From NCBI RefSeq assembly GCF_029894165.1, contig NZ_JARXXU010000001.1, positions 620,001 to 684,000 of the forward strand: a DNA stretch of 64,000 bases, written 5' to 3'. The position numbers and the translations under genes were made by a program. Under the pieces are notes generated by a model, which ran no database searches, had not been told where the DNA came from, and was given only the letters and a program-made list of their open reading frames with translations. Below are positions 1 to 64,000 of this stretch, one piece after another; positions within the stretch are counted from its first letter, which is position 1; each line of letters begins with the position of its first letter. Origin of the DNA: Aurantimicrobium minutum (lineage in GTDB: Bacteria > Actinomycetota > Actinomycetes > Actinomycetales > Microbacteriaceae).

Positions 1-952
1 TAATCTCATTGGGGAAGGCGGCTGAGCTGATGCCGATGCCAACATCCCAAGTGAGTCCGGCGTCTGAACTTTTTTGAGCAGTGACGACAAAGTTTGGATT
101 GGAGGCTGCATCAGGATCAGCCCACAAGACAACGAAGGCGCCAGTGGGCAAGGCCACCACTGCGGGAACCCTCGCTATGCCACCAATGGCGAAGCTGGTG
201 AGAGTAGTCACGGTATTCCAGTTGGATGACCCCGCAACTTGGGTTTGTTTGGTTGAATCCGACGCAACCAGAATCCAGCTCACCACAACGGCGCCTTGTG
301 AGTTGACCACGGGGGTCACGAACTGAGCATCTGAGCCTGTCGCAGAGAGGGTCTGACCCTGAGTCCAACTCTGTAGGGACGATGAACTGGTTCGAACGAG
401 AGCTCGGTCGTGTGTGCCATCACTCTGCTGAAAACCCACAGCCACCTCAGAAACGCCAAAGGCTGCCAGGTGAGGTTTGGTGGCGGCATAGGCATTGCTG
501 CCTGCGGTACTGATGGTCTGAGTTGTCGACCAACTCGCCCCGTTATCGCTGCTCGAGATCAGGCGGATTTGATTCACGGCAGATGGCCCGGAAGCTTCTG
601 CCCAGGCAACGGCAAAATGACCGTTGTTGAGTCGCACGGCGGTTGCATCAGAACTGGCAATACCGCTGGCAGACAGCGCCACCGGGGAACTCCACGTTGC
701 GCCACCGTCACTACTTCGTCGGGCCAGAACCGAATACACAGAATTCACTGTTTCGACGGTAATGGCGGTGAGAGATCCGTCACTTCCGCTCAGAAATTGA
801 GGAGCTTGAGATGTTGTTGAGCCGGAAGCGTTCAGGACGGTCACGGGTGTCCAGCTGGCGGTTGCCGAAGCTGGCATCGCGAACGTCAGCACGAGCAGAG
901 CGGCCCCCAACATTGTGGAGAATGTTCGAAGCACTGCATTTTTCACAGTCAT
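1..952 (-). CDS. Secreted Asp-box (BNR/sialidase-like) repeat protein, partial
   Basis: This open frame runs from an ATG at 952 to the window edge with no stop (317 codons seen), so the C-terminus is missing. The N-terminus has a lysine, a hydrophobic stretch and an Ala-x-Ala-like end (FAMPASA), a typical signal peptide. At least three Asp-box motifs of the SxDxGxTW type are readable: SSDGGATW, SSDNGASW and SSDAGLTW, spaced as in a beta-propeller. Such motifs occur in sialidases but also in many non-enzymatic secreted propellers, so no catalytic activity is claimed. The start codon overlaps the stop of the histidine kinase (ATGA at 949-952), so the protein is co-translated with a two-component system. 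Confidence 0.8.
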   Translation of the reverse strand, partial: MTVKNAVLRTFSTMLGAALLVLTFAMPASATASWTPVTVLNASGSTTSQAPQFLSGSDGSLTAITVETVNSVYSVLARRSSDGGATWSSPVALSASGIASSDATAVRLNNGHFAVAWAEASGPSAVNQIRLISSSDNGASWSTTQTISTAGSNAYAATKPHLAAFGVSEVAVGFQQSDGTHDRALVRTSSSSLQSWTQGQTLSATGSDAQFVTPVVNSQGAVVVSWILVASDSTKQTQVAGSSNWNTVTTLTSFAIGGIARVPAVVALPTGAFVVLWADPDAASNPNFVVTAQKSSDAGLTWDVGIGISSAAFPNEI

Positions 953-2634
953 GATGCGAAGTCTTTCACTCGTGGAATTTGACAGATGACGGTGGTTCCG
1001 GGATGTACAGGGGAACTTGTTCGAGACCAGTTCCCCCCTGACAGAGAGTTCAGTAACGCCGTTCCTAACCCGTCACGCCCAACACCGAGTCCGATTCCAT
1101 CATCGTGCGCGCGCAAAGTAAGAATATCTGCTGTGCAGGTGAGGTCAATATGAAGCGAGGTGGCGTTACCGTGTCTTCTGGCATTAGCCGCGAACTCAGA
1201 GACAAGTTTGTCGACGAGAGAAAATTCAGCCGGTGACAGTGAAGCTGTGGGGGGATATGAAATCGTGATGTCCATCACCCCTCGCCACAGTTTTGCGATG
1301 TAGTGGGCCAGTTCGTCGAGCGTGGAGACAGAGCTTTCCGACGGGCTGGGACGACCCGCTGCGAGGTCATCGAGCATGCCAGAGATGTGTTGCTGGACCT
1401 CACGGAAACTACTGCGCGAGGAGGAAAGTGCCACTGCGCTGGAGAGGAGTTGGTTGTGAACGTAACCATGGAGGAGCTCTGCCGTTTCCCGGCGTTTGAT
1501 GAGGCTCACAATCGACGCAGCGTCCTGAGTAGTGGAGATAGAACGGAGTTCTGCAATTTGTTTTTTAATATCTTCGTGAGTTCCTCGAGCGACGAAGACG
1601 GCGCCGAGTATCAGGAGCGACGTCACGAAGCAGAGATACAAAATGGACTCCACCACCCAGCCAGAGATTCCTGGAAGTGGGCCAAAAACTACTAACGTCA
1701 TGACCTCTATACAGATCACAATGGCTGCCGGGGTGAGGAAGAAAACCAGGGGACCGCTTACTTTTCCTCGAAGAGGCAGTGCCCGCCCTGCCTGAAGTAA
1801 CGCATAGGTGATGAGGCTCTGTACGGCACTTCGGGCAAGAGCATCCGTGAAGCCAACCAACGGGATTTGTAAGGAAAGCAAGGACACAAACAACGTCAGA
1901 CTTGTCCACCCTGCCGGAAACTTATGTTGGGTCAGTGCGCTCACAATGATGTCTCGGAAGCCGAAAGAACTTATCTGCGAAGACTCTTTCTGCCACAGTT
2001 CATGGCTCATGGGGCGGACGTCTAATTCAGCGAGTTCTTTCAAGGTTGCCGTGAAATCGGATTCCGAAGAAGATGCTTTCTCCAGCTGCTCACGTGCGCG
2101 GGTCACGAAGTGGGCGAGATCCTGTTCCACATATTTCGAGGTGGCTGAGGTGAGCTCTTGAGTGACCATTTCATTGATCAGTTGATTGCGTTCGCGGTCA
2201 TATTCAGCACGCAGAGATCCGATGATTCCAAAAGCAGGCAGCAACCAGGCTCCTGTGACCGCTGCAGGAAGTGTGCTTTGGAGGAGTTCGGCATAACTGA
2301 ACTCTGTTTCAGTCAGCAGGTTGAGAACAAGATTTGTGGTCAGTCCTTTCCCGAGACCCACAACTATGCCCATCGCAACCACGCACCAGGCAGAAACTAA
2401 TCCATCTTTCTGAAGTACGCGAAAGAGTGACGACCACAGCAGCCACAAAGCCAATACGACAACAATGGAGCAGAGATTCGCCACCAAGGCGGGGATAAAC
2501 CTGCCCGCATCCAGGGCAATACCCAGTAACAATGTGGAGGTTAAGCTCCACACCACGAGACTGATAATCCACAGCGGGAGAAAGGTACTCCAGGTGGACC
2601 CAACGCGAATAAAAAAGCTAGTTTTCGCTGTCAT
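949..2634 (-). CDS. Membrane sensor histidine kinase, NarL-partner type
   Basis: A 561-residue protein with two blocks of hydrophobic segments (roughly residues 15-140 and 245-355, about eight membrane passes) separated by a polar region. The C-terminal part is a kinase core: a degenerate dimerisation motif around LLHGYVHNQL, which may hold the phospho-accepting His, then a GHKL ATPase with an N box (EFAANARRHG) and G boxes (DDGIGLG, GRDGLGTALL). The start overlaps the last 17 bases of the response regulator gene upstream, so the two are translationally coupled and probably cognate. The gene ends in an ATGA overlap with the secreted Asp-box protein, a plausible target or sensory partner. The signal is unknown. 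Confidence 0.8.
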   Translation of the reverse strand: MTAKTSFFIRVGSTWSTFLPLWIISLVVWSLTSTLLLGIALDAGRFIPALVANLCSIVVVLALWLLWSSLFRVLQKDGLVSAWCVVAMGIVVGLGKGLTTNLVLNLLTETEFSYAELLQSTLPAAVTGAWLLPAFGIIGSLRAEYDRERNQLINEMVTQELTSATSKYVEQDLAHFVTRAREQLEKASSSESDFTATLKELAELDVRPMSHELWQKESSQISSFGFRDIIVSALTQHKFPAGWTSLTLFVSLLSLQIPLVGFTDALARSAVQSLITYALLQAGRALPLRGKVSGPLVFFLTPAAIVICIEVMTLVVFGPLPGISGWVVESILYLCFVTSLLILGAVFVARGTHEDIKKQIAELRSISTTQDAASIVSLIKRRETAELLHGYVHNQLLSSAVALSSSRSSFREVQQHISGMLDDLAAGRPSPSESSVSTLDELAHYIAKLWRGVMDITISYPPTASLSPAEFSLVDKLVSEFAANARRHGNATSLHIDLTCTADILTLRAHDDGIGLGVGRDGLGTALLNSLSGGNWSRTSSPVHPGTTVICQIPRVKDFAS

Positions 2635-3262
2635 CGAGGTTCAAGCCTTGAGATTCAAAATACAATCTGGCCAGTTGGACTCTCTGGTTGGACTGCTGAG
2701 TTTTGGGAAGATCCAGCGATTTGAGGAGTCGAGTAATGCTTGCTTCGATTGATTTTTCTGCCACGTGTCGTCGACGAGCTATTTCGGTATTGCTCAACCC
2801 CTGCGCAATCAATCGAAGTGTTTCCAGTTGCACATCACTCAACTGGCTCATAGTGCTGGCGAGCTCGGTTCTCACCCTGCGGTTTTTCCCTTCGAGTGAT
2901 GCGTCCAGGGAAGCCACGATGTGATCAATGCTAGACACGTCTTTTTTCAAAAGGTACTGGCTTCCCTGAGGCAGAGGCCGGGTCTCGGCGATGAGTCGGG
3001 GATCCTCGAAAGAGGTGAGAAAAACGATGCCCACACGCGGGTCGATTTTTCGCAGCTCGTGGGCGACATCGATGCCGGTGGGTCCTTTGCCGAGGTGGAG
3101 ATCGACCAGGGCAACATGTGGGAAATGAGTTCTGGCGAGGTCGATTGCTCCGGCGCTCGTTTTGGAGCTTGCCAGGACATTGATACCCGCGGAAGACAGA
3201 GCAGCAACCAGGCTCACACGCATGAGGTCGTCATCTTCGATGACAAGAGCAGAGGTGGGCAT
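2618..3262 (-). CDS. LuxR/NarL-family response regulator
   Basis: This 214-residue protein has a receiver domain at residues 1-120 with the acidic pocket EDDD (9-12), phospho-acceptor D54 in ALVDLHLG, and the conserved Lys in LLKKD. A LuxR-type helix-turn-helix follows at about 140-205 (LRLIAQGLSNTEIARRRHV). It is the first gene of a three-gene operon (regulator, kinase, secreted protein). It faces the LAQTG surface protein gene across a 153-bp intergenic region that must carry both promoters, so that gene may also be a target (inference). Confidence 0.88.
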   Translation of the reverse strand: MPTSALVIEDDDLMRVSLVAALSSAGINVLASSKTSAGAIDLARTHFPHVALVDLHLGKGPTGIDVAHELRKIDPRVGIVFLTSFEDPRLIAETRPLPQGSQYLLKKDVSSIDHIVASLDASLEGKNRRVRTELASTMSQLSDVQLETLRLIAQGLSNTEIARRRHVAEKSIEASITRLLKSLDLPKTQQSNQRVQLARLYFESQGLNLDDSEN

Positions 3263-3415
3263 GTTCTAAGTATTGCCATTTTGGAGAAGAAAGCACTCTG
3301 CTCGGAAATGTATTAGGGATAACCCCTATATTTCCTCGACAAATAGAGACGCAAAGAGAAGCGGGGAAACAATGTGATCATTACCCGTGATCAATAATGT
3401 AGAAAGTTCAGACTG

Positions 3416-4603
3416 ATGAAGCGTCTCAAAAACAAGACTTTTCTATCCACATTTGGAGTTCTGCTGGCTTTACTACTGCTCGTGCTCCCAACTCAGTCAG
3501 CACATGCAACAGAACTTGAATGGCCTACAGATGGGGATTTTGTAGTAGGAGATGCTCAATGGCGGGTGGATGAGTACGGGTTGGCATACGGGTGGGACGT
3601 TGCAGACATCTGGAACAACGATGGCTACATTTACTACCCGAACGAGTTCAGGTTTGGTTACGACGCTAATACTGACGATCTAGTTGAATATTTCATGTGT
3701 GGTGACCCCAGTAATTTTTCTGAAGAGACAGTCGTGACGACGCTTCCTTCAGGGGCTATTCAAGTCGCGTGTCCGGAAGTAAATGTGCCGCTTCACTCTG
3801 CATTGACCGCGAAACTAACATTTTTGATCTATCCAGAAACCGAAACAGGTTATCTGGTTCGTCAAGTTGTAGCCGTAACCAACACAAGTTCTCAAGTTGT
3901 CTACATTCCAGATCTGGAGATGTATAACTTTCCCAATATTCATACGGACTACACGGCAGGGTCTTATAGCCCGGGATTCGACGCTTGGTTTCTAGATTCC
4001 GTAGCACTGGACAACGGATTTACTGACAGCTCTGTATTGAGTGCAGGATCGAATTGGTACTCGCAGGGAATGCTCAATGGCGACTCTGTGTTTTTGACAA
4101 ATAGTTGGTCCGTTTCTGGATCTGCACAACAGGCAAACTACGTCCCAACGCTGGACTATGAATCGCCATATATCGGTGCCAGCCTGAGAATGCGAACATC
4201 TGCCCCCAATGCTTTTGCGCCAACGAAAACTACAAACTTACTGACTTTTACAAATATGGTGCTGCCTGCTTCGAATGACCCAGCTTCGGCAACTATTGCC
4301 CAGACGGCAGCACTGACACAAACGCAGGAATTTGATTCATTCAGCGGGAGATTAATTGATGGTTTGCCTGAATGCACCGAGTTCATCGGATGGGGAGTTA
4401 CTCCTGGAACCTGTGAACTTTCAAGTGGGGTTGGAGGCACTCCAAATTCTGAGCCTTGCTATGCAGAACTTGCACAAACAGGAATCAACTTGTTCGTCAT
4501 GACCGCTGGTGGAATTACAGCTGCGGCTATTGGCACGTGGCTTCTTTTCAGAAAACGCAAGACTGATAAATCTAGTCATTCGCAAGTCCATGCGACCGTG
4601 TAG
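3416..4603 (+). CDS. Secreted surface protein with LAQTG sorting signal
   Basis: A 395-residue exported protein. It begins with a signal peptide (MKRLKNKTF, a Leu-rich core, then QSAHA). The C-terminus has a sorting-signal layout: LAQTG at about residues 352-356, a hydrophobic segment (FVMTAGGITAAAIGTWLLF) and a basic tail (RKRKTDK). LAxTG is the pentapeptide preferred by class E sortases of high-GC Gram-positives, so the protein is probably anchored to peptidoglycan. The ectodomain, rich in Tyr, Asn and Ser, is not one I recognise. No sortase gene is in the window. It is divergent from the two-component system at 949-3262 and may be controlled by it. Base composition is somewhat more AT-rich than the core genes. 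Confidence 0.75.
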   Translation: MKRLKNKTFLSTFGVLLALLLLVLPTQSAHATELEWPTDGDFVVGDAQWRVDEYGLAYGWDVADIWNNDGYIYYPNEFRFGYDANTDDLVEYFMCGDPSNFSEETVVTTLPSGAIQVACPEVNVPLHSALTAKLTFLIYPETETGYLVRQVVAVTNTSSQVVYIPDLEMYNFPNIHTDYTAGSYSPGFDAWFLDSVALDNGFTDSSVLSAGSNWYSQGMLNGDSVFLTNSWSVSGSAQQANYVPTLDYESPYIGASLRMRTSAPNAFAPTKTTNLLTFTNMVLPASNDPASATIAQTAALTQTQEFDSFSGRLIDGLPECTEFIGWGVTPGTCELSSGVGGTPNSEPCYAELAQTGINLFVMTAGGITAAAIGTWLLFRKRKTDKSSHSQVHATV

Positions 4604-4673
4604 TTCGATACCTCAGTTAGTGAGAATGCCTACTGAAGAACCTGACTTATTCCCTAGGGTTTAGAGAAAAGTA

Positions 4674-5372
4674 CTAATTCCACCCGAGCTGCGTGAACAA
4701 CTCGTAGCCAGTGGGGTCATCGGGCAGGTACCAGTTGAAGCCTTCGAGAGCGAAGACGGAGATGAGGTTCGCCACCACGGTGAAGAGGAAGACGCCGATC
4801 ACAATCCAGGCCAGCACCTTGCCGAAGGTGGAGCTGGGGCGAACAGGCAAGAACTCCGTTCCGAAGGTGAGCAGCACACCGGCAAAGACCAGCACCACAA
4901 CGAAGCTCACGAGAGCCCAGGTGTAGAGGTGGAGTCCCAGTACGGCTCCGCCGTAACCGGGGTCACCGGGCATGATGTGCAGCAGAATCTGTCGGATTGA
5001 CATGAATGCACCCAGCAAGGCGCCCAGAATCGAGAAGCCGAGGCCGGTCATGAAACCAGATGGCGACAGCGTTCCGCGCAGGGAGTTCACGATCACATAG
5101 AGCGCACCCAGTGACGAGAGCATCATGCCCATGCGCTGGGTAATACACAGTGGGCACGGGAATTCACCCAGCCCGAACTGGAAGTAGAACATGGCACCGG
5201 AGAGAACACCGATATAGGCGAGCATGAAGCCCACCTGTGCCCAGAAGCCCAGCTTGCCCAGCAGGATGTGGTGGGGCTTGGTGGGTGGGGGAACAACAAT
5301 GCGAGTGTCACCAACTACCACGGTGGTGGTGCCGGACTCGGTCTCGAGAGCAGATACGTGAATCTCACTCAT
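4674..5372 (-). CDS. DsbB-like disulfide bond formation protein
   Basis: A 232-residue membrane protein with four or five hydrophobic segments after a polar N-terminal tail of about 40 residues. The segment after the first loop carries the redox motif PCPLC (C73, C76), the hallmark of the DsbB/BdbC family, which passes electrons from a periplasmic or extracytoplasmic thiol oxidase to quinone. I do not see a second cysteine pair in the later extracellular loop, unlike E. coli DsbB. The start overlaps the stop of a 52-residue membrane ORF (ATGA at 5369-5372). The DsbA-like CPAC protein at 18069 could be its partner in disulfide formation (inference). Confidence 0.75.
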   Translation of the reverse strand: MSEIHVSALETESGTTTVVVGDTRIVVPPPTKPHHILLGKLGFWAQVGFMLAYIGVLSGAMFYFQFGLGEFPCPLCITQRMGMMLSSLGALYVIVNSLRGTLSPSGFMTGLGFSILGALLGAFMSIRQILLHIMPGDPGYGGAVLGLHLYTWALVSFVVVLVFAGVLLTFGTEFLPVRPSSTFGKVLAWIVIGVFLFTVVANLISVFALEGFNWYLPDDPTGYELFTQLGWN

Positions 5373-5530
5373 CAGAAGCTCAGATCTAACGTGCTGGTCA
5401 CGTGGTGCGCAAAGAGCGCAGCAGAGGCAACGAAGGCGACGGCGAAGCCGAGGACAACAATCCAGCGCTTCTTAACAAAAATGATGATCAGCGCTGATGC
5501 CAAGATGAGCGCAAACACGATGGTGTCCAT
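5372..5530 (-). CDS. Small membrane protein paired with the DsbB-like protein (DUF5993-like)
   Basis: A 52-residue ORF read directly on the minus strand: ATG at 5530, TGA at 5372-5374. It consists of two hydrophobic helices split by a basic turn (FVKKRW) and ends THLDLSF-like (exactly TSTLDLSF). Its stop overlaps the start of the DsbB-like gene, so the two are translationally coupled. Small two-helix proteins in this position beside actinobacterial DsbB-like genes are known as DUF5993, and I think this belongs there, from memory. Function unknown; a helper or assembly factor for the oxidoreductase is a reasonable guess. Confidence 0.65.
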   Translation of the reverse strand: MDTIVFALILASALIIIFVKKRWIVVLGFAVAFVASAALFAHHVTSTLDLSF

Positions 5531-5562
5531 ATCTTCACCCTAGCGAGGAGGAGAATGGTTCC

Positions 5563-6192
5563 ATGACTGCGCCCTACCGTAAGCCGGCACTTTTTGCCGG
5601 ACATGAGTTCAGCGCATTCCAGGGCGGGGACGATCCGGCCGAGGTTTCTGCCATCGCTCACGACACTGCCCGGGCTTTACTTTCCCGTGTGCGAGACGAG
5701 TCACAGCCTGACATTGTCCAAAAGGTGGTGTCCTTCGCCGATGACAACGGCATCGACACCTTGGCAGAGTTGTGGTCACGCTCCAGTGCCCATTCATTGC
5801 CGGGGGCACTGTGGCGGATGTATCTGATCCGTGATCTCATTCGTGCCCAGGCACCCCAGATGAGTGTCTTGTTCAGTCAAGGACTGTCCGTTCTCAGCAC
5901 GGCAGATGTCGTCGTTGCGGGCGCCCCGACTCCCGCAGGGCCGGACGAGATGGTCTCATTGGCTGACACTATTTTGCATGGAGCTTTCACGGGTGATTTC
6001 AGCGGTGCCCTTGACCGCTCGGCGGCATTCTGCCGAATCATCTCTGCGGGCTGCACGGCAGTGGCCAACGAGTCCGATGCCACGCATCCAGAGCGTGCCA
6101 GCACGCTCACGGTGCAGGCGTCTCGCCTGACGCAGACTGCCCATGAATTGGCTGTGTGTGCACGGTTATGGCGAGATAGCTCACTCGACTAA
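5563..6192 (+). CDS. Conserved actinobacterial hypothetical protein
   Basis: A 209-residue soluble, Ala-rich and largely helical protein, preceded by a good ribosome binding site (GCGAGGAGG at about 5543-5551). No catalytic motif, membrane segment or signal peptide is visible. The middle region (ELWSRSSAHSLPGALWRMY) looks conserved in style with small Microbacteriaceae proteins of unknown role. It is divergent from the DsbB-like pair and convergent with mutT1. I cannot assign a function. Confidence 0.6.
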   Translation: MTAPYRKPALFAGHEFSAFQGGDDPAEVSAIAHDTARALLSRVRDESQPDIVQKVVSFADDNGIDTLAELWSRSSAHSLPGALWRMYLIRDLIRAQAPQMSVLFSQGLSVLSTADVVVAGAPTPAGPDEMVSLADTILHGAFTGDFSGALDRSAAFCRIISAGCTAVANESDATHPERASTLTVQASRLTQTAHELAVCARLWRDSSLD

Positions 6193-6307
6193 TTGCTATT
6201 GTGGATGTGCCGGACCGTAGTAACCCCGGGCTCCAATATTTCGCCGCTGCGAGCGGCCTTCCGCCGAGAGGCGTTCACTACGGTTCGGCATTTTCATGCC
6301 TGCCGCG

Positions 6308-7258
6308 TTAGAGCTGAGAGCTGTGGGTCTCCACCGCGATGATGCCGGAAGAGGGGTGTGTGGAGCTGAGATGCACCACGCTAAATGATGCTGTGTCGAG
6401 CATGCCAGCCATGTTGAGGTCTTCCGTGCGGAGCGTTCCGGTGGCCAGGGCAAGTTCGCGAATCACAGCAGGAGCAACGGGTCCGTGGGTGCAGACGACA
6501 GTGCTCTTGCGCGTGCGCACGATGTCGCCGACGATTCCGCGCACATCGGCTTTGCCATCTTCGAAGGCGTCTTGGCTGATCTTGTTGGTGGACTTCACGT
6601 CGCGCCCCAAAGCTTTAGCTAGCGGTGCAATCGTTTCCTTACAGCGCACAGCACTGCTGGTAATGAGGCGTTTGGGCTTCCAGGTTTCGATTGTGCGAAC
6701 GATGCCGTAGGCCTGTGACTGACCTCGCTCGGTCAGTGGCCGGGTGTAGTCCGCCCCATCCCACTGGTCATGCGGAGTTGCTTTAGCGTGACGCAACACA
6801 ACAACAGCGAAAGTCTGAGTTATTCCTTCTTTGACGAGGGCAGCGAACTTGTCCAAGATTTCTTTGTCTGGCTCGTAGCTGAGTTCACCGCGGGCTGAGG
6901 CGAGGGGGAGCCATTCCAGGGCAGCAACTTCATCGTTAGGAACAAACTTGGACTTCTGGATGGCCTTGGGGGTGACCTCGGCAGCCCAGTAGTGCACAAC
7001 CTTGTCTTTGCCGTTGGGCATGCGGTATTCGGTGATGCCCACGGGAACACCGAGAGAGATCTTGATGCCTGTTTCTTCACGGATTTCACGGACCGCGGTC
7101 TGAGGAAGCGTCTCACCGGGGTCCACTTTGCCCTTGGGTAGGGAAATGTCTTTGTGCTCGGTGCGGTGGATCACGAGGATGTGAATATCGTCGCCGATTG
7201 TTCGCCACAGGACAGCGCCTGCGGCATAGACCGTCGTGGTGGGGCGGGTCATGCTCAT
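6308..7258 (-). CDS. mutT1: MutT1-type Nudix hydrolase with histidine phosphatase domain
   Basis: A 316-residue two-domain protein. Residues 1-150 form a Nudix domain with a full Nudix box ([20 protein letters not shown]). The C-terminal half is a SixA-like histidine phosphatase starting at VVLRHAKA, with the RH(A/G) phosphohistidine motif and a later CTHGPVAP segment carrying the second His. This arrangement matches mycobacterial MutT1, which hydrolyses 8-oxo-GTP/dGTP to the diphosphate and also acts on diadenosine polyphosphates. Its ATG overlaps the ppk stop by 4 bases (7255-7258), the same mutT1-ppk pairing found in mycobacteria. It ends facing the gene at 5563. Confidence 0.9.
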
Positions 7259-9414
7259 CGAGGTCCTCCAGGGCGACGACGTTTACCAATTTGTTTCATC
7301 ACGTGATCTTGCAGATCAACGAGAGTGTCACCGGCAGTGTCAGCAGTGTGACGTTTCCAGGAACCATCTGACTCTAGCCACCAGGAGGCAGTGCCGTTGT
7401 CCATGGCGAGGTTGAAGAGGTCGTCGAGCTCTGCAACATGGTCGGGATTGGTCAAGCGAACCAGGGCTTCCACGCGGCGGTCGAGGTTGCGGTGCATCAT
7501 GTCGGCACTGCCAATGTAGACCTGGGGGACACCCTCATTCTCAAACATGAAGATGCGGGAGTGTTCGAGGTAGCGACCCAAGATGGAGCGTACGCGGATG
7601 TTTTCACTCAAACCGGGAACACCACTCTTGATCGAGCAGATTCCGCGCACCCAGATATCAACCTGGACACCGGCACAGCTCGCCAAGTAGAGGTCGTCAA
7701 TGATCTTTTCATCCACCATGGAGTTGATCTTGATTCGAATGCGGGCAGGCTTGCCTGCCTGGGCATTCGTGGTTTCTTGGTGGATCAGCTTGAGCAGGCC
7801 TTTCCGCAGGTGCAGCGGTGCGACCAGAAGGCGCTTGAACTTCTTCTCGATGGCATAGCCCGAGAGTTCATTGAACAAGCGGGTGAGGTCCTTGCCCACC
7901 TGAGGATCATCGGTGAGCAGACCAAAGTCTTCATACAGACGAGAGGTCTTGGGGTTGTAGTTCCCGGTCCCTATGTGGCTGTAGTGCTTGAGTTCGCCCT
8001 TTTCTTGGCGGATGACCAGTGCCAGCTTGCAGTGGGTTTTCAGGCCGACCAGGCCGTAGACCACGTGCACGCCCGCCTTCTCGAGCTTGCGTGCCCACGA
8101 AATATTGGCTTGCTCATCAAAGCGGGCCTTGATCTCGACGAGGGCGAGAACCTGTTTGCCTGCTTCGGCCGCATTGATCAGTGCCTGCACAATAGGGCTA
8201 TCGCCGGAGGTGCGATACAGCGTCTGCTTGATTGCTAGCACGTTGGGGTCAGCCGCCGCTTGTTCTAGGAACGACTGCACGCTGGTGGAGAAAGATTCAT
8301 AAGGGTGGTGCAGCAGTACGTCACCGCGACGAATTGACGCAAAGATACTGCGCGGTTCGTTGGCTTCCGCTGTGGTCAGTGCCACGGCAGTGGTGGGAAC
8401 GTGAGGTGCGTAATGTAGCTCGGGGCGCTTGATGCCAGAAATCTCAAACAGACCACCTAAGTTCAGCGGCTCTGGCAGGCGATAAACCTCCTGCTCGGTG
8501 ATGTCGAGTTCACGGATGAGCAGGTCGAGCGTGGTGGGGTCCATGTTTTCGCCCACTTCGAGGCGAATGGGGGGACCGAAGCGACGCTTGAGCAGTCCCT
8601 TTTCCAGGACTTGGATCAAGTCTTCAGTTTCGTCCTCGTCGATCTGGACGTCCTCGTTGCGCGTCACGCGGAAGGTGTGGTGCTCGAGAATCTCCATGCC
8701 GGGGAAGAGGTCTTGCAACTGGTTCGCGATGAGGTCTTCCAGGGCGATGTAGCGCACGTTGGTGATGGCTTCGCGGCTGTCGACGCGCACGAAGCGAGGC
8801 AGCATCTGGGGAACCTTGAGGCGCGCAAACTCTTCCGTGCCCGTCTTGCCGTTGCGCACACGAATAGCGAGGTTGAGGGAGAGGCCCGAGATGTAGGGGA
8901 AGGGGTGGGCGGGGTCCACGGCCAGGGGCATCAGCACGGGGAAGATCTGGTCGGTGAAGTAGCGGTGCAAAATCTCATGGTCAGCCGCATCCAGTGCATC
9001 CCATGTCACCACGTGGATGCCGGCCTCAGACAGGGCAGGCTTCACGCTGTCGTGGTAGACGTGGGCATGACGCAGCTGCAATTCCTGCGCGCGGGCAGAG
9101 ATATCTGCCAAGGCATCAGCCGGGGCGCGGCCAATGTTGGTGGGCACGGCCAGGCCGGTCATGATGCGGCGCTTGAGACCCGCCACACGAACCATGAAGA
9201 ACTCGTCTAGGTTGCTGGCAAAGATGGCTAGGAAGTTGGCTCGCTCTAACAGGGGAAGTTGCTCGTCTTCCGCGAGTTCAAGGACGCGCTGGTTGAAGGC
9301 GAGCCAGCTCAGTTCGCGGTCGAGATAACGGTCGTCTGGGAGGTCTTCCGTGACGAGAACAGCCACCTCATCGAAGTCATCGTCGACGTCAGAATCAATC
9401 TCGTGCGGAGCCAT
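7255..9414 (-). CDS. ppk: Polyphosphate kinase PPK1
   Basis: A 719-residue enzyme of normal PPK1 length that reversibly makes polyphosphate from ATP. The N-terminal domain starts [20 protein letters not shown]. The catalytic phospholipase-D-like halves include the phosphohistidine region [15 protein letters not shown], the second active-site His in [13 protein letters not shown], and the [11 protein letters not shown] segment that usually follows the GTGNYN motif (present as [15 protein letters not shown]). It is the upstream gene of a ppk-mutT1 operon. A GlnR-like regulator gene lies just upstream on the same strand with a 37-bp gap, so all three may be expressed together. Confidence 0.95.
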
Positions 9415-9451
9415 ATGTTCATATTGGCACGCGAAGGTGACCAGAAAGAAA

Positions 9452-10150
9452 CTAGGAGGTTACGGAAGAACGTTCGTGGGACTCTTCCGCAACGTTGAAG
9501 CGGTAGCCCACGTTGCGCACCGTGCCGATAACCTGCTCCATATCGCCGAGCTTGGCGCGGAGGCGACGAACGTGGACGTCCACGGTTCGCGTTCCGCCAA
9601 AGTAGTCGTAACCCCAGACTTCACTGAGCAGCTGCTCACGCGTGAAGACGCGCGAGGGGTGGGTGGCCAGAAAGCGCAGAAGTTCGAATTCTTTGTAAGT
9701 GAGGTCCAAGGGCTTGTCGTGCACCTTGACCGAATAGGACGCTTCGTCGATGACAATGCCCGACGCGGAGATGCGCGCTTCCTGCGGAGCAGCCTGATCG
9801 GCGCGGCCCAAGGCCAGACGAATACGTGCGTCAACTTCAGCAGGTCCTGCGTTGTCGAGAATGACGTCTGCCACGCCCCAGTCGGGGCTGACAGCAGCCA
9901 GGCCACCTTCGGTAATGACGAGAAGCAGAGGGGAGCTCAGGCCGGTGGCCTGCAAAATCTTGCACAAGCTCTTGGCACTGGCCAGATCAGTGCGGGCATC
10001 CACCATGACGATGTCACTGTGGGGTGCGCTGACTAGTTGTGCGGGCTCCGCGGGAATGGTCTTCACCGAATGGGAAAGAAGTCCGAGCGAGGGAAGAACC
10101 TCAGCGTTCGAGCGCGCTGCGAGAATCAGAATGCTGGCCATCACGGTCAC
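9452..10150 (-). CDS. glnR: GlnR-like orphan OmpR-type response regulator
   Basis: A 232-residue protein. The N-terminal receiver-like domain is divergent: there is no acidic triad at the start ([13 protein letters not shown]) and no obvious phosphorylation pocket. The C-terminal winged helix (about 135-222) is highly typical: [20 protein letters not shown], then the recognition helix [20 protein letters not shown]. Atypical receiver plus this wing is characteristic of GlnR, the nitrogen regulator of actinobacteria, which works without phosphorylation. No kinase gene is adjacent, which agrees. A second Met at codon 4 (10141) is an alternative start. The gene symbol is by motif resemblance only. 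Confidence 0.72.
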
Positions 10151-10268
10151 CTCGTCTCACTGGGGTTGATTACAGTCTAAAGGCGTTGTGTTTCGCAGAG
10201 GTTACGTATTCCTCTTTGTGGAATGCCGTATTACCTGTTTGGGACTACGCCCGGAATATGATGGTTAC

Positions 10269-10379
10269 ATGCTTCTCGGACTAGAACTCTTCTTTATTGG
10301 CCTCCTCGCTCTGGCAGGTCTGGCTATTGCGTGGATTTCCGGCATCGTCGTCTACAAGCTGTTCAAGGGTCAGCGCTAA
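10269..10379 (+). CDS. 36-residue single-pass membrane protein
   Basis: An ATG at 10269 opens 36 codons coding for a short peptide with one long hydrophobic helix (LELFFIGLLALAGLAIAWIS) and a basic end (KLFKGQR). A longer in-frame start at 10188 exists, but its extra 27 residues are Cys/Arg-rich and look like non-coding sequence. The gene ends 9 bp before ygfZ, with which it is probably co-transcribed. Similar small membrane ORFs are common in Microbacteriaceae, but I know of no function. The ribosome binding site is weak. Confidence 0.5.
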   Translation: MLLGLELFFIGLLALAGLAIAWISGIVVYKLFKGQR

Positions 10380-10388
10380 GCGCAGATC

Positions 10389-11537
10389 ATGGCTGACGAA
10401 AGCTCGTCGGCATCCCGGCAGTACACACGATCTCCCCTCGCCACACTTCCTGGTGCCCTCGTGGGGGACACCGGTATTGCTTCTGCCTATGGCAACTCTC
10501 TGACGGAGCAGCGGGCGCTGCGCGCGGGCGCTGCTCTGGTTGATCTCTCTGACCGTGGAGTGATTGCGGTCTCTGGTCCAGATCGTTTGGGCTGGCTGGA
10601 CTCGTTATTGAGTCAACGCCTGGACCAGCTCGGCGCTGGTCAGTCCACCGAAACCCTCCTGCTCGATCCGCACGGTCACGTTCAGCACGCCATGCGCGTT
10701 GTGGACGATGGTGACACCACGTGGCTTCTCGTGGATGCCGGGGCAGCAGAGTCACTGACCGCGTGGCTTCTCAAAATGCGTTTCATGAAGCAGGTCGAGA
10801 TTATTGACCGCTCGGATGAACTTCTCACCTTGGGTTACTTCGGTGAGCTGCCTGATGTTCTGGCACCACTCGTGTTGCAGCCCGCCGGTGTTCCGGTCAT
10901 GTGGCAGGACCCCTGGAATGCGGTCGCTGAGGGTGGCTGGCAATATGCAGGGGAGAATCACCCCGGGACCGACTGGAACTATGCCGAGGTCCTTATTCCT
11001 CGAAGCGCTACTCAGGAACTTCTCGACCTCGCTGCCGCCGGGGTTATCTCGTTCGCCGGCAGCGATGCGCTCGAAGCGCTGCGCATTGCAGCCTGGCGCC
11101 CCCGGCTTTCCACCGAAGGCGACGCGAACGCCCTGCCACATGAGTTTGACTGGCTGCGCACCGCAGTTCACCTCAACAAGGGGTGTTACCGCGGTCAAGA
11201 AACCGTGGCCAAGGTGCACAACCTGGGACATCCGCCCCGGCGCTTAGCGTTCTTGAGCCTGGATGGCGTGGACGTAGTGATTCCTTCCGCTGGCTCGGTC
11301 GTGTTCGACGGTGAGACCGAGGTTGGTCACGTGACCGCGGCGGCCCGCCATTATGAAGAGGGCATCATTGCGTTGGCTGTGCTCAAGCGCAACGCCAATC
11401 CCGAGGCTGAACTGAGTGTGCTCTCGGAGGATGTGCGAATTCCTGCCAGCCAGGTCGTCATTGTTCCGCCAGATGCCGGGCGCACAGCACAGGTTCCCCG
11501 TTTGCCGCGCCTGGGCGCTGTCAAGCGCGAAGGCTAA
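10389..11537 (+). CDS. ygfZ: YgfZ/GcvT-fold tetrahydrofolate-dependent iron-sulfur repair protein
   Basis: A 382-residue protein with the family signature KGCYRGQE (expected KGCYxGQE) at about residues 263-270, including the conserved Cys. The N-terminal part shows the GcvT-like folate fold (LGWLDSLLSQRLDQL). YgfZ/IBA57 proteins use folate to help maintain certain Fe-S enzymes. The gene overlaps the 3' end of the convergent methyltransferase gene by 4 bases (11534-11537). Length and layout are normal for the actinobacterial form. Confidence 0.88.
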   Translation: MADESSSASRQYTRSPLATLPGALVGDTGIASAYGNSLTEQRALRAGAALVDLSDRGVIAVSGPDRLGWLDSLLSQRLDQLGAGQSTETLLLDPHGHVQHAMRVVDDGDTTWLLVDAGAAESLTAWLLKMRFMKQVEIIDRSDELLTLGYFGELPDVLAPLVLQPAGVPVMWQDPWNAVAEGGWQYAGENHPGTDWNYAEVLIPRSATQELLDLAAAGVISFAGSDALEALRIAAWRPRLSTEGDANALPHEFDWLRTAVHLNKGCYRGQETVAKVHNLGHPPRRLAFLSLDGVDVVIPSAGSVVFDGETEVGHVTAAARHYEEGIIALAVLKRNANPEAELSVLSEDVRIPASQVVIVPPDAGRTAQVPRLPRLGAVKREG

Positions 11538-12346
11538 ATCGCACTCACCGCGGCATAGTCCACGGTGATTTCGCCCAACCGCCATCTGCTCTTACCGCCC
11601 AGGACGGGCCAGCCCGTATCTTTCATGCCCTGCGCGGTGGCAATCCAGCGTTGGGTTGCTCCGAAATTACTGAGGGGAGCGTGGGTCAACCACTGTTTGT
11701 CCAACGCGGTGAGGAAATCATGAATGCGCTCGCCTGGAACGTTGTGGTGAATGAGTGATTTGGGAAGTCGCTCGGCCACGATCGAAGGCAGTTCGATGGC
11801 ATCGAGTTTGAGTGCAATGCTCAGCGTTTGGGGGCCCTCGTGGGTGACTGCAATCCAGCTCGAGATGCGTCCGATCTCATCACACGTGCCTTCCACCAGC
11901 ACACCGCCGGGCTGAAGTCTTGCCACCATCAGATCCCAGGCTGCTTGCACCTCGGACTCGTCATATTGGCGCAGCACATTGAACGCGCGGATGACGACAG
12001 GTTTTCTGTTTCCGGGAACAGGAACTTCGAAGCCACCCCGAGCAAAGCTGATGCTCTGGGCTTGCTCGGGCGAGACGAGGCCTTCGCTGAGCCAGCGGGT
12101 CAGTTCCGTCTGTGCCACAGTGACGCGGTCAGGATCAATCTCGAGACCGAGGAGTTCTGTATCTGCTCTGGTCTTGCGAAGCCGGGTGGCCAGTTCCACC
12201 GGAGTAGCCGCGCTGGCGCCATAGCCCAGGTCAATCACGAGAGGGTCACTGCTGCTGCGCAGCGCAGGCCAGGTTTGAATCCAGCGGTCGACGCGGCGCA
12301 GGCGATTGGCGTTGGTCGTCCCACGCGTGATGTTTCCCACGGGCAT
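11534..12346 (-). CDS. Class I SAM-dependent methyltransferase
   Basis: A 270-residue protein with a Rossmann-type motif I (VIDLGYGASAATPVELATRL, about residues 37-56) and an acidic end of strand 2 (LGLEIDPDRV), the binding features for S-adenosylmethionine. The later RLQPGGVLVEGTCDE matches motif post-III. The substrate cannot be told from the sequence. It shares a 33-bp divergent intergenic region with gpmA and is convergent with ygfZ. Confidence 0.75.
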   Translation of the reverse strand: MPVGNITRGTTNANRLRRVDRWIQTWPALRSSSDPLVIDLGYGASAATPVELATRLRKTRADTELLGLEIDPDRVTVAQTELTRWLSEGLVSPEQAQSISFARGGFEVPVPGNRKPVVIRAFNVLRQYDESEVQAAWDLMVARLQPGGVLVEGTCDEIGRISSWIAVTHEGPQTLSIALKLDAIELPSIVAERLPKSLIHHNVPGERIHDFLTALDKQWLTHAPLSNFGATQRWIATAQGMKDTGWPVLGGKSRWRLGEITVDYAAVSAI

Positions 12347-12379
12347 ACCTCTTAGTTAACCACCCAATAAACTGGAGGC

Positions 12380-13129
12380 ATGACGACGCACACTTTGATT
12401 TTGCTCCGACACGGTAACAGCGACTGGAACCAGAAGAACCTTTTCACCGGCTGGGTGGATGTCCGCCTCAGCGAGAAGGGTGTGGGAGAAGCCAAGCGTG
12501 CGGGAGAACTTCTCGCCGAGTCCGGCGTTCTGCCCGACGTGCTCTACACCTCGGTACTGAGCCGTGCGATCCAGACCGCAAACCTCGCACTCGACACCGC
12601 TGACCGTCTCTGGATTCCCGTCAAGCGCAGCTGGCGCCTCAACGAGCGCCACTACGGTGCGCTGCAGGGCAAGGACAAGGCGCAGACTCTGGCTGAATAC
12701 GGTCAGGACCAGTTCATGACCTGGCGTCGTTCCTTTGACACCCCACCACCACCTATTGCAGATGACAGCGAGTACTCGCAGATTAATGACCCCCGTTATG
12801 TGGGTATTGACGGCGCTATTCCTGCCACCGAATGCCTCAAGGACGTTATTGACCGCATGATTCCCTACTGGGAATCTGACATCACGGCCGATCTTGCTGC
12901 CGGCAAGACCGTGCTTGTCACCGCACACGGTAACTCACTGCGCGCACTCGTCAAGCATCTCGATGGCATCTCAGATGAAGACATCGCTGAGCTGAACATC
13001 CCCACCGGTATTCCTCTGGTGTACAAGTTGGACGAGAACTTCCGTCCGCTGGGTCCTGCTGAATACCTCGACCCTGAAGCTGCCGCAGCTGGCGCTGCCG
13101 CCGTCGCTGCACAGGGCAACAAGAAGTAA
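12380..13129 (+). CDS. gpmA: 2,3-bisphosphoglycerate-dependent phosphoglycerate mutase
   Basis: A 249-residue cytosolic glycolytic enzyme interconverting 3- and 2-phosphoglycerate. The catalytic phosphohistidine lies in [18 protein letters not shown]. The phosphate-binding and second-His regions are [13 protein letters not shown] and [15 protein letters not shown]. The length matches the family. The C-terminus has a short Ala-rich extension. A strong terminator follows at 13149. It is transcribed divergently from the methyltransferase gene. Confidence 0.96.
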
Positions 13130-13148
13130 ATTCGTCTTCACGGAACGA

Positions 13149-13180
13149 AGAATCCCCCGGCCATCAGACCGGGGGATTCT
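13149..13180. terminator. Bidirectional intrinsic terminator between gpmA and a lipoprotein gene
   Basis: A 12-bp perfect stem, AGAATCCCCCGG (13149-13160) and CCGGGGGATTCT (13169-13180), with an 8-base loop. It sits between two convergent genes and could stop transcription from both sides. Confidence 0.85.
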
Positions 13181-13199
13181 TGTATGTCTGGGTGACGAG

Positions 13200-13694
13200 T
13201 TACTTGCTCATCTTGAGGGCGCTCTTCGGGTTCAGGCCTTCGTATTCGGGCTGTGCCGAGGTGAGAACAGGAACCATCACGGTCTTGGTTTCGCCATTGA
13301 CTTCAAAGCCCAGTTCTAGCAATCCGCCGGGCTGCGTGTCGATGCCGGGAAGAATAATGAGGTCTTCTTTATCCGCACCCCACGAGGTGGGGACCTTTTC
13401 GTTGTTGGGAACATCAACGTGGCCATCAACGAGGTCTCCGCCGGAAACGAATCCGATGTGCAGTTCAACGTCTTCGCCCGTGGCGTTCGTTGCGCTGAGC
13501 AGCAGGTTTCCTGCCTTACCGGTGTCGCTGATCACGAGGAGGTTGCGCAGCTGGATACCACCCACGTTGAGGCCAACTCCGTCGCTGGCGTCGTACTGGT
13601 TAGTCGTTGCCTGAGGCTGGATCAGGTTGCACCCTGCGGTGCCTAGAGCAATACCTGCAGCTAACGCGACAGCAGCAACAATACGAACCTTCAC
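13200..13694 (-). CDS. Putative lipoprotein
   Basis: I place the start at GTG 13694, because GGGAGG lies 8-9 bases upstream and translation from there gives a clean lipoprotein signal: VKVRIVAAVALAAGIALGT followed by the lipobox TAGC. The longer frame from 13802 would add 36 charged residues in front. The mature protein, about 145 residues, is beta-rich (VGGIQLRNLLVISD, LLLSATNATGEDVELHIG) and resembles small extracellular chaperone-like lipoproteins, but no metal-binding motif is evident. It lies convergent to gpmA, with carD on the other side in the opposite direction. Confidence 0.72.
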   Translation of the reverse strand: MKVRIVAAVALAAGIALGTAGCNLIQPQATTNQYDASDGVGLNVGGIQLRNLLVISDTGKAGNLLLSATNATGEDVELHIGFVSGGDLVDGHVDVPNNEKVPTSWGADKEDLIILPGIDTQPGGLLELGFEVNGETKTVMVPVLTSAQPEYEGLNPKSALKMSK

Positions 13695-13883
13695 GACGAA
13701 AGCCTCCCGAGTGTGGTTGCGGTGCCCGTAGGGCGATATTTCCCGCAAAATCTTCTCTTTGACTCTACCGTATTGACTTCTGCTGGGCCGCAGAATCGGC
13801 ACCGCTCAGTGGGAACGCGAGCCCGAAATGACTGTCAGGAACCCGTGGTAAACTGGGGGTATATATAAGGGAGCTTCACACTA

Positions 13884-14366
13884 ATGCAGTTCATTGTTGG
13901 CGAAACAGTTGTTTACCCTCACCACGGCGCAGCGAAGATTACGGAAGTACAAAAGCGCGTTGTGAAGGGTGTTGAGAAGGTTTATCTCACTCTTCACGTT
14001 GTCCAGGGCGACCTCACGGTCAAGGTTCCTGTTGAAAACGTAGACCTCGTCGGCGTTCGTGACGTTATTGGTAAAGAAGGCCTCGAGCAGGTCTTCGAAG
14101 TTCTGCGCGCACCCTTCACCGAAGAACCCACCAACTGGTCTCGCCGCTACAAGGCGAACCTGGAGAAGCTGGCTTCCGGTGACGTAATCAAGGTTTCTGA
14201 GGTTGTGCGTGACCTGTGGCGTCGTGACCAGGACCGTGGTCTTTCTGCCGGTGAAAAGCGCATGCTCGCGAAAGCTCGACAGATCCTGATTTCTGAGCTC
14301 GCTCTGGCAAAGAAGACCGACGAAGAGAAGGCTTCTGACTTCCTCGACGAGGTCCTCGCTTCCTAA
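13884..14366 (+). CDS. carD: CarD-family RNA polymerase-binding regulator
   Basis: A 160-residue protein of the usual CarD length. The N-terminal Tudor-like RNA polymerase interaction domain begins [19 protein letters not shown]. The C-terminal helical DNA-binding domain contains [15 protein letters not shown] and [20 protein letters not shown], with the conserved Trp that contacts the upstream fork of the bubble. CarD stabilises open complexes at many promoters, including rRNA. It heads a carD-ispDF-cysS-rlmB block, as in mycobacteria. AAGGGAGC about 10 bases before the ATG is the ribosome binding site. Confidence 0.95.
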
Positions 14367-14394
14367 CCACGCAAGTGGTCAGGCGAGTTTTCAC

Positions 14395-15570
14395 ATGTCT
14401 GCACACCTGCAGCTGGGAACGGCTGTCATTGTCGTTGCTGCCGGCAGTGGGACGCGCCTCGGCGCGGCACTGCCGAAAGCGTTCGTAGACCTCGCCGGCC
14501 AAACACTGTTGGAGCGTTCCTTACGCTCGATTATGTTGCTGCCCAGCCCCGTTCAGGTGGTGGTGGTAGCTCCAGCTGACTTCGTTGTCGATGCACAGGC
14601 CATCGCGAACACAGTAGCTCCGGGCCTGGAAGAGATAGTTTCTGTCGTTGTGGGCGGTGCGACCCGTCACGATTCGGTCGCTGCCGGTCTTGCCCAGGTG
14701 TTGCCGTCAGTAGATGTGGTGCTTGTCCACGATGCAGCCCGGGCCCTCACCCCCACCACACTTTTTGCCGATGTCGAGATGGCTGTTCGCGCCACTGGTG
14801 CAGGTATTGTGCCCGCGCTGCCGGTCGTGGACTCGCTCAAGCAGGTCGATGTCACCGGGGGAGTGCTCGGCATCGCGGACCGCGCCCAGCTTCGTGCGGC
14901 ACAAACTCCCCAAGGTTTCCCTCGCTCCGAACTCGATGCTGCTTATGCTGCAGCGAGCGCTTCCGATTTCACCGATGACGCGGCCGTTTTTGCCGCGCAG
15001 GGGGGAGCCGTGACGACTATTCCAGGAGATGACGTGGCTTTCAAGATCACCACCGCGTGGGATCTAAACCGTGCACACCACGTTCTGGGTGGAATCCCCG
15101 ATGCCCACCGCGTGGGCACCGGCATTGACGTGCACGCCTTCGGTGAGGCAGAAAACCTCTGGCTCGCCGGGCTGCACTGGCCAGGTGAAAAAGAACTCTC
15201 GGGCCACAGTGATGGCGATGCCGTGGCGCACGCCATCTGTGATGCTTTGCTGTCAGCAGCAGGACTCGGCGATATTGGATCTTGCTTTGGCACCGATGAC
15301 CCGGCCTATGCCAATGCCTCGGGTGAAGTCTTTGTTCGTGGCACCGTGGAGTTACTGGCCGCATCCGGTTTCGAACCCATCAATGTTTCTGTCCAGATCG
15401 TAGGCAACCGTCCTCGTTTCAGCGCGCGCCGCGAGGAAGCTCAGGCCGTGCTGACCAAGTGGGTGGGCGCTCCCGTTTCTGTCTCTGCAACGACCACAGA
15501 CGGTCTCGGTTTCACCGGCCGCGGTGAGGGCGTTGCGGCCATCGCGAACGCCCTCGTTCGTCAGCGCTAA
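14395..15570 (+). CDS. ispDF: Bifunctional MEP-pathway enzyme IspD-IspF
   Basis: A 391-residue fusion. Residues 1-230 are 2-C-methyl-D-erythritol 4-phosphate cytidylyltransferase, with the nucleotide-binding loop [16 protein letters not shown] and [10 protein letters not shown]. Residues from about 237 are MECDP synthase, with the zinc-binding DVHAFG segment, [19 protein letters not shown] and [14 protein letters not shown]. Both steps belong to non-mevalonate isoprenoid synthesis (steps 3 and 5). The two domains are separate genes in Mycobacterium but fused here, as in many Microbacteriaceae. It follows carD by 28 bp and precedes cysS by 25 bp. Confidence 0.95.
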
Positions 15571-15595
15571 GTAGACCCGCAGGTAGGCTGGAAGC

Positions 15596-17002
15596 GTGAG
15601 TATTCGTCTGTTCGACTCGAAGGAGCAAGCCCTTCGGGACTTTTCTCCTCTCGTGCCCGGTCGGGTCGGGATGTATGTCTGTGGACCCACCGTGCAGTCG
15701 AGCCCTCACGTGGGACACCTGCGCAGCGCCCTGGTCTACGACCAGCTGCGCCGCTGGCTCATCCATGAAGGTTTTCAGGTCACCCTGGTGCGCAACGTCA
15801 CCGATATCGATGACAAGGTGCTCGATAACGCCCAGGCTGCCGGCGTGGAGGAATGGTGGGCTTTGGCCTACCGCATGGAAGCAGAGTTCACGGCCGCCTA
15901 TGACCTGCTCGGTATTCAGCGTCCGACGTATGAACCCCGTGCCACGGCCAGTATCCCGGAGATGATCGCCCTCATTTCCCGCCTCATCGAACGCGGTCAC
16001 GCCTACCCCGCAGCGGATGGTTCCGGAGATGTCTACTTCAACACCGCGAGCTGGTCTGCCTACGGTGAGCTGACCAATCAGAAGCCAGCCGAGATGGAAG
16101 CAGCAACAGATGCTGATCCACGCGGCAAGAAAGCACCGCAAGACTTCGCCCTCTGGAAGGGCCACAAGGCCGGCGACCCCGCATCTGCATCCTGGGCATC
16201 GCCCTGGGGCACAGGACGTCCCGGGTGGCATATCGAGTGCTCGGCCATGTCCACCAAGTACTTAGGGGACACGTTCGACATTCACGGCGGCGGACTCGAT
16301 CTGCGCTTCCCCCACCACGAAAACGAACTGGCCCAGTCTGCTGCGGCCGGTGACGGCTTCGCGCAGTACTGGCTGCACAACGGTCTGGTCTCTGTGGGCG
16401 GGCAGAAGATGAGTAAGTCTTTGGGTAACTCTGTCTTTGCTGCTGATCTGTTGGATAAAGCCAAGCCCGTAGTGCTCCGCTATCTGTTGGGTTCAGCCCA
16501 GTACCGTTCGACGCTGGAACTCCACGACGGCTCCATCGAGGAAGCGAAAGCCTCCTTCGAGCGCATCGAAGGATTCCTCGACCGGGTCCGTCGTGACGGT
16601 GGCGAAATTGTCTCCGCAGATGTTCCTGCTGCGTTCCGTTCGGCCATGAATGACGATCTCAACATTCCTGCCGCGCTCGCCGTCGTCTTTGACCTGGTCC
16701 GCTCGGGCAACAGTGCCCTGGATGGAGGCGATGCCTCCACGGCCGCTTCCCTGGCAGCTGAGGTTGTCGCCATGCTCGATGTGTTGGGTGTGAACCCCTT
16801 AGATGCCGCCTGGGCACCAGACTCTATTCAAGGCGATGCCGCCTTGGACCTTTTGATGGCAGAACTCCTTGAGGCACGTGCCAGCGCACGTGCGAACAAG
16901 GACTTTGCCACCGCAGACCTTCTCCGTGAGCGACTTGCTGCGGCTGGAATCACGATCGAAGACACCCCCCACGGGGCACATTGGAGTTTCAATGGCAGGT
17001 AA
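15596..17002 (+). CDS. cysS: Cysteinyl-tRNA synthetase
   Basis: A 468-residue class I aminoacyl-tRNA synthetase charging tRNA-Cys. It has the HIGH-like signature SPHVGHLR after [10 protein letters not shown], the zinc-site region [13 protein letters not shown] and [18 protein letters not shown], and KMSKSLGNS. The start codon is GTG at 15596. Its last 11 bases overlap the start of rlmB, so the two are coupled. Confidence 0.96.
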
Positions 17003-17987
17003 GCCTCGGGCTGGAGCAGTCCGCAAATCAGGTAAGGGTCCCGTCAAGGGCACCGGTGGCCTTGGCCGTCGCGCGCTCGAAGGGAAGGGCCCCACCCCCA
17101 AGGCCGAAGACCGCGAATGGCACCCCGCCGGCAAGGCGAAGATTCGTCGCGAGAAGCTGGCCTCGATGGGCAAGCTCAACCGCAACACGGTTGATGGTCA
17201 GCGTAAGGCTGCACCCAAGCGCAGCAAGGCATCGGATGACACCGAAGTTGTCACCGGTCGTAACTCGGTACTCGAAGCACTGCGGGCCAAGATTCCTGCG
17301 ACCGCGATGTATATCGCGACCCGTATCGAGATGGATGACCGCGTCAAGGAGATGCTCTCCATCGCGACTCAGCGTGGCATTCCCATCATGGAAGTGATGA
17401 AGCCCGAGCTGGACCGCATGGGTGGATACGACTCTGTGCACCAGGGCGTGGCATTGAAGGTTCCCCCCTACGAATACGCTCACCCTAACGATCTGTTGGA
17501 GAAGGCGTTTGCGTCGAAGACGGCACCGCTCTTTGTGGCACTCGACGGCATTACCGATCCTCGTAACCTGGGTGCGATTATTCGCTCCACCGCTGCCTTC
17601 GGTGGCGATGGCATCATCCTGCCTCAGCGTCGCTCCGTCGGTGTGACGGCAGCCGCGTGGAAGACCTCCGCCGGTGCAGCAGCACGCTGCCCGGTCGCGA
17701 TGGCATCCAACCTCACGGCCACCATCAAGTCGTTCAAGGACCAGGGTGTGTTTGTCATCGGTCTCGACGGCGGCGGAGACACCATGCTTCCAGGGCTTGC
17801 CCTGGCAGATCGACCCTTGCTCATCATCGTGGGGAATGAAGGTAAGGGGCTGTCTAAGTTGGTCACCGACAATTGCGATGCAATCGTCTCGATTCCCATC
17901 TCGGCCAGCACGGAATCACTCAATGCAGGTATTGCTGCATCAGTGACGCTCTATGAAGTTGCACGTTTACGCTCAGCTTCCGTTTAG
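16992..17987 (+). CDS. rlmB: 23S rRNA (guanosine-2'-O)-methyltransferase RlmB (SpoU/TrmH family)
   Basis: A 331-residue protein. I take the ATG at 16992 as start because the sequence before it belongs to cysS and the new N-terminus ([17 protein letters not shown]) is the usual basic, disordered tail of actinobacterial RlmB. The substrate-binding domain begins TGRNSVLEALRAKIP. The SPOUT knot motifs are ALDGITDPRNLGAIIRSTAA, LLIIVGNEGKGLS and IPISASTESLNAGIAASV. It ends the carD operon. Confidence 0.93.
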   Translation: MAGKPRAGAVRKSGKGPVKGTGGLGRRALEGKGPTPKAEDREWHPAGKAKIRREKLASMGKLNRNTVDGQRKAAPKRSKASDDTEVVTGRNSVLEALRAKIPATAMYIATRIEMDDRVKEMLSIATQRGIPIMEVMKPELDRMGGYDSVHQGVALKVPPYEYAHPNDLLEKAFASKTAPLFVALDGITDPRNLGAIIRSTAAFGGDGIILPQRRSVGVTAAAWKTSAGAAARCPVAMASNLTATIKSFKDQGVFVIGLDGGGDTMLPGLALADRPLLIIVGNEGKGLSKLVTDNCDAIVSIPISASTESLNAGIAASVTLYEVARLRSASV

Positions 17988-18068
17988 TAAATTCCCAGCG
18001 TTCGGACATACGCTTGTCCGAGCGTGTTGACCACAGTCACACGTCCCTCACAGATTGGAGATTAACGA

Positions 18069-18980
18069 ATGAGCACCGGAGCCCACGGCAACCGACCCAC
18101 TCGAAACCAGCAGCGTGAAGCAGCACGCGCGAAGGCGAAAGAACTTCGCGAACAACAGCAGAAGCACGACAAGCGCAAGAAGTGGATCCTGCAAGGCAGC
18201 ATCGGCTTGGCTGTGATCGCTATTGCCGCCATCATCACCATGGTGGTCACCACCTCAGCCCCCACCACCGGTCCACGTCCGGCCAACATGGCCAGCGACG
18301 GCATTGTTCTCAGTGGCGCCGACATGGCGGGCGTGCTCAGCGACGCGGGTGCTCCAGGTTCGGACCCCATTGCAACTACCCCAACTCCAGGTTCCTCCAC
18401 CGTGAACATCGTGGTGTACCAGGACTACATTTGCCCTGCGTGTAAGGCCTTCGATGAGGCAAACGCAGACACTCTGCAGACCCTCGTTGAAGCGGGTGCC
18501 GCCACGCTCGAGATTCACCCCATCGGCATGCTCTGGTCAAAGTCAGCGGGTACCGAGTACTCACGCCGCTCGGCAGCAGCAGCTGCCTGTGTTGCTGACT
18601 TCTCGCCCAACACCTTCTGGAAAGTCAACCAGGCCTTCTATGCAAACCAGCCACAGGAAGGAACTCCTGGTCCCACCGACGAGGAGCTCGCTGCCCTGAT
18701 TGGAAAGCAGAAGCCAGAGAACCAGTCCAAGATTGACAAGTGCATCACGGACAAAACCTTCATCCCCTGGGTGAAGCAGGCCACGGACTACGCGCTCAAC
18801 GGTCCGATGACCGATGCAGCGGTCGCATCCGGCAGCACCGGTGTGGGAACCCCCACCATCTTGGTGAATGGCAAGGTCTACTCGGGATCCATTGTGGATT
18901 CCAAGGAGTTCCTCTCTTTCATTACTCAAGTAGCTGGCGAGTCTGCAGCAACGCCAACCCCCACTCCTGCCGCAGGTTAG
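18069..18980 (+). CDS. Membrane-anchored DsbA-like thioredoxin-fold protein
   Basis: A 303-residue protein with a basic cytoplasmic N-terminus (about 36 residues), one transmembrane helix (about 38-60), a low-complexity Thr/Pro stretch, and a thioredoxin-like domain with redox motif CPAC (C122, C125) in YQDYICPACKAFDE. The cis-Pro region is probably GTPTILVNGKVY. The family (thioredoxin_4, DsbG-like) catalyses disulfide formation outside the membrane in actinobacteria. The DsbB-like protein at 4674 is a natural reoxidant (inference). A Thr/Pro-rich tail closes the protein. Confidence 0.85.
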   Translation: MSTGAHGNRPTRNQQREAARAKAKELREQQQKHDKRKKWILQGSIGLAVIAIAAIITMVVTTSAPTTGPRPANMASDGIVLSGADMAGVLSDAGAPGSDPIATTPTPGSSTVNIVVYQDYICPACKAFDEANADTLQTLVEAGAATLEIHPIGMLWSKSAGTEYSRRSAAAAACVADFSPNTFWKVNQAFYANQPQEGTPGPTDEELAALIGKQKPENQSKIDKCITDKTFIPWVKQATDYALNGPMTDAAVASGSTGVGTPTILVNGKVYSGSIVDSKEFLSFITQVAGESAATPTPTPAAG

Positions 18981-19016
18981 GATTGAGGGGTCGTGGGGTG
19001 GCAACACCTCACACAA

Positions 19017-19089
19017 GCCGACTTGGCGCAATTGGTAGCGCACCGCTCTTGTAAAGCGGGGGTTGTGGGTTCGAGTCCCATAGTCGGCC
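19017..19089 (+). tRNA. tRNA-Thr (anticodon TGT)
   Basis: A full cloverleaf folds by eye: acceptor GCCGACT/AGTCGGC, D stem GCGC/GCGC, anticodon stem CCGCT/AGCGG around loop CTTGTAA (anticodon TGT), and T stem GTGGG/CCCAT with loop TTCGAGT. No CCA is encoded. The discriminator base is C, which is unusual for a threonine tRNA. The GTG start of the next gene begins two bases after the discriminator. Confidence 0.93.
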
Positions 19090-19090
19090 C

Positions 19091-19357
19091 GTGTTAACCG
19101 AACGCGACCGAGCCATTCTCGATTTCGAGCGTGAATGGTGGCAGCACCCTGGTGCGAAAGAGGACGCGATTCGTCAAACCTTCGAACTCTCACCTGCCCG
19201 GTTTTATCAAATTCTGGGACAGCTGATGGATTCGGAAGAGGCGCTGGCATATGACCCGATGTTGATTAAGCGTCTTCAACGGGTCCGCGACGAGAGACGC
19301 CATTCTCGGGATTCTCGGGTTAACCCCGAATCCTCAGGAAAAGAACTGAAAGAATAA
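19091..19357 (+). CDS. DUF3263 family protein
   Basis: An 88-residue helical protein with the DUF3263 pattern (RDRAILDFEREWWQHPGAKE, then a Tyr-Gln helix-turn-helix-like segment SPARFYQILGQLMDSEEAL). The family is actinobacterial, small and of unknown function, and nearly always precedes a LytR_C protein, as here (4-bp gap). The GTG at 19091 is the only start that keeps the conserved N-terminus, yet it lies directly after tRNA-Thr, so any Shine-Dalgarno would sit inside the tRNA. The mRNA is therefore probably leaderless or released by tRNA 3' processing. Confidence 0.85.
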   Translation: MLTERDRAILDFEREWWQHPGAKEDAIRQTFELSPARFYQILGQLMDSEEALAYDPMLIKRLQRVRDERRHSRDSRVNPESSGKELKE

Positions 19358-19361
19358 AGCG

Positions 19362-19910
19362 ATGGCTGACAAGACAGAGCACGATCAGTTCGATGACCTC
19401 GCCCCGGGGCTCGAGCGCCGTGGTGCGCACCGCGCACCCGCACGCCCAGGCGCAGGCTGGATCAAGTTTGCCTGGGCAGCTCTGGCAACCGGCGTGCTTG
19501 TCGTCGCGGGTGTGGGGACACTCATCGTGACCAGTGACTCCATCAGCATGAAGGACTTCGAGTCCATCTTCGCGGTACCTGTTGCGTCTGCAACCCCTAC
19601 CCCGAAGGCCACAGCGGAACCGACTGTGGACCCTGCCTCGCTGGTCAGCATCATTAACGCCACCGGTGAAACCGGTATTGCAACCCAAGCAGGTGACGCT
19701 CTCAGCGCCGAAGGCTGGACCGTCGCCGCAAAGACGAACTCCGAAACTGTGGTCGAAGAAACCATGGTGTACTACGTGAACCCCACCTTCGAAGGTGCTG
19801 CTCGTGGCCTGGCTGAATCCCTCGGAGTGGGTGGAATTAAGCTCACCGACAAGTACGTTGACAGCAATTCTCAGCTCACTGCAGTGCTCGGATCTGACTA
19901 CCTCCAGTAA
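19362..19910 (+). CDS. LytR C-terminal domain membrane protein
   Basis: A 182-residue protein: a charged cytoplasmic N-terminus (about 35 residues), one transmembrane helix (about 38-60), a Thr/Pro/Ala linker and a LytR_C domain (SLVSIINATGETGIA onward, ending VLGSDYLQ). It lacks the LytR-CpsA-Psr catalytic domain. The mycobacterial relative VirR/CEI binds peptidoglycan and affects envelope integrity and vesicle release. Probably co-transcribed with the DUF3263 gene. Confidence 0.85.
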   Translation: MADKTEHDQFDDLAPGLERRGAHRAPARPGAGWIKFAWAALATGVLVVAGVGTLIVTSDSISMKDFESIFAVPVASATPTPKATAEPTVDPASLVSIINATGETGIATQAGDALSAEGWTVAAKTNSETVVEETMVYYVNPTFEGAARGLAESLGVGGIKLTDKYVDSNSQLTAVLGSDYLQ

Positions 19911-20038
19911 ATCGTTGCGTTAACGCGACATTAATTAGTGCCTCAGGACTATCTGTTCTGTGCTATGGGCAGTAGGGTGAGAGCAACGGCACAAGCGATT
20001 TGTGTGTGTCGGTTGGGATACTGCAATTGGAGTTACAC

Positions 20039-20242
20039 ATGGCCACTGGAACCGTTAAGTGGTTCAACGCTGAAAAGGGCTACGGTTTTGTGACCGTAGA
20101 CGGCGACGAGCAGGACGTATTCGTCCACTACTCCGCTATCGACATGAACGGCTACAAGGTCCTCGAAGAGGGCCAGAAGGTTGTTTTTGAAATCGGTACC
20201 GGAAACAAGGGTCCTCAGGCTGAGTCGGTTCGACTGGCTTAA
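20039..20242 (+). CDS. cspA: CspA-family cold shock protein
   Basis: A 67-residue single cold-shock domain. The RNA-binding motifs are KGYGFVTV (RNP1) and VFVHYSAI (RNP2), in the standard frame beginning [14 protein letters not shown]. The ATG at 20039 is set by GGAG 9 bases upstream; the 13 codons before it are leader. It binds single-stranded RNA or DNA as a chaperone. A strong terminator follows at 20270. Confidence 0.95.
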
Positions 20243-20269
20243 AGCCTCGTAATATTCGGGCACGCCCGA

Positions 20270-20307
20270 ACTAACGCCGTCCAAGAGAGTGGGCGGCGTT
20301 AGTCTTT
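20270..20307 (+). terminator. Intrinsic terminator after cspA
   Basis: A perfect 10-bp stem, ACTAACGCCG (20270-20279) and CGGCGTTAGT (20294-20303), followed by CTTTT. The next gene starts only 6 bases beyond, so that gene's transcript must start inside this hairpin, start leaderless, or read through it. Confidence 0.85.
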
Positions 20308-20312
20308 TGGGC

Positions 20313-21353
20313 GTGACTACTTCTTCGCGCATTCTCACCCGTGTAATTGGACTGGCTACGGCTGGTGCCCTGGCTCTGACCTTGGCTGCCTGCTCTGGCG
20401 GTTCTTCGTCTAACCCTTCGGACCCTGCCTACACGTCCAACTACAAGACTCCTGCTCCCGTGGCCTACGCACCGCTGACCGGTGTTGCGCTAGCCGCTGG
20501 CACCACGGTGGGACCTGCGCTCTCGGTCAAGATCTGTAACGTCTTTGCGTGTGAGCCACAAGATGGTCTCAACCAGGCAGACGTTGTCTTCGAAGAAATC
20601 GTAGAAGGTGGCATCACTCGCTACGTCGGTATTTGGAACGCTACCGTTCCCGTCTCTGTCGGTCCGGTGCGTTCCTTGCGGCCCATGGACGCCGATATTG
20701 CTGCCCCGTTTGGCGGCATCATTGCCTACTCCGGATACGGAGCGCAGGAAACACGTGACCTCGCGGTCGACACCGGTCTCGTCAACGTCACCGAGAATGA
20801 CCCTGCGATGTACCGCAACGACTACAACGTTGCTCCCTACAACCTCATGTTGCACGCGCAGGAAGTCATTGCGGCAAATCCTGGCCTCGCTCCACCCGCA
20901 CAGCAGTGGGCATACTCCGCAACGCTGGCTTCGTCGACAGCTGCACAGGACGGCACTCCCGCTTCTGCCGTGCAAAGCATCTTTAGTAACCAGAGCGACA
21001 ACACCTGGACCTACGACGCAGGCTCGGGTCGTTACCTCCGCACCCAATGGGAAGCAGCAGACGTTGACCTCACTGGTGCCCAACTCTCCGCCGCCAACAT
21101 CATTGTGATGCGCGTCAACGTCGATGAATTCGTCGGTGTTCCCCGCACGCGCATGGTCGACTCCGGTGAAGCCTTCGTGCTCAGCGGTGGCAAGGTTGTG
21201 CACGGAACCTGGAGTAAGGCCTCCACGGCTGCTCCTATCCAGTTCAAGGCTGATAATGGCGTCACCATCCGCCTCGCTCCCGGCAACAGCTGGATCGAGA
21301 TGGTTCCCAACGAGTCTTACGTGCCCGGTGGTAGCGTCACCATCACCCCCTAG
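20313..21353 (+). CDS. DUF3048 (YerB-like) lipoprotein
   Basis: From GTG 20313 the protein is about 346 residues with a lipoprotein signal: TRVIGLATAGALALT then lipobox LAAC (Cys at about residue 26). An upstream ATG at 20289 lies in the cspA terminator stem and is less likely. The body matches DUF3048/YerB (GGITRYVGIWNATVPVSVGP and GPVRSLRPMDADIAAPFGG), an extracytoplasmic family of unknown function found across Gram-positives. A terminator follows at 21371. Confidence 0.82.
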   Translation: MTTSSRILTRVIGLATAGALALTLAACSGGSSSNPSDPAYTSNYKTPAPVAYAPLTGVALAAGTTVGPALSVKICNVFACEPQDGLNQADVVFEEIVEGGITRYVGIWNATVPVSVGPVRSLRPMDADIAAPFGGIIAYSGYGAQETRDLAVDTGLVNVTENDPAMYRNDYNVAPYNLMLHAQEVIAANPGLAPPAQQWAYSATLASSTAAQDGTPASAVQSIFSNQSDNTWTYDAGSGRYLRTQWEAADVDLTGAQLSAANIIVMRVNVDEFVGVPRTRMVDSGEAFVLSGGKVVHGTWSKASTAAPIQFKADNGVTIRLAPGNSWIEMVPNESYVPGGSVTITP

Positions 21354-21370
21354 GCACGGACACTGTTCCT

Positions 21371-21406
21371 CACGAACCCCTTCCTGAAAACAAGAGGGGG
21401 TTCGTG
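21371..21406 (+). terminator. Hairpin after the DUF3048 gene
   Basis: CACGAACCCC (21371-21380) pairs perfectly with GGGGTTCGTG (21397-21406) across a 16-base loop. The downstream U tract is poor, so it may be a weak terminator or an RNA end protector. Confidence 0.6.
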
Positions 21407-21485
21407 CATTCTCGTGAGTACTCGAAACGCCTTTCGCTGACCGCGGACGCACTTGCACTCAGGTCATGAGAGTGCCAATATTGAG

Positions 21486-23175
<1,690 letters not shown>

Positions 23176-23191
23176 GTCTCACCAGAACACC

Positions 23192-23228
23192 ACAGAACGC
23201 CTCCCCGTCGATGGGGGAGGCGTTCTGT
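23192..23228. terminator. Bidirectional terminator between groEL and the WXG100 gene
   Basis: A long near-perfect stem, CAGAACGCCTCCCC (23193-23206) with GGGGGAGGCGTTCTG (23213-23227), and a 6-base loop, followed by TTGTTTG. Serves two convergent genes. Confidence 0.88.
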
Positions 23229-23251
23229 TGTTTGTGGAGGCGTGGCTGGGG

Positions 23252-23542
23252 CTAGGCCCGAAACATTCGCGCAGTGGCCTGTTCGATGTCCATGTATTGC
23301 TGGGCGGCGAGATTCAGTGCCTGGTTGATAGAACTCAGACTTTCATCGACGCGGCGGGCGGTGAGGTGCCACTCGGTCACCACGGCTTGGAAGGCATCTG
23401 CTGCTGCTCCACCCCAGGAGGACTGCAGGTTGGTCAGCTGGGTGTGGAGCGCCACCACCTCGGACTGAATCCGGGCGATGGACTGTTGTGCTGCTGAGCT
23501 GGCGTGTGCGACGGCGTCGCTATCAACGTGGAATACGGGCAT
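23252..23542 (-). CDS. WXG100-family protein (ESAT-6-like)
   Basis: A 96-residue two-helix protein with the WXG turn at W43 (SSWGGAAADAFQ), the right size and motif position for WXG100 substrates of type VII (ESX) secretion. No EccC or other ESX gene is in the window, so it is an orphan here. It lies downstream of a two-component system on the same strand with a 140-bp gap that likely carries its own promoter. Confidence 0.82.
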   Translation of the reverse strand: MPVFHVDSDAVAHASSAAQQSIARIQSEVVALHTQLTNLQSSWGGAAADAFQAVVTEWHLTARRVDESLSSINQALNLAAQQYMDIEQATARMFRA

Positions 23543-23682
23543 GGCTTCTCCTCACGGGTTGGTGTGGGCGCACCCAGCCCCTGAGCGGAGGGGGAGGTGC
23601 TGCGGGCCGGGCGCGCTCACACAGGTGAGAGTATGTGACCCGTCACAGTGGAAGAAGTCAGCTGGTGGAGGCTGTGGAAGGT

Positions 23683-25143
23683 CTAGATCTCAGGAGAGAT
23701 GTGGATGACAGGCAGAGTCACCGTGAACGTGGCACCGCCACCCTTGGTTGCGGATACTTTCACGCGGCCGTTGTGAGCCCGCACGATCGAAGCCACGATA
23801 GCCAACCCCAGACCGCTGCCGCCGGTTTCACGGGCGCGCGAGTTATCGGCACGGAAGAAACGCTCAAAGATCTTGTCGCGCAGTTGCTTGGGAATTCCAT
23901 CACCGTGGTCCACGATCGAGATACTGGCTTCGCCAGCTGCCTCGTGCTTCGCCACAATGAGTTCTAGTGGTGTGCCCACCTGGGTGAAGCGCAGAGCATT
24001 GCCCATCAGGTTGGTTACCACCTGGCGGATCTTGTTCTCTTCTCCACAGACCGTCACGTCGTCCCCCGAGACGGTGATGGTGCGCTCAGGATCAAAGGCG
24101 CGAGCATCCAGAGCAGCATCGTGAGCAATGCTGAGCAGATCGAACTGGGAAATCTCCAGTGGCCTGGTTTCGTCCATGCGAGCAAGCTCCAGGAGGTCCT
24201 CTACGAGGGCTCCCATGCGGATGGCTTCCTTCTCGATGCGATCCATAGCCTGGGCTATATCTTCGGGGGTCTGCAGTGCCCCCATGCGATACAGCTCGGC
24301 ATAGCCACGGACAGAAACCAGGGGAGTGCGCAGTTCATGGCTGGCATCGCCGACGAAGCGTTGCATCTGGTCGATTGTGCGGGCACGGTCAGCGAAGGCG
24401 CGGTCAATACGTCCCAACATGATGTTGAGGGAACGGTTGAGCCGACCGACCTCGGTGCTGGTGGGGAAGGTGGAGGGCAGACGCAGGCTGAGATTGCCGT
24501 CGGCAATCTCCGTGGCGGTGTCTTCCACTTCACGCAATGGCGCAAAAGTGGTGGTGACCAGGAAACGGGTGAGCAACGCCCCCACGATCACGATGGCAAT
24601 CCCCAGGCCCAAGAAGATCGAGAGGTAGGTGGTCATCAGCTTGTCCACGCTCGAGGTGGACAGGGCCACGACGACCGTGCCGAGGGTTCCGGTGGCATCG
24701 TCGAAGGTGACGGGGACAGCAATGGCGTGGAAGAGGACGCGACCGTTGTTCGAGCGGATGGGGAAGATTGCCCCGTCGAGAGTGGTTGCTTCGTCCAGGG
24801 TGATGCCGTTGGGAATGTTGGGGCGCGCAGAGAGGGCCTTATCGGTCCAGTTTTGCTCGAGCAAAATACCGCTGGCGCTATAGACCGCATAGTAGTAATC
24901 CGTGGGGGCCGCCTGCTGGGGCGTACCTGACTCGCTCAGCTGCAACACATTAGAAAGGTCTTGCTGCACCGATTGCAGTTGGGTATCCAGCTGACCAATC
25001 AGGGCGGGCTTGAGCATCGCCATGGTTCCAATACCGGAAACCAGGAGGCCGATCGTGAGCAACAACACAGTGACGCCGGTCACCTTGGTGCGCAAGGAGA
25101 TGGCGTTCCATCGTTCGTTGAATTTGAAAGGCATCACAAGCAA
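23683..25143 (-). CDS. HAMP-domain sensor histidine kinase
   Basis: A 486-residue kinase: an N-terminal transmembrane helix (about 20-42), an extracytoplasmic sensor of about 130 residues, a second helix (about 170-195), HAMP, then HisKA with phospho-accepting H269 in DASHELRTPLVSVRGYAELY, and HATPase with N box, DHGDGIP, FERFFRADNSR and GGSGLGLAIV. It resembles the TcrY/TrcS/MprB type. The response regulator gene lies 84 bp upstream in the same direction, with a stable hairpin between them. Confidence 0.92.
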   Translation of the reverse strand: MLVMPFKFNERWNAISLRTKVTGVTVLLLTIGLLVSGIGTMAMLKPALIGQLDTQLQSVQQDLSNVLQLSESGTPQQAAPTDYYYAVYSASGILLEQNWTDKALSARPNIPNGITLDEATTLDGAIFPIRSNNGRVLFHAIAVPVTFDDATGTLGTVVVALSTSSVDKLMTTYLSIFLGLGIAIVIVGALLTRFLVTTTFAPLREVEDTATEIADGNLSLRLPSTFPTSTEVGRLNRSLNIMLGRIDRAFADRARTIDQMQRFVGDASHELRTPLVSVRGYAELYRMGALQTPEDIAQAMDRIEKEAIRMGALVEDLLELARMDETRPLEISQFDLLSIAHDAALDARAFDPERTITVSGDDVTVCGEENKIRQVVTNLMGNALRFTQVGTPLELIVAKHEAAGEASISIVDHGDGIPKQLRDKIFERFFRADNSRARETGGSGLGLAIVASIVRAHNGRVKVSATKGGGATFTVTLPVIHISPEI

Positions 25144-25174
25144 TCTAAGCAGGAATGAGGTGTGTAAATGCTGA

Positions 25175-25204
25175 AAGGGCGAGACCTTGTCAGATCTCGC
25201 CCTT
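25175..25204 (-). terminator. Hairpin between response regulator and kinase genes
   Basis: AAGGGCGAGA (25175-25184) pairs perfectly with TCTCGCCCTT (25195-25204) around a 10-base loop. On the minus strand it is followed by only a short T run (TTTCAGC), so partial termination or transcript stabilisation within the operon is more likely than a full stop. Confidence 0.55.
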
Positions 25205-25226
25205 GTCGTGCACTGGAGGTGTGTGG

Positions 25227-25919
25227 TTAGGACGCCTTCGCGACCTTGAGCATGTATCCAAAACCACGCTTGGTGGTGATGAGGGGTTCGGTGGAGACAG
25301 CGTCCAACTTGCGGCGCAGGTAGGAAACATAGGACTCCACAATTCCCGCATCACCGTTGAAGTCGTATTCCCACACGTGGTCCAAGATCTGGGCCTTGCT
25401 CAGCACGCGGTTGGGGTTGAGCATCAGGTAACGCAGCAGCTTGAACTCGGTCGGGCTGAGGTCCACCACAGTGTCGTTGACGACCACTTCGTGGGTGTCT
25501 TGATCCATGGAGATTTCCCCGGCACGGATGAGGGCTTCTTCGTCGGCTTGCATCGTGCGGCGCAAAATGGCCTTGATACGGGCCACGATTTCATCGAGGC
25601 TAAAAGGCTTGGTCACGTAGTCATCGCCACCGACGGTCAAACCCATGATCTTGTCCTGGGTGTCGTCCTTAGCGGTGAGGAAGAGAATGGGGGCGGTATA
25701 TCCGGCCGAGCGCAGACGCTTGGTCACGGAAAAGCCGTTCATGTCCGGAAGCATCACGTCGAGCACGATCAAATCGGGCTCTTCTGCGAGGACTGCCGAG
25801 ATCGCGGCTGCGCCATTGCCAACAGCCTGCACGTTGAACCCGGAGAACCGAAGACTTGTGGTCAGGAGGTCTCGAATGTTGGGTTCGTCATCAACTATGA
25901 GGATTCGTGGGTTTTCCAT
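25227..25919 (-). CDS. OmpR/PhoB-family response regulator
   Basis: A 230-residue regulator. Receiver: acidic pocket DDE (10-12), phospho-acceptor D54 (LIVLDVMLPDMNG), Thr in FLTAKDD, Lys in VTKPFSL. The C-terminal winged helix includes LSPTEFKLLRYLMLNPNRVL and the recognition helix region GIVESYVSYLRRKLD. The cognate kinase is encoded next (23683-25143). Close in style to TcrX/TrcR/MprA regulators of actinobacteria; which one cannot be decided by eye. Confidence 0.93.
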   Translation of the reverse strand: MENPRILIVDDEPNIRDLLTTSLRFSGFNVQAVGNGAAAISAVLAEEPDLIVLDVMLPDMNGFSVTKRLRSAGYTAPILFLTAKDDTQDKIMGLTVGGDDYVTKPFSLDEIVARIKAILRRTMQADEEALIRAGEISMDQDTHEVVVNDTVVDLSPTEFKLLRYLMLNPNRVLSKAQILDHVWEYDFNGDAGIVESYVSYLRRKLDAVSTEPLITTKRGFGYMLKVAKAS

Positions 25920-26042
25920 GTATCCAGTATCTGACTGTTTCCTGAATGTAACCTGAGAGTTATTAGACAGCCGACTGTGTGCACGCTGAGGAACAGCACT
26001 CTCTCAGTGCTTTGGTGGGAAATCAGCAGAAAGAAGCCACAC

Positions 26043-27677
26043 CTAGACGGTGTGACCGTCCACGATTTCATAGGAATAACCCTGCTCAGCCAAGAACCGC
26101 TGGCGATTAAGAGCGAAATCCTGATCCACGGTGTCGCGGGCAACCAGAGTGTAGAAGGTCGCGGTGAAGCCGCTCTTCTTCGGCCGCAGCAAACGCCCCA
26201 GACGCTGAGCTTCTTCCTGGCGGGAGCCAAACGCTCCCGAGACTTGGATGGCCACACTCGCTTCGGGCAGGTCGACGGAGAAGTTCGCCACCTTGCTCAC
26301 GACGAGCACAGGCTCACTGCCGTCGCGGAAAGCATTGAACAGGCGCTCACGCTCATCTACGGGAGTTGCCCCGGTGATCTCAGGAACGCCCAGGGCGGTG
26401 CCCAGTTCTGCCAGCTGGTCCAGATATTGCCCGATGACGAGCACCCGTTCACCCGGGTGCTGCGCGAGCAGCTTCTTCGTAATCTCAATCTTGCGAGGTG
26501 ACGTCGCGGCCAGGCGGTACCGTTCAGCATCGCTAGCGGCGGCATAGATCAAGCGCTCGTCAGGATCGAGATCAATGCGGATCTCTTTGCACTCCGCAGG
26601 AGAGATGAAGCCTTCTTGCTCAATCTCTTTCCAGGGCGCATCAAATCGCTTCGGGCCAATGAGACTAAACACGTCGGACTCGCGGCCGTCCTCGCGCACG
26701 AGCGTCGCGGTCAAGCCCAGACGGCGGCGAGCTTGCAGCTCCGCCGTCAGCTTGAATACCGGTGCGGGAAGCAAGTGCACTTCGTCGTAGATGACCAGAC
26801 CCCAGTCGAGTGCATCGAGCAGGGCGAGGTGAGCAAACTCGCCACCGCGCTTGGCCGTGAGAATTTGGTAGGTCGCAATGGTGACCGGCTTGATCTCCTT
26901 GGTTGCGCCCGAGTATTCCCCGATCTCGTCCGGGGTGAGGGAGGTGCGCTTGAGCAGCTCATCACGCCACTGACGCGCCGAGACGGTGTTGGTCACCAAG
27001 ATGAGAGTGTCGGTCTTGGTGGCCGCCATGGCGCCAGCACCGACCAGAGTCTTTCCGGCACCACAGGGGAGCACCACAACTCCTGAGCCACCTTCCAGGA
27101 AGTTCGAGACGGCTTTCTCCTGGTAGTGACGCAGTGCCCAGCCATCGGTGGCCAGATCAATGTCGTGGTGAGCTCCCGGCTTGTATCCGGCATTGTCTTC
27201 CGCCGGCCAGCCGAGCTTGAGCAGCTCCTGCTTGAGCTGGCCACGAGCCCACGCTTGGACTTCGTAACTACCGTCCTCGCGCTTGCCCTCGAGCAGGGTC
27301 GTAATCTTCTTGGACCGCGAGACTTCAGAGAGCACCGCCGCATCACTGCCCTTGAGGATCAGAACACCCTCAGCATCGCGCTCAATCGTGAGGCGGCCAT
27401 AGCGGTTGACGGTTTCTGCAATGTCGATGGTGACGCTGGCAGGGACCGCATACTTCGAATACTTCTCGAGTGTGCCCAGAATTTCATCCGCGGTGTGACC
27501 AGCGGCACGTGCATTCCACAGACCCAAACGGGTAATGCGGTAGGTGTGAATGTGCTCAGGTGCGCGTTCAAGCTCGGCAAAGACAGCGAGGTCATGTCGG
27601 GCATCCGCAGCCTGCGGATGGGCCACCTCGAGCAATACAGAGCGATCGCTTTGAACGATCAACGGTCCTTCAGGCAT
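26043..27677 (-). CDS. XPB/Ercc3-type DNA repair helicase
   Basis: A 544-residue superfamily 2 helicase. Residues 1-180 hold an N-terminal helicase-associated domain. Walker A is PCGAGKTLVG, motif II is YDEVHLLPA (DEVH), motif III is GLTATLVREDGRESD, and motif VI is QRLGRLLRPKKSG. This is the actinobacterial relative of eukaryotic XPB, a 3'-5' helicase. The neighbouring helicase-associated protein is its usual partner (equivalent to Rv0861c-Rv0862c in M. tuberculosis). Transcribed towards the OmpR-type regulator. Confidence 0.93.
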   Translation of the reverse strand: MPEGPLIVQSDRSVLLEVAHPQAADARHDLAVFAELERAPEHIHTYRITRLGLWNARAAGHTADEILGTLEKYSKYAVPASVTIDIAETVNRYGRLTIERDAEGVLILKGSDAAVLSEVSRSKKITTLLEGKREDGSYEVQAWARGQLKQELLKLGWPAEDNAGYKPGAHHDIDLATDGWALRHYQEKAVSNFLEGGSGVVVLPCGAGKTLVGAGAMAATKTDTLILVTNTVSARQWRDELLKRTSLTPDEIGEYSGATKEIKPVTIATYQILTAKRGGEFAHLALLDALDWGLVIYDEVHLLPAPVFKLTAELQARRRLGLTATLVREDGRESDVFSLIGPKRFDAPWKEIEQEGFISPAECKEIRIDLDPDERLIYAAASDAERYRLAATSPRKIEITKKLLAQHPGERVLVIGQYLDQLAELGTALGVPEITGATPVDERERLFNAFRDGSEPVLVVSKVANFSVDLPEASVAIQVSGAFGSRQEEAQRLGRLLRPKKSGFTATFYTLVARDTVDQDFALNRQRFLAEQGYSYEIVDGHTV

Positions 27678-27726
27678 CTCTCTACGTTACTCCGGTTGAG
27701 AGCAGGTTCAGGACGTGTGCGCCCGA

Positions 27727-29466
27727 CTAGGCCGGACGCACAGCGGTGATGTGCGAGGCGGGCAGGGTGCGCTCCACCTCAGTGGTGCGATCCAAGCAGC
27801 GCAGACGGCCATTCGAGAAACCCTTTGGTTCGATCGTGAACTCACGTTCGCCATCGGGCATCTGCACGGTCACAATGAGAATGCTCTTCTCGCGCACGGC
27901 TACATCGAGCTGACGTGCAATCCACGTGGCATCGTCGGTGGTGGCCGCTTCGCGGCTACCGCGCAGACGCTCAATCAGAGCGGTGTATGGACTGACGGGT
28001 TCTGAGTGCAGCTCAGCGCGGGAGTGCCGACCCTCGGGCTGGATGAACCGGCCCTGGGCATCCACGAGTTGTGCCGGATACTTCGCTTCAATCAACGCGG
28101 CGTGCACAACCTGAGCAGGGTGTGCGCAGAACAGCGAGTTCTGTTCGTGCGGACGCAGATTCAGGGCATGGAGAGAATGATCGGCCGCAATGCTGCGGAG
28201 CACGAGAGGATCCACCGCCGTGACGATCGTGAGGCTGTTCTTTTCCGTAACCTGGATGGAGCCAAAGCGCTCGCCGAGGTCGGTGATGAAGTAGCTCACC
28301 GCTTGGGGAATATCTGTTGCGGCCAGGTTAGTCAGGCGCTGCAGAATCTCTTCGGCGGTCGTGCCCTGAGCCAACAAACGGTTCACGCCTTGCGCCGTGA
28401 TGCGGAAGGTTGTGGCCAGGCCGCGGGATTCCACCGTGCACAGCTGACGCATGAAGACGTCCTCGACGGGTTGCAAGGGTCCAGGTGCGACAACAGTGAA
28501 GTCGTGCTGCACGAACACATGCTCAGCGAACGGGGGAACGACGGCCGTGATGGCTGTCACTACGTCCTCCCAGTTCCCGGCCAAGACATGACTGCCCACG
28601 GCCGTGACGTTCCCGAGGGTACTGATGCCCATCAGTTCTGCTTCGCTGAGGCGGGCGGCCAGATCTGCATCCAGCCAGTCATGACCGAGGGGATACTGGG
28701 CATCAAGCCAGCTGGAAAGTTCCGGACCCCACGTGGGTTGAGCAGTGAACACCGCCGTGACGTCGGGGCCGAGTTCCTCTGACCACGCTTTCGCCACGGT
28801 GAGCCAGCGCTGGGTCAGTGGCAGAGCAAGCCAGGCGTCGAGCTGGATAGTGCTGATCCACCAACCACCGTTCTTGATCAGAACGCCGGCAAGCTTCGCC
28901 AAAGCAAGCAGTGCGGTGGGGGTGAGGTCAGGGCTGGGCATCAGGGGCGCCAGACGGGCAGAGTCCTGGGCACTCAGACCACCGCGAGCTAGTTCCTTGA
29001 CCGGATGGGCAGCAATGGAGCGAGAGAGCTCATCCAAGGAGGTGATAACCGCCAGGGAGTGCTCCAGTGCAGCGGTGTCTCGGGTGTGATCGGTTGTGCT
29101 CTTTTTCTGCGCAGCGGTTGCCCCGGGGGCAGATAGAGAGGCAGTCACCTCGAGAAGGACAGCAGAAACCTCGGGGTAGAGAGCAGGGGAGGATTCAACG
29201 GGACCAAGTACAGCACTCTCGATGACGCCGGACACATTCGTGTTTGCTTGTGAGGAATCGTGGGCAAGTGCTTTCAGCTGGACTAACTGATCAACCGGCA
29301 GTCTGCGCAGGGCAGCCAGGATGCTGTCGGGGGAGAGCAGAGCATCAGCTAAGTCAAAGTAGTCACGCAGAGAACTCGTGGTGCCGAGGCGAATAGCGAC
29401 CAGCTCGATGAGCTGATCGTCACTGAGCGCCCGGAGGCGCTTGGACATTTCTAAGGAAGAGGACAC
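27727..29466 (-). CDS. Helicase-associated protein, partner of XPB
   Basis: A 579-residue protein without Walker motifs, opening SKRLRALSDDQLIELVAIRL. It belongs to the helicase-C-terminal-like family encoded directly upstream of actinobacterial XPB. The 49-bp gap and shared strand suggest an operon. The C-terminal region (PDGEREFTIEPKGFSNGRLR) looks like a small beta barrel. A structural or DNA-binding partner of XPB is likely; the exact role is not established. Confidence 0.8.
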   Translation of the reverse strand: MSSSLEMSKRLRALSDDQLIELVAIRLGTTSSLRDYFDLADALLSPDSILAALRRLPVDQLVQLKALAHDSSQANTNVSGVIESAVLGPVESSPALYPEVSAVLLEVTASLSAPGATAAQKKSTTDHTRDTAALEHSLAVITSLDELSRSIAAHPVKELARGGLSAQDSARLAPLMPSPDLTPTALLALAKLAGVLIKNGGWWISTIQLDAWLALPLTQRWLTVAKAWSEELGPDVTAVFTAQPTWGPELSSWLDAQYPLGHDWLDADLAARLSEAELMGISTLGNVTAVGSHVLAGNWEDVVTAITAVVPPFAEHVFVQHDFTVVAPGPLQPVEDVFMRQLCTVESRGLATTFRITAQGVNRLLAQGTTAEEILQRLTNLAATDIPQAVSYFITDLGERFGSIQVTEKNSLTIVTAVDPLVLRSIAADHSLHALNLRPHEQNSLFCAHPAQVVHAALIEAKYPAQLVDAQGRFIQPEGRHSRAELHSEPVSPYTALIERLRGSREAATTDDATWIARQLDVAVREKSILIVTVQMPDGEREFTIEPKGFSNGRLRCLDRTTEVERTLPASHITAVRPA

Positions 29467-29491
29467 AGGCGCCTACTTGCCTGTGAGCGCG

Positions 29492-29755
29492 TTAACGAGA
29501 ACCCGCAGATGCGTTTTTGCGGCGTCGAATCATATTCAGAATGAGGAGAGCAATCATCAGAACGAAGGCGATGGGAAGACCGATACCGGGCAGGACCAAG
29601 ATCGCAGAACCGATGGGGCTGGTGAGATCAAGTTGGGTAATTCCTGCGGTGATGATGGCGATAAACGCGAGAACGGAGAACACGACAATCGTGATCACCA
29701 TGGTTCCCAGGATGCGTTCTGCTCGTGTTGCGACGTAGGTATCTTCTGTTGCCAT
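29492..29755 (-). CDS. Small two-helix membrane protein
   Basis: An 87-residue protein with a charged N-terminus (RAERILG) and two hydrophobic helices (about 17-38 and 49-73), ending in a basic tail (RRRKNASAGSR), so both ends are probably cytoplasmic. It lies 26 bp before the XPB partner gene on the same strand and divergent from the cold-shock gene. No family recognised. Confidence 0.7.
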   Translation of the reverse strand: MATEDTYVATRAERILGTMVITIVVFSVLAFIAIITAGITQLDLTSPIGSAILVLPGIGLPIAFVLMIALLILNMIRRRKNASAGSR

Positions 29756-29824
29756 ACCTCTAAGGATAGGTGCCAGTTGTTACTCCCCGGTAAACTGAGG
29801 GTCGTACCAACCGCAGGAGGAAAA

Positions 29825-30197
29825 ATGCCAACCGGCAAAGTGAAGTTTTACGACGAGGAAAAGGGCTTCGGCTTTATTTCCACGGACGACGGCCAGGAAG
29901 TATTCCTGCACGTTTCCGCCCTGCCCGAAGGGGCGAAGGTTCGCCCCGGTTCACGCCTGGAATTCGGCGTAGCCGAAGGCAAGCGTGGCGCACAGGCACT
30001 GTCCGTGCGCGTGCTCGAAACCCCTGCAGGTCGCGAGAAGCTCGACCGCAAGCCCGCTGATGACATGTCGATCATCGTGGAAGATTTGGTCAAGCTGCTA
30101 GACGGCATTGGCAATAACCTCAAGCGCGGCAACTACCCCGACAAGGCACACAGCAGCAAGATTGCTGCCCTGCTGCGTCGCGTAGCCGATGATTTTG

Positions 30198-30205
<8 letters not shown>
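29825..30205 (+). CDS. Cold-shock domain protein with C-terminal extension
   Basis: A 126-residue protein: an N-terminal cold-shock domain (about 1-66) with KGFGFIST and VFLHVSAL, then a helical extension of about 60 residues (MSIIVEDLVKLLDGIGNNL, ending RRVADDFDA) absent from CspA. The start is ATG 29825 after GCAGGAGGAAAA; the 128 codons before it in frame are not coding. The last codons overlap the next gene by 8 bases, so the two are translationally coupled. This longer form is typical of actinobacteria. Confidence 0.9.
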
Positions 30206-31936
<1,731 letters not shown>

Positions 31937-31998
31937 TCAATTCTAGGCTTTGAGCACAGCCGATAATTCCCCGAGGTTGGCTCGGTAAAGTAGTGACT

Positions 31999-32697
31999 AT
32001 GACAGATCTGATCGACACCACCGAGATGTATCTGCGCACCATCCTCGAACTCGAGGAGGAGAACATTGTTCCCCTGCGTGCGCGCATCTCCGAGCGCGTG
32101 GGTCACTCAGGCCCCACCGTGTCTCAGACGGTCGCCCGAATGGAACGTGACGGACTTGTCCTCGTTTCGGATGACCGGCACCTCGAGCTGACCGAGGATG
32201 GCCGCTCGAAGGCTGTGCATGTCATGCGCAAACACCGTTTGGCCGAGCGTCTGCTCAGCGACATCATCGGACTGGAATGGGAATACGTCCATGACGAAGC
32301 ATGCCGCTGGGAGCATGTGATGAGCGAGAAGGTGGAGCGTCGCATCCTGGAGCTGCTCGGCAACCCCACCGAATCCCCCTATGGCAACCCCATTCCGGGC
32401 CTGAGTGAACTGGGTCTCGAGAACGCCGAAGCTTTCATGGATGGCGTGGCCAACCTGGTGGACTTGCTCAAAGCCTCGGGCGAGGAGAGCACCGGTGTCG
32501 TGCGTCGCCTCGGCGAACCAGCCCAGATCAGCCCCGAAACCTTGAGCGAATTCGCCACAGCAGGACTTGTTCCTGGTTCGGAAATCAGCTTTAAGTGCGA
32601 TGGCAACCGGGTGAGGGTTTCAGCCAGCGGATTCTCAGAATCTCTTGATTTACCACTAGATGTTGCGGTTCACGTCTTCGTCACCCACAGCCTGTAG
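31999..32697 (+). CDS. ideR: DtxR/IdeR-type metal-dependent repressor
   Basis: A 232-residue protein from ATG 31999 (a GTG at 31993 would add two residues). Winged helix-turn-helix at 1-70 (ERVGHSGPTVSQTVARMERD, the recognition region). The dimerisation and metal-binding domain contains HRLAERLLSDIIGL and DEACRWEHVMSEKVERR, with the His/Glu/Cys ligands of the family, and a C-terminal SH3-like domain from about 150. Senses Fe(II) (or Mn) and represses uptake genes. Confidence 0.92.
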   Translation: MTDLIDTTEMYLRTILELEEENIVPLRARISERVGHSGPTVSQTVARMERDGLVLVSDDRHLELTEDGRSKAVHVMRKHRLAERLLSDIIGLEWEYVHDEACRWEHVMSEKVERRILELLGNPTESPYGNPIPGLSELGLENAEAFMDGVANLVDLLKASGEESTGVVRRLGEPAQISPETLSEFATAGLVPGSEISFKCDGNRVRVSASGFSESLDLPLDVAVHVFVTHSL

Positions 32698-32913
32698 TTT
32701 TTTGGCCGTTATCTTTTTGTGATTTTTGCGTGTCGCGGATGTGACTTTTCCCCTCACTTCCCGTAGTCTGGGGAAGCTTTCCCGCCACCAAACGGTGAGA
32801 GAGACTCATAACGAGACGTCCCAACCCCCGTCTCTCGGTATGAACAATGACGCGGAATTCGCATCGTGACGGGGTAAGCAACCTAGCTTGTTGGGGCGCC
32901 GGAGGTTTCAACT
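32698..32913 (+). promoter_or_regulatory. Long structured leader before the NlpC/P60-like gene
   Basis: 216 bp between ideR and the next start. A T-rich stretch follows ideR, then a hairpin GGGAA-GCT-TTCCC (32772-32784) and a stem GAGACG (32813-32818) / CGTCTC (32829-32834) with a C-rich loop, then a GGAGG ribosome binding site. In actinobacteria, cell-wall hydrolase genes of this kind are often preceded by c-di-AMP (ydaO-type) riboswitches. I cannot match the consensus by eye, so only a possible cis-acting RNA is claimed. Confidence 0.35.
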
Positions 32914-33696
32914 TTGGCCGAATTAGGTAACGACGAATTTTCGTCACGTCGCGAACGCAAGCTCGCGGAGAAAAAGACACTCAGTAAGTCAGCACGCTCT
33001 TTCGCATCCTCTGCACGTGAGCGTGGTTCTGCACTCGTCTCCGCAGCACAAGACATTGTTGCTGCAACTCCTGCACCCGCTCGCGTGGCTGCACCCCAGC
33101 GCACCAACCGCAACATTGTTCGTGCCGCGGTGATGGCTGTCGCCCTGGGCGTCATGGCAACCTTCTCTCTACCTGCTTACGCTATTGACGCAAGCGATCA
33201 CGTCGACGTGGAGGCCTACAAGGCTCAGCTCGCTGCAAACGCGCAGGCACTCGAAGTTTCTGGTGACGCAACTGCGTCCGCTAGCCGCGATGGATATTCC
33301 ACCGCTGCAGCTGTCACCGTCGCCTCCGCAGCTCGTGCCTCGTCTGCTGCACGCGTCTCGGTAGATGTCTCTGGTATTTCCTCTAACTCTGGTGTTCTCA
33401 ACACCGCGCTGAACTTGGTCGGTATGCCCGGTGACTGCACCGCATTCGTCGAGCAGACACTTCGCAACATGGGTCACTCTGTCCCCGACTTGGGCCCCAT
33501 GCAGTTCGGTGGCTACGGAACCGTGTTCAGCGATCCTTCGCAGGTTCAGCCCGGCGACATCATGATGCGCGGCAATCACGTTGCCATCTACGCAGGTAAT
33601 GGTCTTGCTGCACAGGGTGGTATCGGGGGAACTTCGGTTCTGACCTCCATCTCGGCAGACCCAAATAGCTACGCACTCTTCGTTCGCGTCGGCTAA
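32914..33696 (+). CDS. Secreted NlpC/P60-like (C40) cell-wall hydrolase candidate
   Basis: 260 residues from a TTG start, supported by GGAGG nine bases upstream. The N-terminus is a long, charged cytoplasmic stretch (about 65 residues) before a hydrophobic export segment (VRAAVMAVALGVMATFSLPAYA), an unusually long signal. The C-terminal domain (about 170-260) has a papain-like pattern with a catalytic Cys in GDCTAFVEQ and His in GNHVAIYAG, as in NlpC/P60 DL-endopeptidases, though DCSGF is replaced by DCTAF. Probably cleaves peptidoglycan stem peptides. Confidence 0.75.
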   Translation: MAELGNDEFSSRRERKLAEKKTLSKSARSFASSARERGSALVSAAQDIVAATPAPARVAAPQRTNRNIVRAAVMAVALGVMATFSLPAYAIDASDHVDVEAYKAQLAANAQALEVSGDATASASRDGYSTAAAVTVASAARASSAARVSVDVSGISSNSGVLNTALNLVGMPGDCTAFVEQTLRNMGHSVPDLGPMQFGGYGTVFSDPSQVQPGDIMMRGNHVAIYAGNGLAAQGGIGGTSVLTSISADPNSYALFVRVG

Positions 33697-33995
33697 TTCA
33701 GCGGGTTTTCACCCGTTGACGCTTCCGTGAACAACGGATAACGATTCGGCGTGCCGTCTAGCGGTCGCTGGCGCAGCTCAATACTCTAAGCCCTAAGCAT
33801 CGTGAGAGATCACGGGAGGGCATGATGAGAAAACACGAACGAATAGGTGAGCGTATATACGCACGTCTTAAGTGAGGGCATTGTCTGTTTCAGGCGGTGC
33901 CCTTTCACGTTTTTATCAGCACTCACAAGATGGATGCGACCAATCGGCAAGTAGCCTGCACGCCATGCAGGCCCCAACTCGGAAGGCTCCACACC
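33697..33995 (+). promoter_or_regulatory. Non-coding gap with a weak hairpin and a promoter-like pair
   Basis: 299 bp without a supported gene. Right after the hydrolase gene, CGGGT-TTTC-ACCCG (33702-33715) could be a small terminator. TTGACG (33716-33721) and TAACGA (33739-33744) with a 17-base spacer form a plausible sigma-70-type promoter for the HNH gene. Nothing else recognised. Confidence 0.35.
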
Positions 33996-34493
33996 GTGCG
34001 CACCTTGGTACTCAACGCAGGATATGAACCCCTGGCCATCGTCTCGTTCCGTCGAGCTCTCATGCTCGTGATGAGCCAGAAGGCCACCGTCCTTCGAGCG
34101 GATGCGGCTCACCCCGTGGAAGCGATCTCGGCGAAGTTTGATCGCCCCTCCGTCATCGTGCTCTCGCGCTATGTGCGTGTGCCCTATAGCCGTCGCGTTC
34201 CCCTCACGCGACGTGGAGTGTTGCGCAGAGACAGCCACCACTGTGGGTATTGCGGCAAGAGCGCCAACACCATTGACCACGTTCTACCGAAGTCCCGTGG
34301 GGGAGCCGACTCCTGGGAAAACCTGGTCGCATGCTGCTTCAAGTGCAACAACATCAAGTCTGATCGCACGCCCCAAGAGATGGGCTGGCGACTGAGAGTC
34401 ACGCCTCGAATGCCGGCAGGCCCGAGCTGGTTTGCCATGGGACTTGATCACCGTGACACTGCCTGGGACGACTACCTCGCTCCCGCAGCCTAG
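33996..34493 (+). CDS. HNH endonuclease-domain protein
   Basis: 165 residues from GTG 33996, chosen because GGAAGG lies about 9 bases upstream and the family typically begins RTLVLNAGYEPL. The C-terminal half holds the zinc-stabilised HNH core: CGYCG, TIDHVLPKSRGG (catalytic His) and WENLVACCFKCNN. This stand-alone HNH family is a core actinobacterial gene with unknown cellular role. It is the last core gene before tRNA-Arg and the accessory island. Confidence 0.88.
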   Translation: MRTLVLNAGYEPLAIVSFRRALMLVMSQKATVLRADAAHPVEAISAKFDRPSVIVLSRYVRVPYSRRVPLTRRGVLRRDSHHCGYCGKSANTIDHVLPKSRGGADSWENLVACCFKCNNIKSDRTPQEMGWRLRVTPRMPAGPSWFAMGLDHRDTAWDDYLAPAA

Positions 34494-34521
34494 ATATCTC
34501 CAGCGCGTAGACTGGATATAC

Positions 34522-34593
34522 GCCTCTGTAGCTCAATGGAAGAGCACCTCCGTCCTAAGGAGTTGGTTGGGAGTTCGAGTCTCTTCAGGGGCA
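34522..34593 (+). tRNA. tRNA-Arg (anticodon CCT)
   Basis: Acceptor GCCTCTG pairs with CAGGGGC (one G-U), D stem GCTC/GAGC, anticodon stem CTCC/GGAG with 7-base loop GTCCTAA (anticodon CCT), T stem GGGAG/CTCTT-like with loop TTCGAGT, discriminator A, no encoded CCA. It sits exactly at the left border of the AT-rich accessory region, a classical integration position. Confidence 0.88.
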
Positions 34594-34684
34594 CTGCACA
34601 TGGTCAGTGACAAGACGTCCAGGGGGTGTCTTATTCCGGGAGGAAAATAGCTGACCATTTGTGCTGTGCTGAATAAAGATTGAA

Positions 34685-34702
34685 TTCAGAATATGTTCTG
34701 AA
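34685..34702. promoter_or_regulatory. Palindrome upstream of the Phd-like gene
   Basis: A perfect 7-bp inverted repeat TTCAGAA-TATG-TTCTGAA ending 13 bases before the start codon. Phd/YefM antitoxins bind such palindromes to repress their own operon, so it is a likely auto-operator (inference). Confidence 0.5.
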
Positions 34703-34715
34703 GTATCATGGAGAC

Positions 34716-35174
34716 ATGTCCATCACTCTTGACCGCAAGGTATTCCAGTCTTCTGAGCTTTCTCGCCAGCCCCTCCCCGTTTTTGCTGCAGCGACAGATG
34801 CGCCCGTTGAGATCACACGCAGGGATGATACTCCTTTGGTTTTGATGTCTCTGCGAGAAAACGATGCTCGAGATAGCCTCCTCGAACTCGCAGCTCAGAT
34901 CATCGCCATCACTGTGGATGAAGATCCTCGCCCCTTGGGGGAGAGATTCGCGGATGTCTTTAACTGGATGTGGGCTCTCGATGCAGTTGATCGCGAACAA
35001 TGTGCAGTGGACCTTATTCGTTCCTCGCGTGCATCTTTTGCTACGAAGAAGGCATATCTCGCCATGGCTGAGCTTGCCTCGTGGCAAGCAACAGCTGCAG
35101 CGACTGCTGACGGTCTCACCAATGCTGAGGTCGAGTGGATGAAGAAACCAGTTAGCGTTAAGCGACCTGAGTGA
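34716..35174 (+). CDS. Phd/YefM-like antitoxin-domain protein without adjacent toxin
   Basis: 152 residues from ATG 34716. The N-terminal 55 residues look like a Phd/YefM antitoxin fold (KVFQSSELSRQPLPVFAAA, EITRRDDTPLVLMSLRE), the form that binds DNA and dimerises. The remaining C-terminal 100 residues are a helical, Ala/Trp-containing region in place of the short toxin-binding tail. No Doc- or RelE-like toxin follows; the next gene is on the opposite strand. It may be an orphan, or the C-terminal region may be the effector. Preceded by a palindrome. Confidence 0.6.
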   Translation: MSITLDRKVFQSSELSRQPLPVFAAATDAPVEITRRDDTPLVLMSLRENDARDSLLELAAQIIAITVDEDPRPLGERFADVFNWMWALDAVDREQCAVDLIRSSRASFATKKAYLAMAELASWQATAAATADGLTNAEVEWMKKPVSVKRPE

Positions 35175-35182
35175 TTTCGCCG

Positions 35183-36016
35183 CTATGAAAAATTGGGAAT
35201 GTTCTTTCTGCCTTGTTGTCCCAATAACTCAAGCAATCTCTCTGCATTTTCGATAGCAACTAACAGGAACATGCCGGTAACGGTAAGTCGTGACGTCATT
35301 AAAAATGTCTGCCCATATTCAGATTCAGAACCTATGGGTTCACGTTCTAATAATGCAGTGATCACTGCACCATTACCGTGAGCTGGTCCACTGCAGGCTT
35401 TCCAGACCTGCAGGCCAGACGTTTCGTGTTTGCGTTTACCGAAACTCTTATCTGCATTGGCAATTACATCTGTAGTAGTTGAGCGCTGTGTAATGTCATG
35501 AGTTCTGTAAGCCTTCAGATTTTGCTGTAGTTCGATGAGGCGCTGCTTGATTGGTTCTCGATCAGGTGCTGGCATCGATGCTTGAAGGAAAACTTTCTCT
35601 AAACCATCGAGCTCTTGGGTATTTTCGTAGCTGAGCCTGAGTGATAACCAAGCTTGTTTTTCTTTTCTTCCTGCACTTAAAAGCCAAATGCCATAGGAAG
35701 AAGCTTCTACCGATGTCCTGATTAGTGAGTAGTGAGCAACCATTGGAATCTCGTTGGTTACTTCCACGTATCTAAGAGTTGTTCTTATTGAATCAATAGC
35801 AACATTGAGAAATGTTCTCAGCTGATAGCTCAGCGGGTTGTAGGGCGTCAATCGATCAACCGAACGCAAATGGCTCTCCTCATCAGGCGAACTATAAGTA
35901 ATCCACGATTCGATAAGCGGTTTTGCTCTGTCTTTAGCCTCCTGGAGCATCAGATGCCCAAGCCGTCGCTCTTCTTCTGTTTCCTGGTTGTCAATTCTGA
36001 AAGTTGATTCGCCCAT
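35183..36016 (-). CDS. Island protein of unknown function
   Basis: A 277-residue, mostly helical soluble protein. It has long amphipathic helices (RTFLNVAIDSIRTTLRYVE; LLELLGQQGRKN at the end) and a motif CSGPAHGNGAVITALL near 215. This layout recalls large HEPN-like or surface-exclusion helical proteins seen in defence islands, but no catalytic motif is clear. Clearly AT-richer than core genes. Divergent from the NYN gene; its start faces the inverted-repeat operator at 36084-36108. Confidence 0.5.
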   Translation of the reverse strand: MGESTFRIDNQETEEERRLGHLMLQEAKDRAKPLIESWITYSSPDEESHLRSVDRLTPYNPLSYQLRTFLNVAIDSIRTTLRYVEVTNEIPMVAHYSLIRTSVEASSYGIWLLSAGRKEKQAWLSLRLSYENTQELDGLEKVFLQASMPAPDREPIKQRLIELQQNLKAYRTHDITQRSTTTDVIANADKSFGKRKHETSGLQVWKACSGPAHGNGAVITALLEREPIGSESEYGQTFLMTSRLTVTGMFLLVAIENAERLLELLGQQGRKNIPNFS

Positions 36017-36083
36017 AAGAACATTGTTCCAAGTGCTACTGACAAAATGTGAAGATAAAATTGTGAATAATAAAACTAAGAAT

Positions 36084-36176
36084 AATTAGTGTGAACTCGA
36101 TTCACACTTGACAAATGATATTGATGTGCATTACTTTGAAAATACGAAGAAGCCGAAAATCGGATTCACACTAATT
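36084..36176 (+). promoter_or_regulatory. Promoter with triple AGTGTGAA operator half-sites
   Basis: AATTAGTGTGAA (36084-36095) and TTCACACT (36101-36108) form an 8-5-8 inverted repeat; TTCACACTAATT (36165-36176) is a second, exact 12-base complement of the first arm. A consensus -35 TTGACA (36108-36113) begins in the operator; the -10 around 36131 is weak. Two spaced operators suggest a repressor acting on the NYN-methylase operon and perhaps on the divergent gene. Confidence 0.55.
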
Positions 36177-36189
36177 TTCAGGAGTTATA

Positions 36190-36690
36190 ATGTTTTCAGT
36201 ACCATTGGCTCAAGAGCCACAGATCCACAACCAACTGCGAGGCCGCCGTCTCGTATTAGTAGATATAGAAAACGTCGTTGGAGGAGCAGTCCACACGGCA
36301 GAAGAAGCCCTTTGGGCCCGGCAAGAAGTAGAGAGCATGATTGGTCTTCAGGAACTCGATCAGGTGATTGTGGGAACTAGCCACATCGGTCTATTCTCTG
36401 CGTTCGCAGCATGGCCAACTTCTCGCCTGGTCGTTCGCTCAGGTGAGAATGGTGCAGACCTTGCGCTTCTTGAAGTTATGGAGAGTGAAAACATTCATCA
36501 ACGCTTTGAAGAGCTTGTGCTTATCTCAGGAGATGGGATCTTCACCGAAGAAGTTTCTCGTCTTGGTGGCTTGGGCGTTGAGGTCACTGTTGTCGGACAC
36601 AACGATGGTGTTTCCAAGCGATTGAGCATGGCAGCTTCAGAAACCTTGAACTTCACGAGCGTTATCGCTCAGATCGGAGATGTAGCTTGA
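36190..36690 (+). CDS. NYN/PIN-like domain ribonuclease candidate
   Basis: A 166-residue protein with an NYN-type fold: strand-end Asp in RLVLVDIENVVGG, a second acidic site in NGADLALLEVME, and LVLISGDGIFTEEVSRL with the conserved SGD, followed by the GLGVEVTVVG strand. These Asp residues form the metal site of NYN/PIN nucleases. AGGAG precedes the ATG well. The stop overlaps the TTG start of the HTH-methylase gene, so the two are made together, the layout of an effector-sensor pair. Substrate unknown. Confidence 0.75.
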   Translation: MFSVPLAQEPQIHNQLRGRRLVLVDIENVVGGAVHTAEEALWARQEVESMIGLQELDQVIVGTSHIGLFSAFAAWPTSRLVVRSGENGADLALLEVMESENIHQRFEELVLISGDGIFTEEVSRLGGLGVEVTVVGHNDGVSKRLSMAASETLNFTSVIAQIGDVA

Positions 36691-38723
36691 GCGGGAACAA
36701 CATTCAGGGGCAAGTTTCCCCCAGTGATATTGCAGAACTCGCAGGAGTTTCTCGCGGTGCTGTGAGTAACTGGCGAAAGCGCATAGCTGACTTCCCAGAG
36801 AAAGTTGGTGGCACAGATGCCAATCCGCTTTTTGACAGGAATCAAGTTATCGCTTGGCTCACGGCTCGGGGTAATGAAATAAACCAACCAAATAGTGGGG
36901 CAATTGTTTGGTCCATGATGAATTTGCTTCGTGGAAACATGGATGTTTTCGAAGCCCAAGAATTCTTGTTAACTTTGATGACTATCAAGAAAATTTCAGA
37001 TACCCACAACACGGATTCATGGAATCTATTGATCGGTGATCTGAAAAGTGGAACATTTCATAAAGAACAGCTAACAACACTCTTTAATCTTGAGCCCAAA
37101 CTTCTTGGGGTGGAACCACTTATTGCCACTCAACTTGCTGGCCAACAGATACTTGAGATTGCCCTTGCTATCTCGCAAGTACCATCTGATCAACTGGATG
37201 AAGCATCAGACTACGTACTAGAGAAAAACATTAAACTTCAGGGCAAATTTGGTGCACAGTCAGGTTTTATTGGCTCTCGCATTTCTACACTTCTTGCTCT
37301 AATTGCCACGCAGCGCCCCAAAAACGAAATTTTGTATGACCCTGCATGCGGGATTGCTTCAGCGCTGATTAGTGCAGTGAACCTGGGTGCAGAGCCAAGC
37401 ATGATTTATGGCCAGGACTTTTCGCCTTCTGCAATTTATGTGGCAAAGCTCCGCGCCTACTTGCACGACATTGACATCAAGATCTTTGAGTCTGATGTTC
37501 TTCGCGAAGATCGACTGCCTGAAATGAAGGCAGACACTGTGATTCTTGAGCCCCCATTCGGCCTTCGTTTTGATACCACACTGGGTATTTCTGACCAGAG
37601 ATTTATTTATGGGACTCCCCCTAAATCCAGTGCTGACTTTGCGTGGATACAAGATGCAATAGCTCACCTCTCGGAAACGGGTCGTGCTTATGTAATCACG
37701 CCTCAAGGGTCACTCTTCAAAAAGGGAGCTGAGGAGGTAATTCGTTCGGGATTGGTTCGAGCTGGCTGCATCGAAGCAGTGGTTGCTCTTCCAGGGAAAA
37801 TGCTTCCTCACACGTCAATTCCTCTGGCTTTATGGGTACTTAGACGACCAACAAACTATGCGGAAGAGAAGATCACTTTTTTCGATGCAACCGAAGAATC
37901 AATTCCTGAGTTGCTGATTCCTCAATGGCTTAGTAGTTCATCAGAAAGTACAACATCGAGCCGGATCACAGTTTTTGCTTCGGAAGTTTTGGCGAGTAAT
38001 GCGAACTTGCTTCCACAGAACTGGGTATTCAGAGAACCAGCGCAATATGAGGAGCTTGAAGAAGATTACTCTTGGAGCTTTGAAAAGATTGAATATGCAC
38101 TTCAAGAGACTGAAGAGTTACTTGAAAAGCTTCGTCAACCAACTCTCGAAGGGGCCACGAGAGTCGTCACTGTAGAAGAGTTATTGATGCAAGGGGTTGT
38201 AAAGGTTCAACTTGGTAGAACCCGCGTTAGTGCAGGTGAAGAAGAATCAAAATCTTGTTTCACAAACACTCGAGTTCGCAAAGGAATCCTTCCACAGGAG
38301 ATCTCTAGCGCTAAAAATCAAGAATTGACTTCGGCTGGGGATGTAGTTGTGGCAACGATTAATTCCACAACTGCTCTTGTGGATCCAACCGGGGGACATG
38401 AAGTAGCAAACGGACTCCACCGATTCACTCAATTTAATGAAAATGTCTTACTACCTGAATTCTTTGTGAACGTCATCGCTGGTAACTGGAACAAGCGCTT
38501 TCAAACCGGTGCTGCTATCCAACGTGCAAGTATCAAGAGCCTTGAGATTCCACTTCCGCCACTTGAGGAACAAAAGCGCTTAGTTGAAGTTATTTCGATT
38601 GCTAAAGAACTAGAGAAATACGCCAAGGAAATCATCGAGAGTTCTGCCATAATCACCAATTCGATTTTGGTTGGCATCCGTTACGGGGTTGGAATTGAAG
38701 TCACCGAAGAAGGTTCTGAATGA
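36687..38723 (+). CDS. HTH-N6-methylase-like-specificity fusion with altered catalytic motif
   Basis: A 678-residue protein starting at TTG 36687. Residues 10-60 form a helix-turn-helix (SDIAELAGVSRGAVSNWRKR). Residues about 170-420 are HsdM-like: motif I is DPACGIASALISA (D218), but motif IV reads LEPPFG (E288), where active adenine methylases have (N/D)PP(F/Y). The C-terminal 180 residues resemble an HsdS half (target recognition, then IPLPPLEEQKRLVEVISIAK). AdoMet binding thus looks retained and methyl transfer doubtful. It sits between the NYN gene and hsdM, ending 91 bp before hsdM. AT-rich and island-like. Confidence 0.75.
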   Translation: MSGNNIQGQVSPSDIAELAGVSRGAVSNWRKRIADFPEKVGGTDANPLFDRNQVIAWLTARGNEINQPNSGAIVWSMMNLLRGNMDVFEAQEFLLTLMTIKKISDTHNTDSWNLLIGDLKSGTFHKEQLTTLFNLEPKLLGVEPLIATQLAGQQILEIALAISQVPSDQLDEASDYVLEKNIKLQGKFGAQSGFIGSRISTLLALIATQRPKNEILYDPACGIASALISAVNLGAEPSMIYGQDFSPSAIYVAKLRAYLHDIDIKIFESDVLREDRLPEMKADTVILEPPFGLRFDTTLGISDQRFIYGTPPKSSADFAWIQDAIAHLSETGRAYVITPQGSLFKKGAEEVIRSGLVRAGCIEAVVALPGKMLPHTSIPLALWVLRRPTNYAEEKITFFDATEESIPELLIPQWLSSSSESTTSSRITVFASEVLASNANLLPQNWVFREPAQYEELEEDYSWSFEKIEYALQETEELLEKLRQPTLEGATRVVTVEELLMQGVVKVQLGRTRVSAGEEESKSCFTNTRVRKGILPQEISSAKNQELTSAGDVVVATINSTTALVDPTGGHEVANGLHRFTQFNENVLLPEFFVNVIAGNWNKRFQTGAAIQRASIKSLEIPLPPLEEQKRLVEVISIAKELEKYAKEIIESSAIITNSILVGIRYGVGIEVTEEGSE

Positions 38724-38814
38724 GATTCGTATTCAAAGTACATTCGGCACTGTCAGGGGCCGTAGTTATGCTAAAAAATAGATTTCAAGCTTGGGTATAA
38801 GGGGAAATATCAAG

Positions 38815-40038
38815 ATGGCGAAGACCACAAAGACTCAAAAAACTCTTGAGCAAACCCTTTGGGTTACCGCGGACAAACTCCGCGGTAACCAGGAACCAAG
38901 TGAATACAAGCACGTAGTGCTTGGTTTGGTTTTCCTCAAATACATTTCTGACCGTTTTGAAGAACGTCGTGTCACCCTCACCAGTGAGCTCGAGGCAGAG
39001 GGTATTCGTGAAGAACGCTTGGCTCAGTTCCTCGAGAGCCGTGATGAGTACACAAGCCACAATGTGTTCTGGGTTCCTGAGAATGCTCGCTGGGGTTACA
39101 TCCAGGATCGAGCGAAACTTCCTTCTGTCGGTGAGGACATTGACAAAGCTATGGACCTCATCGAGAAGGAGAACCCGTCACTTCGAGGAGTGCTTCCTCG
39201 TAACTTTGGTCGTGATGGTCTAGATAAGCGCCGCTTGGGCGAGCTGGTAGACCTCATTGGATCTATTGGATTCACCAGTACAGATGACCATGGTTCAGAT
39301 GACGTCCTTGGTCGCGTCTATGAGTACTTCCTTGGCCAATTCGCTGGAAAAGAAAGTGGCAAGGACGCAGGTGCTTTCTACACACCACGTTCTGTTGTGA
39401 GAACACTTGTAGAAATGCTTGAGCCTTACAAGGGTCGTGTCTATGACCCTGCAGCAGGCTCGGGCGGAATGTTTGTTGAGTCGGCTGAGTTCGTCAAAGC
39501 TCATGGTGGTAAGCGAACAGACATCTCGGTCTATGGCCAAGAGTTCACTGACACTACCTGGAAGCTCGCCAAGATGAACCTCGCATTACGAGGAATTGAA
39601 GCTGATTTTGGCCCTAAGTCGGCCGATACTTTCACGGAAGACCTTCACCCAGACCTTCGTGCTGACTACATCATCGCGAATCCCCCTTTCAACGTCTCTG
39701 ACTGGTGGGATCCGAAGCTAGCTGACGACCCCCGCTGGAAGTACGGAGTTCCTTCAGAAGGCAATGCCAACTTCGCTTGGGTACAGCACTTCATTCATCA
39801 CTTAAGCCCAACAGGTACCGCCGGGTTTGTACTCGCGAACGGTGCACTTACTTCGAATCAAAACGGTGATGATCAAATTCGTCAGAATTTGGTGGAGCAA
39901 GGTCTAGTCGACTGTATTGTCGCGATGCCGGACAAACTGTTTTTCAATACAGGAATCAGTGTTTCACTTTGGTTTATTTCAAAGGATCGCAACGGAGTCA
40001 ATCATCGTAAGAGGAATGACGAAGTACTTTATTATTGA
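38815..40038 (+). CDS. hsdM: Type I restriction methylase HsdM, N-terminal part (frame interrupted)
   Basis: From ATG 38815 (AAGGGGA upstream) 407 residues carry the whole catalytic module: N-terminal helical domain (TLWVTADKLRGNQEPSEYKH), motif I YDPAAGSGGMF, motif IV ANPPFNVSDWW. The frame stops at TGA 40036-40038 just where HsdM should continue EVLFIDAR. The continuation is present at once in the +1 frame. One extra T in the CTTTATTATTGATG tract would explain it. With hsdS and hsdR it forms a type I restriction-modification system that methylates adenine. Confidence 0.88.
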   Translation: MAKTTKTQKTLEQTLWVTADKLRGNQEPSEYKHVVLGLVFLKYISDRFEERRVTLTSELEAEGIREERLAQFLESRDEYTSHNVFWVPENARWGYIQDRAKLPSVGEDIDKAMDLIEKENPSLRGVLPRNFGRDGLDKRRLGELVDLIGSIGFTSTDDHGSDDVLGRVYEYFLGQFAGKESGKDAGAFYTPRSVVRTLVEMLEPYKGRVYDPAAGSGGMFVESAEFVKAHGGKRTDISVYGQEFTDTTWKLAKMNLALRGIEADFGPKSADTFTEDLHPDLRADYIIANPPFNVSDWWDPKLADDPRWKYGVPSEGNANFAWVQHFIHHLSPTGTAGFVLANGALTSNQNGDDQIRQNLVEQGLVDCIVAMPDKLFFNTGISVSLWFISKDRNGVNHRKRNDEVLYY

Positions 40039-40384
40039 TGCCAGGACAATTGGAACAATGGTAAGTCGTCGACTTCGCCAATTTTCAAATGAAGATATTT
40101 TGAAAATCGCAAACACATATCATTCATGGCGAAATATTGATGGCAAACATTTAGATATTCCAGGGTTTGTCAAGTCAGCAACTATTGACGAAATTCGGAC
40201 AAACAACTTTGTTCTTTCCCCGCAGAGGTATGTCGGAGTACCAGACGCAGAAATAGATGATGAGCCTATTGAGGACAAAATCTCCCGGCTCTCATCAGAA
40301 TTATTTCAAGAACTTGCCAGGGGGCATCAATTAGAGGAAAAGATCAGAAGCCAATTGTCTGTTGGATATCAAATTCATGAATGA
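40016..40384 (+). CDS. hsdM: HsdM C-terminal part in shifted frame
   Basis: The +1 frame continues the methylase: FIIDARTIGTMVSRRLRQF, HLDIPGFVKSATIDEI, RYVGVPDAE, then a coiled C-terminal helix (KISRLSSELFQELARGHQLE) that in HsdM packs against HsdS. An ATG at 40016 precedes the break by 22 bases and could restart translation by coupling, giving a split but assembled enzyme of 122 residues here. Otherwise this is the dead 3' half of a frameshifted gene. It ends overlapping the hsdS start. Confidence 0.7.
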   Translation: MTKYFIIDARTIGTMVSRRLRQFSNEDILKIANTYHSWRNIDGKHLDIPGFVKSATIDEIRTNNFVLSPQRYVGVPDAEIDDEPIEDKISRLSSELFQELARGHQLEEKIRSQLSVGYQIHE

Positions 40385-41579
40385 AGTTAGATTCACAGAA
40401 TTATTAGAAGATATCGTCGATAATCGTGGAAAATCTGTACCCACTTCAGAAACTGGCACTGCACTAATTGCAACCAATTGCATAAAAGAGGACTCGCTCT
40501 ATCCAACTTTTGAAAATGTTCGATTTGTTGATGACGAAAGGATGGAAACCTGGTTTAGGGGGCACCCGATTCCGGGAGACATTCTGTTTGTCTGTAAAGG
40601 ATCCCCCGGTCGTGTCGTCATGGTTCCCGAAGAAGTGAACTTTTGTATTGCTCAAGATATGGTTTCGCTTCGACCGGATGCAACATTGGTTTATCCGAAA
40701 TATCTATTTGCAGCTCTTCGTTCTAATCTCGTCCGAAAAAGAATCGAAAGCATGCATGTAGGTTCCTTGATTCCGCATTTCAAAAAAGGTGATTTTGATC
40801 AACTGATGATTCCTTTGCCAGAAATGAAAGTTCAGGTTTCTATTGGTGATCAGTATTTTGCCATTTCGGAAAGAATTCAATCAGGTATTTCTTCCATCAA
40901 CTTGCTAGAAAGACTCGGAGCTGCGCTCCTTGAACAATCAATGGCAAATGATGAATTAACAACTGACATTACGGTTGGGGATGTACTTGGAATTATGGAG
41001 ACTGGTTCTCGCCCCAAAGGAGGAGCTACTTCAAAAGGTGTAGTGAGCCTAGGAGCTGAATCAGTCAAGTCTGCAGGGATCACAGGAAATAGAGAAACTA
41101 AATTCGTTCCAGTTGAATTTGCATCCCAGATGAAACGGGGGCATCTTGCTGACGGGGATATTTTGGTTTACAAGGATGGGGCGGCTTTAAGTACCTCTAA
41201 CTCAATAGTGAGCGCATTTGGATTCGGATTCCCAACCAATGAAGCAGTTGTAAATGAACACGTCTTCAGGTTGCAGGGAAACGAGTTTGTATCTCAGGGG
41301 CTTCTTTATTGGCTACTACGTTCACCACGCATTGATGCTGAAATCAGGATGAGGGTAACTGGCGCTGCCCAACCAGGATTGAACTCCGAAAATCTGAGAT
41401 CGGTACCATTACCAAGCAAACTTCACGAATTAAAACGCGTTTTAGGTTCGCAGTTGGATCAAATGCTTGAGTTGATGTTGAAACTTGGTTCACAAAATAA
41501 CAAGTTGATTCTTCTTAGGGATTCCCTTTTAAATTTGCAAATTGCAGCACGCATTTCGAATAGAGGGGCCTCAATTTGA
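40377..41579 (+). CDS. hsdS: Type I restriction specificity subunit HsdS
   Basis: 400 residues from ATG 40377, which overlaps the hsdM stop. Two target-recognition domains (about 5-170 and 200-370) each end in a typical helix: SLIPHFKKGDFDQLMIPLP, and AAQPGLNSENLRSVPLPS, with coiled spacers (ISSINLLERLGAALLEQ). Such a subunit reads a bipartite DNA target. The sequence is AT-rich. The stop overlaps the hsdR start (TGATG at 41577-41581). Confidence 0.9.
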   Translation: MNEVRFTELLEDIVDNRGKSVPTSETGTALIATNCIKEDSLYPTFENVRFVDDERMETWFRGHPIPGDILFVCKGSPGRVVMVPEEVNFCIAQDMVSLRPDATLVYPKYLFAALRSNLVRKRIESMHVGSLIPHFKKGDFDQLMIPLPEMKVQVSIGDQYFAISERIQSGISSINLLERLGAALLEQSMANDELTTDITVGDVLGIMETGSRPKGGATSKGVVSLGAESVKSAGITGNRETKFVPVEFASQMKRGHLADGDILVYKDGAALSTSNSIVSAFGFGFPTNEAVVNEHVFRLQGNEFVSQGLLYWLLRSPRIDAEIRMRVTGAAQPGLNSENLRSVPLPSKLHELKRVLGSQLDQMLELMLKLGSQNNKLILLRDSLLNLQIAARISNRGASI

Positions 41580-44500
41580 TGCAGAATTTCAACGAATCCA
41601 CAATTGAGGATGCAGCTCTCGAGTATTTTCGTGAACTTGGCTTCCAAACTGTTTGGGGCCCTAACCTCGCTCCTGGCGAGCCTGGTGAAGAACGTTCTTC
41701 ATTTGACCAGGTGTTCTTGTCAGGCCGACTACGTGAAACTACTGTCCGCATCAATTCTTCATGCTCACCAGAGCTCATTGATGAGGCTCTCAAAAAGTTG
41801 GATCGCGCTGAGTCTCAGAATCCAATTGATGAGAACTATAGAGTTCACAAACTCATAACCGAAGGTGTTCCTGTTGAGCATCGTGGTGAAGACGGCCAGG
41901 TGCGCACCACGCGAGTTTGGCTAATTGATTTCGAGAATCCCGAACGTAATGACTGGGTGGCAATCAACCAGTTCACCATTATCGAAAACGGTAAAAACCG
42001 ACGACCTGATGTGATTGTGTTTCTCAACGGAATTCCGGTCGGTCTCCTTGAGCTCAAGAACTCTGCTGCTGAGCATGCAACATTGCGAAATGCCTGGAAT
42101 CAGGTTCAGACCTACCGCAAAGACATCGCTTCGCTCTTTGTGCCTAACGCCGTAACCGTCATCTCCGATGGCATCAGTTCTGCGATGAGTTCCTACACAG
42201 GAGCATTCGAGCACTATGCACCTTGGAAAACCATCGAGGGCCGTGAAGTTGTAAGTAACCTCCCTTCGCTTGAAGTACTCATCAAGGGTGTTTTTGAACC
42301 AGCTCGATTCCTTGATTTACTGCAGAACTTTGTAGTGTTCTCTGACGAAACGGTCACAGAACAAAGTTCTGGACAGCCCATTCGAACGTTGGTGAAGAGA
42401 GTTGCGAAATATCACCAGTATTGGGCCGTGAATGCAGCAATTGAGAGCACCGTTGAGGCTTCTGGCCCCAACGGGGACCGCCGGGGTGGTGTTGTGTGGC
42501 ACACACAAGGATCTGGGAAGAGTTTTGAGATGGTCTTCTATGCGGCCAAGATCATGCGTGATCCACGCATGAGTAATCCGACCCTGGTATTCATCACAGA
42601 CCGCAATGACCTCGATGATCAGCTCTTCGGAGAAACGTTTGCACCTGCGCGGATTTTGCCTGAGACTCCTGTTCAAGCAGAGACGCGTCAAGATCTGCGA
42701 AGCAAACTCAAGAGAGCTAGTGGCGGCATCGTTTTCTCCACTTTGCAGAAATTCAGACCTGGCGAAGATGGGGACGAAAACCCTGTACTGACAGATCGCC
42801 GAAATGTAATTGTGATTGCTGATGAGGCACACCGATCTCAATATGGTTTCAGTGAGTATTTGGATAGCAAAGGGCAGCTTCGTGCTGGCCTGGCCAAACA
42901 TCTTCGTGACGCATTGCCAGGTGCTACCTATCTGGGCTTCACAGGGACCCCCATCGAGAGCAACGATAAATCGACCCGCTCGGTCTTTGGTGATTACGTC
43001 GACGTCTACGACCTCACTCGCGCTGTTGAGGACGGCGCGACAGTCCGTATTTTCTTCGAACCCCGCTTGATCAAGGTTGAGCTCCCTGAAGATGAGCTTG
43101 AAAACCTCGATGAACTCGCAGATGAAATCACGGAGCAGGTTGAAGAAGATGCCGCAACTGCTGCGAAGTCGCGGTGGTCACGGCTGGAAGCAATCGTTGG
43201 TGCTGATGCGCGCCTTGATATTGAAGCAAAGTTCATTGTGGATAACTGGGAGAAACGTCGCGAGGCTGCCTTTGGTAAGGGCATGATCGTGGTGATGAGC
43301 CGCCGTATTGCGGTGAAACTTTACGAAAAGATTGTTGCCCTGCGACCGGAATGGCACTCTGATGACCCCACTCAGGGCAAAATCAAGGTTGTCATGACAG
43401 GCTCCGCTGCAGATCCTGCAGAGTTTCAGCCGCACATCCATGACAAGCAGACGCGACGCGAACTGAAGCTTCGAGCAAAGAACCCGGATGACTCGCTCGA
43501 ACTCGTGATTGTTCGAGACATGTGGCTCACTGGATTCGATGCCCCTTCCATGCACACCATGTATGTGGACAAGCCCATGCGCGGTGCGGGCCTGATGCAA
43601 GCAATTGCTCGCGTAAACAGAACCTTCCGAGACAAGTCCGGCGGTTTGATCATCGACCTCGTGGGAATTGCTACAAACTTGCGAGCTGCATTGGCGGAGT
43701 ACTCTCCAACAGATCAGGAACAAGCTGGCGTTCCCATTGAAGAGATCATTGCTGTGATGTTGGAGAAGCACGACATTATTCGTGGCTTGCTCCATGGGCT
43801 TGATTTCGACTCGAGTCCAAACCTCTCAGCTGCGCAACTCTTGGGGCAGCGTGCAAAAGTTCTGGACTTCGTCATGGCAGATCCTGACAGAACGTCCCGA
43901 TTCAATGACCAGGTGCTTGCCCTCCTCAAGGCTTTCATGCTTGCAGGTGCGCGCGATGAAGCAAATGTCATTCGTTCAGACATCCGACTCTTTGCCGATG
44001 TAAGAACCGCAATCTTGAAGATTCAGAATCCAGACTCTGGACGCGGTGGCTCTGGGGCAATTGAAATCGACACCGCCATCGGTCAGCTCGTCAATGAGGC
44101 AGTTTCAGCAGACCAGGTCATCGATATTTACGAGTTGGCAGGAATTGAGAAGCCTGAGTTGTCGATTCTCTCTGACGAATTTTTGGATTCGTTAGAACAC
44201 AAAGACAAACCCAACCTCCAGATGGGGCTATTGCGTCGTTTGCTCAATGATCAAATTAAGACGATATCCAAGACGAACCTTGTTCAGTCAAGGAAGTTCT
44301 CGGAACTCCTGGATGAGGCAATCAAGAAATACACCAACCGTTCCCTCACGACCGCAGAAATCATTGCTGAACTTGTAAAACTGGCCAAGGAATTGCGAGA
44401 TGAGCAGGCCAGGGGAGCGGAACTTGGTCTCGAAGATGACGAAGTCGCCTTCTATGACGCGGTGTTCCAAAACGACACCGCTGTTCTCAAACTTGGGGAT

Positions 44501-44707
44501 GAGACACTCAAAAAGATTGCCAGGGAGTTAGTCGTTGCGGTTCGTGAATCAGCAACAATCGACTGGAATCTCAAAGACAGCGTTCGAGCAGCTATGAGAT
44601 CAAAAGTACGCAGGCTGCTTGCCAAGTATGACTACCCACCAGATGCTGAAGAGATCGCGGTAGAGCTGGTGCTTGAGCAAGCAGAGCTTCTTGCTTCAAA
44701 CTCTTAA
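41579..44707 (+). CDS. hsdR: Type I restriction endonuclease/translocase HsdR
   Basis: A 1042-residue subunit. The N-terminal PD-(D/E)xK nuclease is visible (RRPDVIVFLNG then LLELKN), followed by two RecA-like motor domains: Walker A WHTQGSGKSFEM, DEAH box VIADEAHRSQYGF, motif III GFTGTPIE, motif VI AIARVNRTF. The C-terminal helical part binds HsdM. All motifs look intact, so the restriction arm appears functional. A TTG three bases upstream of the ATG is possible as start. Confidence 0.95.
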   Translation: MQNFNESTIEDAALEYFRELGFQTVWGPNLAPGEPGEERSSFDQVFLSGRLRETTVRINSSCSPELIDEALKKLDRAESQNPIDENYRVHKLITEGVPVEHRGEDGQVRTTRVWLIDFENPERNDWVAINQFTIIENGKNRRPDVIVFLNGIPVGLLELKNSAAEHATLRNAWNQVQTYRKDIASLFVPNAVTVISDGISSAMSSYTGAFEHYAPWKTIEGREVVSNLPSLEVLIKGVFEPARFLDLLQNFVVFSDETVTEQSSGQPIRTLVKRVAKYHQYWAVNAAIESTVEASGPNGDRRGGVVWHTQGSGKSFEMVFYAAKIMRDPRMSNPTLVFITDRNDLDDQLFGETFAPARILPETPVQAETRQDLRSKLKRASGGIVFSTLQKFRPGEDGDENPVLTDRRNVIVIADEAHRSQYGFSEYLDSKGQLRAGLAKHLRDALPGATYLGFTGTPIESNDKSTRSVFGDYVDVYDLTRAVEDGATVRIFFEPRLIKVELPEDELENLDELADEITEQVEEDAATAAKSRWSRLEAIVGADARLDIEAKFIVDNWEKRREAAFGKGMIVVMSRRIAVKLYEKIVALRPEWHSDDPTQGKIKVVMTGSAADPAEFQPHIHDKQTRRELKLRAKNPDDSLELVIVRDMWLTGFDAPSMHTMYVDKPMRGAGLMQAIARVNRTFRDKSGGLIIDLVGIATNLRAALAEYSPTDQEQAGVPIEEIIAVMLEKHDIIRGLLHGLDFDSSPNLSAAQLLGQRAKVLDFVMADPDRTSRFNDQVLALLKAFMLAGARDEANVIRSDIRLFADVRTAILKIQNPDSGRGGSGAIEIDTAIGQLVNEAVSADQVIDIYELAGIEKPELSILSDEFLDSLEHKDKPNLQMGLLRRLLNDQIKTISKTNLVQSRKFSELLDEAIKKYTNRSLTTAEIIAELVKLAKELRDEQARGAELGLEDDEVAFYDAVFQNDTAVLKLGDETLKKIARELVVAVRESATIDWNLKDSVRAAMRSKVRRLLAKYDYPPDAEEIAVELVLEQAELLASNS

Positions 44708-44708
44708 C

Positions 44709-46031
44709 TCATTGAGGAAGATTTCGCTCGTTCCATCTTCTTAATGATTCAGACACAAGACCTTGCTCTTTATGTTTTGAAGAAATTATGTCCACCTTTT
44801 TGGGCAGAGAATTATCCCTGGGGAATAGTTCATCTAATTGAAATTTTCCTTGCTGTAAGACTTCGAATCCCAATGTTTTCTCAGGCATTTTGTCTATTAA
44901 GAAATTAACTAACTCAAAAGTAGACCGGGCTGCTTTAATTGCTTTTTCTGCAGTAAGTTTTGAAAATTCAAGGCCATGAATTAACTTATTTCTTTCGTCA
45001 CGACAATCTTTCTGCCATCTGGTAACCAGCTGATTGGTGCTAATCCCAAGGGAACTTAAAACTAAATTCAAAACACCAGGATTACTATCTTCAACAGGTT
45101 TTCTATGCAGTGCCCGATTTTTTAGGATTGTGTCTGGGGAGTCACTGTAAAGCTCGACCCCGATTAGGCGGATAGTCAGTTCTGAAAAACGGTCAATAGT
45201 CAGTACCGCATTTGCAAAATTCCCTTCACAAATAAGGCGAAGAGTTTCAGGGATTAGTGCTGAAGTTTCTCGAAAGGCAGGGCTCAGTTTAGGAAGAGTT
45301 TCAGCTATTTCGCGGAATAGATCTAATGATTGCTTTTCTGTGATTAACCTCTTTGATAACCATCCACCCAGGTCTGAGGAATTGTTTGGAATTTCTATTC
45401 GACGAAAAGCTCTCTTCTCCGAAAAATCAAATTCGACACACCTCAGGTCCGCTGAAATAGAAGAAGAAGTGATCAAGTGAACGGAATGATCGTGTCTGAT
45501 AAATCCATAAGCGTTCAAAATGTCGTTGCAGTAATCAATTGCAGCTCTAAACATTTTTTTGATTGATAGAGATTCCTCAGTTTTTTCGAATTGCGAGGCG
45601 AAAACAAAAAAATGAGAAAGTCCTGCAAATGTCTTTTGGTTGCCACCGGCCGAGACTTCAGTAGCGAAATTCTTTGGCATCCAGCCGAGTGCCATATTCG
45701 AAGGAATGTCCAGTCGCAAGGCTAAATATTCTGGTGGCAGAGCAATCATTGAAGGAAATGTGAAAGAGAAAACAAAGCCCGATGTTGGAGCTTTTATCTG
45801 TTTAGAAAGCCCTAGGTATTCAATTTGGCTAGCAATTTTTTCAATCGCTCTCGTCGTAAATGTTGTCAGAATTTCCGGCGTTATTAGGTGAGAGATCGAA
45901 ACCGCTTGAGCATCCAGGGCAGAAGAAAAAATGACATTCTTCTCACCTGAAGGATGGAGCATATAGAAGTTAACACTGTCTAGATACAAGGGATCCGTAA
46001 AGTCTTCAAAACCTAAATGAAACGTGCTCAC
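44709..46031 (-). CDS. Island protein with HEPN-like RNxxxH motif
   Basis: A 440-residue soluble protein of AT-rich sequence, convergent with hsdR (1-bp gap). Most of it is unrecognised. The C-terminal helical region contains CRDERNKLIHGLEFSKLT, with R347 and H352 in the Rx4H spacing of HEPN nucleases, flanked by long helices (KAIKAARSTFELVNFLIDKM) as in Apea-like HEPN domains. Position beside a type I system suggests an accessory defence factor. The function is an inference from one motif. Confidence 0.5.
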   Translation of the reverse strand: MSTFHLGFEDFTDPLYLDSVNFYMLHPSGEKNVIFSSALDAQAVSISHLITPEILTTFTTRAIEKIASQIEYLGLSKQIKAPTSGFVFSFTFPSMIALPPEYLALRLDIPSNMALGWMPKNFATEVSAGGNQKTFAGLSHFFVFASQFEKTEESLSIKKMFRAAIDYCNDILNAYGFIRHDHSVHLITSSSISADLRCVEFDFSEKRAFRRIEIPNNSSDLGGWLSKRLITEKQSLDLFREIAETLPKLSPAFRETSALIPETLRLICEGNFANAVLTIDRFSELTIRLIGVELYSDSPDTILKNRALHRKPVEDSNPGVLNLVLSSLGISTNQLVTRWQKDCRDERNKLIHGLEFSKLTAEKAIKAARSTFELVNFLIDKMPEKTLGFEVLQQGKFQLDELFPRDNSLPKKVDIISSKHKEQGLVSESLRRWNERNLPQ

Positions 46032-46051
46032 ACATTCACTTTAGGTCAGTG

Positions 46052-46213
46052 CTACTTCTTGCCGCCAAAGAGCTTGGCAAAGAAACCGGGTTCTGCTTCG
46101 TGACCCTGGCAACGCTGGTTCTTGGGGATACCGCGCATGACCTGGTCTACGTGCTGACCGCAACCGGCCCAGGTTGCTTTGCCGCACTTACGGCAGGTGA
46201 CTTCTCTACACAT
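46052..46213 (-). CDS. Small Cys/His-rich protein under a CsoR/CstR-type operator
   Basis: A 53-residue ORF read directly: ATG 46213, TAG 46052-46054, with AGGAG upstream on the minus strand. It has C2, C7, C10, C18, H21, C35 and H38 (TCRKCG, AGCGQH, RCQGHE), enough for a compact metal site, and ends FFAKLFGGKK. Very similar small proteins occur across actinobacteria without assigned function, from memory. Its promoter (TATAAT at 46239-46244, minus strand) is overlapped by a perfect palindrome of the copper/persulfide repressor type, which hints at a role in metal or thiol stress. Confidence 0.75.
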   Translation of the reverse strand: MCREVTCRKCGKATWAGCGQHVDQVMRGIPKNQRCQGHEAEPGFFAKLFGGKK

Positions 46214-46241
46214 TCAGTGACTCCTAACGTCTGCATTTATT

Positions 46242-46257
46242 ATACCCCCGGGGGTAT
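46242..46257. promoter_or_regulatory. CsoR/CstR-type operator
   Basis: A perfect 16-bp palindrome ATACCCCC/GGGGGTAT. Its G/C-tract-with-AT-ends design is that of operators for the CsoR family (copper, formaldehyde or persulfide sensors). It overlaps the -10 and spacer of the minus-strand small gene and lies about 15 bp upstream of a likely -35 (TTTCAC 46272-46277; CATAAT 46295-46300) for the plus-strand HTH gene. Confidence 0.7.
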
Positions 46258-46322
46258 GTAAAGCGCATCCCTTTCACTCGAACACATTACATGCCATAAT
46301 TGTTCCGTTAGGAGGTAAAGTG

Positions 46323-47150
46323 ATGGCAGGAATTGCACTGTCTCGTGCGGCAGAAATGCTCGGCATTACCCCTAGGTATGCCCGTGAGCTGCTGAAGCAG
46401 GGAAAACTCATATCAATAGGCCACGGAGAGATCGATCCTCGATCACTCGACACCTTTCGCCAACTCCGTCTCCCAGCAGGTAGGCCTACGTCTCCAACCA
46501 ACGCCGCCGCACTCGCGGAGTTGTTGCGAGGACGAACACCTCAGATTCCTGCTCGCTCCCTTGCTCGTTTGCGAAATACAATTCGAAATGCTGGGCCGTG
46601 GGATCTCGCCCTCGATCTGCTCACTAGTTCAGATAAAGAACTTGCCCAACTGGCAGAATTAACTGTGAATCCAGAGTCCTTTCTGGAGGGGCGACGTGCT
46701 CAAGCGCAACTCAAAGAACTTCAACACGAGTGGATTCGGCGTAACCCAGCACGGCAGGGAGAATCACTGCCGCTTGCTCTCGTGGGGCTGAAAACGTCGG
46801 CCCAGGTGGCAAAACTCATCAAGTCCTCGACCGTTCCCGATGAGAGGCGGCGATTAGCCCTTGACCACATTGCGGATCTGTTGTCGACGAAACAGGAGAT
46901 TCTTCAGGCGCTCACTGCAGAACCGGCTAGGACCGGTTTTGCGGAGAGTGACGCCATTCTGGCCGCGGGAATCTCCTGGGCGGCGCGCGAGAAAGAGATT
47001 GCGGTGCCGGGATGGGTCACCATCACACCACTTCCCGAATTACTGTGGGCTGAACTGATGCCGGTCGCTGGCCAGCGGAATTCACAATGGATTCCGGAAT
47101 TTAGACACGCCAACATCTTCGCAGAGCCAGCTCACTTTGCGAGGGCATAA
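46323..47150 (+). CDS. HTH protein, putative antitoxin partner of a nucleotidyltransferase
   Basis: 275 residues from ATG 46323, set by AGGAGG seven bases upstream. An N-terminal helix-turn-helix or excisionase-like fold (ALSRAAEMLGITPRYARELL, then KQGKLISIG) is followed by a long helical region of unknown type. The nucleotidyltransferase gene starts two bases after the stop. HTH plus NTase pairs of this form (compare AbiEi/AbiEii) behave as toxin-antitoxin or abortive-infection modules, which is an inference here. Confidence 0.65.
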   Translation: MAGIALSRAAEMLGITPRYARELLKQGKLISIGHGEIDPRSLDTFRQLRLPAGRPTSPTNAAALAELLRGRTPQIPARSLARLRNTIRNAGPWDLALDLLTSSDKELAQLAELTVNPESFLEGRRAQAQLKELQHEWIRRNPARQGESLPLALVGLKTSAQVAKLIKSSTVPDERRRLALDHIADLLSTKQEILQALTAEPARTGFAESDAILAAGISWAAREKEIAVPGWVTITPLPELLWAELMPVAGQRNSQWIPEFRHANIFAEPAHFARA

Positions 47151-47152
47151 GC

Positions 47153-47698
47153 GTGGCTAGACCAGCAACCCTCGATTACGCAGCACTCATCGAACTTTTC
47201 ACCGCAATGGGTGAAGGTCTCGAGAGGAAACATGCCACGGCAACGGTGTATGTGTTTGGCGGGGCAGCAATGTTGATGCATGGCTTGCGCCGAGGAATGA
47301 CCGAGGACATTGATGTGTACTCGCTCAGGAGCGATTCACTGAGGGAAACAGTGGCCCAACTCACTGCAGAATACGATCTTGCTCCTGAGTGGGTCAGCAG
47401 CACAGGCTCTGGTTTTGTCCCGGGGCCAGGAACAGACGAATTAATCCAGGAGAAAGTTTTCGGTGGCTTAACCGTCCAGATAGCCTCGCCTAGAAATCTT
47501 CTTGCCCACAAACTCACCGCCCTGCGCCCCAAAGACCTGGACGATCTCCACGAGCTCATGAAGATCAATGAGATTTCACACTCTTCACAAGCTCTCGCCA
47601 TCGTCACTGAGCTCTATGACGAGGAAACGAATGTCCCGCAGATTAAGCTGGAGGATATTGAACGATGGGTCTCAGGCTGGCTTGCCCGTCATTCCTAG
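47153..47698 (+). CDS. DUF6036-type nucleotidyltransferase, putative toxin
   Basis: A 181-residue protein from GTG 47153. The nucleotidyltransferase core is visible: VYVFGGAAMLMHGLRRGMTE then DIDVYSL, i.e. a GG motif followed by the DxD metal pair, and a later NLLAHKLTALRPKDLDDL helix as in DUF6036/AbiEii-like enzymes. Such toxins transfer nucleotides to tRNA or proteins. Coupled to the HTH gene upstream. The base composition is closer to the core than to the AT-rich island. Confidence 0.72.
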   Translation: MARPATLDYAALIELFTAMGEGLERKHATATVYVFGGAAMLMHGLRRGMTEDIDVYSLRSDSLRETVAQLTAEYDLAPEWVSSTGSGFVPGPGTDELIQEKVFGGLTVQIASPRNLLAHKLTALRPKDLDDLHELMKINEISHSSQALAIVTELYDEETNVPQIKLEDIERWVSGWLARHS

Positions 47699-47725
47699 TT
47701 CAGACCGTCGTGGGAGAATGGGCCT

Positions 47726-48970
47726 ATGACCGAACAGCGTGGCGCGAGAAACCTGACAGATCGCTCGCAGGAGCGCCCTCAGGTTCGCCCCACCGCAGAA
47801 GGCTGGAAGCAGAACGTCGATGCAGACGGTCGCCCCACGCTCCAATTCGAACAGCCCACGCGGGGAGCGAAGCCTCCCGTTCACCTGGCTGATCTCACAC
47901 CCGACGAGCGTAAAGCGAAAGTCACCGAGCTTGGTCTCCCTGCATTCCGCGCCAAGCAGATCAGCACGCACTATTTCTCCCACTACACGAGCGACCCCGA
48001 GAAGATGACCGACCTGCCTGCGGCAGGACGAGCAGAGCTCGTGGAGTCTTTGTTACCTCCGCTCATGACGGAGGTCAAGCGCCTGAGTACAGACAACGGG
48101 GACACCATCAAGTTCTTGTGGCGCTTGTTTGACGGTGCACTGGTGGAGTCCGTCCTGATGCGGTACCCCGGCCGCATCACGCTGTGTGTCTCATCCCAGG
48201 CGGGATGTGGCATGAACTGTCCGTTCTGCGCAACCGGCCAAGCTGGGTTGACACGAAACATGTCGGCGGCGGAAATCGTGGATCAGGTCGTCCGCGCGAA
48301 TGCTGTTATTGCTGCCGGTGAATTGGGTGGCAAACGTCGCAACGAAGGTAATCAGGATGCCGACGGCCAGCCTGAACGCGTGAACAACATTGTGTTCATG
48401 GGCATGGGGGAGCCACTGGCCAACTACAACCGCCTGATGACCTCGGTGCGCACTATGCTCGCTCCTCAGCCCGAGGGCCTGGGCATGTCAGCCCGTCACA
48501 TCACGGTGTCTTCGGTGGGTCTTGCCCCCGCGATACTCAAGCTCGCAGACGAAGGTCTGCAGCTCACCTTCGCCCTCTCTCTTCATGCGCCCGATGACGA
48601 ACTTCGCGATGAGCTGATTCCGGTGAACTCGCGCTGGAAGGTCGATGAGGCGCTGGATGCGGCCTATAACTATTACGAGAAAACAGGACGTCGCGTTTCG
48701 ATCGAATACGCCCTGATCAAGAACATGAATGACCATGCGTGGCGTGCTGATTTGCTCGCTGACAAGCTCAATGAGCGTGGTCGTGGTTGGGTGCACGTCA
48801 ATCCCATTCCATTGAACCCCACCCCCGGATCTATCTGGACGGCGTCGGAACCTTCTATCACCCGCGAATTCGTGCGCAGGCTCGAAGAGCGTGGAATTCC
48901 GACCACCCTGCGCGATACCCGAGGCAAAGAAATCGATGGCGCCTGCGGCCAGCTCGCCGCAGCGGATTAG
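47726..48970 (+). CDS. rlmN: Dual-specificity RNA methyltransferase RlmN
   Basis: A 414-residue radical-SAM enzyme that methylates C2 of A2503 in 23S rRNA and A37 in some tRNAs. The cluster motif is [12 protein letters not shown] (Cx3Cx2C). [13 protein letters not shown] and the C-terminal catalytic Cys region ([16 protein letters not shown]) are present. There is a charged N-terminal extension of about 50 residues and a small insertion ([14 protein letters not shown]) often seen in Microbacteriaceae. Confidence 0.95.
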
Positions 48971-49034
48971 CTCCGTTCAATAGCCTGAAAACCGGTGTCA
49001 CTACAGGGTTTCTTCCCTGCCCCCACATAGTGTT

Positions 49035-52000
49035 TTGGATGTGTGGCAACGCAATCGTAAGTCCGGTGAGGACTCCCCCGAAGAAGAGCAGGTTCCGTCG
49101 AATATTGGCGAAGCCATCTCCCTCGGTGATGACCCCTTCCCGGAGCTCACAGCAGAAGCTCCGGACGAGCCTGCCGTTGATTTGCTCGCCCCCGCAGTGG
49201 GAAGCCTGAGCTCTGCACTGTCCAACATCAACGTGGCGGAACCCGTCTGGAACCAGTGGCGTGAAGAGCTTGCTGTGGTCGGCGGAACGTCGCCTCTGCT
49301 GCAGTTCGTGGACACCCCCCGCACTCGGATCGAGCTCACCGCCATCCACCCCGGTGGTCTTCCCTCTTTCATTTCTGGCAAGCCAACTCTGCTCTCGAAC
49401 CTCATCCGTGAAGAGTTCGCGCTGCGGAATGCACGACTGGCTGCTGCTGCGATTACCGCCAAAAGCACAGAACTGCGTTCGATGCGCAGCATCGAATCTG
49501 TCTACCTTGCCTTAGGCCTGGCGAAGTGGACCTTCCAGGACCGCGAATACTGCGGCCCGGTGTTACTGCGCCCGATGTCGCTGCGTCGCTATGGCAAAGA
49601 CTTTGAACTCAAACTTTCTGGCCAGCCATTCCTGAACCCTCAGCTTGCCCGTGCACTGGAAAGCCAGTTCGGCGTTGCCCTCGATGCTGATTCGTTTGTT
49701 GCGCTGGCAAGCCTGGACGGCATGTTCAATCCGCTACCGGTGATGGAGCGACTCCGCGGACTTACCTCTCACCTCAGCGGTTTTGAGGTCGAGCCCCGAC
49801 TGGTTGCTTCGAGTTTCTCCGATCTGTCCGCCGCTATGGTGGCGGACGTGCGCGAGCTCGCTCACCCCGTCCTTGATGCGCTCGCGGGTAACATCACCGC
49901 CCGGACTCGTCTGACCGAAGGTCACAAGGACGCCCACGTTATCGATCAGGATGCCCGCCCACCGGCGACCGACACTCTGTTGTTGGACGCCGATGCGGAG
50001 CAAGAGAGCATCGTGGCAGAAATCGGTGCCGGGAACTCTCTGGTTGTGAAGACTCTGCCGGGTACCGGGGGAACGCAGACCATCGTGAACGCCATCGGCG
50101 TTCTCGCTGGCGCTCACAAGCGCGTGTTGGTGGTGGGCGCTCGACGCTCCAGCCTTGACTCTGTCGTGCACCGCCTGAGCCAGGTTGGTCTCGACGGACT
50201 TACCGTCTCTCCCCGCACGCTGCGCCGTGATCTCATCAACGCCATTTTGCGCAACGAGAAGGCCACACGCCCCAACGTCTCCGACGTGGATGACGCTCTG
50301 CTGCGTCTGCGGAAGGTTCTGCTCGATTACCGCACCTCGCTGAGCCGTCAAGATTCTGTCCTGGGTGTCTCGGTACTGGATGCTCTGGAAGAGCTGTCAC
50401 GCCTCAGCCTCCTGGCCACGCCTCCTTCGACCACGGCGCGGTTGCCGCGCCGTGCCATCGAAGGACTCGCGAACAGCCGCCCGCAGGCCGCCGCCAGTTT
50501 GATCAAGGCTGCCGCTCTCGGCGAATTCCGTTACGGTCCCGACGATTCACCGTGGTACGGCGCGAACTTCCCCACCTCGGAGGAAACCACGGCAGCCCAC
50601 GAGCTGGCGAAGCGTCTGCATCAGACAGAACTTCCCAAGCTGATCGAACGTGCCGAAGAAGTCTTCAGTCGCACCAAGATGCGCCCCTTCGAGACTCTCG
50701 AAGAACTCGGCGTCTACCTCGGTTTGCTCGTTGATATTCGCGAGACTCTGGATAAGTTCCTCCCCGCGGTCTATGACCGTCCCCTGACTGAGCTCATCAC
50801 CGCGACCTCTGGTCGCGGCAGCGGCATGAACGGTGGCGACCGTCGTCGCCTGAAGAAGCTCGCCTTCGAATACGTTCGTCCCGGATCTTCGGTTCCTGAC
50901 ATGCACGAAGCGCTCATCGCGATTCAGCAGCAGCGTGTGCTGTGGCAGCGCTACGTTGTCGCCGGGGCAGTTCCTGAGGTTCCCGTCGGCGTTGCAGATC
51001 TGCAGGCTGCCTATGGCAAGGTCATCGCCGACCTTGCATTGCTCGATACGGCGCTGGGCCAGACCGGCACGGAGAGCTCCTTCCTCAAACTTCCTCTCCC
51101 CACGCTGACAAACAAGGTCTCTGGCCTCGCTGCAGAGTCAGAGGTTCTGCACAACCTGCAGGAACGCACCACATTGCTGGCGCACCTGCGCGAGATGGAC
51201 CTGGATGTTCTGCTGGCAGACCTGTCTGCCCGCCACATCCCCGAGAACCAGGTTGCGGACGAACTTGAACTGGCCTGGTGGCAGTCGGTGCTCGAAGGCA
51301 TGCTGGCCAACGACAAGGCGCTCCTGAGCGCTAACACGGCAATCCTGGACCGTCTCGAAGCAGACTTCCGACTCGTCGATGACGCTCACGCGTCGGCCAA
51401 TGGCGGGCTGTTGGCAGCCCGGTTAGCCGAGCTATGGAAGATCGGACTGGTCGACCTTCCCGATGAGGCCGAACGTCTGCGTCAAAGTCTGCGTGCTGAT
51501 CACATCAGCCCGGACGAATTCATCGCCCTTGCTCCGCGTCTGTCGAAGTCCATTGCTCCGGTCTGGCTGTGCTCGCCCTATGAGGCACACCTCATTCCTG
51601 ACTCTGTTTCCTTCGATGCCGTCTTCCTCGTGGATGCCGGTGCCACCACCGTGGCAGAGAACGCGGGAGCGATTCGTCGCGGTGCCAGTGTTGTCGTCTT
51701 CGGTGACCCGGTCACGCAGACACCGTCACGTTTTGAAACGGGCATGGGTGAATTTGAAATCCCACTCACCCCCGCAACCGATGCCGACACGTGGCATAGC
51801 AAGTCGGCATTGGCCCAGTTCTCCGGCATACTCCCCTCGCGTTCGCTGACGAAGAGCTACCGTGCCGGTGGCGAAGACTTGGCCGATGTGGTCAACCGTC
51901 GTTTCTATGGCGGCAAGATTTCTTCCCTGCCCTGGGCCGGTACGTTCCTGGGTCACTCAAGCCTGCGCCTGCACTACATCGCTGATGGAACGGGCATGCC

Positions 52001-53066
52001 CGACTCCACCACCGGTGCGGTGGAGAGTGTGGATGCAGAAGTCTCCCGCGTCGTCGAGCTTGTTCTCGAGCACGCCATGGAGCGCCCCACCGAGTCCCTC
52101 ATGGTGATTACCGCGAGTCCCAAGCATGCGGTGCGTGTGGAACAGTCCGTGCTCTCGGCATTTGCGCGCCGTCCAGATCTCGCTGAGTTCATCCTTGAGG
52201 ACCGCGCAGAAGCATTCGCGGTCATGACCCTCGAGCAGGCCGTGGCACAAAGCCGCGACCGTGTTATCTTCTCGATCGGGTATGGGCGCACCCCTCACGG
52301 CCGCCTGCTCTCTGACTTCGGCGCTTTGGCGCTGCCTGGCGGTGAGCGTCTACTCGCTGTGGGCATGACCCGGGCACGTCGCTCGATGGAGATTGTCTCC
52401 TGCTTCCGCCCTGGAGACATTGACGAAAGCCGTCTCTCCGATGGCATGCGTGCATTGGCAGAGGTATTGGCCGAGACGGACGCTCCACGAAAGAGCTCCA
52501 GCTCGCGTGAAAGCGCAGAGCCCATGCTCATTGATTTAGCACAGCGACTCGAGCGCCGGGGACTCACCGTCTCGCTCAACCACGCTGATGAGATTGCCCT
52601 GGCTGCCTCCTACCAAGGCCGTGCCGTGGCGGTAGAAACCGATGCTGTTCTAGCTCGCGGCAGCCTGCGCGAGTCTTTGCGTTTGCGCCCGGAGATGCTT
52701 CGTCGACTCGGCTGGCACTACATCCGCATTCACGCTTTTGAACTCTTTGCAGATCCTGATGCTGTCGCCACCCGCATTGCGGCCCTCATTGGTGTGGACC
52801 CTCTCGAAGAGGTTGACATCACCGGCCCCATCGAGATTCCTCGTGTTGACGTGCAAAGTGAGTCTCCTGAGGTTGCTTCCCTCGAGATCGTGGAAACAGT
52901 TGTTGTTGAACAGGTAGGCGACACTCTCTTCATTGAAGAGGAGATCGTCGAAACCATCACCTATGACGCACCACCTGCTGCACCCCCTGTAGAACCTCGT
53001 TCGGTTTCAGAGCCCGATGCGGTGACTGAACCCATCAACCTGCCCACCCCTCAGCCCGAGAACTAA
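49035..53066 (+). CDS. Giant SF1-helicase-like protein with degenerate ATPase motifs
   Basis: 1343 residues from TTG 49035 (GTG 49041 also possible; no strong ribosome binding site). It has the layout of DUF4011-type SF1 helicases, but Walker A reads LPGTGGTQT (about residues 338-346; the Lys is Gly) and the Walker B region is AVFLVDAGATTV (DE is DA). Motif III (VVFGDPVTQ) and motif VI (VGMTRARRSMEIV) are recognisable. Near 1155-1250 lies a nuclease-like region (LRPEMLRRLGWHYIRIHAFE), followed by an acidic tail. Likely a scaffold or DNA-binding pseudo-helicase. Followed with a 1-base overlap by a 65-residue gene. Confidence 0.75.
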   Translation: MDVWQRNRKSGEDSPEEEQVPSNIGEAISLGDDPFPELTAEAPDEPAVDLLAPAVGSLSSALSNINVAEPVWNQWREELAVVGGTSPLLQFVDTPRTRIELTAIHPGGLPSFISGKPTLLSNLIREEFALRNARLAAAAITAKSTELRSMRSIESVYLALGLAKWTFQDREYCGPVLLRPMSLRRYGKDFELKLSGQPFLNPQLARALESQFGVALDADSFVALASLDGMFNPLPVMERLRGLTSHLSGFEVEPRLVASSFSDLSAAMVADVRELAHPVLDALAGNITARTRLTEGHKDAHVIDQDARPPATDTLLLDADAEQESIVAEIGAGNSLVVKTLPGTGGTQTIVNAIGVLAGAHKRVLVVGARRSSLDSVVHRLSQVGLDGLTVSPRTLRRDLINAILRNEKATRPNVSDVDDALLRLRKVLLDYRTSLSRQDSVLGVSVLDALEELSRLSLLATPPSTTARLPRRAIEGLANSRPQAAASLIKAAALGEFRYGPDDSPWYGANFPTSEETTAAHELAKRLHQTELPKLIERAEEVFSRTKMRPFETLEELGVYLGLLVDIRETLDKFLPAVYDRPLTELITATSGRGSGMNGGDRRRLKKLAFEYVRPGSSVPDMHEALIAIQQQRVLWQRYVVAGAVPEVPVGVADLQAAYGKVIADLALLDTALGQTGTESSFLKLPLPTLTNKVSGLAAESEVLHNLQERTTLLAHLREMDLDVLLADLSARHIPENQVADELELAWWQSVLEGMLANDKALLSANTAILDRLEADFRLVDDAHASANGGLLAARLAELWKIGLVDLPDEAERLRQSLRADHISPDEFIALAPRLSKSIAPVWLCSPYEAHLIPDSVSFDAVFLVDAGATTVAENAGAIRRGASVVVFGDPVTQTPSRFETGMGEFEIPLTPATDADTWHSKSALAQFSGILPSRSLTKSYRAGGEDLADVVNRRFYGGKISSLPWAGTFLGHSSLRLHYIADGTGMPDSTTGAVESVDAEVSRVVELVLEHAMERPTESLMVITASPKHAVRVEQSVLSAFARRPDLAEFILEDRAEAFAVMTLEQAVAQSRDRVIFSIGYGRTPHGRLLSDFGALALPGGERLLAVGMTRARRSMEIVSCFRPGDIDESRLSDGMRALAEVLAETDAPRKSSSSRESAEPMLIDLAQRLERRGLTVSLNHADEIALAASYQGRAVAVETDAVLARGSLRESLRLRPEMLRRLGWHYIRIHAFELFADPDAVATRIAALIGVDPLEEVDITGPIEIPRVDVQSESPEVASLEIVETVVVEQVGDTLFIEEEIVETITYDAPPAAPPVEPRSVSEPDAVTEPINLPTPQPEN

Positions 53067-53263
53067 TGTCTGAGAAATCTGCTGCGCAGTCGGACGGACA
53101 AGGCAAGCGGGTTAATCGCCGCGTGCAATGGAAGCCTGAGGGTGTGGACGTGGACCCGAGCTTTGACGATCAGCCATTGGAAACAACCGCCGAAGACTGG
53201 GCAGAACGGTCATTGAGTAATGACGAACAGCTCAAGCGCGACAAGCCACCCCATTGGGGCTAG
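53066..53263 (+). CDS. Small conserved hypothetical protein
   Basis: 65 residues, hydrophilic and probably disordered (KRVNRRVQWKPEGVD, ending DKPPHWG). The ATG overlaps the stop of the giant helicase-like gene (TAATG), so it is translated with it and may bind it. No family recognised; a similar small acidic/basic ORF in this position is common in related genomes, from memory. Confidence 0.6.
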   Translation: MSEKSAAQSDGQGKRVNRRVQWKPEGVDVDPSFDDQPLETTAEDWAERSLSNDEQLKRDKPPHWG

Positions 53264-53269
53264 CTAAAT

Positions 53270-53500
53270 CTACGAGCTGGGTGTGGGAGCCGAGCTCGAC
53301 GAGCCGGATTCTTTGCGGGAATCTGAACGTGAGTCCGTGCGGTAGAAACCTGAACCGTTAAAAGTCACGCCGACCATGTTGAACACTTTGCGCAGCTTGC
53401 CGTGGCACTCGTGGCATTCCGTCAGCGATTCATCGCTGAGGGCTTGCTGAATATCGAATGCGTTCTCGCATTGCGTGCAGCGGTAAGAGTAAGTAGGCAC
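53270..53500 (-). CDS. FmdB-family zinc ribbon protein
   Basis: A 76-residue protein with the FmdB/CxxC zinc ribbon: PTYSYRCTQCENAFDIQQAL, then ECHECHGKLRKVFNMVGVTF (two CxxC pairs), and a disordered Ser-rich tail. The family is often annotated as a putative regulatory protein, without proven function. Convergent with the small ORF before it, 26 bp downstream of the folate ligase on the same strand. Confidence 0.88.
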   Translation of the reverse strand: MPTYSYRCTQCENAFDIQQALSDESLTECHECHGKLRKVFNMVGVTFNGSGFYRTDSRSDSRKESGSSSSAPTPSS

Positions 53501-53526
53501 AAGTGTCTCCGGTGGGTGGTGCGTCT

Positions 53527-54108
53527 TTAGAAAGTTATCAGTGCGGAGGGAGTCACGACGCCGGTCACCGGCTGGTCGTGAACTTCCCGGGGAAGTTCGT
53601 CGACCAGTTCCGAGTCAAACACAATGGCATAGACCGGGGGGCGTTTGCCCATCGATCCGAGAGTTTTGTCGAAGTAGCCGCGGCCCCAGCCCATGCGGAC
53701 ACCTCGCTGATCTACTGCGGAGGCGGGGACGACAATCAAATCCACGCTATTGATGGCGATGGGTCCGAGGAGATCTCCGGTGGGCTCGGGCAGGCCGTAG
53801 AGTCCAACATTCTCATCGTCGGTGTTGTTCGCCACAGCCCAGTCCAAAAGTCCATCATTCCGAGTGACCGGAAGCAGCACTTCGATGCCGTTGTCATACG
53901 CCCAAGACAAGAACGGTCTGGTTTCTGGCTCGGTGGGAGTGGCGAGATAGCAGGACAGACGCTTCACCCCGCGAGCAGCAACGAGGTGCTGGAGGTGTTC
54001 GGTAATGGCCGCGGTATCCGCATCACGCTCATGCGCGGGGATGGTGCGGCGCCGTTCACGAATCTCGGCACGCAAAGCCTGTTTGGCGGCGACGAGATCC
54101 TCAGGCAT
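53527..54108 (-). CDS. 5-formyltetrahydrofolate cyclo-ligase
   Basis: A 193-residue enzyme converting 5-formyl-THF to 5,10-methenyl-THF with ATP. Signature motifs: AEIRERRRTIPAHERD (N-terminal basic helix), ETRPFLSWAYDNGIEVLLP, and the phosphate-binding GWGRGYFDKTL. The gene is divergent from rimJ; in mycobacteria the same gene flanks galU-glp-rimJ-glpR, so the synteny is partly kept. Confidence 0.92.
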   Translation of the reverse strand: MPEDLVAAKQALRAEIRERRRTIPAHERDADTAAITEHLQHLVAARGVKRLSCYLATPTEPETRPFLSWAYDNGIEVLLPVTRNDGLLDWAVANNTDDENVGLYGLPEPTGDLLGPIAINSVDLIVVPASAVDQRGVRMGWGRGYFDKTLGSMGKRPPVYAIVFDSELVDELPREVHDQPVTGVVTPSALITF

Positions 54109-54163
54109 GTGTCACAGTCTAATTGGCTGTTCATCTGCGAACCGGCTTCGTTAGGCTGAGTGC

Positions 54164-54802
54164 ATGGCCGCCATCATCCCGACCCTCAGCGAGGGTCGCG
54201 TGAGCATTCGCGCCATCAAGCCACGCGATGCCAAGAAGCTCGAAGAAGAGCTCATGCGCAACCGTGCGTGGCTGCGCAAATGGGAAGCCACAGCACCCCA
54301 GTCTTTTGTGAGCTTTGACACCCGCGCGGGTATTCGTAATCTGCTTTCTCATGCCAAGGTTGGCTCAGGGTTACCGTTCGCCATCGAATACGACGGCGAA
54401 CTGGTGGGTCAGCTCAATGTCTCTGGCATTGTCTATGGCTCGCTGTCCTCGGCGCAGCTGGGCTATTGGGTGGCTGAACGTGTGGCGGGCAAAGGGGTGA
54501 CGCCCACGGCCGTTGCCCTGGCCACGGACTATTGCCTTCTCAGTTTGGGACTGCACCGGATGGAGATCTGCATCCGTCCAGAGAATGCCTCTTCTTTGCG
54601 CATCGTGGAGAAACTCGGCTTTCGGTATGAGGGGCTCCGCCGCCGTTACATCCACATCAATGGGGATTGGCGCGACCACTTTGCGTTTGCCCTCACCCAG
54701 GAAGAAGTTCCCGGCGGAGTACTCTCCCGCTGGAAGGCGGGACTCGTTCCCGAGAACGCGGCGGTCGTGCCTGCCGCAGATTACGACGCCTTGTCGTCCT
54801 GA
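54164..54802 (+). CDS. rimJ: GNAT acetyltransferase, RimJ/RimL type
   Basis: A 212-residue protein with N-terminal RVSIRAIKPRDAKKLEEEL, the acetyl-CoA binding region GYWVAERVAGKGVTPTAVAL, and RMEICIRPENASSLRIVEKL then GFRYEG, all typical of RimJ/RimL N-terminal protein acetyltransferases. The substrate is not known in actinobacteria. It precedes sepX/glpR by 72 bp, as in Corynebacterium and Mycobacterium. Confidence 0.88.
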   Translation: MAAIIPTLSEGRVSIRAIKPRDAKKLEEELMRNRAWLRKWEATAPQSFVSFDTRAGIRNLLSHAKVGSGLPFAIEYDGELVGQLNVSGIVYGSLSSAQLGYWVAERVAGKGVTPTAVALATDYCLLSLGLHRMEICIRPENASSLRIVEKLGFRYEGLRRRYIHINGDWRDHFAFALTQEEVPGGVLSRWKAGLVPENAAVVPAADYDALSS

Positions 54803-54874
54803 ATGCAACACGCCGCAGGTGACACACCACGGGCTTAAAGCACTTTCCTCACAGGGACTCGTACCTTAGTAAAC

Positions 54875-55765
54875 ATGAGTGGTGGATTATTTGGTGGCGG
54901 GATAGTTTTCGCTATTGCAGCCACGTTATGGGTGCTGTATTTGATTCCGACCTACCTGCGTCGTCGCAACTTCGATGCGACCGAACGTAATGCCGTGCGC
55001 ATGCAGCAAACCATTCGCGCATTGGCGGAAACCACCGATGTTCCCGAGGAACTCCGTGTGGAAGCATCTGCTCGCGCCGTGATCGAACAAAAGCGTGTGC
55101 TGCGCCAGGCTGAAGCGGCTGCCCGCGCAGAACTGCGCAAAGCAGCCGGTCGTGCCGTGGGCTATGACGAAGACGCCATCAGGGCTGCTCGTCGCGCTCG
55201 CCGAAACCGGTTGGTCAGCGCACTGTTCCTCTTTATTACTGTGGCCGGTATTGCAACCGGGATTGCGCTTCTGGCAACCGGCGGAAGCTGGGAGACACTC
55301 GCGATCTCGTGCATCGCTTTTGCCGTTGCCCTCGCGATCCAAGAAGTTGTGGTCTCCAGCTCTGAAACCGCAGCTGCACCGGTTGCTCTGGCTTATAACT
55401 CTGCAGACATCTTTGACCAGACACACTTCAAGGCTGCTCCTGCGTCACGCACCTGGACTCCGACCCAGCTTCCTCGCCCCCTCCACCTTTCTGAAGGAAC
55501 ACTGGCACAGGCTGTTGTGCAGTCGCAGATGGCAGCGGAGCGCATGCGCGCGAACGCTGCAGAATCTGCGCTGGTTGAACGAATGAACCTCGGCGACGCA
55601 GGCCTCGACGGCATCCGTCGCACCGCACAGGCTGCCCCGGTGCTACCGGCAGCACCTGCAGCGGACGCGGTCACCGCACGCCTGGCAGGGATGGGCGTTG
55701 TGGCAGAAACAGAATCTGGTCAGATAGACCTCGATGCTGTGCTGCGCCGTCGTCGCGCGAGCTAA
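54875..55765 (+). CDS. Divisome-associated membrane protein SepX/GlpR
   Basis: A 296-residue protein with one N-terminal transmembrane helix (FAIAATLWVLYLIPTYL), a positively charged coiled-coil region (about 30-112), a second pair of hydrophobic segments (about 112-160), and an Ala-rich cytoplasmic tail. The layout and the neighbouring rimJ match SepX (Streptomyces) / GlpR (Corynebacterium), which binds the MoeA-like protein Glp and FtsZ at division sites. Its expected partner gene glp and also galU are missing from this locus. Confidence 0.72.
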   Translation: MSGGLFGGGIVFAIAATLWVLYLIPTYLRRRNFDATERNAVRMQQTIRALAETTDVPEELRVEASARAVIEQKRVLRQAEAAARAELRKAAGRAVGYDEDAIRAARRARRNRLVSALFLFITVAGIATGIALLATGGSWETLAISCIAFAVALAIQEVVVSSSETAAAPVALAYNSADIFDQTHFKAAPASRTWTPTQLPRPLHLSEGTLAQAVVQSQMAAERMRANAAESALVERMNLGDAGLDGIRRTAQAAPVLPAAPAADAVTARLAGMGVVAETESGQIDLDAVLRRRRAS

Positions 55766-55804
55766 GCTGCTTTTCTCTCTCGACTCGAAGAGTAGATTTG
55801 CTCT

Positions 55805-56578
55805 ATGAGCACTCGACGCGTTGTTATCACTGGAGCAAGCTCCGGCATTGGTCAGGCCACAGCGAGGCTGTGTGCTGCACGCGGATGGCAGGTCGTCGGA
55901 GTCGCCCGCCGCGCTGATCGTCTGGCCCAGCTCGCGGCAGAAACCGGCATGGATACCTTCGTCGCCGATGTGACCCAGCAGTCCGATGTGGATTCTCTGC
56001 GCGACTACCTCGCGCAGACCGGGCCTGTGCACTCGCTGGTCAACAACGCCGGGGGTGCGATCGGCACCGACTCTGTCGAAGACAGTAACCCTGCTGACTG
56101 GATGCGGATGTTTGATGTGAATGTGCTGGGCGTCCAGCGTGTGACCAGCGCACTGTTGCCGCTACTGCGCAAGGGTTCCGAAGGTGGTCATGCTGACATC
56201 ATGACGGTGACCTCCACGGCAGGTTTTGTCCCCTACGAGGGCGGCGGCGGATATAACGCAGCCAAGTTTGCCCTGCACGGTGTTGTGGGCGTGCTGCGGC
56301 TGGAGCTAGCTGGTGAACCCATCCGGGTGATGGAGATTGCTCCCGGAATGGTCAAGACCGATGAGTTCGCCCTCAACAGGTTTGGGGGCAATGCCGACAA
56401 AGTTGATGCCCTCTATGGCGGCGTCCTCGAACCGCTGGTTGCCGAAGACATCGCCGAAGCCATCGTGCATGCTCTGGAGCTCCCCGGTCATGTCAACATG
56501 GACCAGATCACGATTCGCCCCGTGGCACAGGCTGCTCAGCACAAGCTCATCCGCGGCGAACTGAAGGCCAAGGCATAG
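55805..56578 (+). CDS. Short-chain dehydrogenase/reductase
   Basis: A 257-residue classical SDR. NAD(P)-binding ITGASSGIGQATARL (residues 8-22) with Arg-rich VARRADR favouring NADP; NNAGG; active-site Tyr/Lys in GGYNAAKFAL. These enzymes (YdfG-like) reduce 3-hydroxy acid or carbonyl substrates; the substrate here is not known. The pdxH start follows two bases after the stop, so they form one operon. Confidence 0.9.
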   Translation: MSTRRVVITGASSGIGQATARLCAARGWQVVGVARRADRLAQLAAETGMDTFVADVTQQSDVDSLRDYLAQTGPVHSLVNNAGGAIGTDSVEDSNPADWMRMFDVNVLGVQRVTSALLPLLRKGSEGGHADIMTVTSTAGFVPYEGGGGYNAAKFALHGVVGVLRLELAGEPIRVMEIAPGMVKTDEFALNRFGGNADKVDALYGGVLEPLVAEDIAEAIVHALELPGHVNMDQITIRPVAQAAQHKLIRGELKAKA

Positions 56579-56580
56579 TC

Positions 56581-57219
56581 ATGGAATCGCTGACCCGTCA
56601 CACCGACTACGGCAACGTGCCCTTCGATGAGAGCACGGCACGGGCTAATCCCTTCGAGCAGTTTGCACAGTGGCTGAAACAAGCCGAAGACGAGGATGTC
56701 TTTGAGCCCAACGCCATGGTGGCCAGCACGATTGATCCAGACGGTGCGGTCTCTTCCCGCACCGTGCTGCTCAAAGGCATGGACGGCGCCGGTTTTGAGT
56801 TCGTCACCAACTACACCTCCCGCAAGGGCAAGGCTCTGTTGGAGAATCCCAGTATTTCGCTGCTCTTTCCCTGGTATGGGCTCAAGCGACAGATCATTAT
56901 TTATGGCGACGCCCAGCCCACTGTGGACGCCGTGAGTGATCTCTATTGGCAGCGCCGCCCCCAGGGCGCGCAGTTGGCTTCTGCTGCGAGTGACCAGTCC
57001 CAGCCCATTGCGTCCCGGGACGAGTTGGATGTGCAGCTGGCAGCACTGGAAGCTCAGTATCCGGAAGGAACGACCGTTCCTCGCCCGGCACACTGGGGGT
57101 CTTTCCGCGTGATCCCTCACGCCATAGAGTTCTGGCAGGGTCGCTCGATGCGGTTCCACGACCGTTTGCGCTATGACCTAGTGGGCGGGGAATGGAAGCT
57201 CACCCGTCTCCAGCCCTAG
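56581..57219 (+). CDS. pdxH: Pyridoxamine 5'-phosphate oxidase
   Basis: A 212-residue FMN enzyme making pyridoxal phosphate. FMN and substrate motifs: SSRTVLLKGMDGAGFEFVTN, YTSRKGKALLENP and, at the C-terminus, FWQGRSMRFHDRLRYD (family ends with W-x-x-xRLxP: WKLTRLQP). Between an SDR and a PLP-dependent aminotransferase that would use its product. Confidence 0.95.
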   Translation: MESLTRHTDYGNVPFDESTARANPFEQFAQWLKQAEDEDVFEPNAMVASTIDPDGAVSSRTVLLKGMDGAGFEFVTNYTSRKGKALLENPSISLLFPWYGLKRQIIIYGDAQPTVDAVSDLYWQRRPQGAQLASAASDQSQPIASRDELDVQLAALEAQYPEGTTVPRPAHWGSFRVIPHAIEFWQGRSMRFHDRLRYDLVGGEWKLTRLQP

Positions 57220-57228
57220 GCTGACACT

Positions 57229-58371
57229 ATGAGCACCCCGTTCACGACCTATAGCCTCGAGCAACTGCGTACCCGCACGAGCGACAAATGGGTCAAATAT
57301 GGCCCGGATGTGTTGCCGTTGTGGGTGGCCGAGATGGACTCCACCCTTGCGCCCTCCATTGTCGAGGCTGTGACGAAGGCTATGCAGGCCGGGGACACCG
57401 GGTATGCCTCGGGCAATCTCTACGGAGAAGTTTTTGCAGAATATGCTCAGCGCCACTGGGGTCTGGGGATTGACCCCACCTACACGCTCCCCGTGATTGA
57501 CGTTATTCGTGGACTGCAGACGGTCATTCAGGTTGCCACCGAACCGGGAGCACCTGTGGTGATTACTCCGCCGGTGTATTACCCGTTCGGCATGATTATC
57601 AACGGCTCAGGTCGCACACTGGTGAATGCCCCGATGACTGCCGCGGGGCGTTTCGACCCCGCAACCTTGGAGCAGGCCTTCAGTGAAGCTGCTGCCCTCG
57701 GGAAGGGGGGTCTGGTCCTGATCAGCAACCCCCACAACCCCACGGGCGTCGTGCACACCCGAGACGAGCTCACCACACTAGCCATACTGGCCAGCAAGCA
57801 CGGTCTGCGTATTCTCTCGGACGAGATTCATGCCCCGTTGACCATGCCCGGTCACCCTTTTGTGTCCATCCTGGATATCCCTGAAGCTGCCGATGCCCTC
57901 GTGGTGACCAGTGCGTCGAAGCCTTACAACCTTGCTGGGCTGAAAGCCGCAATCATTGTGGGAAGCAGAGGCTCGGCGGACCTCATCGCGGAGATCAGAG
58001 CCACTCGATACGAAAGTCCCAGTCACCTCGGCACCATTGCCCACGTGGCCGCCCTGCGCGGGGGAGACGAATGGCTGCTGGCCGTGAATAAGGACATTGA
58101 TCGCAACCGTCACCTTGTGACCGAGCTCGTGGAGCGTTTCCTTCCCGGTGCTGCCTATACGCCGGTGGAAGCGACGTATCTGGGCTGGGTGGATTGTCGC
58201 GCCCTGGGATTGGGAGATAACCCTGGCCAGGTTTTCCTGGAAAAGAGCAAGGTTGCCTTCAGTAGTGGCCACACCTTCGGCCCGGGCGGCGAAGGCCACA
58301 TTCGCGTCAACATGGCGACCAGCCCCGAGATCCTCACCGAGGCGTTCCGCCGAGCTTCGCTTGCGCTCTAG
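57229..58371 (+). CDS. MalY/PatB-type PLP aminotransferase (C-S lyase)
   Basis: A 380-residue fold-type I PLP enzyme. Motifs: PLWVAEMDSTLAPSIVEAV at the N-terminus, SNPHNPTGVVHTRDEL, LSDEIHAPL, and the PLP lysine in VTSASKPYNLAGLKAA. This set is that of MalY/PatB cystathionine beta-lyase-like enzymes rather than classical AspC. Likely cleaves cystathionine or cysteine conjugates. Its TAG stop is formed by the first unit of a GCTCTA repeat. Confidence 0.88.
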   Translation: MSTPFTTYSLEQLRTRTSDKWVKYGPDVLPLWVAEMDSTLAPSIVEAVTKAMQAGDTGYASGNLYGEVFAEYAQRHWGLGIDPTYTLPVIDVIRGLQTVIQVATEPGAPVVITPPVYYPFGMIINGSGRTLVNAPMTAAGRFDPATLEQAFSEAAALGKGGLVLISNPHNPTGVVHTRDELTTLAILASKHGLRILSDEIHAPLTMPGHPFVSILDIPEAADALVVTSASKPYNLAGLKAAIIVGSRGSADLIAEIRATRYESPSHLGTIAHVAALRGGDEWLLAVNKDIDRNRHLVTELVERFLPGAAYTPVEATYLGWVDCRALGLGDNPGQVFLEKSKVAFSSGHTFGPGGEGHIRVNMATSPEILTEAFRRASLAL

Positions 58372-58394
58372 CTCTAGCTCTAGCTCTAGCTCTA
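58365..58394. repeat. Hexanucleotide repeat (GCTCTA)5 at a gene junction
   Basis: Five perfect tandem copies of GCTCTA between two convergent genes. The unit carries TAG on both strands: the first copy provides the stop of the aminotransferase gene and the last copy, on the minus strand, that of the MFS gene. Confidence 0.95.
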
Positions 58395-59597
58395 ACTAAT
58401 CGTTTCGATAGGCCCGGTGTCCGGCAGCGGAGCACCGTGGGAGCCACGCAAGTCGGGGCTCCAGCGCTTGGTCACGAGGGCACCGAGGGTGGTCAACACT
58501 GCAAAGATTCCGGCGGCGGCAATCGCAGAGACGGCTCCGAAGTGGTCGATACACAGACCTGCCACTGCAGAACCTAAGCCTGCACCGACCAGCTGACCGC
58601 TGCCGATCCAGGCATAGGACTCCGCGGTTTCGCTGAACTTCATGGTGGCACTGACGTTGGCAAAGAGCACGGTCAAGGCCGGGGCAACACCGAGGCCTGA
58701 AATAAACAGAGTGAGGCTCAGCCACCAGAAGTTGGGGAAAATCAACGCGGCCGCCAAGCCCACGGTGACCAAGAGCAATCTGCGCGTCATCGACCACGGC
58801 GCGATGGGGAGGTGGCCCCAGGCCAGACCTCCCACCAGAGAACCCAGTGCATAAATGGCCAGGATCCAGCCCGCTTGCGGGTCTTGATCGCCGAAGAGGC
58901 CAATAATGCCCGCCTCTACTGCCGCAAAGCAGGCCACCAGGGTCAGACCCAGCAGGGTGCTGATGATCACTGGTGGTCGGCTGAGCACGCCGCCCAGGCG
59001 GCGCTTGCTCAGGGGGATACGAACCTGTCCGACCGAGGGGGAGGTAATAAACCAGATGCCACCACCAACCAGGAAGGCCATGGCGGTGAGCACGGCCGTC
59101 ACGCTGCCAATTTGCACGGCAATAAAGGTGGTGAGCACAGGGCCCACAATCCAGATGATCTCCTGCGCCGACGCATCGAGCGAGAACAAGGGGGTGAGCA
59201 GACGATCCGGAACCAGCTTGGGGTAGATGGTGCGCACGGCGGGCTGGATAGGGGGGAAAGCGCAGCCCCCAATGAAGCCCAGCAACACGAGCACCGGAAC
59301 GGAGAGCGGGAAGATGGCCATCACAGACAGGGTGAGGGCAGCAACGACCATCATGGAGAACAACAGGGGCCTCATGCCCCAGCGGGCCATGAGACGCGAA
59401 CTGATCGGGCCGGCGATAGCCTCACCCAGGCTGATCGCACCGACGACCAAACCCGCAGCGGCATAGGAGTGGTGCACGCTTTCAACGTGAATGAGGAAAG
59501 CGATGGAGAGCATGCCGTGGGGAAAACGGGCCACAAGTTGGGACAACAGAACACGGGTTACGCCATTAACCCGGAACAGTTCTAGATATGTCTTCAC
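58392..59597 (-). CDS. MFS transporter
   Basis: A 401-residue protein with about 12 hydrophobic helices. The loop 2-3 motif is SSRLMARWGMRPLLFS (form of GxLaDrxGrkxxl). A central cytoplasmic loop (RIPLSKRRLGGVLSRPP) separates the halves. No substrate-specific motif; sugar-efflux/drug-type MFS is possible. It is divergent from the ribonucleotide reductase genes, and its start region adjoins their regulatory sites. Confidence 0.87.
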   Translation of the reverse strand: MKTYLELFRVNGVTRVLLSQLVARFPHGMLSIAFLIHVESVHHSYAAAGLVVGAISLGEAIAGPISSRLMARWGMRPLLFSMMVVAALTLSVMAIFPLSVPVLVLLGFIGGCAFPPIQPAVRTIYPKLVPDRLLTPLFSLDASAQEIIWIVGPVLTTFIAVQIGSVTAVLTAMAFLVGGGIWFITSPSVGQVRIPLSKRRLGGVLSRPPVIISTLLGLTLVACFAAVEAGIIGLFGDQDPQAGWILAIYALGSLVGGLAWGHLPIAPWSMTRRLLLVTVGLAAALIFPNFWWLSLTLFISGLGVAPALTVLFANVSATMKFSETAESYAWIGSGQLVGAGLGSAVAGLCIDHFGAVSAIAAAGIFAVLTTLGALVTKRWSPDLRGSHGAPLPDTGPIETIS

Positions 59598-59719
59598 AGC
59601 GTGTTCAGTCTATGGGGGCACATCGGGGCGGTCTGTTTGTCCGTGGGTGGCGCAATGATGGCATTTCCGGGGAAACAGAGCGCTGGGAGGCTGTGTATAT
59701 GTGCACAAACGAGGAAAAG

Positions 59720-59728
59720 TTATCCACA
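59720..59728 (+). promoter_or_regulatory. DnaA box in the nrd promoter
   Basis: A perfect TTATCCACA, the consensus DnaA 9-mer, 17 bp before the first NrdR-like box. DnaA boxes regulate nrdAB in E. coli, linking dNTP supply to replication initiation. A single box; no cluster or AT-rich unwinding region is near, so it is not an origin. Confidence 0.7.
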
Positions 59729-59744
59729 ACTGGGGATGACACGC

Positions 59745-59792
59745 CCACAACATGTAGGGATTCACTTTCGCCCACAACCCCTTATATAGTGG
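59745..59792 (+). promoter_or_regulatory. Two NrdR-box-like sites over the nrdA promoter
   Basis: Against the consensus acaCwAtATaTwGtgt, box A (59745-59760, core CACAACATGTAGG) matches 11 of 16 and box B (59777-59792, core CTTATATAGTG) 12 of 16. Their starts are 32 bp apart, three helical turns, as in known NrdR operators. A promoter fits between: TTCACT (59761-59766) and TATAGT (59785-59790), with box B covering the -10. Confidence 0.72.
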
Positions 59793-59836
59793 TCAAGCAC
59801 CAAGAGTGGGAAATCGCAGAGGAAGAGACAACAGAC

Positions 59837-62338
59837 GTGGGAATTACCGTCGTAAAGCGCAATGGACAGCGCGAACAGTATGACGCCAACAAGATCAACA
59901 TGGCGATCGAAGAGGCTACGCATGGCCTGCACGACAACATTGCGTGGGTGACCCAGATCGCCACCGAGCTTGAGATCACGCTCTTCGACGGCATCACCAC
60001 TCAGCAGCTCGACGAAGCTGTGATCCAGGTTGCACTGCAGAACGTCAAGGATGACCCTGCATTTGACGTGGTCGCTGCTCGTCTTCTCCTCAAGACCATC
60101 TACAAGCGCGTCCTCGGCGACTTCACCACTCCTGAACAGCTGAAGAAGCTCCACCGCGAACACTTCGCCGAGAACATGAAGCGCGGTGTGGAAGAAGGTC
60201 TGCTCGACCCACGTCTGACCGAACTCTTCGACCTGAACAAGCTCGCCGACGAAATCGACCCCGGGCACGATGACTTGCTCAAGTACATCGGTGTTGTCAC
60301 CCTCAACAACCGCTACGCCATCAAGGGCCGCAACGGTGACCCCCTCGAGGTCCCTCAGTATTTCTGGATGCGTATCTCCATGGGCCTCTCGCTCAACGAG
60401 GCGAACCCCACCGAGCACGCGATCAAGTTCTACAACAAGATGAGCCAGCTCGAGTACCTCGCGGCAGGTTCGACCCTGGTCAACGCCGGAACCATCTACC
60501 CCCAGCTCGCAAACTGCTTCGTCATGGAAATGCAGGACGACATGGAGCACATTGCGAAGACCACCCGCGATGTCATGTGGTTGACCAAGGGCACCGGTGG
60601 TATCGGCCTGTCCGTGACCAAGCTTCGTGCACAGGGCTCACCTATCCGCTCAAACAACACCACCTCGACCGGTCCTATCCCGTTCATGCACACCATTGAC
60701 TCCATCCTGCGTGCGGTTAGCCGCGGTGGAAAGAAGTTTGGTGCTCTCTGCTTCTACATGGAGAACTGGCACATGGACTTCCCCGAGTTCCTAGACCTTC
60801 GTCAGAACTCTGGTGACCCCTACCGTCGTACCCGTACCGCTAACACCGCGGTGTGGATCTCCGATGAGTTCATGAAGCGCGTGCAGAACGACGGCGACTG
60901 GTACCTCTTTGACCCTCTCGAGGTCACCGACCTCAACGAGCTCTACGGCAAGGAATTCTCCGAGCGCTACAACTTCTACGTAGCTGAGGCTGAAGCCGGT
61001 CGCATGAACCTCTACAAGAAAATCGGTGCGCGCGAGCAGTTCAAGCAGATCCTCATCTCCCTCCAGTCCACCAGCCACCCCTGGTTGACCTGGAAGGACA
61101 CCATCAACCTGCGTGCCCTCAACAACAACACCGGCACCATCCACTCCTCGAACCTGTGCACCGAAATCACACTGCCCCAGGACGAGGACAACGTCTCGGT
61201 CTGCAACCTGGCGTCGATCAACCTCTCTCGCCACCTCACGGCCGACAACAAGATGGACTTCGCCAAGCTCGCAGAAAGCGCCAAGCTTGCTGTGCGTCAG
61301 TTGGATAACCTCATCGACATCACCCGCTCCTCAGTGCAGGAAGCTGACTTCTCCAACAGCGAAAACCGCGCGATCGGCCTGGGCCTCATGGGCTTCACCG
61401 ACATCGTCGAGCGCATGGGCTACTCCTACGAGTCCGAAGAGGCCTACGACCTCATCGACGTCGTGACCGAGCACATCTCCTACGCGGCAATCGAAGCATC
61501 GGTTGAGCTGGCCAAGGAACGTGGCGCTTACAACAACTTCGCCGGTAGCCGCTGGTCGCAGGGTCTCGTTCCCTTCGACAGCATCGACCTGGCTGAAGCT
61601 GACCGCGGCGTTCCCATCACGGTCAACCGCAAGACCACTCTCGACTGGGACAAGCTCCGCACAGAGGTCAAGAACGGTATCCGTAACGCCACCCTGATGG
61701 CCATTGCACCCACCGCATCCATCGGTCTTGTTGCCGGAACCACTCCAGGTCTGGACCCCCAGTTCTCTCAGATCTTCAGCCGTGCCACCAGCTCGGGTAA
61801 GTTCCTCGAGGTCAACCGCAACCTGGTTGCCGACCTGCAGAAGCTCGGCCTCTGGGAGTCCGTCCGTGAAGACCTGCTGCGCAGCCAAGGTGACGTCCAG
61901 GGCCTGCCTCAGGTTCCTGACCACATCAAGGCTGCCTACAAGACCAGCTTCCAGCTCTCGCCATCCTCCTTCATTGAGGTTGCCGCGCGTGCACAGAAGT
62001 GGATTGACCAGGCCATCAGCCGCAACATGTACCTGGAAACTCGCGACCTCGGCGACATGATGGAGATCTACTCCGAAGCATGGAACCGTGGCGTGAAGAC
62101 CACCTACTACTTGCACATGAAGCCTCGCCACACTGCCGAGCAGTCCACCGTCAAGGTGAACAAGTCGGAAGACATCAACGCAGGTGGCGGCGCACCCAAG
62201 AAGGGCTTCGGCTTCGGCAGCGGCTCGGGTGCGAACCCAGAACCTCACTCCGTTTCCGCCGTTGCTGCGGCAGAGCCAGCTGTTGCTGCTCCTGCACGCA
62301 AAGGCTTCGGATTTGGCGCTTCGGGAGGTGGAAACTAA
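59837..62338 (+). CDS. nrdA: Class I ribonucleotide reductase alpha subunit (truncated tail)
   Basis: About 833 residues from GTG 59837. I prefer this start because upstream in-frame codons (back to 59588) run through the DnaA and NrdR sites, and GAGGAAGAG lies just before it. An ATP-cone comes first (VVKRNGQREQYDANKINMAI), then the catalytic barrel: GTGGIGLSVTKLRAQGS, the NLCTEITLP active-site segment and MAIAPTASIGLVAGTTPGLDP. The end is a flexible linker with two KGFGFG copies (GGGAPKKGFGFGSGSG, ARKGFGFGAS) and stops at GGGN without the C-terminal Cys pair; that pair lies in the next ORF. Confidence 0.9.
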   Translation: MGITVVKRNGQREQYDANKINMAIEEATHGLHDNIAWVTQIATELEITLFDGITTQQLDEAVIQVALQNVKDDPAFDVVAARLLLKTIYKRVLGDFTTPEQLKKLHREHFAENMKRGVEEGLLDPRLTELFDLNKLADEIDPGHDDLLKYIGVVTLNNRYAIKGRNGDPLEVPQYFWMRISMGLSLNEANPTEHAIKFYNKMSQLEYLAAGSTLVNAGTIYPQLANCFVMEMQDDMEHIAKTTRDVMWLTKGTGGIGLSVTKLRAQGSPIRSNNTTSTGPIPFMHTIDSILRAVSRGGKKFGALCFYMENWHMDFPEFLDLRQNSGDPYRRTRTANTAVWISDEFMKRVQNDGDWYLFDPLEVTDLNELYGKEFSERYNFYVAEAEAGRMNLYKKIGAREQFKQILISLQSTSHPWLTWKDTINLRALNNNTGTIHSSNLCTEITLPQDEDNVSVCNLASINLSRHLTADNKMDFAKLAESAKLAVRQLDNLIDITRSSVQEADFSNSENRAIGLGLMGFTDIVERMGYSYESEEAYDLIDVVTEHISYAAIEASVELAKERGAYNNFAGSRWSQGLVPFDSIDLAEADRGVPITVNRKTTLDWDKLRTEVKNGIRNATLMAIAPTASIGLVAGTTPGLDPQFSQIFSRATSSGKFLEVNRNLVADLQKLGLWESVREDLLRSQGDVQGLPQVPDHIKAAYKTSFQLSPSSFIEVAARAQKWIDQAISRNMYLETRDLGDMMEIYSEAWNRGVKTTYYLHMKPRHTAEQSTVKVNKSEDINAGGGAPKKGFGFGSGSGANPEPHSVSAVAAAEPAVAAPARKGFGFGASGGGN

Positions 62339-62418
62339 TGAACTACACCACAGCAGTAGACGAGTACATCGTTCCCGTCGACCCGATGGAAGACCTTCAG
62401 TGCGAGTCCTGCCAGTAG
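62338..62418 (+). CDS. 26-residue ORF carrying the RNR alpha C-terminal CxxC tail
   Basis: ATG 62338 overlaps the nrdA stop (TAATG). The peptide is polar and ends MEDLQCESCQ. A CxxC at the very C-terminus is the swinging tail of class I RNR alpha subunits, which re-reduces the active-site disulfide and hands electrons on from thioredoxin. Here it lies in another frame (equivalent to -1 relative to nrdA), so it is either made as a separate peptide, joined by frameshifting, or split by a sequence error. Confidence 0.7.
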   Translation: MNYTTAVDEYIVPVDPMEDLQCESCQ

Positions 62419-62577
62419 GCAGCTCGTTCTGATCCCAGACACCCCTGCACCACCAGCAGTAACCGCACCACCGCTCTATCTGTCACCCCCGCCGCACCCC
62501 ACACCAGAGACGGACCACCCGGAACGGCTCTCGCGGGAAAACAGAACACTTTTAACGACGATCTAAGGAGAAACACC

Positions 62578-63558
62578 ATGGGTATTCTCGGTACCGGAGT
62601 CCAGGAAGGACTCCTGCTCAAGCCCGTCACCTACAAGTGGGCGATGGACCTCTACGACCAGGCTGTTGCCAACACTTGGTTCCCTAACGAAATCCAGCTC
62701 GGCGAAGACATCGCTGACTTCAAGAAGATGACCGATGAAGAACGTCACGCGATCACCTTCTTGATGAGCTACTTCAACCCCAACGAGCTGCTCGTGAACA
62801 AGGCACTCGCCTTCGGCGTGTACCCCTACGTCAACGCTCCCGAGGCGCACCTCTACCTCGCGAAGCAGATGTGGGAAGAAGCGAACCACTGCATGAGCTT
62901 CGAGTATGTTCTCGAAACTTTCCCCATTGACCGTGAAGCTGCCTACAGCTCTCACGTCAAGGTGCCCTCCATGGCGCGCAAGGAAGAGTTCGAAGTGAAC
63001 TTCATCAAGCGCATGACCGAGCAGACCCTCGACATCACCACCACCGAGGGCAAGATGGACTTCGTTCGCAACCTCGTTGCGTACAACGTCATCCTCGAGG
63101 GCATCTGGTTCTACTCAGGCTTCATGGTTGCGCTCAGCTTCCGCCAGCGCAACCTGCTGCGCAACTTCGGTTCGCTGATGGACTGGGTTGTTCGCGATGA
63201 GTCGCTTCACCTCAAGTTCGGTATCAACTTGATCCTCACCGTTCTTGAAGAGAACCCTGACCTGCAGACTGAAGAGTTCGCAGCAGAAATCAAGGGCATG
63301 ATCACCAACGCTGTCGAAATGGAAGAGGAATACAACCGTGACCTCCTCCCCAACGGCATCTTGGGCCTCAACTCGAACTACATCAACCAGTACGTGAAGT
63401 ACTTGGCTGACCGTCGTCTTGAGGAGCTCGGCTTCGAAGCAGAGTACAAGGTCTCGAACCCTGCAAAGTGGATGGCAACCGCCAACGACACTCTGCAGTT
63501 GGTCAACTTCTTCGAGTCGACCAACACCAGCTACGAGTCGAACGGCGCGACTGCCTAG
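62578..63558 (+). CDS. nrdB: Ribonucleotide reductase beta subunit, class Ic-like (Phe at radical site)
   Basis: 326 residues, with AAGGAG nine bases before the ATG. The six metal ligands fit the R2 spacing: E70, E101, H104, E174, E208, H211. The residue four after H104, where class Ia/Ib enzymes carry the radical tyrosine, is F108 (EEANHCMSFEY), and the first ligand is Glu instead of Asp. Both are as in Chlamydia class Ic R2, which uses a Mn(IV)/Fe(III) centre in place of a tyrosyl radical. 159 bp of C-rich sequence separate it from the tail ORF. Confidence 0.93.
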   Translation: MGILGTGVQEGLLLKPVTYKWAMDLYDQAVANTWFPNEIQLGEDIADFKKMTDEERHAITFLMSYFNPNELLVNKALAFGVYPYVNAPEAHLYLAKQMWEEANHCMSFEYVLETFPIDREAAYSSHVKVPSMARKEEFEVNFIKRMTEQTLDITTTEGKMDFVRNLVAYNVILEGIWFYSGFMVALSFRQRNLLRNFGSLMDWVVRDESLHLKFGINLILTVLEENPDLQTEEFAAEIKGMITNAVEMEEEYNRDLLPNGILGLNSNYINQYVKYLADRRLEELGFEAEYKVSNPAKWMATANDTLQLVNFFESTNTSYESNGATA

Positions 63559-63583
63559 TCACACGTTCCACTCGAACAGAGTT

Positions 63584-63614
63584 AAGGGCTCTCCTGATTA
63601 CAGGAGGGCCCTTT
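63584..63614 (+). terminator. Intrinsic terminator after nrdB
   Basis: AAGGGCTCTCCTG (63584-63596) pairs with CAGGAGGGCCCTT (63601-63613), one T-G pair, 4-base loop, and is followed by TTCTTG. Good terminator form. Confidence 0.85.
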
Positions 63615-63667
63615 TCTTGTACCCCTAAAAGGTACAAATGGGTAAAACATTCGTCTAAACTATTCGT

Positions 63668-64000
63668 ATGAAAAAGTTTTCCCTCAAGGTGCTGGGCGCC
63701 ACGATTTTTGCTCTTGGGATAGTTTTTGCAGGAGCTGCTGCACCCGCACAAGCTGCAACTCTGACAGCGACTTCTGCAACCGCTAATGGTTCTGTCACTA
63801 CAGGTGCTGTAACTGTGCCCGTAACAATTGATGCAACTACCGCAACTGCTGGTGCAACCCGGCTAGTGATTACTCTTCCTACAGGTTGGTCAACGTCTAT
63901 TGTTGGCGGCCCGAACTGCACAGGCCTAACTGTTACTGGCATGACAATCACTGGTAATGGTTGTGCTGTGTCGGGTGGAGTGCTCACGCTTTATTCGTCA
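63668..64000 (+). CDS. Secreted Thr/Ala-rich protein, partial
   Basis: An ATG at 63668 opens a frame that runs to the window end (111 codons, no stop). The N-terminus is a signal peptide: MKKFSLKVLG, hydrophobic FALGIVFAGAAA, then PAQA. The mature part is rich in Thr, Ala, Gly and Val in beta-strand patterns (GAVTVPVTIDATTATAGA) with two Cys, suggesting an extracellular beta-sandwich or adhesin-like protein. The body is not recognised; the C-terminus is unknown. Confidence 0.75.
   Translation, partial: MKKFSLKVLGATIFALGIVFAGAAAPAQAATLTATSATANGSVTTGAVTVPVTIDATTATAGATRLVITLPTGWSTSIVGGPNCTGLTVTGMTITGNGCAVSGGVLTLYSS

Follow-up and report, generated by a model that had tools for sequence, protein, structure and literature searches.

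A 16-bp palindrome, ATACCCCCGGGGGTAT, very probably serves as operator for a CstR-type repressor that senses sulfane sulfur, regulates a small gene and is encoded elsewhere in the genome, at C1:1118626-1118898. The small gene lies in the window, the whole 64-kb stretch of DNA analysed here (C1:620001-684000). Comparisons among relatives leave its predicted regulation by a CstR-type sensor well supported. The operator, its conservation, the type of the regulator, the regulon and the gene neighbourhood were all established computationally.

The mechanism proposed is modelled on ScCsoR (SCO0620) of S. coelicolor. The reduced CstR-type repressor would sit on the operator, cover the edge of the -10 element and block the promoter of the small gene. 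When persulfide builds up, the repressor's two cysteines would be modified or crosslinked and the repressor would leave the DNA. The small protein would then be made together with a CoA-disulfide-reductase/rhodanese fusion (CoADR-rhodanese, CoADR-Rhd), a rhodanese lipoprotein, thioredoxin, cytochrome bd and other members of the regulon. Both this DNA binding and the response to persulfide are inferred, as are the metal and the sulfur transfer considered below for the small protein.

ScCsoR binds ATACCn6GGTAT, senses sulfane sulfur and loses its binding on modification of Cys37 (PMC7533328). The present system resembles it in its 16-bp ATACC-N6-GGTAT operator and in a CsoR-family repressor with two sensing cysteines. 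The targets of ScCsoR are genes for a rhodanese, a persulfide dioxygenase and a sulfite transporter, with four genes forming one circuit; the available part of that report makes no mention of a small Cys/His protein in the circuit (PMC7533328).

Features of the window near the small gene are as follows.

41576-44707: type I restriction gene HsdR
44709-46031: 440-aa ORF with no family match
46052..46213, minus strand: gene of the 53-aa small protein, an ORF with an ATG start; core MC-x4-C-x2-C-x4-W-x-GCG-x-H-x13-C-x2-H, tail GFFAKLFGGKK
46239..46244, minus strand: TATAAT -10 element overlapping the operator, read from the sequence
46242..46257, no strand: operator ATACCCCCGGGGGTAT, predicted site of a CstR-type repressor, from the palindrome match and its conservation in sister species and homologs
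46320..47150, plus strand: divergent 276-aa ORF, first of the AbiE-like pair
46320-47698: AbiE-like pair; the second gene matches DUF6036/AbiEii, the first has no match
47726..48970, plus strand: rlmN-like gene, Pfam Radical_SAM, with RlmN_N just below the cut-off

The operator before the small gene

The original prediction described a 16-bp palindrome overlapping a minus-strand TATAAT, and took it for an operator of CsoR/CstR type in front of a small protein conserved among actinobacteria. The palindrome is perfect, and the TATAAT, also perfect and running from 46244 to 46239, shares three bases with it; the regulatory part of the claim finds strong support in comparative genomics. The exact sequence occurs once in the window. 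At up to three mismatches there are two matches against 0.10 expected, and none of 100 shuffles reaches two. The minus strand around the start of the small gene reads TACATACCCCCGGGGGTATAATAAATGCAGACGTTAGGAGTCACTGAATG, with AGGAG 5' of the ATG. A sigma-70 scan of 45950-46420 gives no good -35 for the promoter of the small gene.

Evidence for the strand served by the operator can be found in the homologs. Operator sites before them number 62, from 59 homolog loci with near-identical sister species among them. A T three bases past the right TAT, giving TATNNT, is present at 49 of the 62, and the mirrored A at 19. Because of this excess, the operator is, on sequence grounds, built into the -10 element on the strand of the small gene.

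In seven sister species, 27-28 bp separate the operator from the start codon of the small gene that follows it. Among the relatives, 30 loci were compared, with this one and the seven sister species included (30 of the 31 genomes that have the protein, G012 being left out). At least 11 of the 12 half-site bases occur within 250 bp upstream at 23 of these loci, 21 of them perfect, and at 7 there is no such site. Outside the genus, the operator is found within the same distance at 15 of 22 relatives' loci.

A wider set consists of named loci, the best 80 of at least 590 confirmed homolog loci. The operator lies within 250 bp at 37 of the 80 (35 perfect) and at none of the other 43; random stretches of the same loci contain it in 29 of 1258 cases, some of which are likely to be real sites. 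A regulator gene is present in the flanks of 46 of these best 80 loci, 33 of which have no operator; another ORF set puts the number with a regulator at 45. Operator and regulator occur together at 13 loci, at least one of the two at 70, and neither, on strict criteria, at 10. The link between the small protein and a CstR-like regulator extends over many families of actinobacteria, and the protein is an easy target for genetics.

At three of the ten loci with neither (L109, L123 and L160), a palindrome of 15 bp, shorter by one base, lies 26-91 bp before the start and is possibly a spacing variant of the operator. At four genomes from distant lineages, G137, G147, G158 and G190 (L247, L254, L255 and L252), the operator shares two bases with the ATG of the small gene. 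There, either the mRNA would have no leader, or the promoter would lie upstream of the operator.

The regulator and its regulon

The genome, 99.9% complete, contains one match to PF02583, at C1:1118647-1118883, outside the window; within the 64-kb window itself this profile finds no CsoR-family gene. The original prediction was thus right that no csoR or cstR gene is adjacent. It had also proposed looking through the genome for a CsoR-family gene and for further copies of the palindrome, and the search returned this one regulator and seven more palindromes at two mismatches or fewer.

The regulator (C1:1118626-1118898) has 90 aa and scores 76.4 bits against PF02583 (DUF156/CsoR), with a cut-off of 22.8. 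Its gene lies directly 3' of the CoADR-rhodanese gene (Pyr_redox_2 and Rhodanese domains), and an operator precedes that gene. The sensing-site motif, CRTVVTQLSAVSGAIDKAGFAIIAKAMQEC, keeps both cysteines and has Ala four residues ahead of the second. In M. tuberculosis CsoR (2HH7) a His aligns with this Ala, and this His is presumably a copper ligand. The features expected of a copper CsoR are absent: the regulator has no Cys-His-Cys Cu(I) site, and neither a Cu-ATPase nor a copper gene is its neighbour. With both sensor cysteines, Ala at the position of the copper-ligand His and a CoADR/rhodanese gene directly 5', the regulator is classed as CstR-like, predicted to respond to persulfide, and not as a copper CsoR.

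Among solved structures, the best match of the regulator is 7mq3, deposited as csoR, at 36.4 bits, barely above InrS at 36.1; 2HH7 scores 31.8. In the aligned stretch, 7mq1 and 7mq2 differ from 7mq3 at one residue, and 7MQ2 is labelled CstR in the part available of a review (PMC9774590). Sensors of the DUF156 family are described, in the accessible part of another source, as having one conserved Cys in common, with the other effector-site residues varying (PMC5016687).

In a tree of 115 rows, built from few columns and carrying a warning that joins of long branches may be false, a branch with support 97/95 separates the regulator and 57 of 57 rows from small-protein loci from 30 His-type rows. 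On the regulator's side are also five copies from sister species and 13 other lower-score rows. A partial row for S. pneumoniae CstR falls on the opposite side, on a long branch.

The 1.63-Mb genome contains the palindrome at 8 places with up to two mismatches and at 12 places with up to three, against 2 for a reversed control. The strict form, ATACCC-N4-GGGTAT, occurs at seven places and its reversed control at none. One of the seven precedes the regulator's own operon, and binding of the regulator to them is predicted. The strict sites, followed by one site with a single mismatch, are these.

407606: before the rhodanese lipoprotein gene
602573: before a short paralog of the small gene, then a P-type ATPase
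666242: before the small gene
1087449: before a DUF2202 gene
1088573: before the thioredoxin gene
1116950: before the CoADR-Rhd/regulator pair
C1:1493452 (L019): 53 bp before cydA
C1:893058 (L016), one mismatch: before an MFS transporter gene, whose earliest possible start codon is about 11 bp away

A strict palindrome also precedes cydA in the sister species G006 (L198), which suggests CstR-type control of the cytochrome bd oxidase. Across six sister species and 20 stretches, 23 of 23 strict sites precede the same genes at nearly equal offsets; this set is without G001, without one G007 site (before its short paralog by coordinates) and without the sites of the 53-aa gene.

Systems of this kind are known from other bacteria. 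CstR of S. aureus (PMC5480029) and the CstR/CoAPR system of E. faecalis (PMC9405070) likewise use a dithiol persulfide sensor of the CsoR family, and their targets are rhodanese and CoA-persulfide-reductase genes, as here. The available parts of these reports name no small protein of the present kind for either CstR (PMC5480029, PMC9405070). They differ in extent: S. aureus CstR is described there as likely controlling one operon directly (PMC5480029), whereas here the strict site before the small gene is joined by six others in the genome. The predicted regulon joins cytochrome bd and thioredoxin to one sensor and would be wider than that proposed single operon. A precedent for a dispersed network can be found in Thermus TTHA1953, a CstR-like regulator whose targets in sulfur metabolism are scattered, and which differs in its motif, TACNNTACNNNNGTANNGTA, and in its Sox-pathway targets, according to the part of the source available (PMC10318464). 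The accessible text of a study of the Firmicutes CsoR motif in gut metagenomes mentions neither sulfur, persulfide, rhodanese nor a small protein (PMC4938975).

The small protein and its neighbours

The ORF at 46052-46213 agrees with the original prediction of 53 residues with five Cys and two His. These are Cys 2, 7, 10, 18 and 35 and His 21 and 38, which is seven Cys/His within 38 residues. In alignments of 24 and of 64 sequences, M1, C2, C7, C10, W15, G17, C18, G19, H21 and C35 are invariant; the set of 64 was retrieved by the pattern TWxGCGxH, so that the invariance of those columns is partly by construction. In the distant homolog L252, Phe replaces the Trp. The family has two forms. After C35, the long form has C-x-G-H and then a GFFARLFGR-like tail, and the short form has C-x-C. 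The conserved GFFA[KR]LFG-like tail (46055-46087 in the window) follows a variable linker and is found in the long form only. It is perhaps a docking or membrane-touching motif.

The protein has no match in Pfam, in NCBIfam or among the sequences of solved structures in the PDB. In an AF2 model, with a mean pLDDT of 73, a helix accompanies two short strands; C7/C10 lie between the strands, and C18/H21 where the helix begins. This arrangement resembles that of small zinc-binding knuckles. Assigning a function from the fold was tried and given up: Foldseek returned no match at E <= 0.001, a weak test at this pLDDT. Methionine before cysteine is normally removed by methionine aminopeptidase. C2 may therefore be N-terminal in the mature protein.

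The neighbourhood of the family was surveyed with homologs of single query proteins at E <= 1e-8 in flanks of up to about 5 kb. These targeted searches took the place of all-against-all BLAST clustering of neighbours, in which antisense ORFs of the high-GC DNA blurred the picture. In the best 80 of at least 590 loci, rhodanese is found at 49 (a query that also matches the rhodanese domains of fusions and so overlaps CoADR-Rhd), CstR at 46, CoADR-Rhd at 36, the rhodanese lipoprotein at 21, a persulfide-dioxygenase-like (PDO-like) gene at 18, thioredoxin at 17 and TauE at 15. P-type ATPase and multicopper oxidase follow at 5 each, the ATPase query being silent on metal specificity; DsrE and DUF2202 are at 4 each and DUF302 at 3. 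Within 1.6 kb, the counts for the same best 80 are 30 for CoADR-Rhd, 28 for CstR, 11 each for PDO-like and TauE-like genes, and 2 for P-type ATPase.

A sulfur gene or CstR is present at 58 of these best 80 loci, or 55 when CstR is not counted. At 22 of the 80 there is neither a sulfur gene or CstR nor a metal gene; 17 of the 22 have the operator, and the other five (L109, L123, L160, L182 and L187) are among the ten that lack both operator and regulator.

Four plasmid records in which the small gene carries no annotated feature have neighbours in varying sets, drawn from rhodanese, TauE, thioredoxin, DsrE, MBL-fold and FAD-oxidoreductase genes; a 'metal-sensitive transcriptional regulator' is near the gene in three of the four. 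Of 40 plasmid matches to the small gene that were listed, 38 have no annotated feature under them, in a gene table that is incomplete. A homolog with 64% identity in MT835623.1 (19139-19297, L263), labelled 'Bacteriophage sp.', was not taken as carriage by a phage. That record is an unverified, unannotated scaffold from faeces and is perhaps bacterial.

What the protein might do can be proposed from its residues and its neighbours. In the likeliest, though still tentative, model, C7, C10, C18 and H21 would hold a mini-domain together, probably through zinc, and C2 and C35 would take up sulfane sulfur and pass it to the rhodanese, CoADR and thioredoxin enzymes. More speculatively still, the whole actinobacterial family of about 37-65 residues, which is widespread and for the most part unannotated, could be a dedicated carrier or buffer of sulfane sulfur in the persulfide response. 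With a zinc-held Cys/His mini-domain and a free N-terminal Cys thiol, it would shuttle sulfur between persulfidated thiols and the CstR-controlled rhodanese and CoADR enzymes.

Alternatively, the small protein may belong to the CstR-type regulon and act on metal. It would bind an ion such as Zn(II) or Cu(I), one that persulfide stress frees or renders toxic, or deliver it, for instance to the P-type ATPase behind the short paralog. The seven Cys/His, mostly conserved, would suit such a role. The short paralog lies just 5' of an E1-E2 ATPase in this genome and in G006 and G004, but no ATPase was detected in about 0.8 kb downstream of it in G003, G005 and G002. Homologs of P-type ATPase, CopC or multicopper oxidase occur at 9 of the best 80 of at least 590 loci, yet at none of the nine without a sulfur gene or regulator beside them, against the 58 loci with either. 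A role in metal handling is rather unlikely.

A role in sulfur would place the protein among the components of sulfide and persulfide defence. It was not recognised in the open-licence literature, by conserved peptide strings or by topic, and is likely to be an unrecognised part of that defence, which would add a component to a system whose kind is already familiar. Most of what is known about persulfide homeostasis concerns larger enzymes and the sensors that control them, and the tiny protein would be a concrete new player.

Distribution across genomes and the divergent genes

The palindrome and the small protein tend to occur together. In 60 genomes, this one and 59 relatives, the protein is found in 31, the strict palindrome in 31 and both in 29 (Fisher p 2.8e-12, kinship ignored). 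The protein occurs without the palindrome in G012, which has no CsoR-family match, and in G049; the palindrome occurs without the protein in G014 and G059. The reversed control of the strict palindrome is absent from each of the 60.

In a phylum-wide sample of 246 genomes the link is weaker. The protein is found in 28, counting a probably spurious match in G282 (L256) that is interrupted by a stop; 69 genomes have the palindrome. The palindrome is present in 17 of the 28 genomes with the protein and in 52 of the 218 without it (p 1.7e-4). The reversed control occurs in 13 of the 246, and thus some of the phylum-wide palindromes are there by chance. The operator lies within 300 bp at 10 of 30 phylum-wide loci fetched.

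Matches to PF02583 fall into two score classes, split at 95 bits by eye. All 31 genomes with the palindrome are among the 38 that have a lower-score match. The strict palindrome is found in 0 of 19 genomes whose matches all belong to the high-score class, and in 0 of 3 with no PF02583 match. In the high-score class, His is present at 30 of 30 loci read, and 17 of the 19 high-score-only genomes were read, all with His. The lower-score matches read, out of 40, comprise a set of 20, five from sister species, the present one and seven in small-protein loci, partly overlapping. In the set of 20, 13 have a residue other than His at the position, namely Gly in 9, Ala in 3 and Thr in 1; His is present in a single one, and 6 fall outside the motif. 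G052 is an exception, with palindromes present and His in the lower-score regulator read there. Of seven lower-score genomes without the palindrome, G015, G016, G035 and G036 have a different type of regulator, G050 has a CstR-like one, and G032 and G055 are unread.

A third type of CsoR-family protein can be seen in relatives from the same family (L210, L219, L220, L222, L226 and L227), with ENHL[RK]THV in place of the second Cys. It forms a separate clade with support 100/98; the motif is seen in five of the six, and L220 is placed by the tree. The motif was seen in three of the genomes G015, G016, G035 and G036, with G036 placed by the tree.

MymT is a copper metallothionein of about 53 aa, rich in Cys and controlled by RicR, a CsoR paralog; its sequence presumably differs from that of the small protein. 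By analogy with this mycobacterial pair, the operator could belong to a copper-sensing CsoR and the gene behind it could encode a copper-stress protein; the protein is indeed small and Cys-rich. The operators of CsoR and RicR are similar in form, as far as the available parts of the sources go (PMC7533328, PMC10318464). M. tuberculosis CsoR and the copper-type class share PF02583 and this operator form with the present regulator, but the former has His at the copper-ligand position and the latter has P-type ATPase neighbours, in contrast to Ala and a CoADR-rhodanese neighbour here. Within 1.6 kb of 30 copper-type loci, P-type ATPase is found at 24, and the remaining 13 queries have no match at any of the loci. 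At named small-protein loci, from the best 80 of at least 590, 50 of 50 regulators have a residue other than His, with Ala in 29, Gly in 13, Ser in 7 and Thr in 1. Copper regulation is very improbable. It is rejected as the main reading on two grounds: the single regulator of the genome is without the His ligand, and the strict palindrome goes with the lower-score class, not with the copper class. The original prediction had left copper, persulfide or formaldehyde open as the signal. Of these, persulfide is clearly favoured: the regulator has Ala, the regulon consists of sulfur and redox genes, and the strict palindrome is absent from the high-score-only genomes.

The palindrome also lies in the intergenic region shared with the divergent AbiE-like operon (46320-47698), and the one promoter-like site of the sigma-70 scan, on the plus strand at 46273-46300, faces that operon; even so, the palindrome is most improbable as the operon's own operator and not the small gene's, since the sister species keep it at this locus without the AbiE-like genes, and the -10 overlap favours the strand of the small gene. 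In this genome the AbiE-like pair separates the small gene from the rlmN-like gene. At seven sister-species loci (L020 and L022-L027, about 1.5 kb on each side), the rlmN-like gene is divergent, the AbiE-like pair is absent and the operator is kept. On the simplest reading of this arrangement, operator and small gene were already a unit when the AbiE-like genes arrived next to them. A match to HsdR is found also at L027 (G004), and it looks as if defence genes were inserted on both sides of the small gene (41576-47698 in the window).
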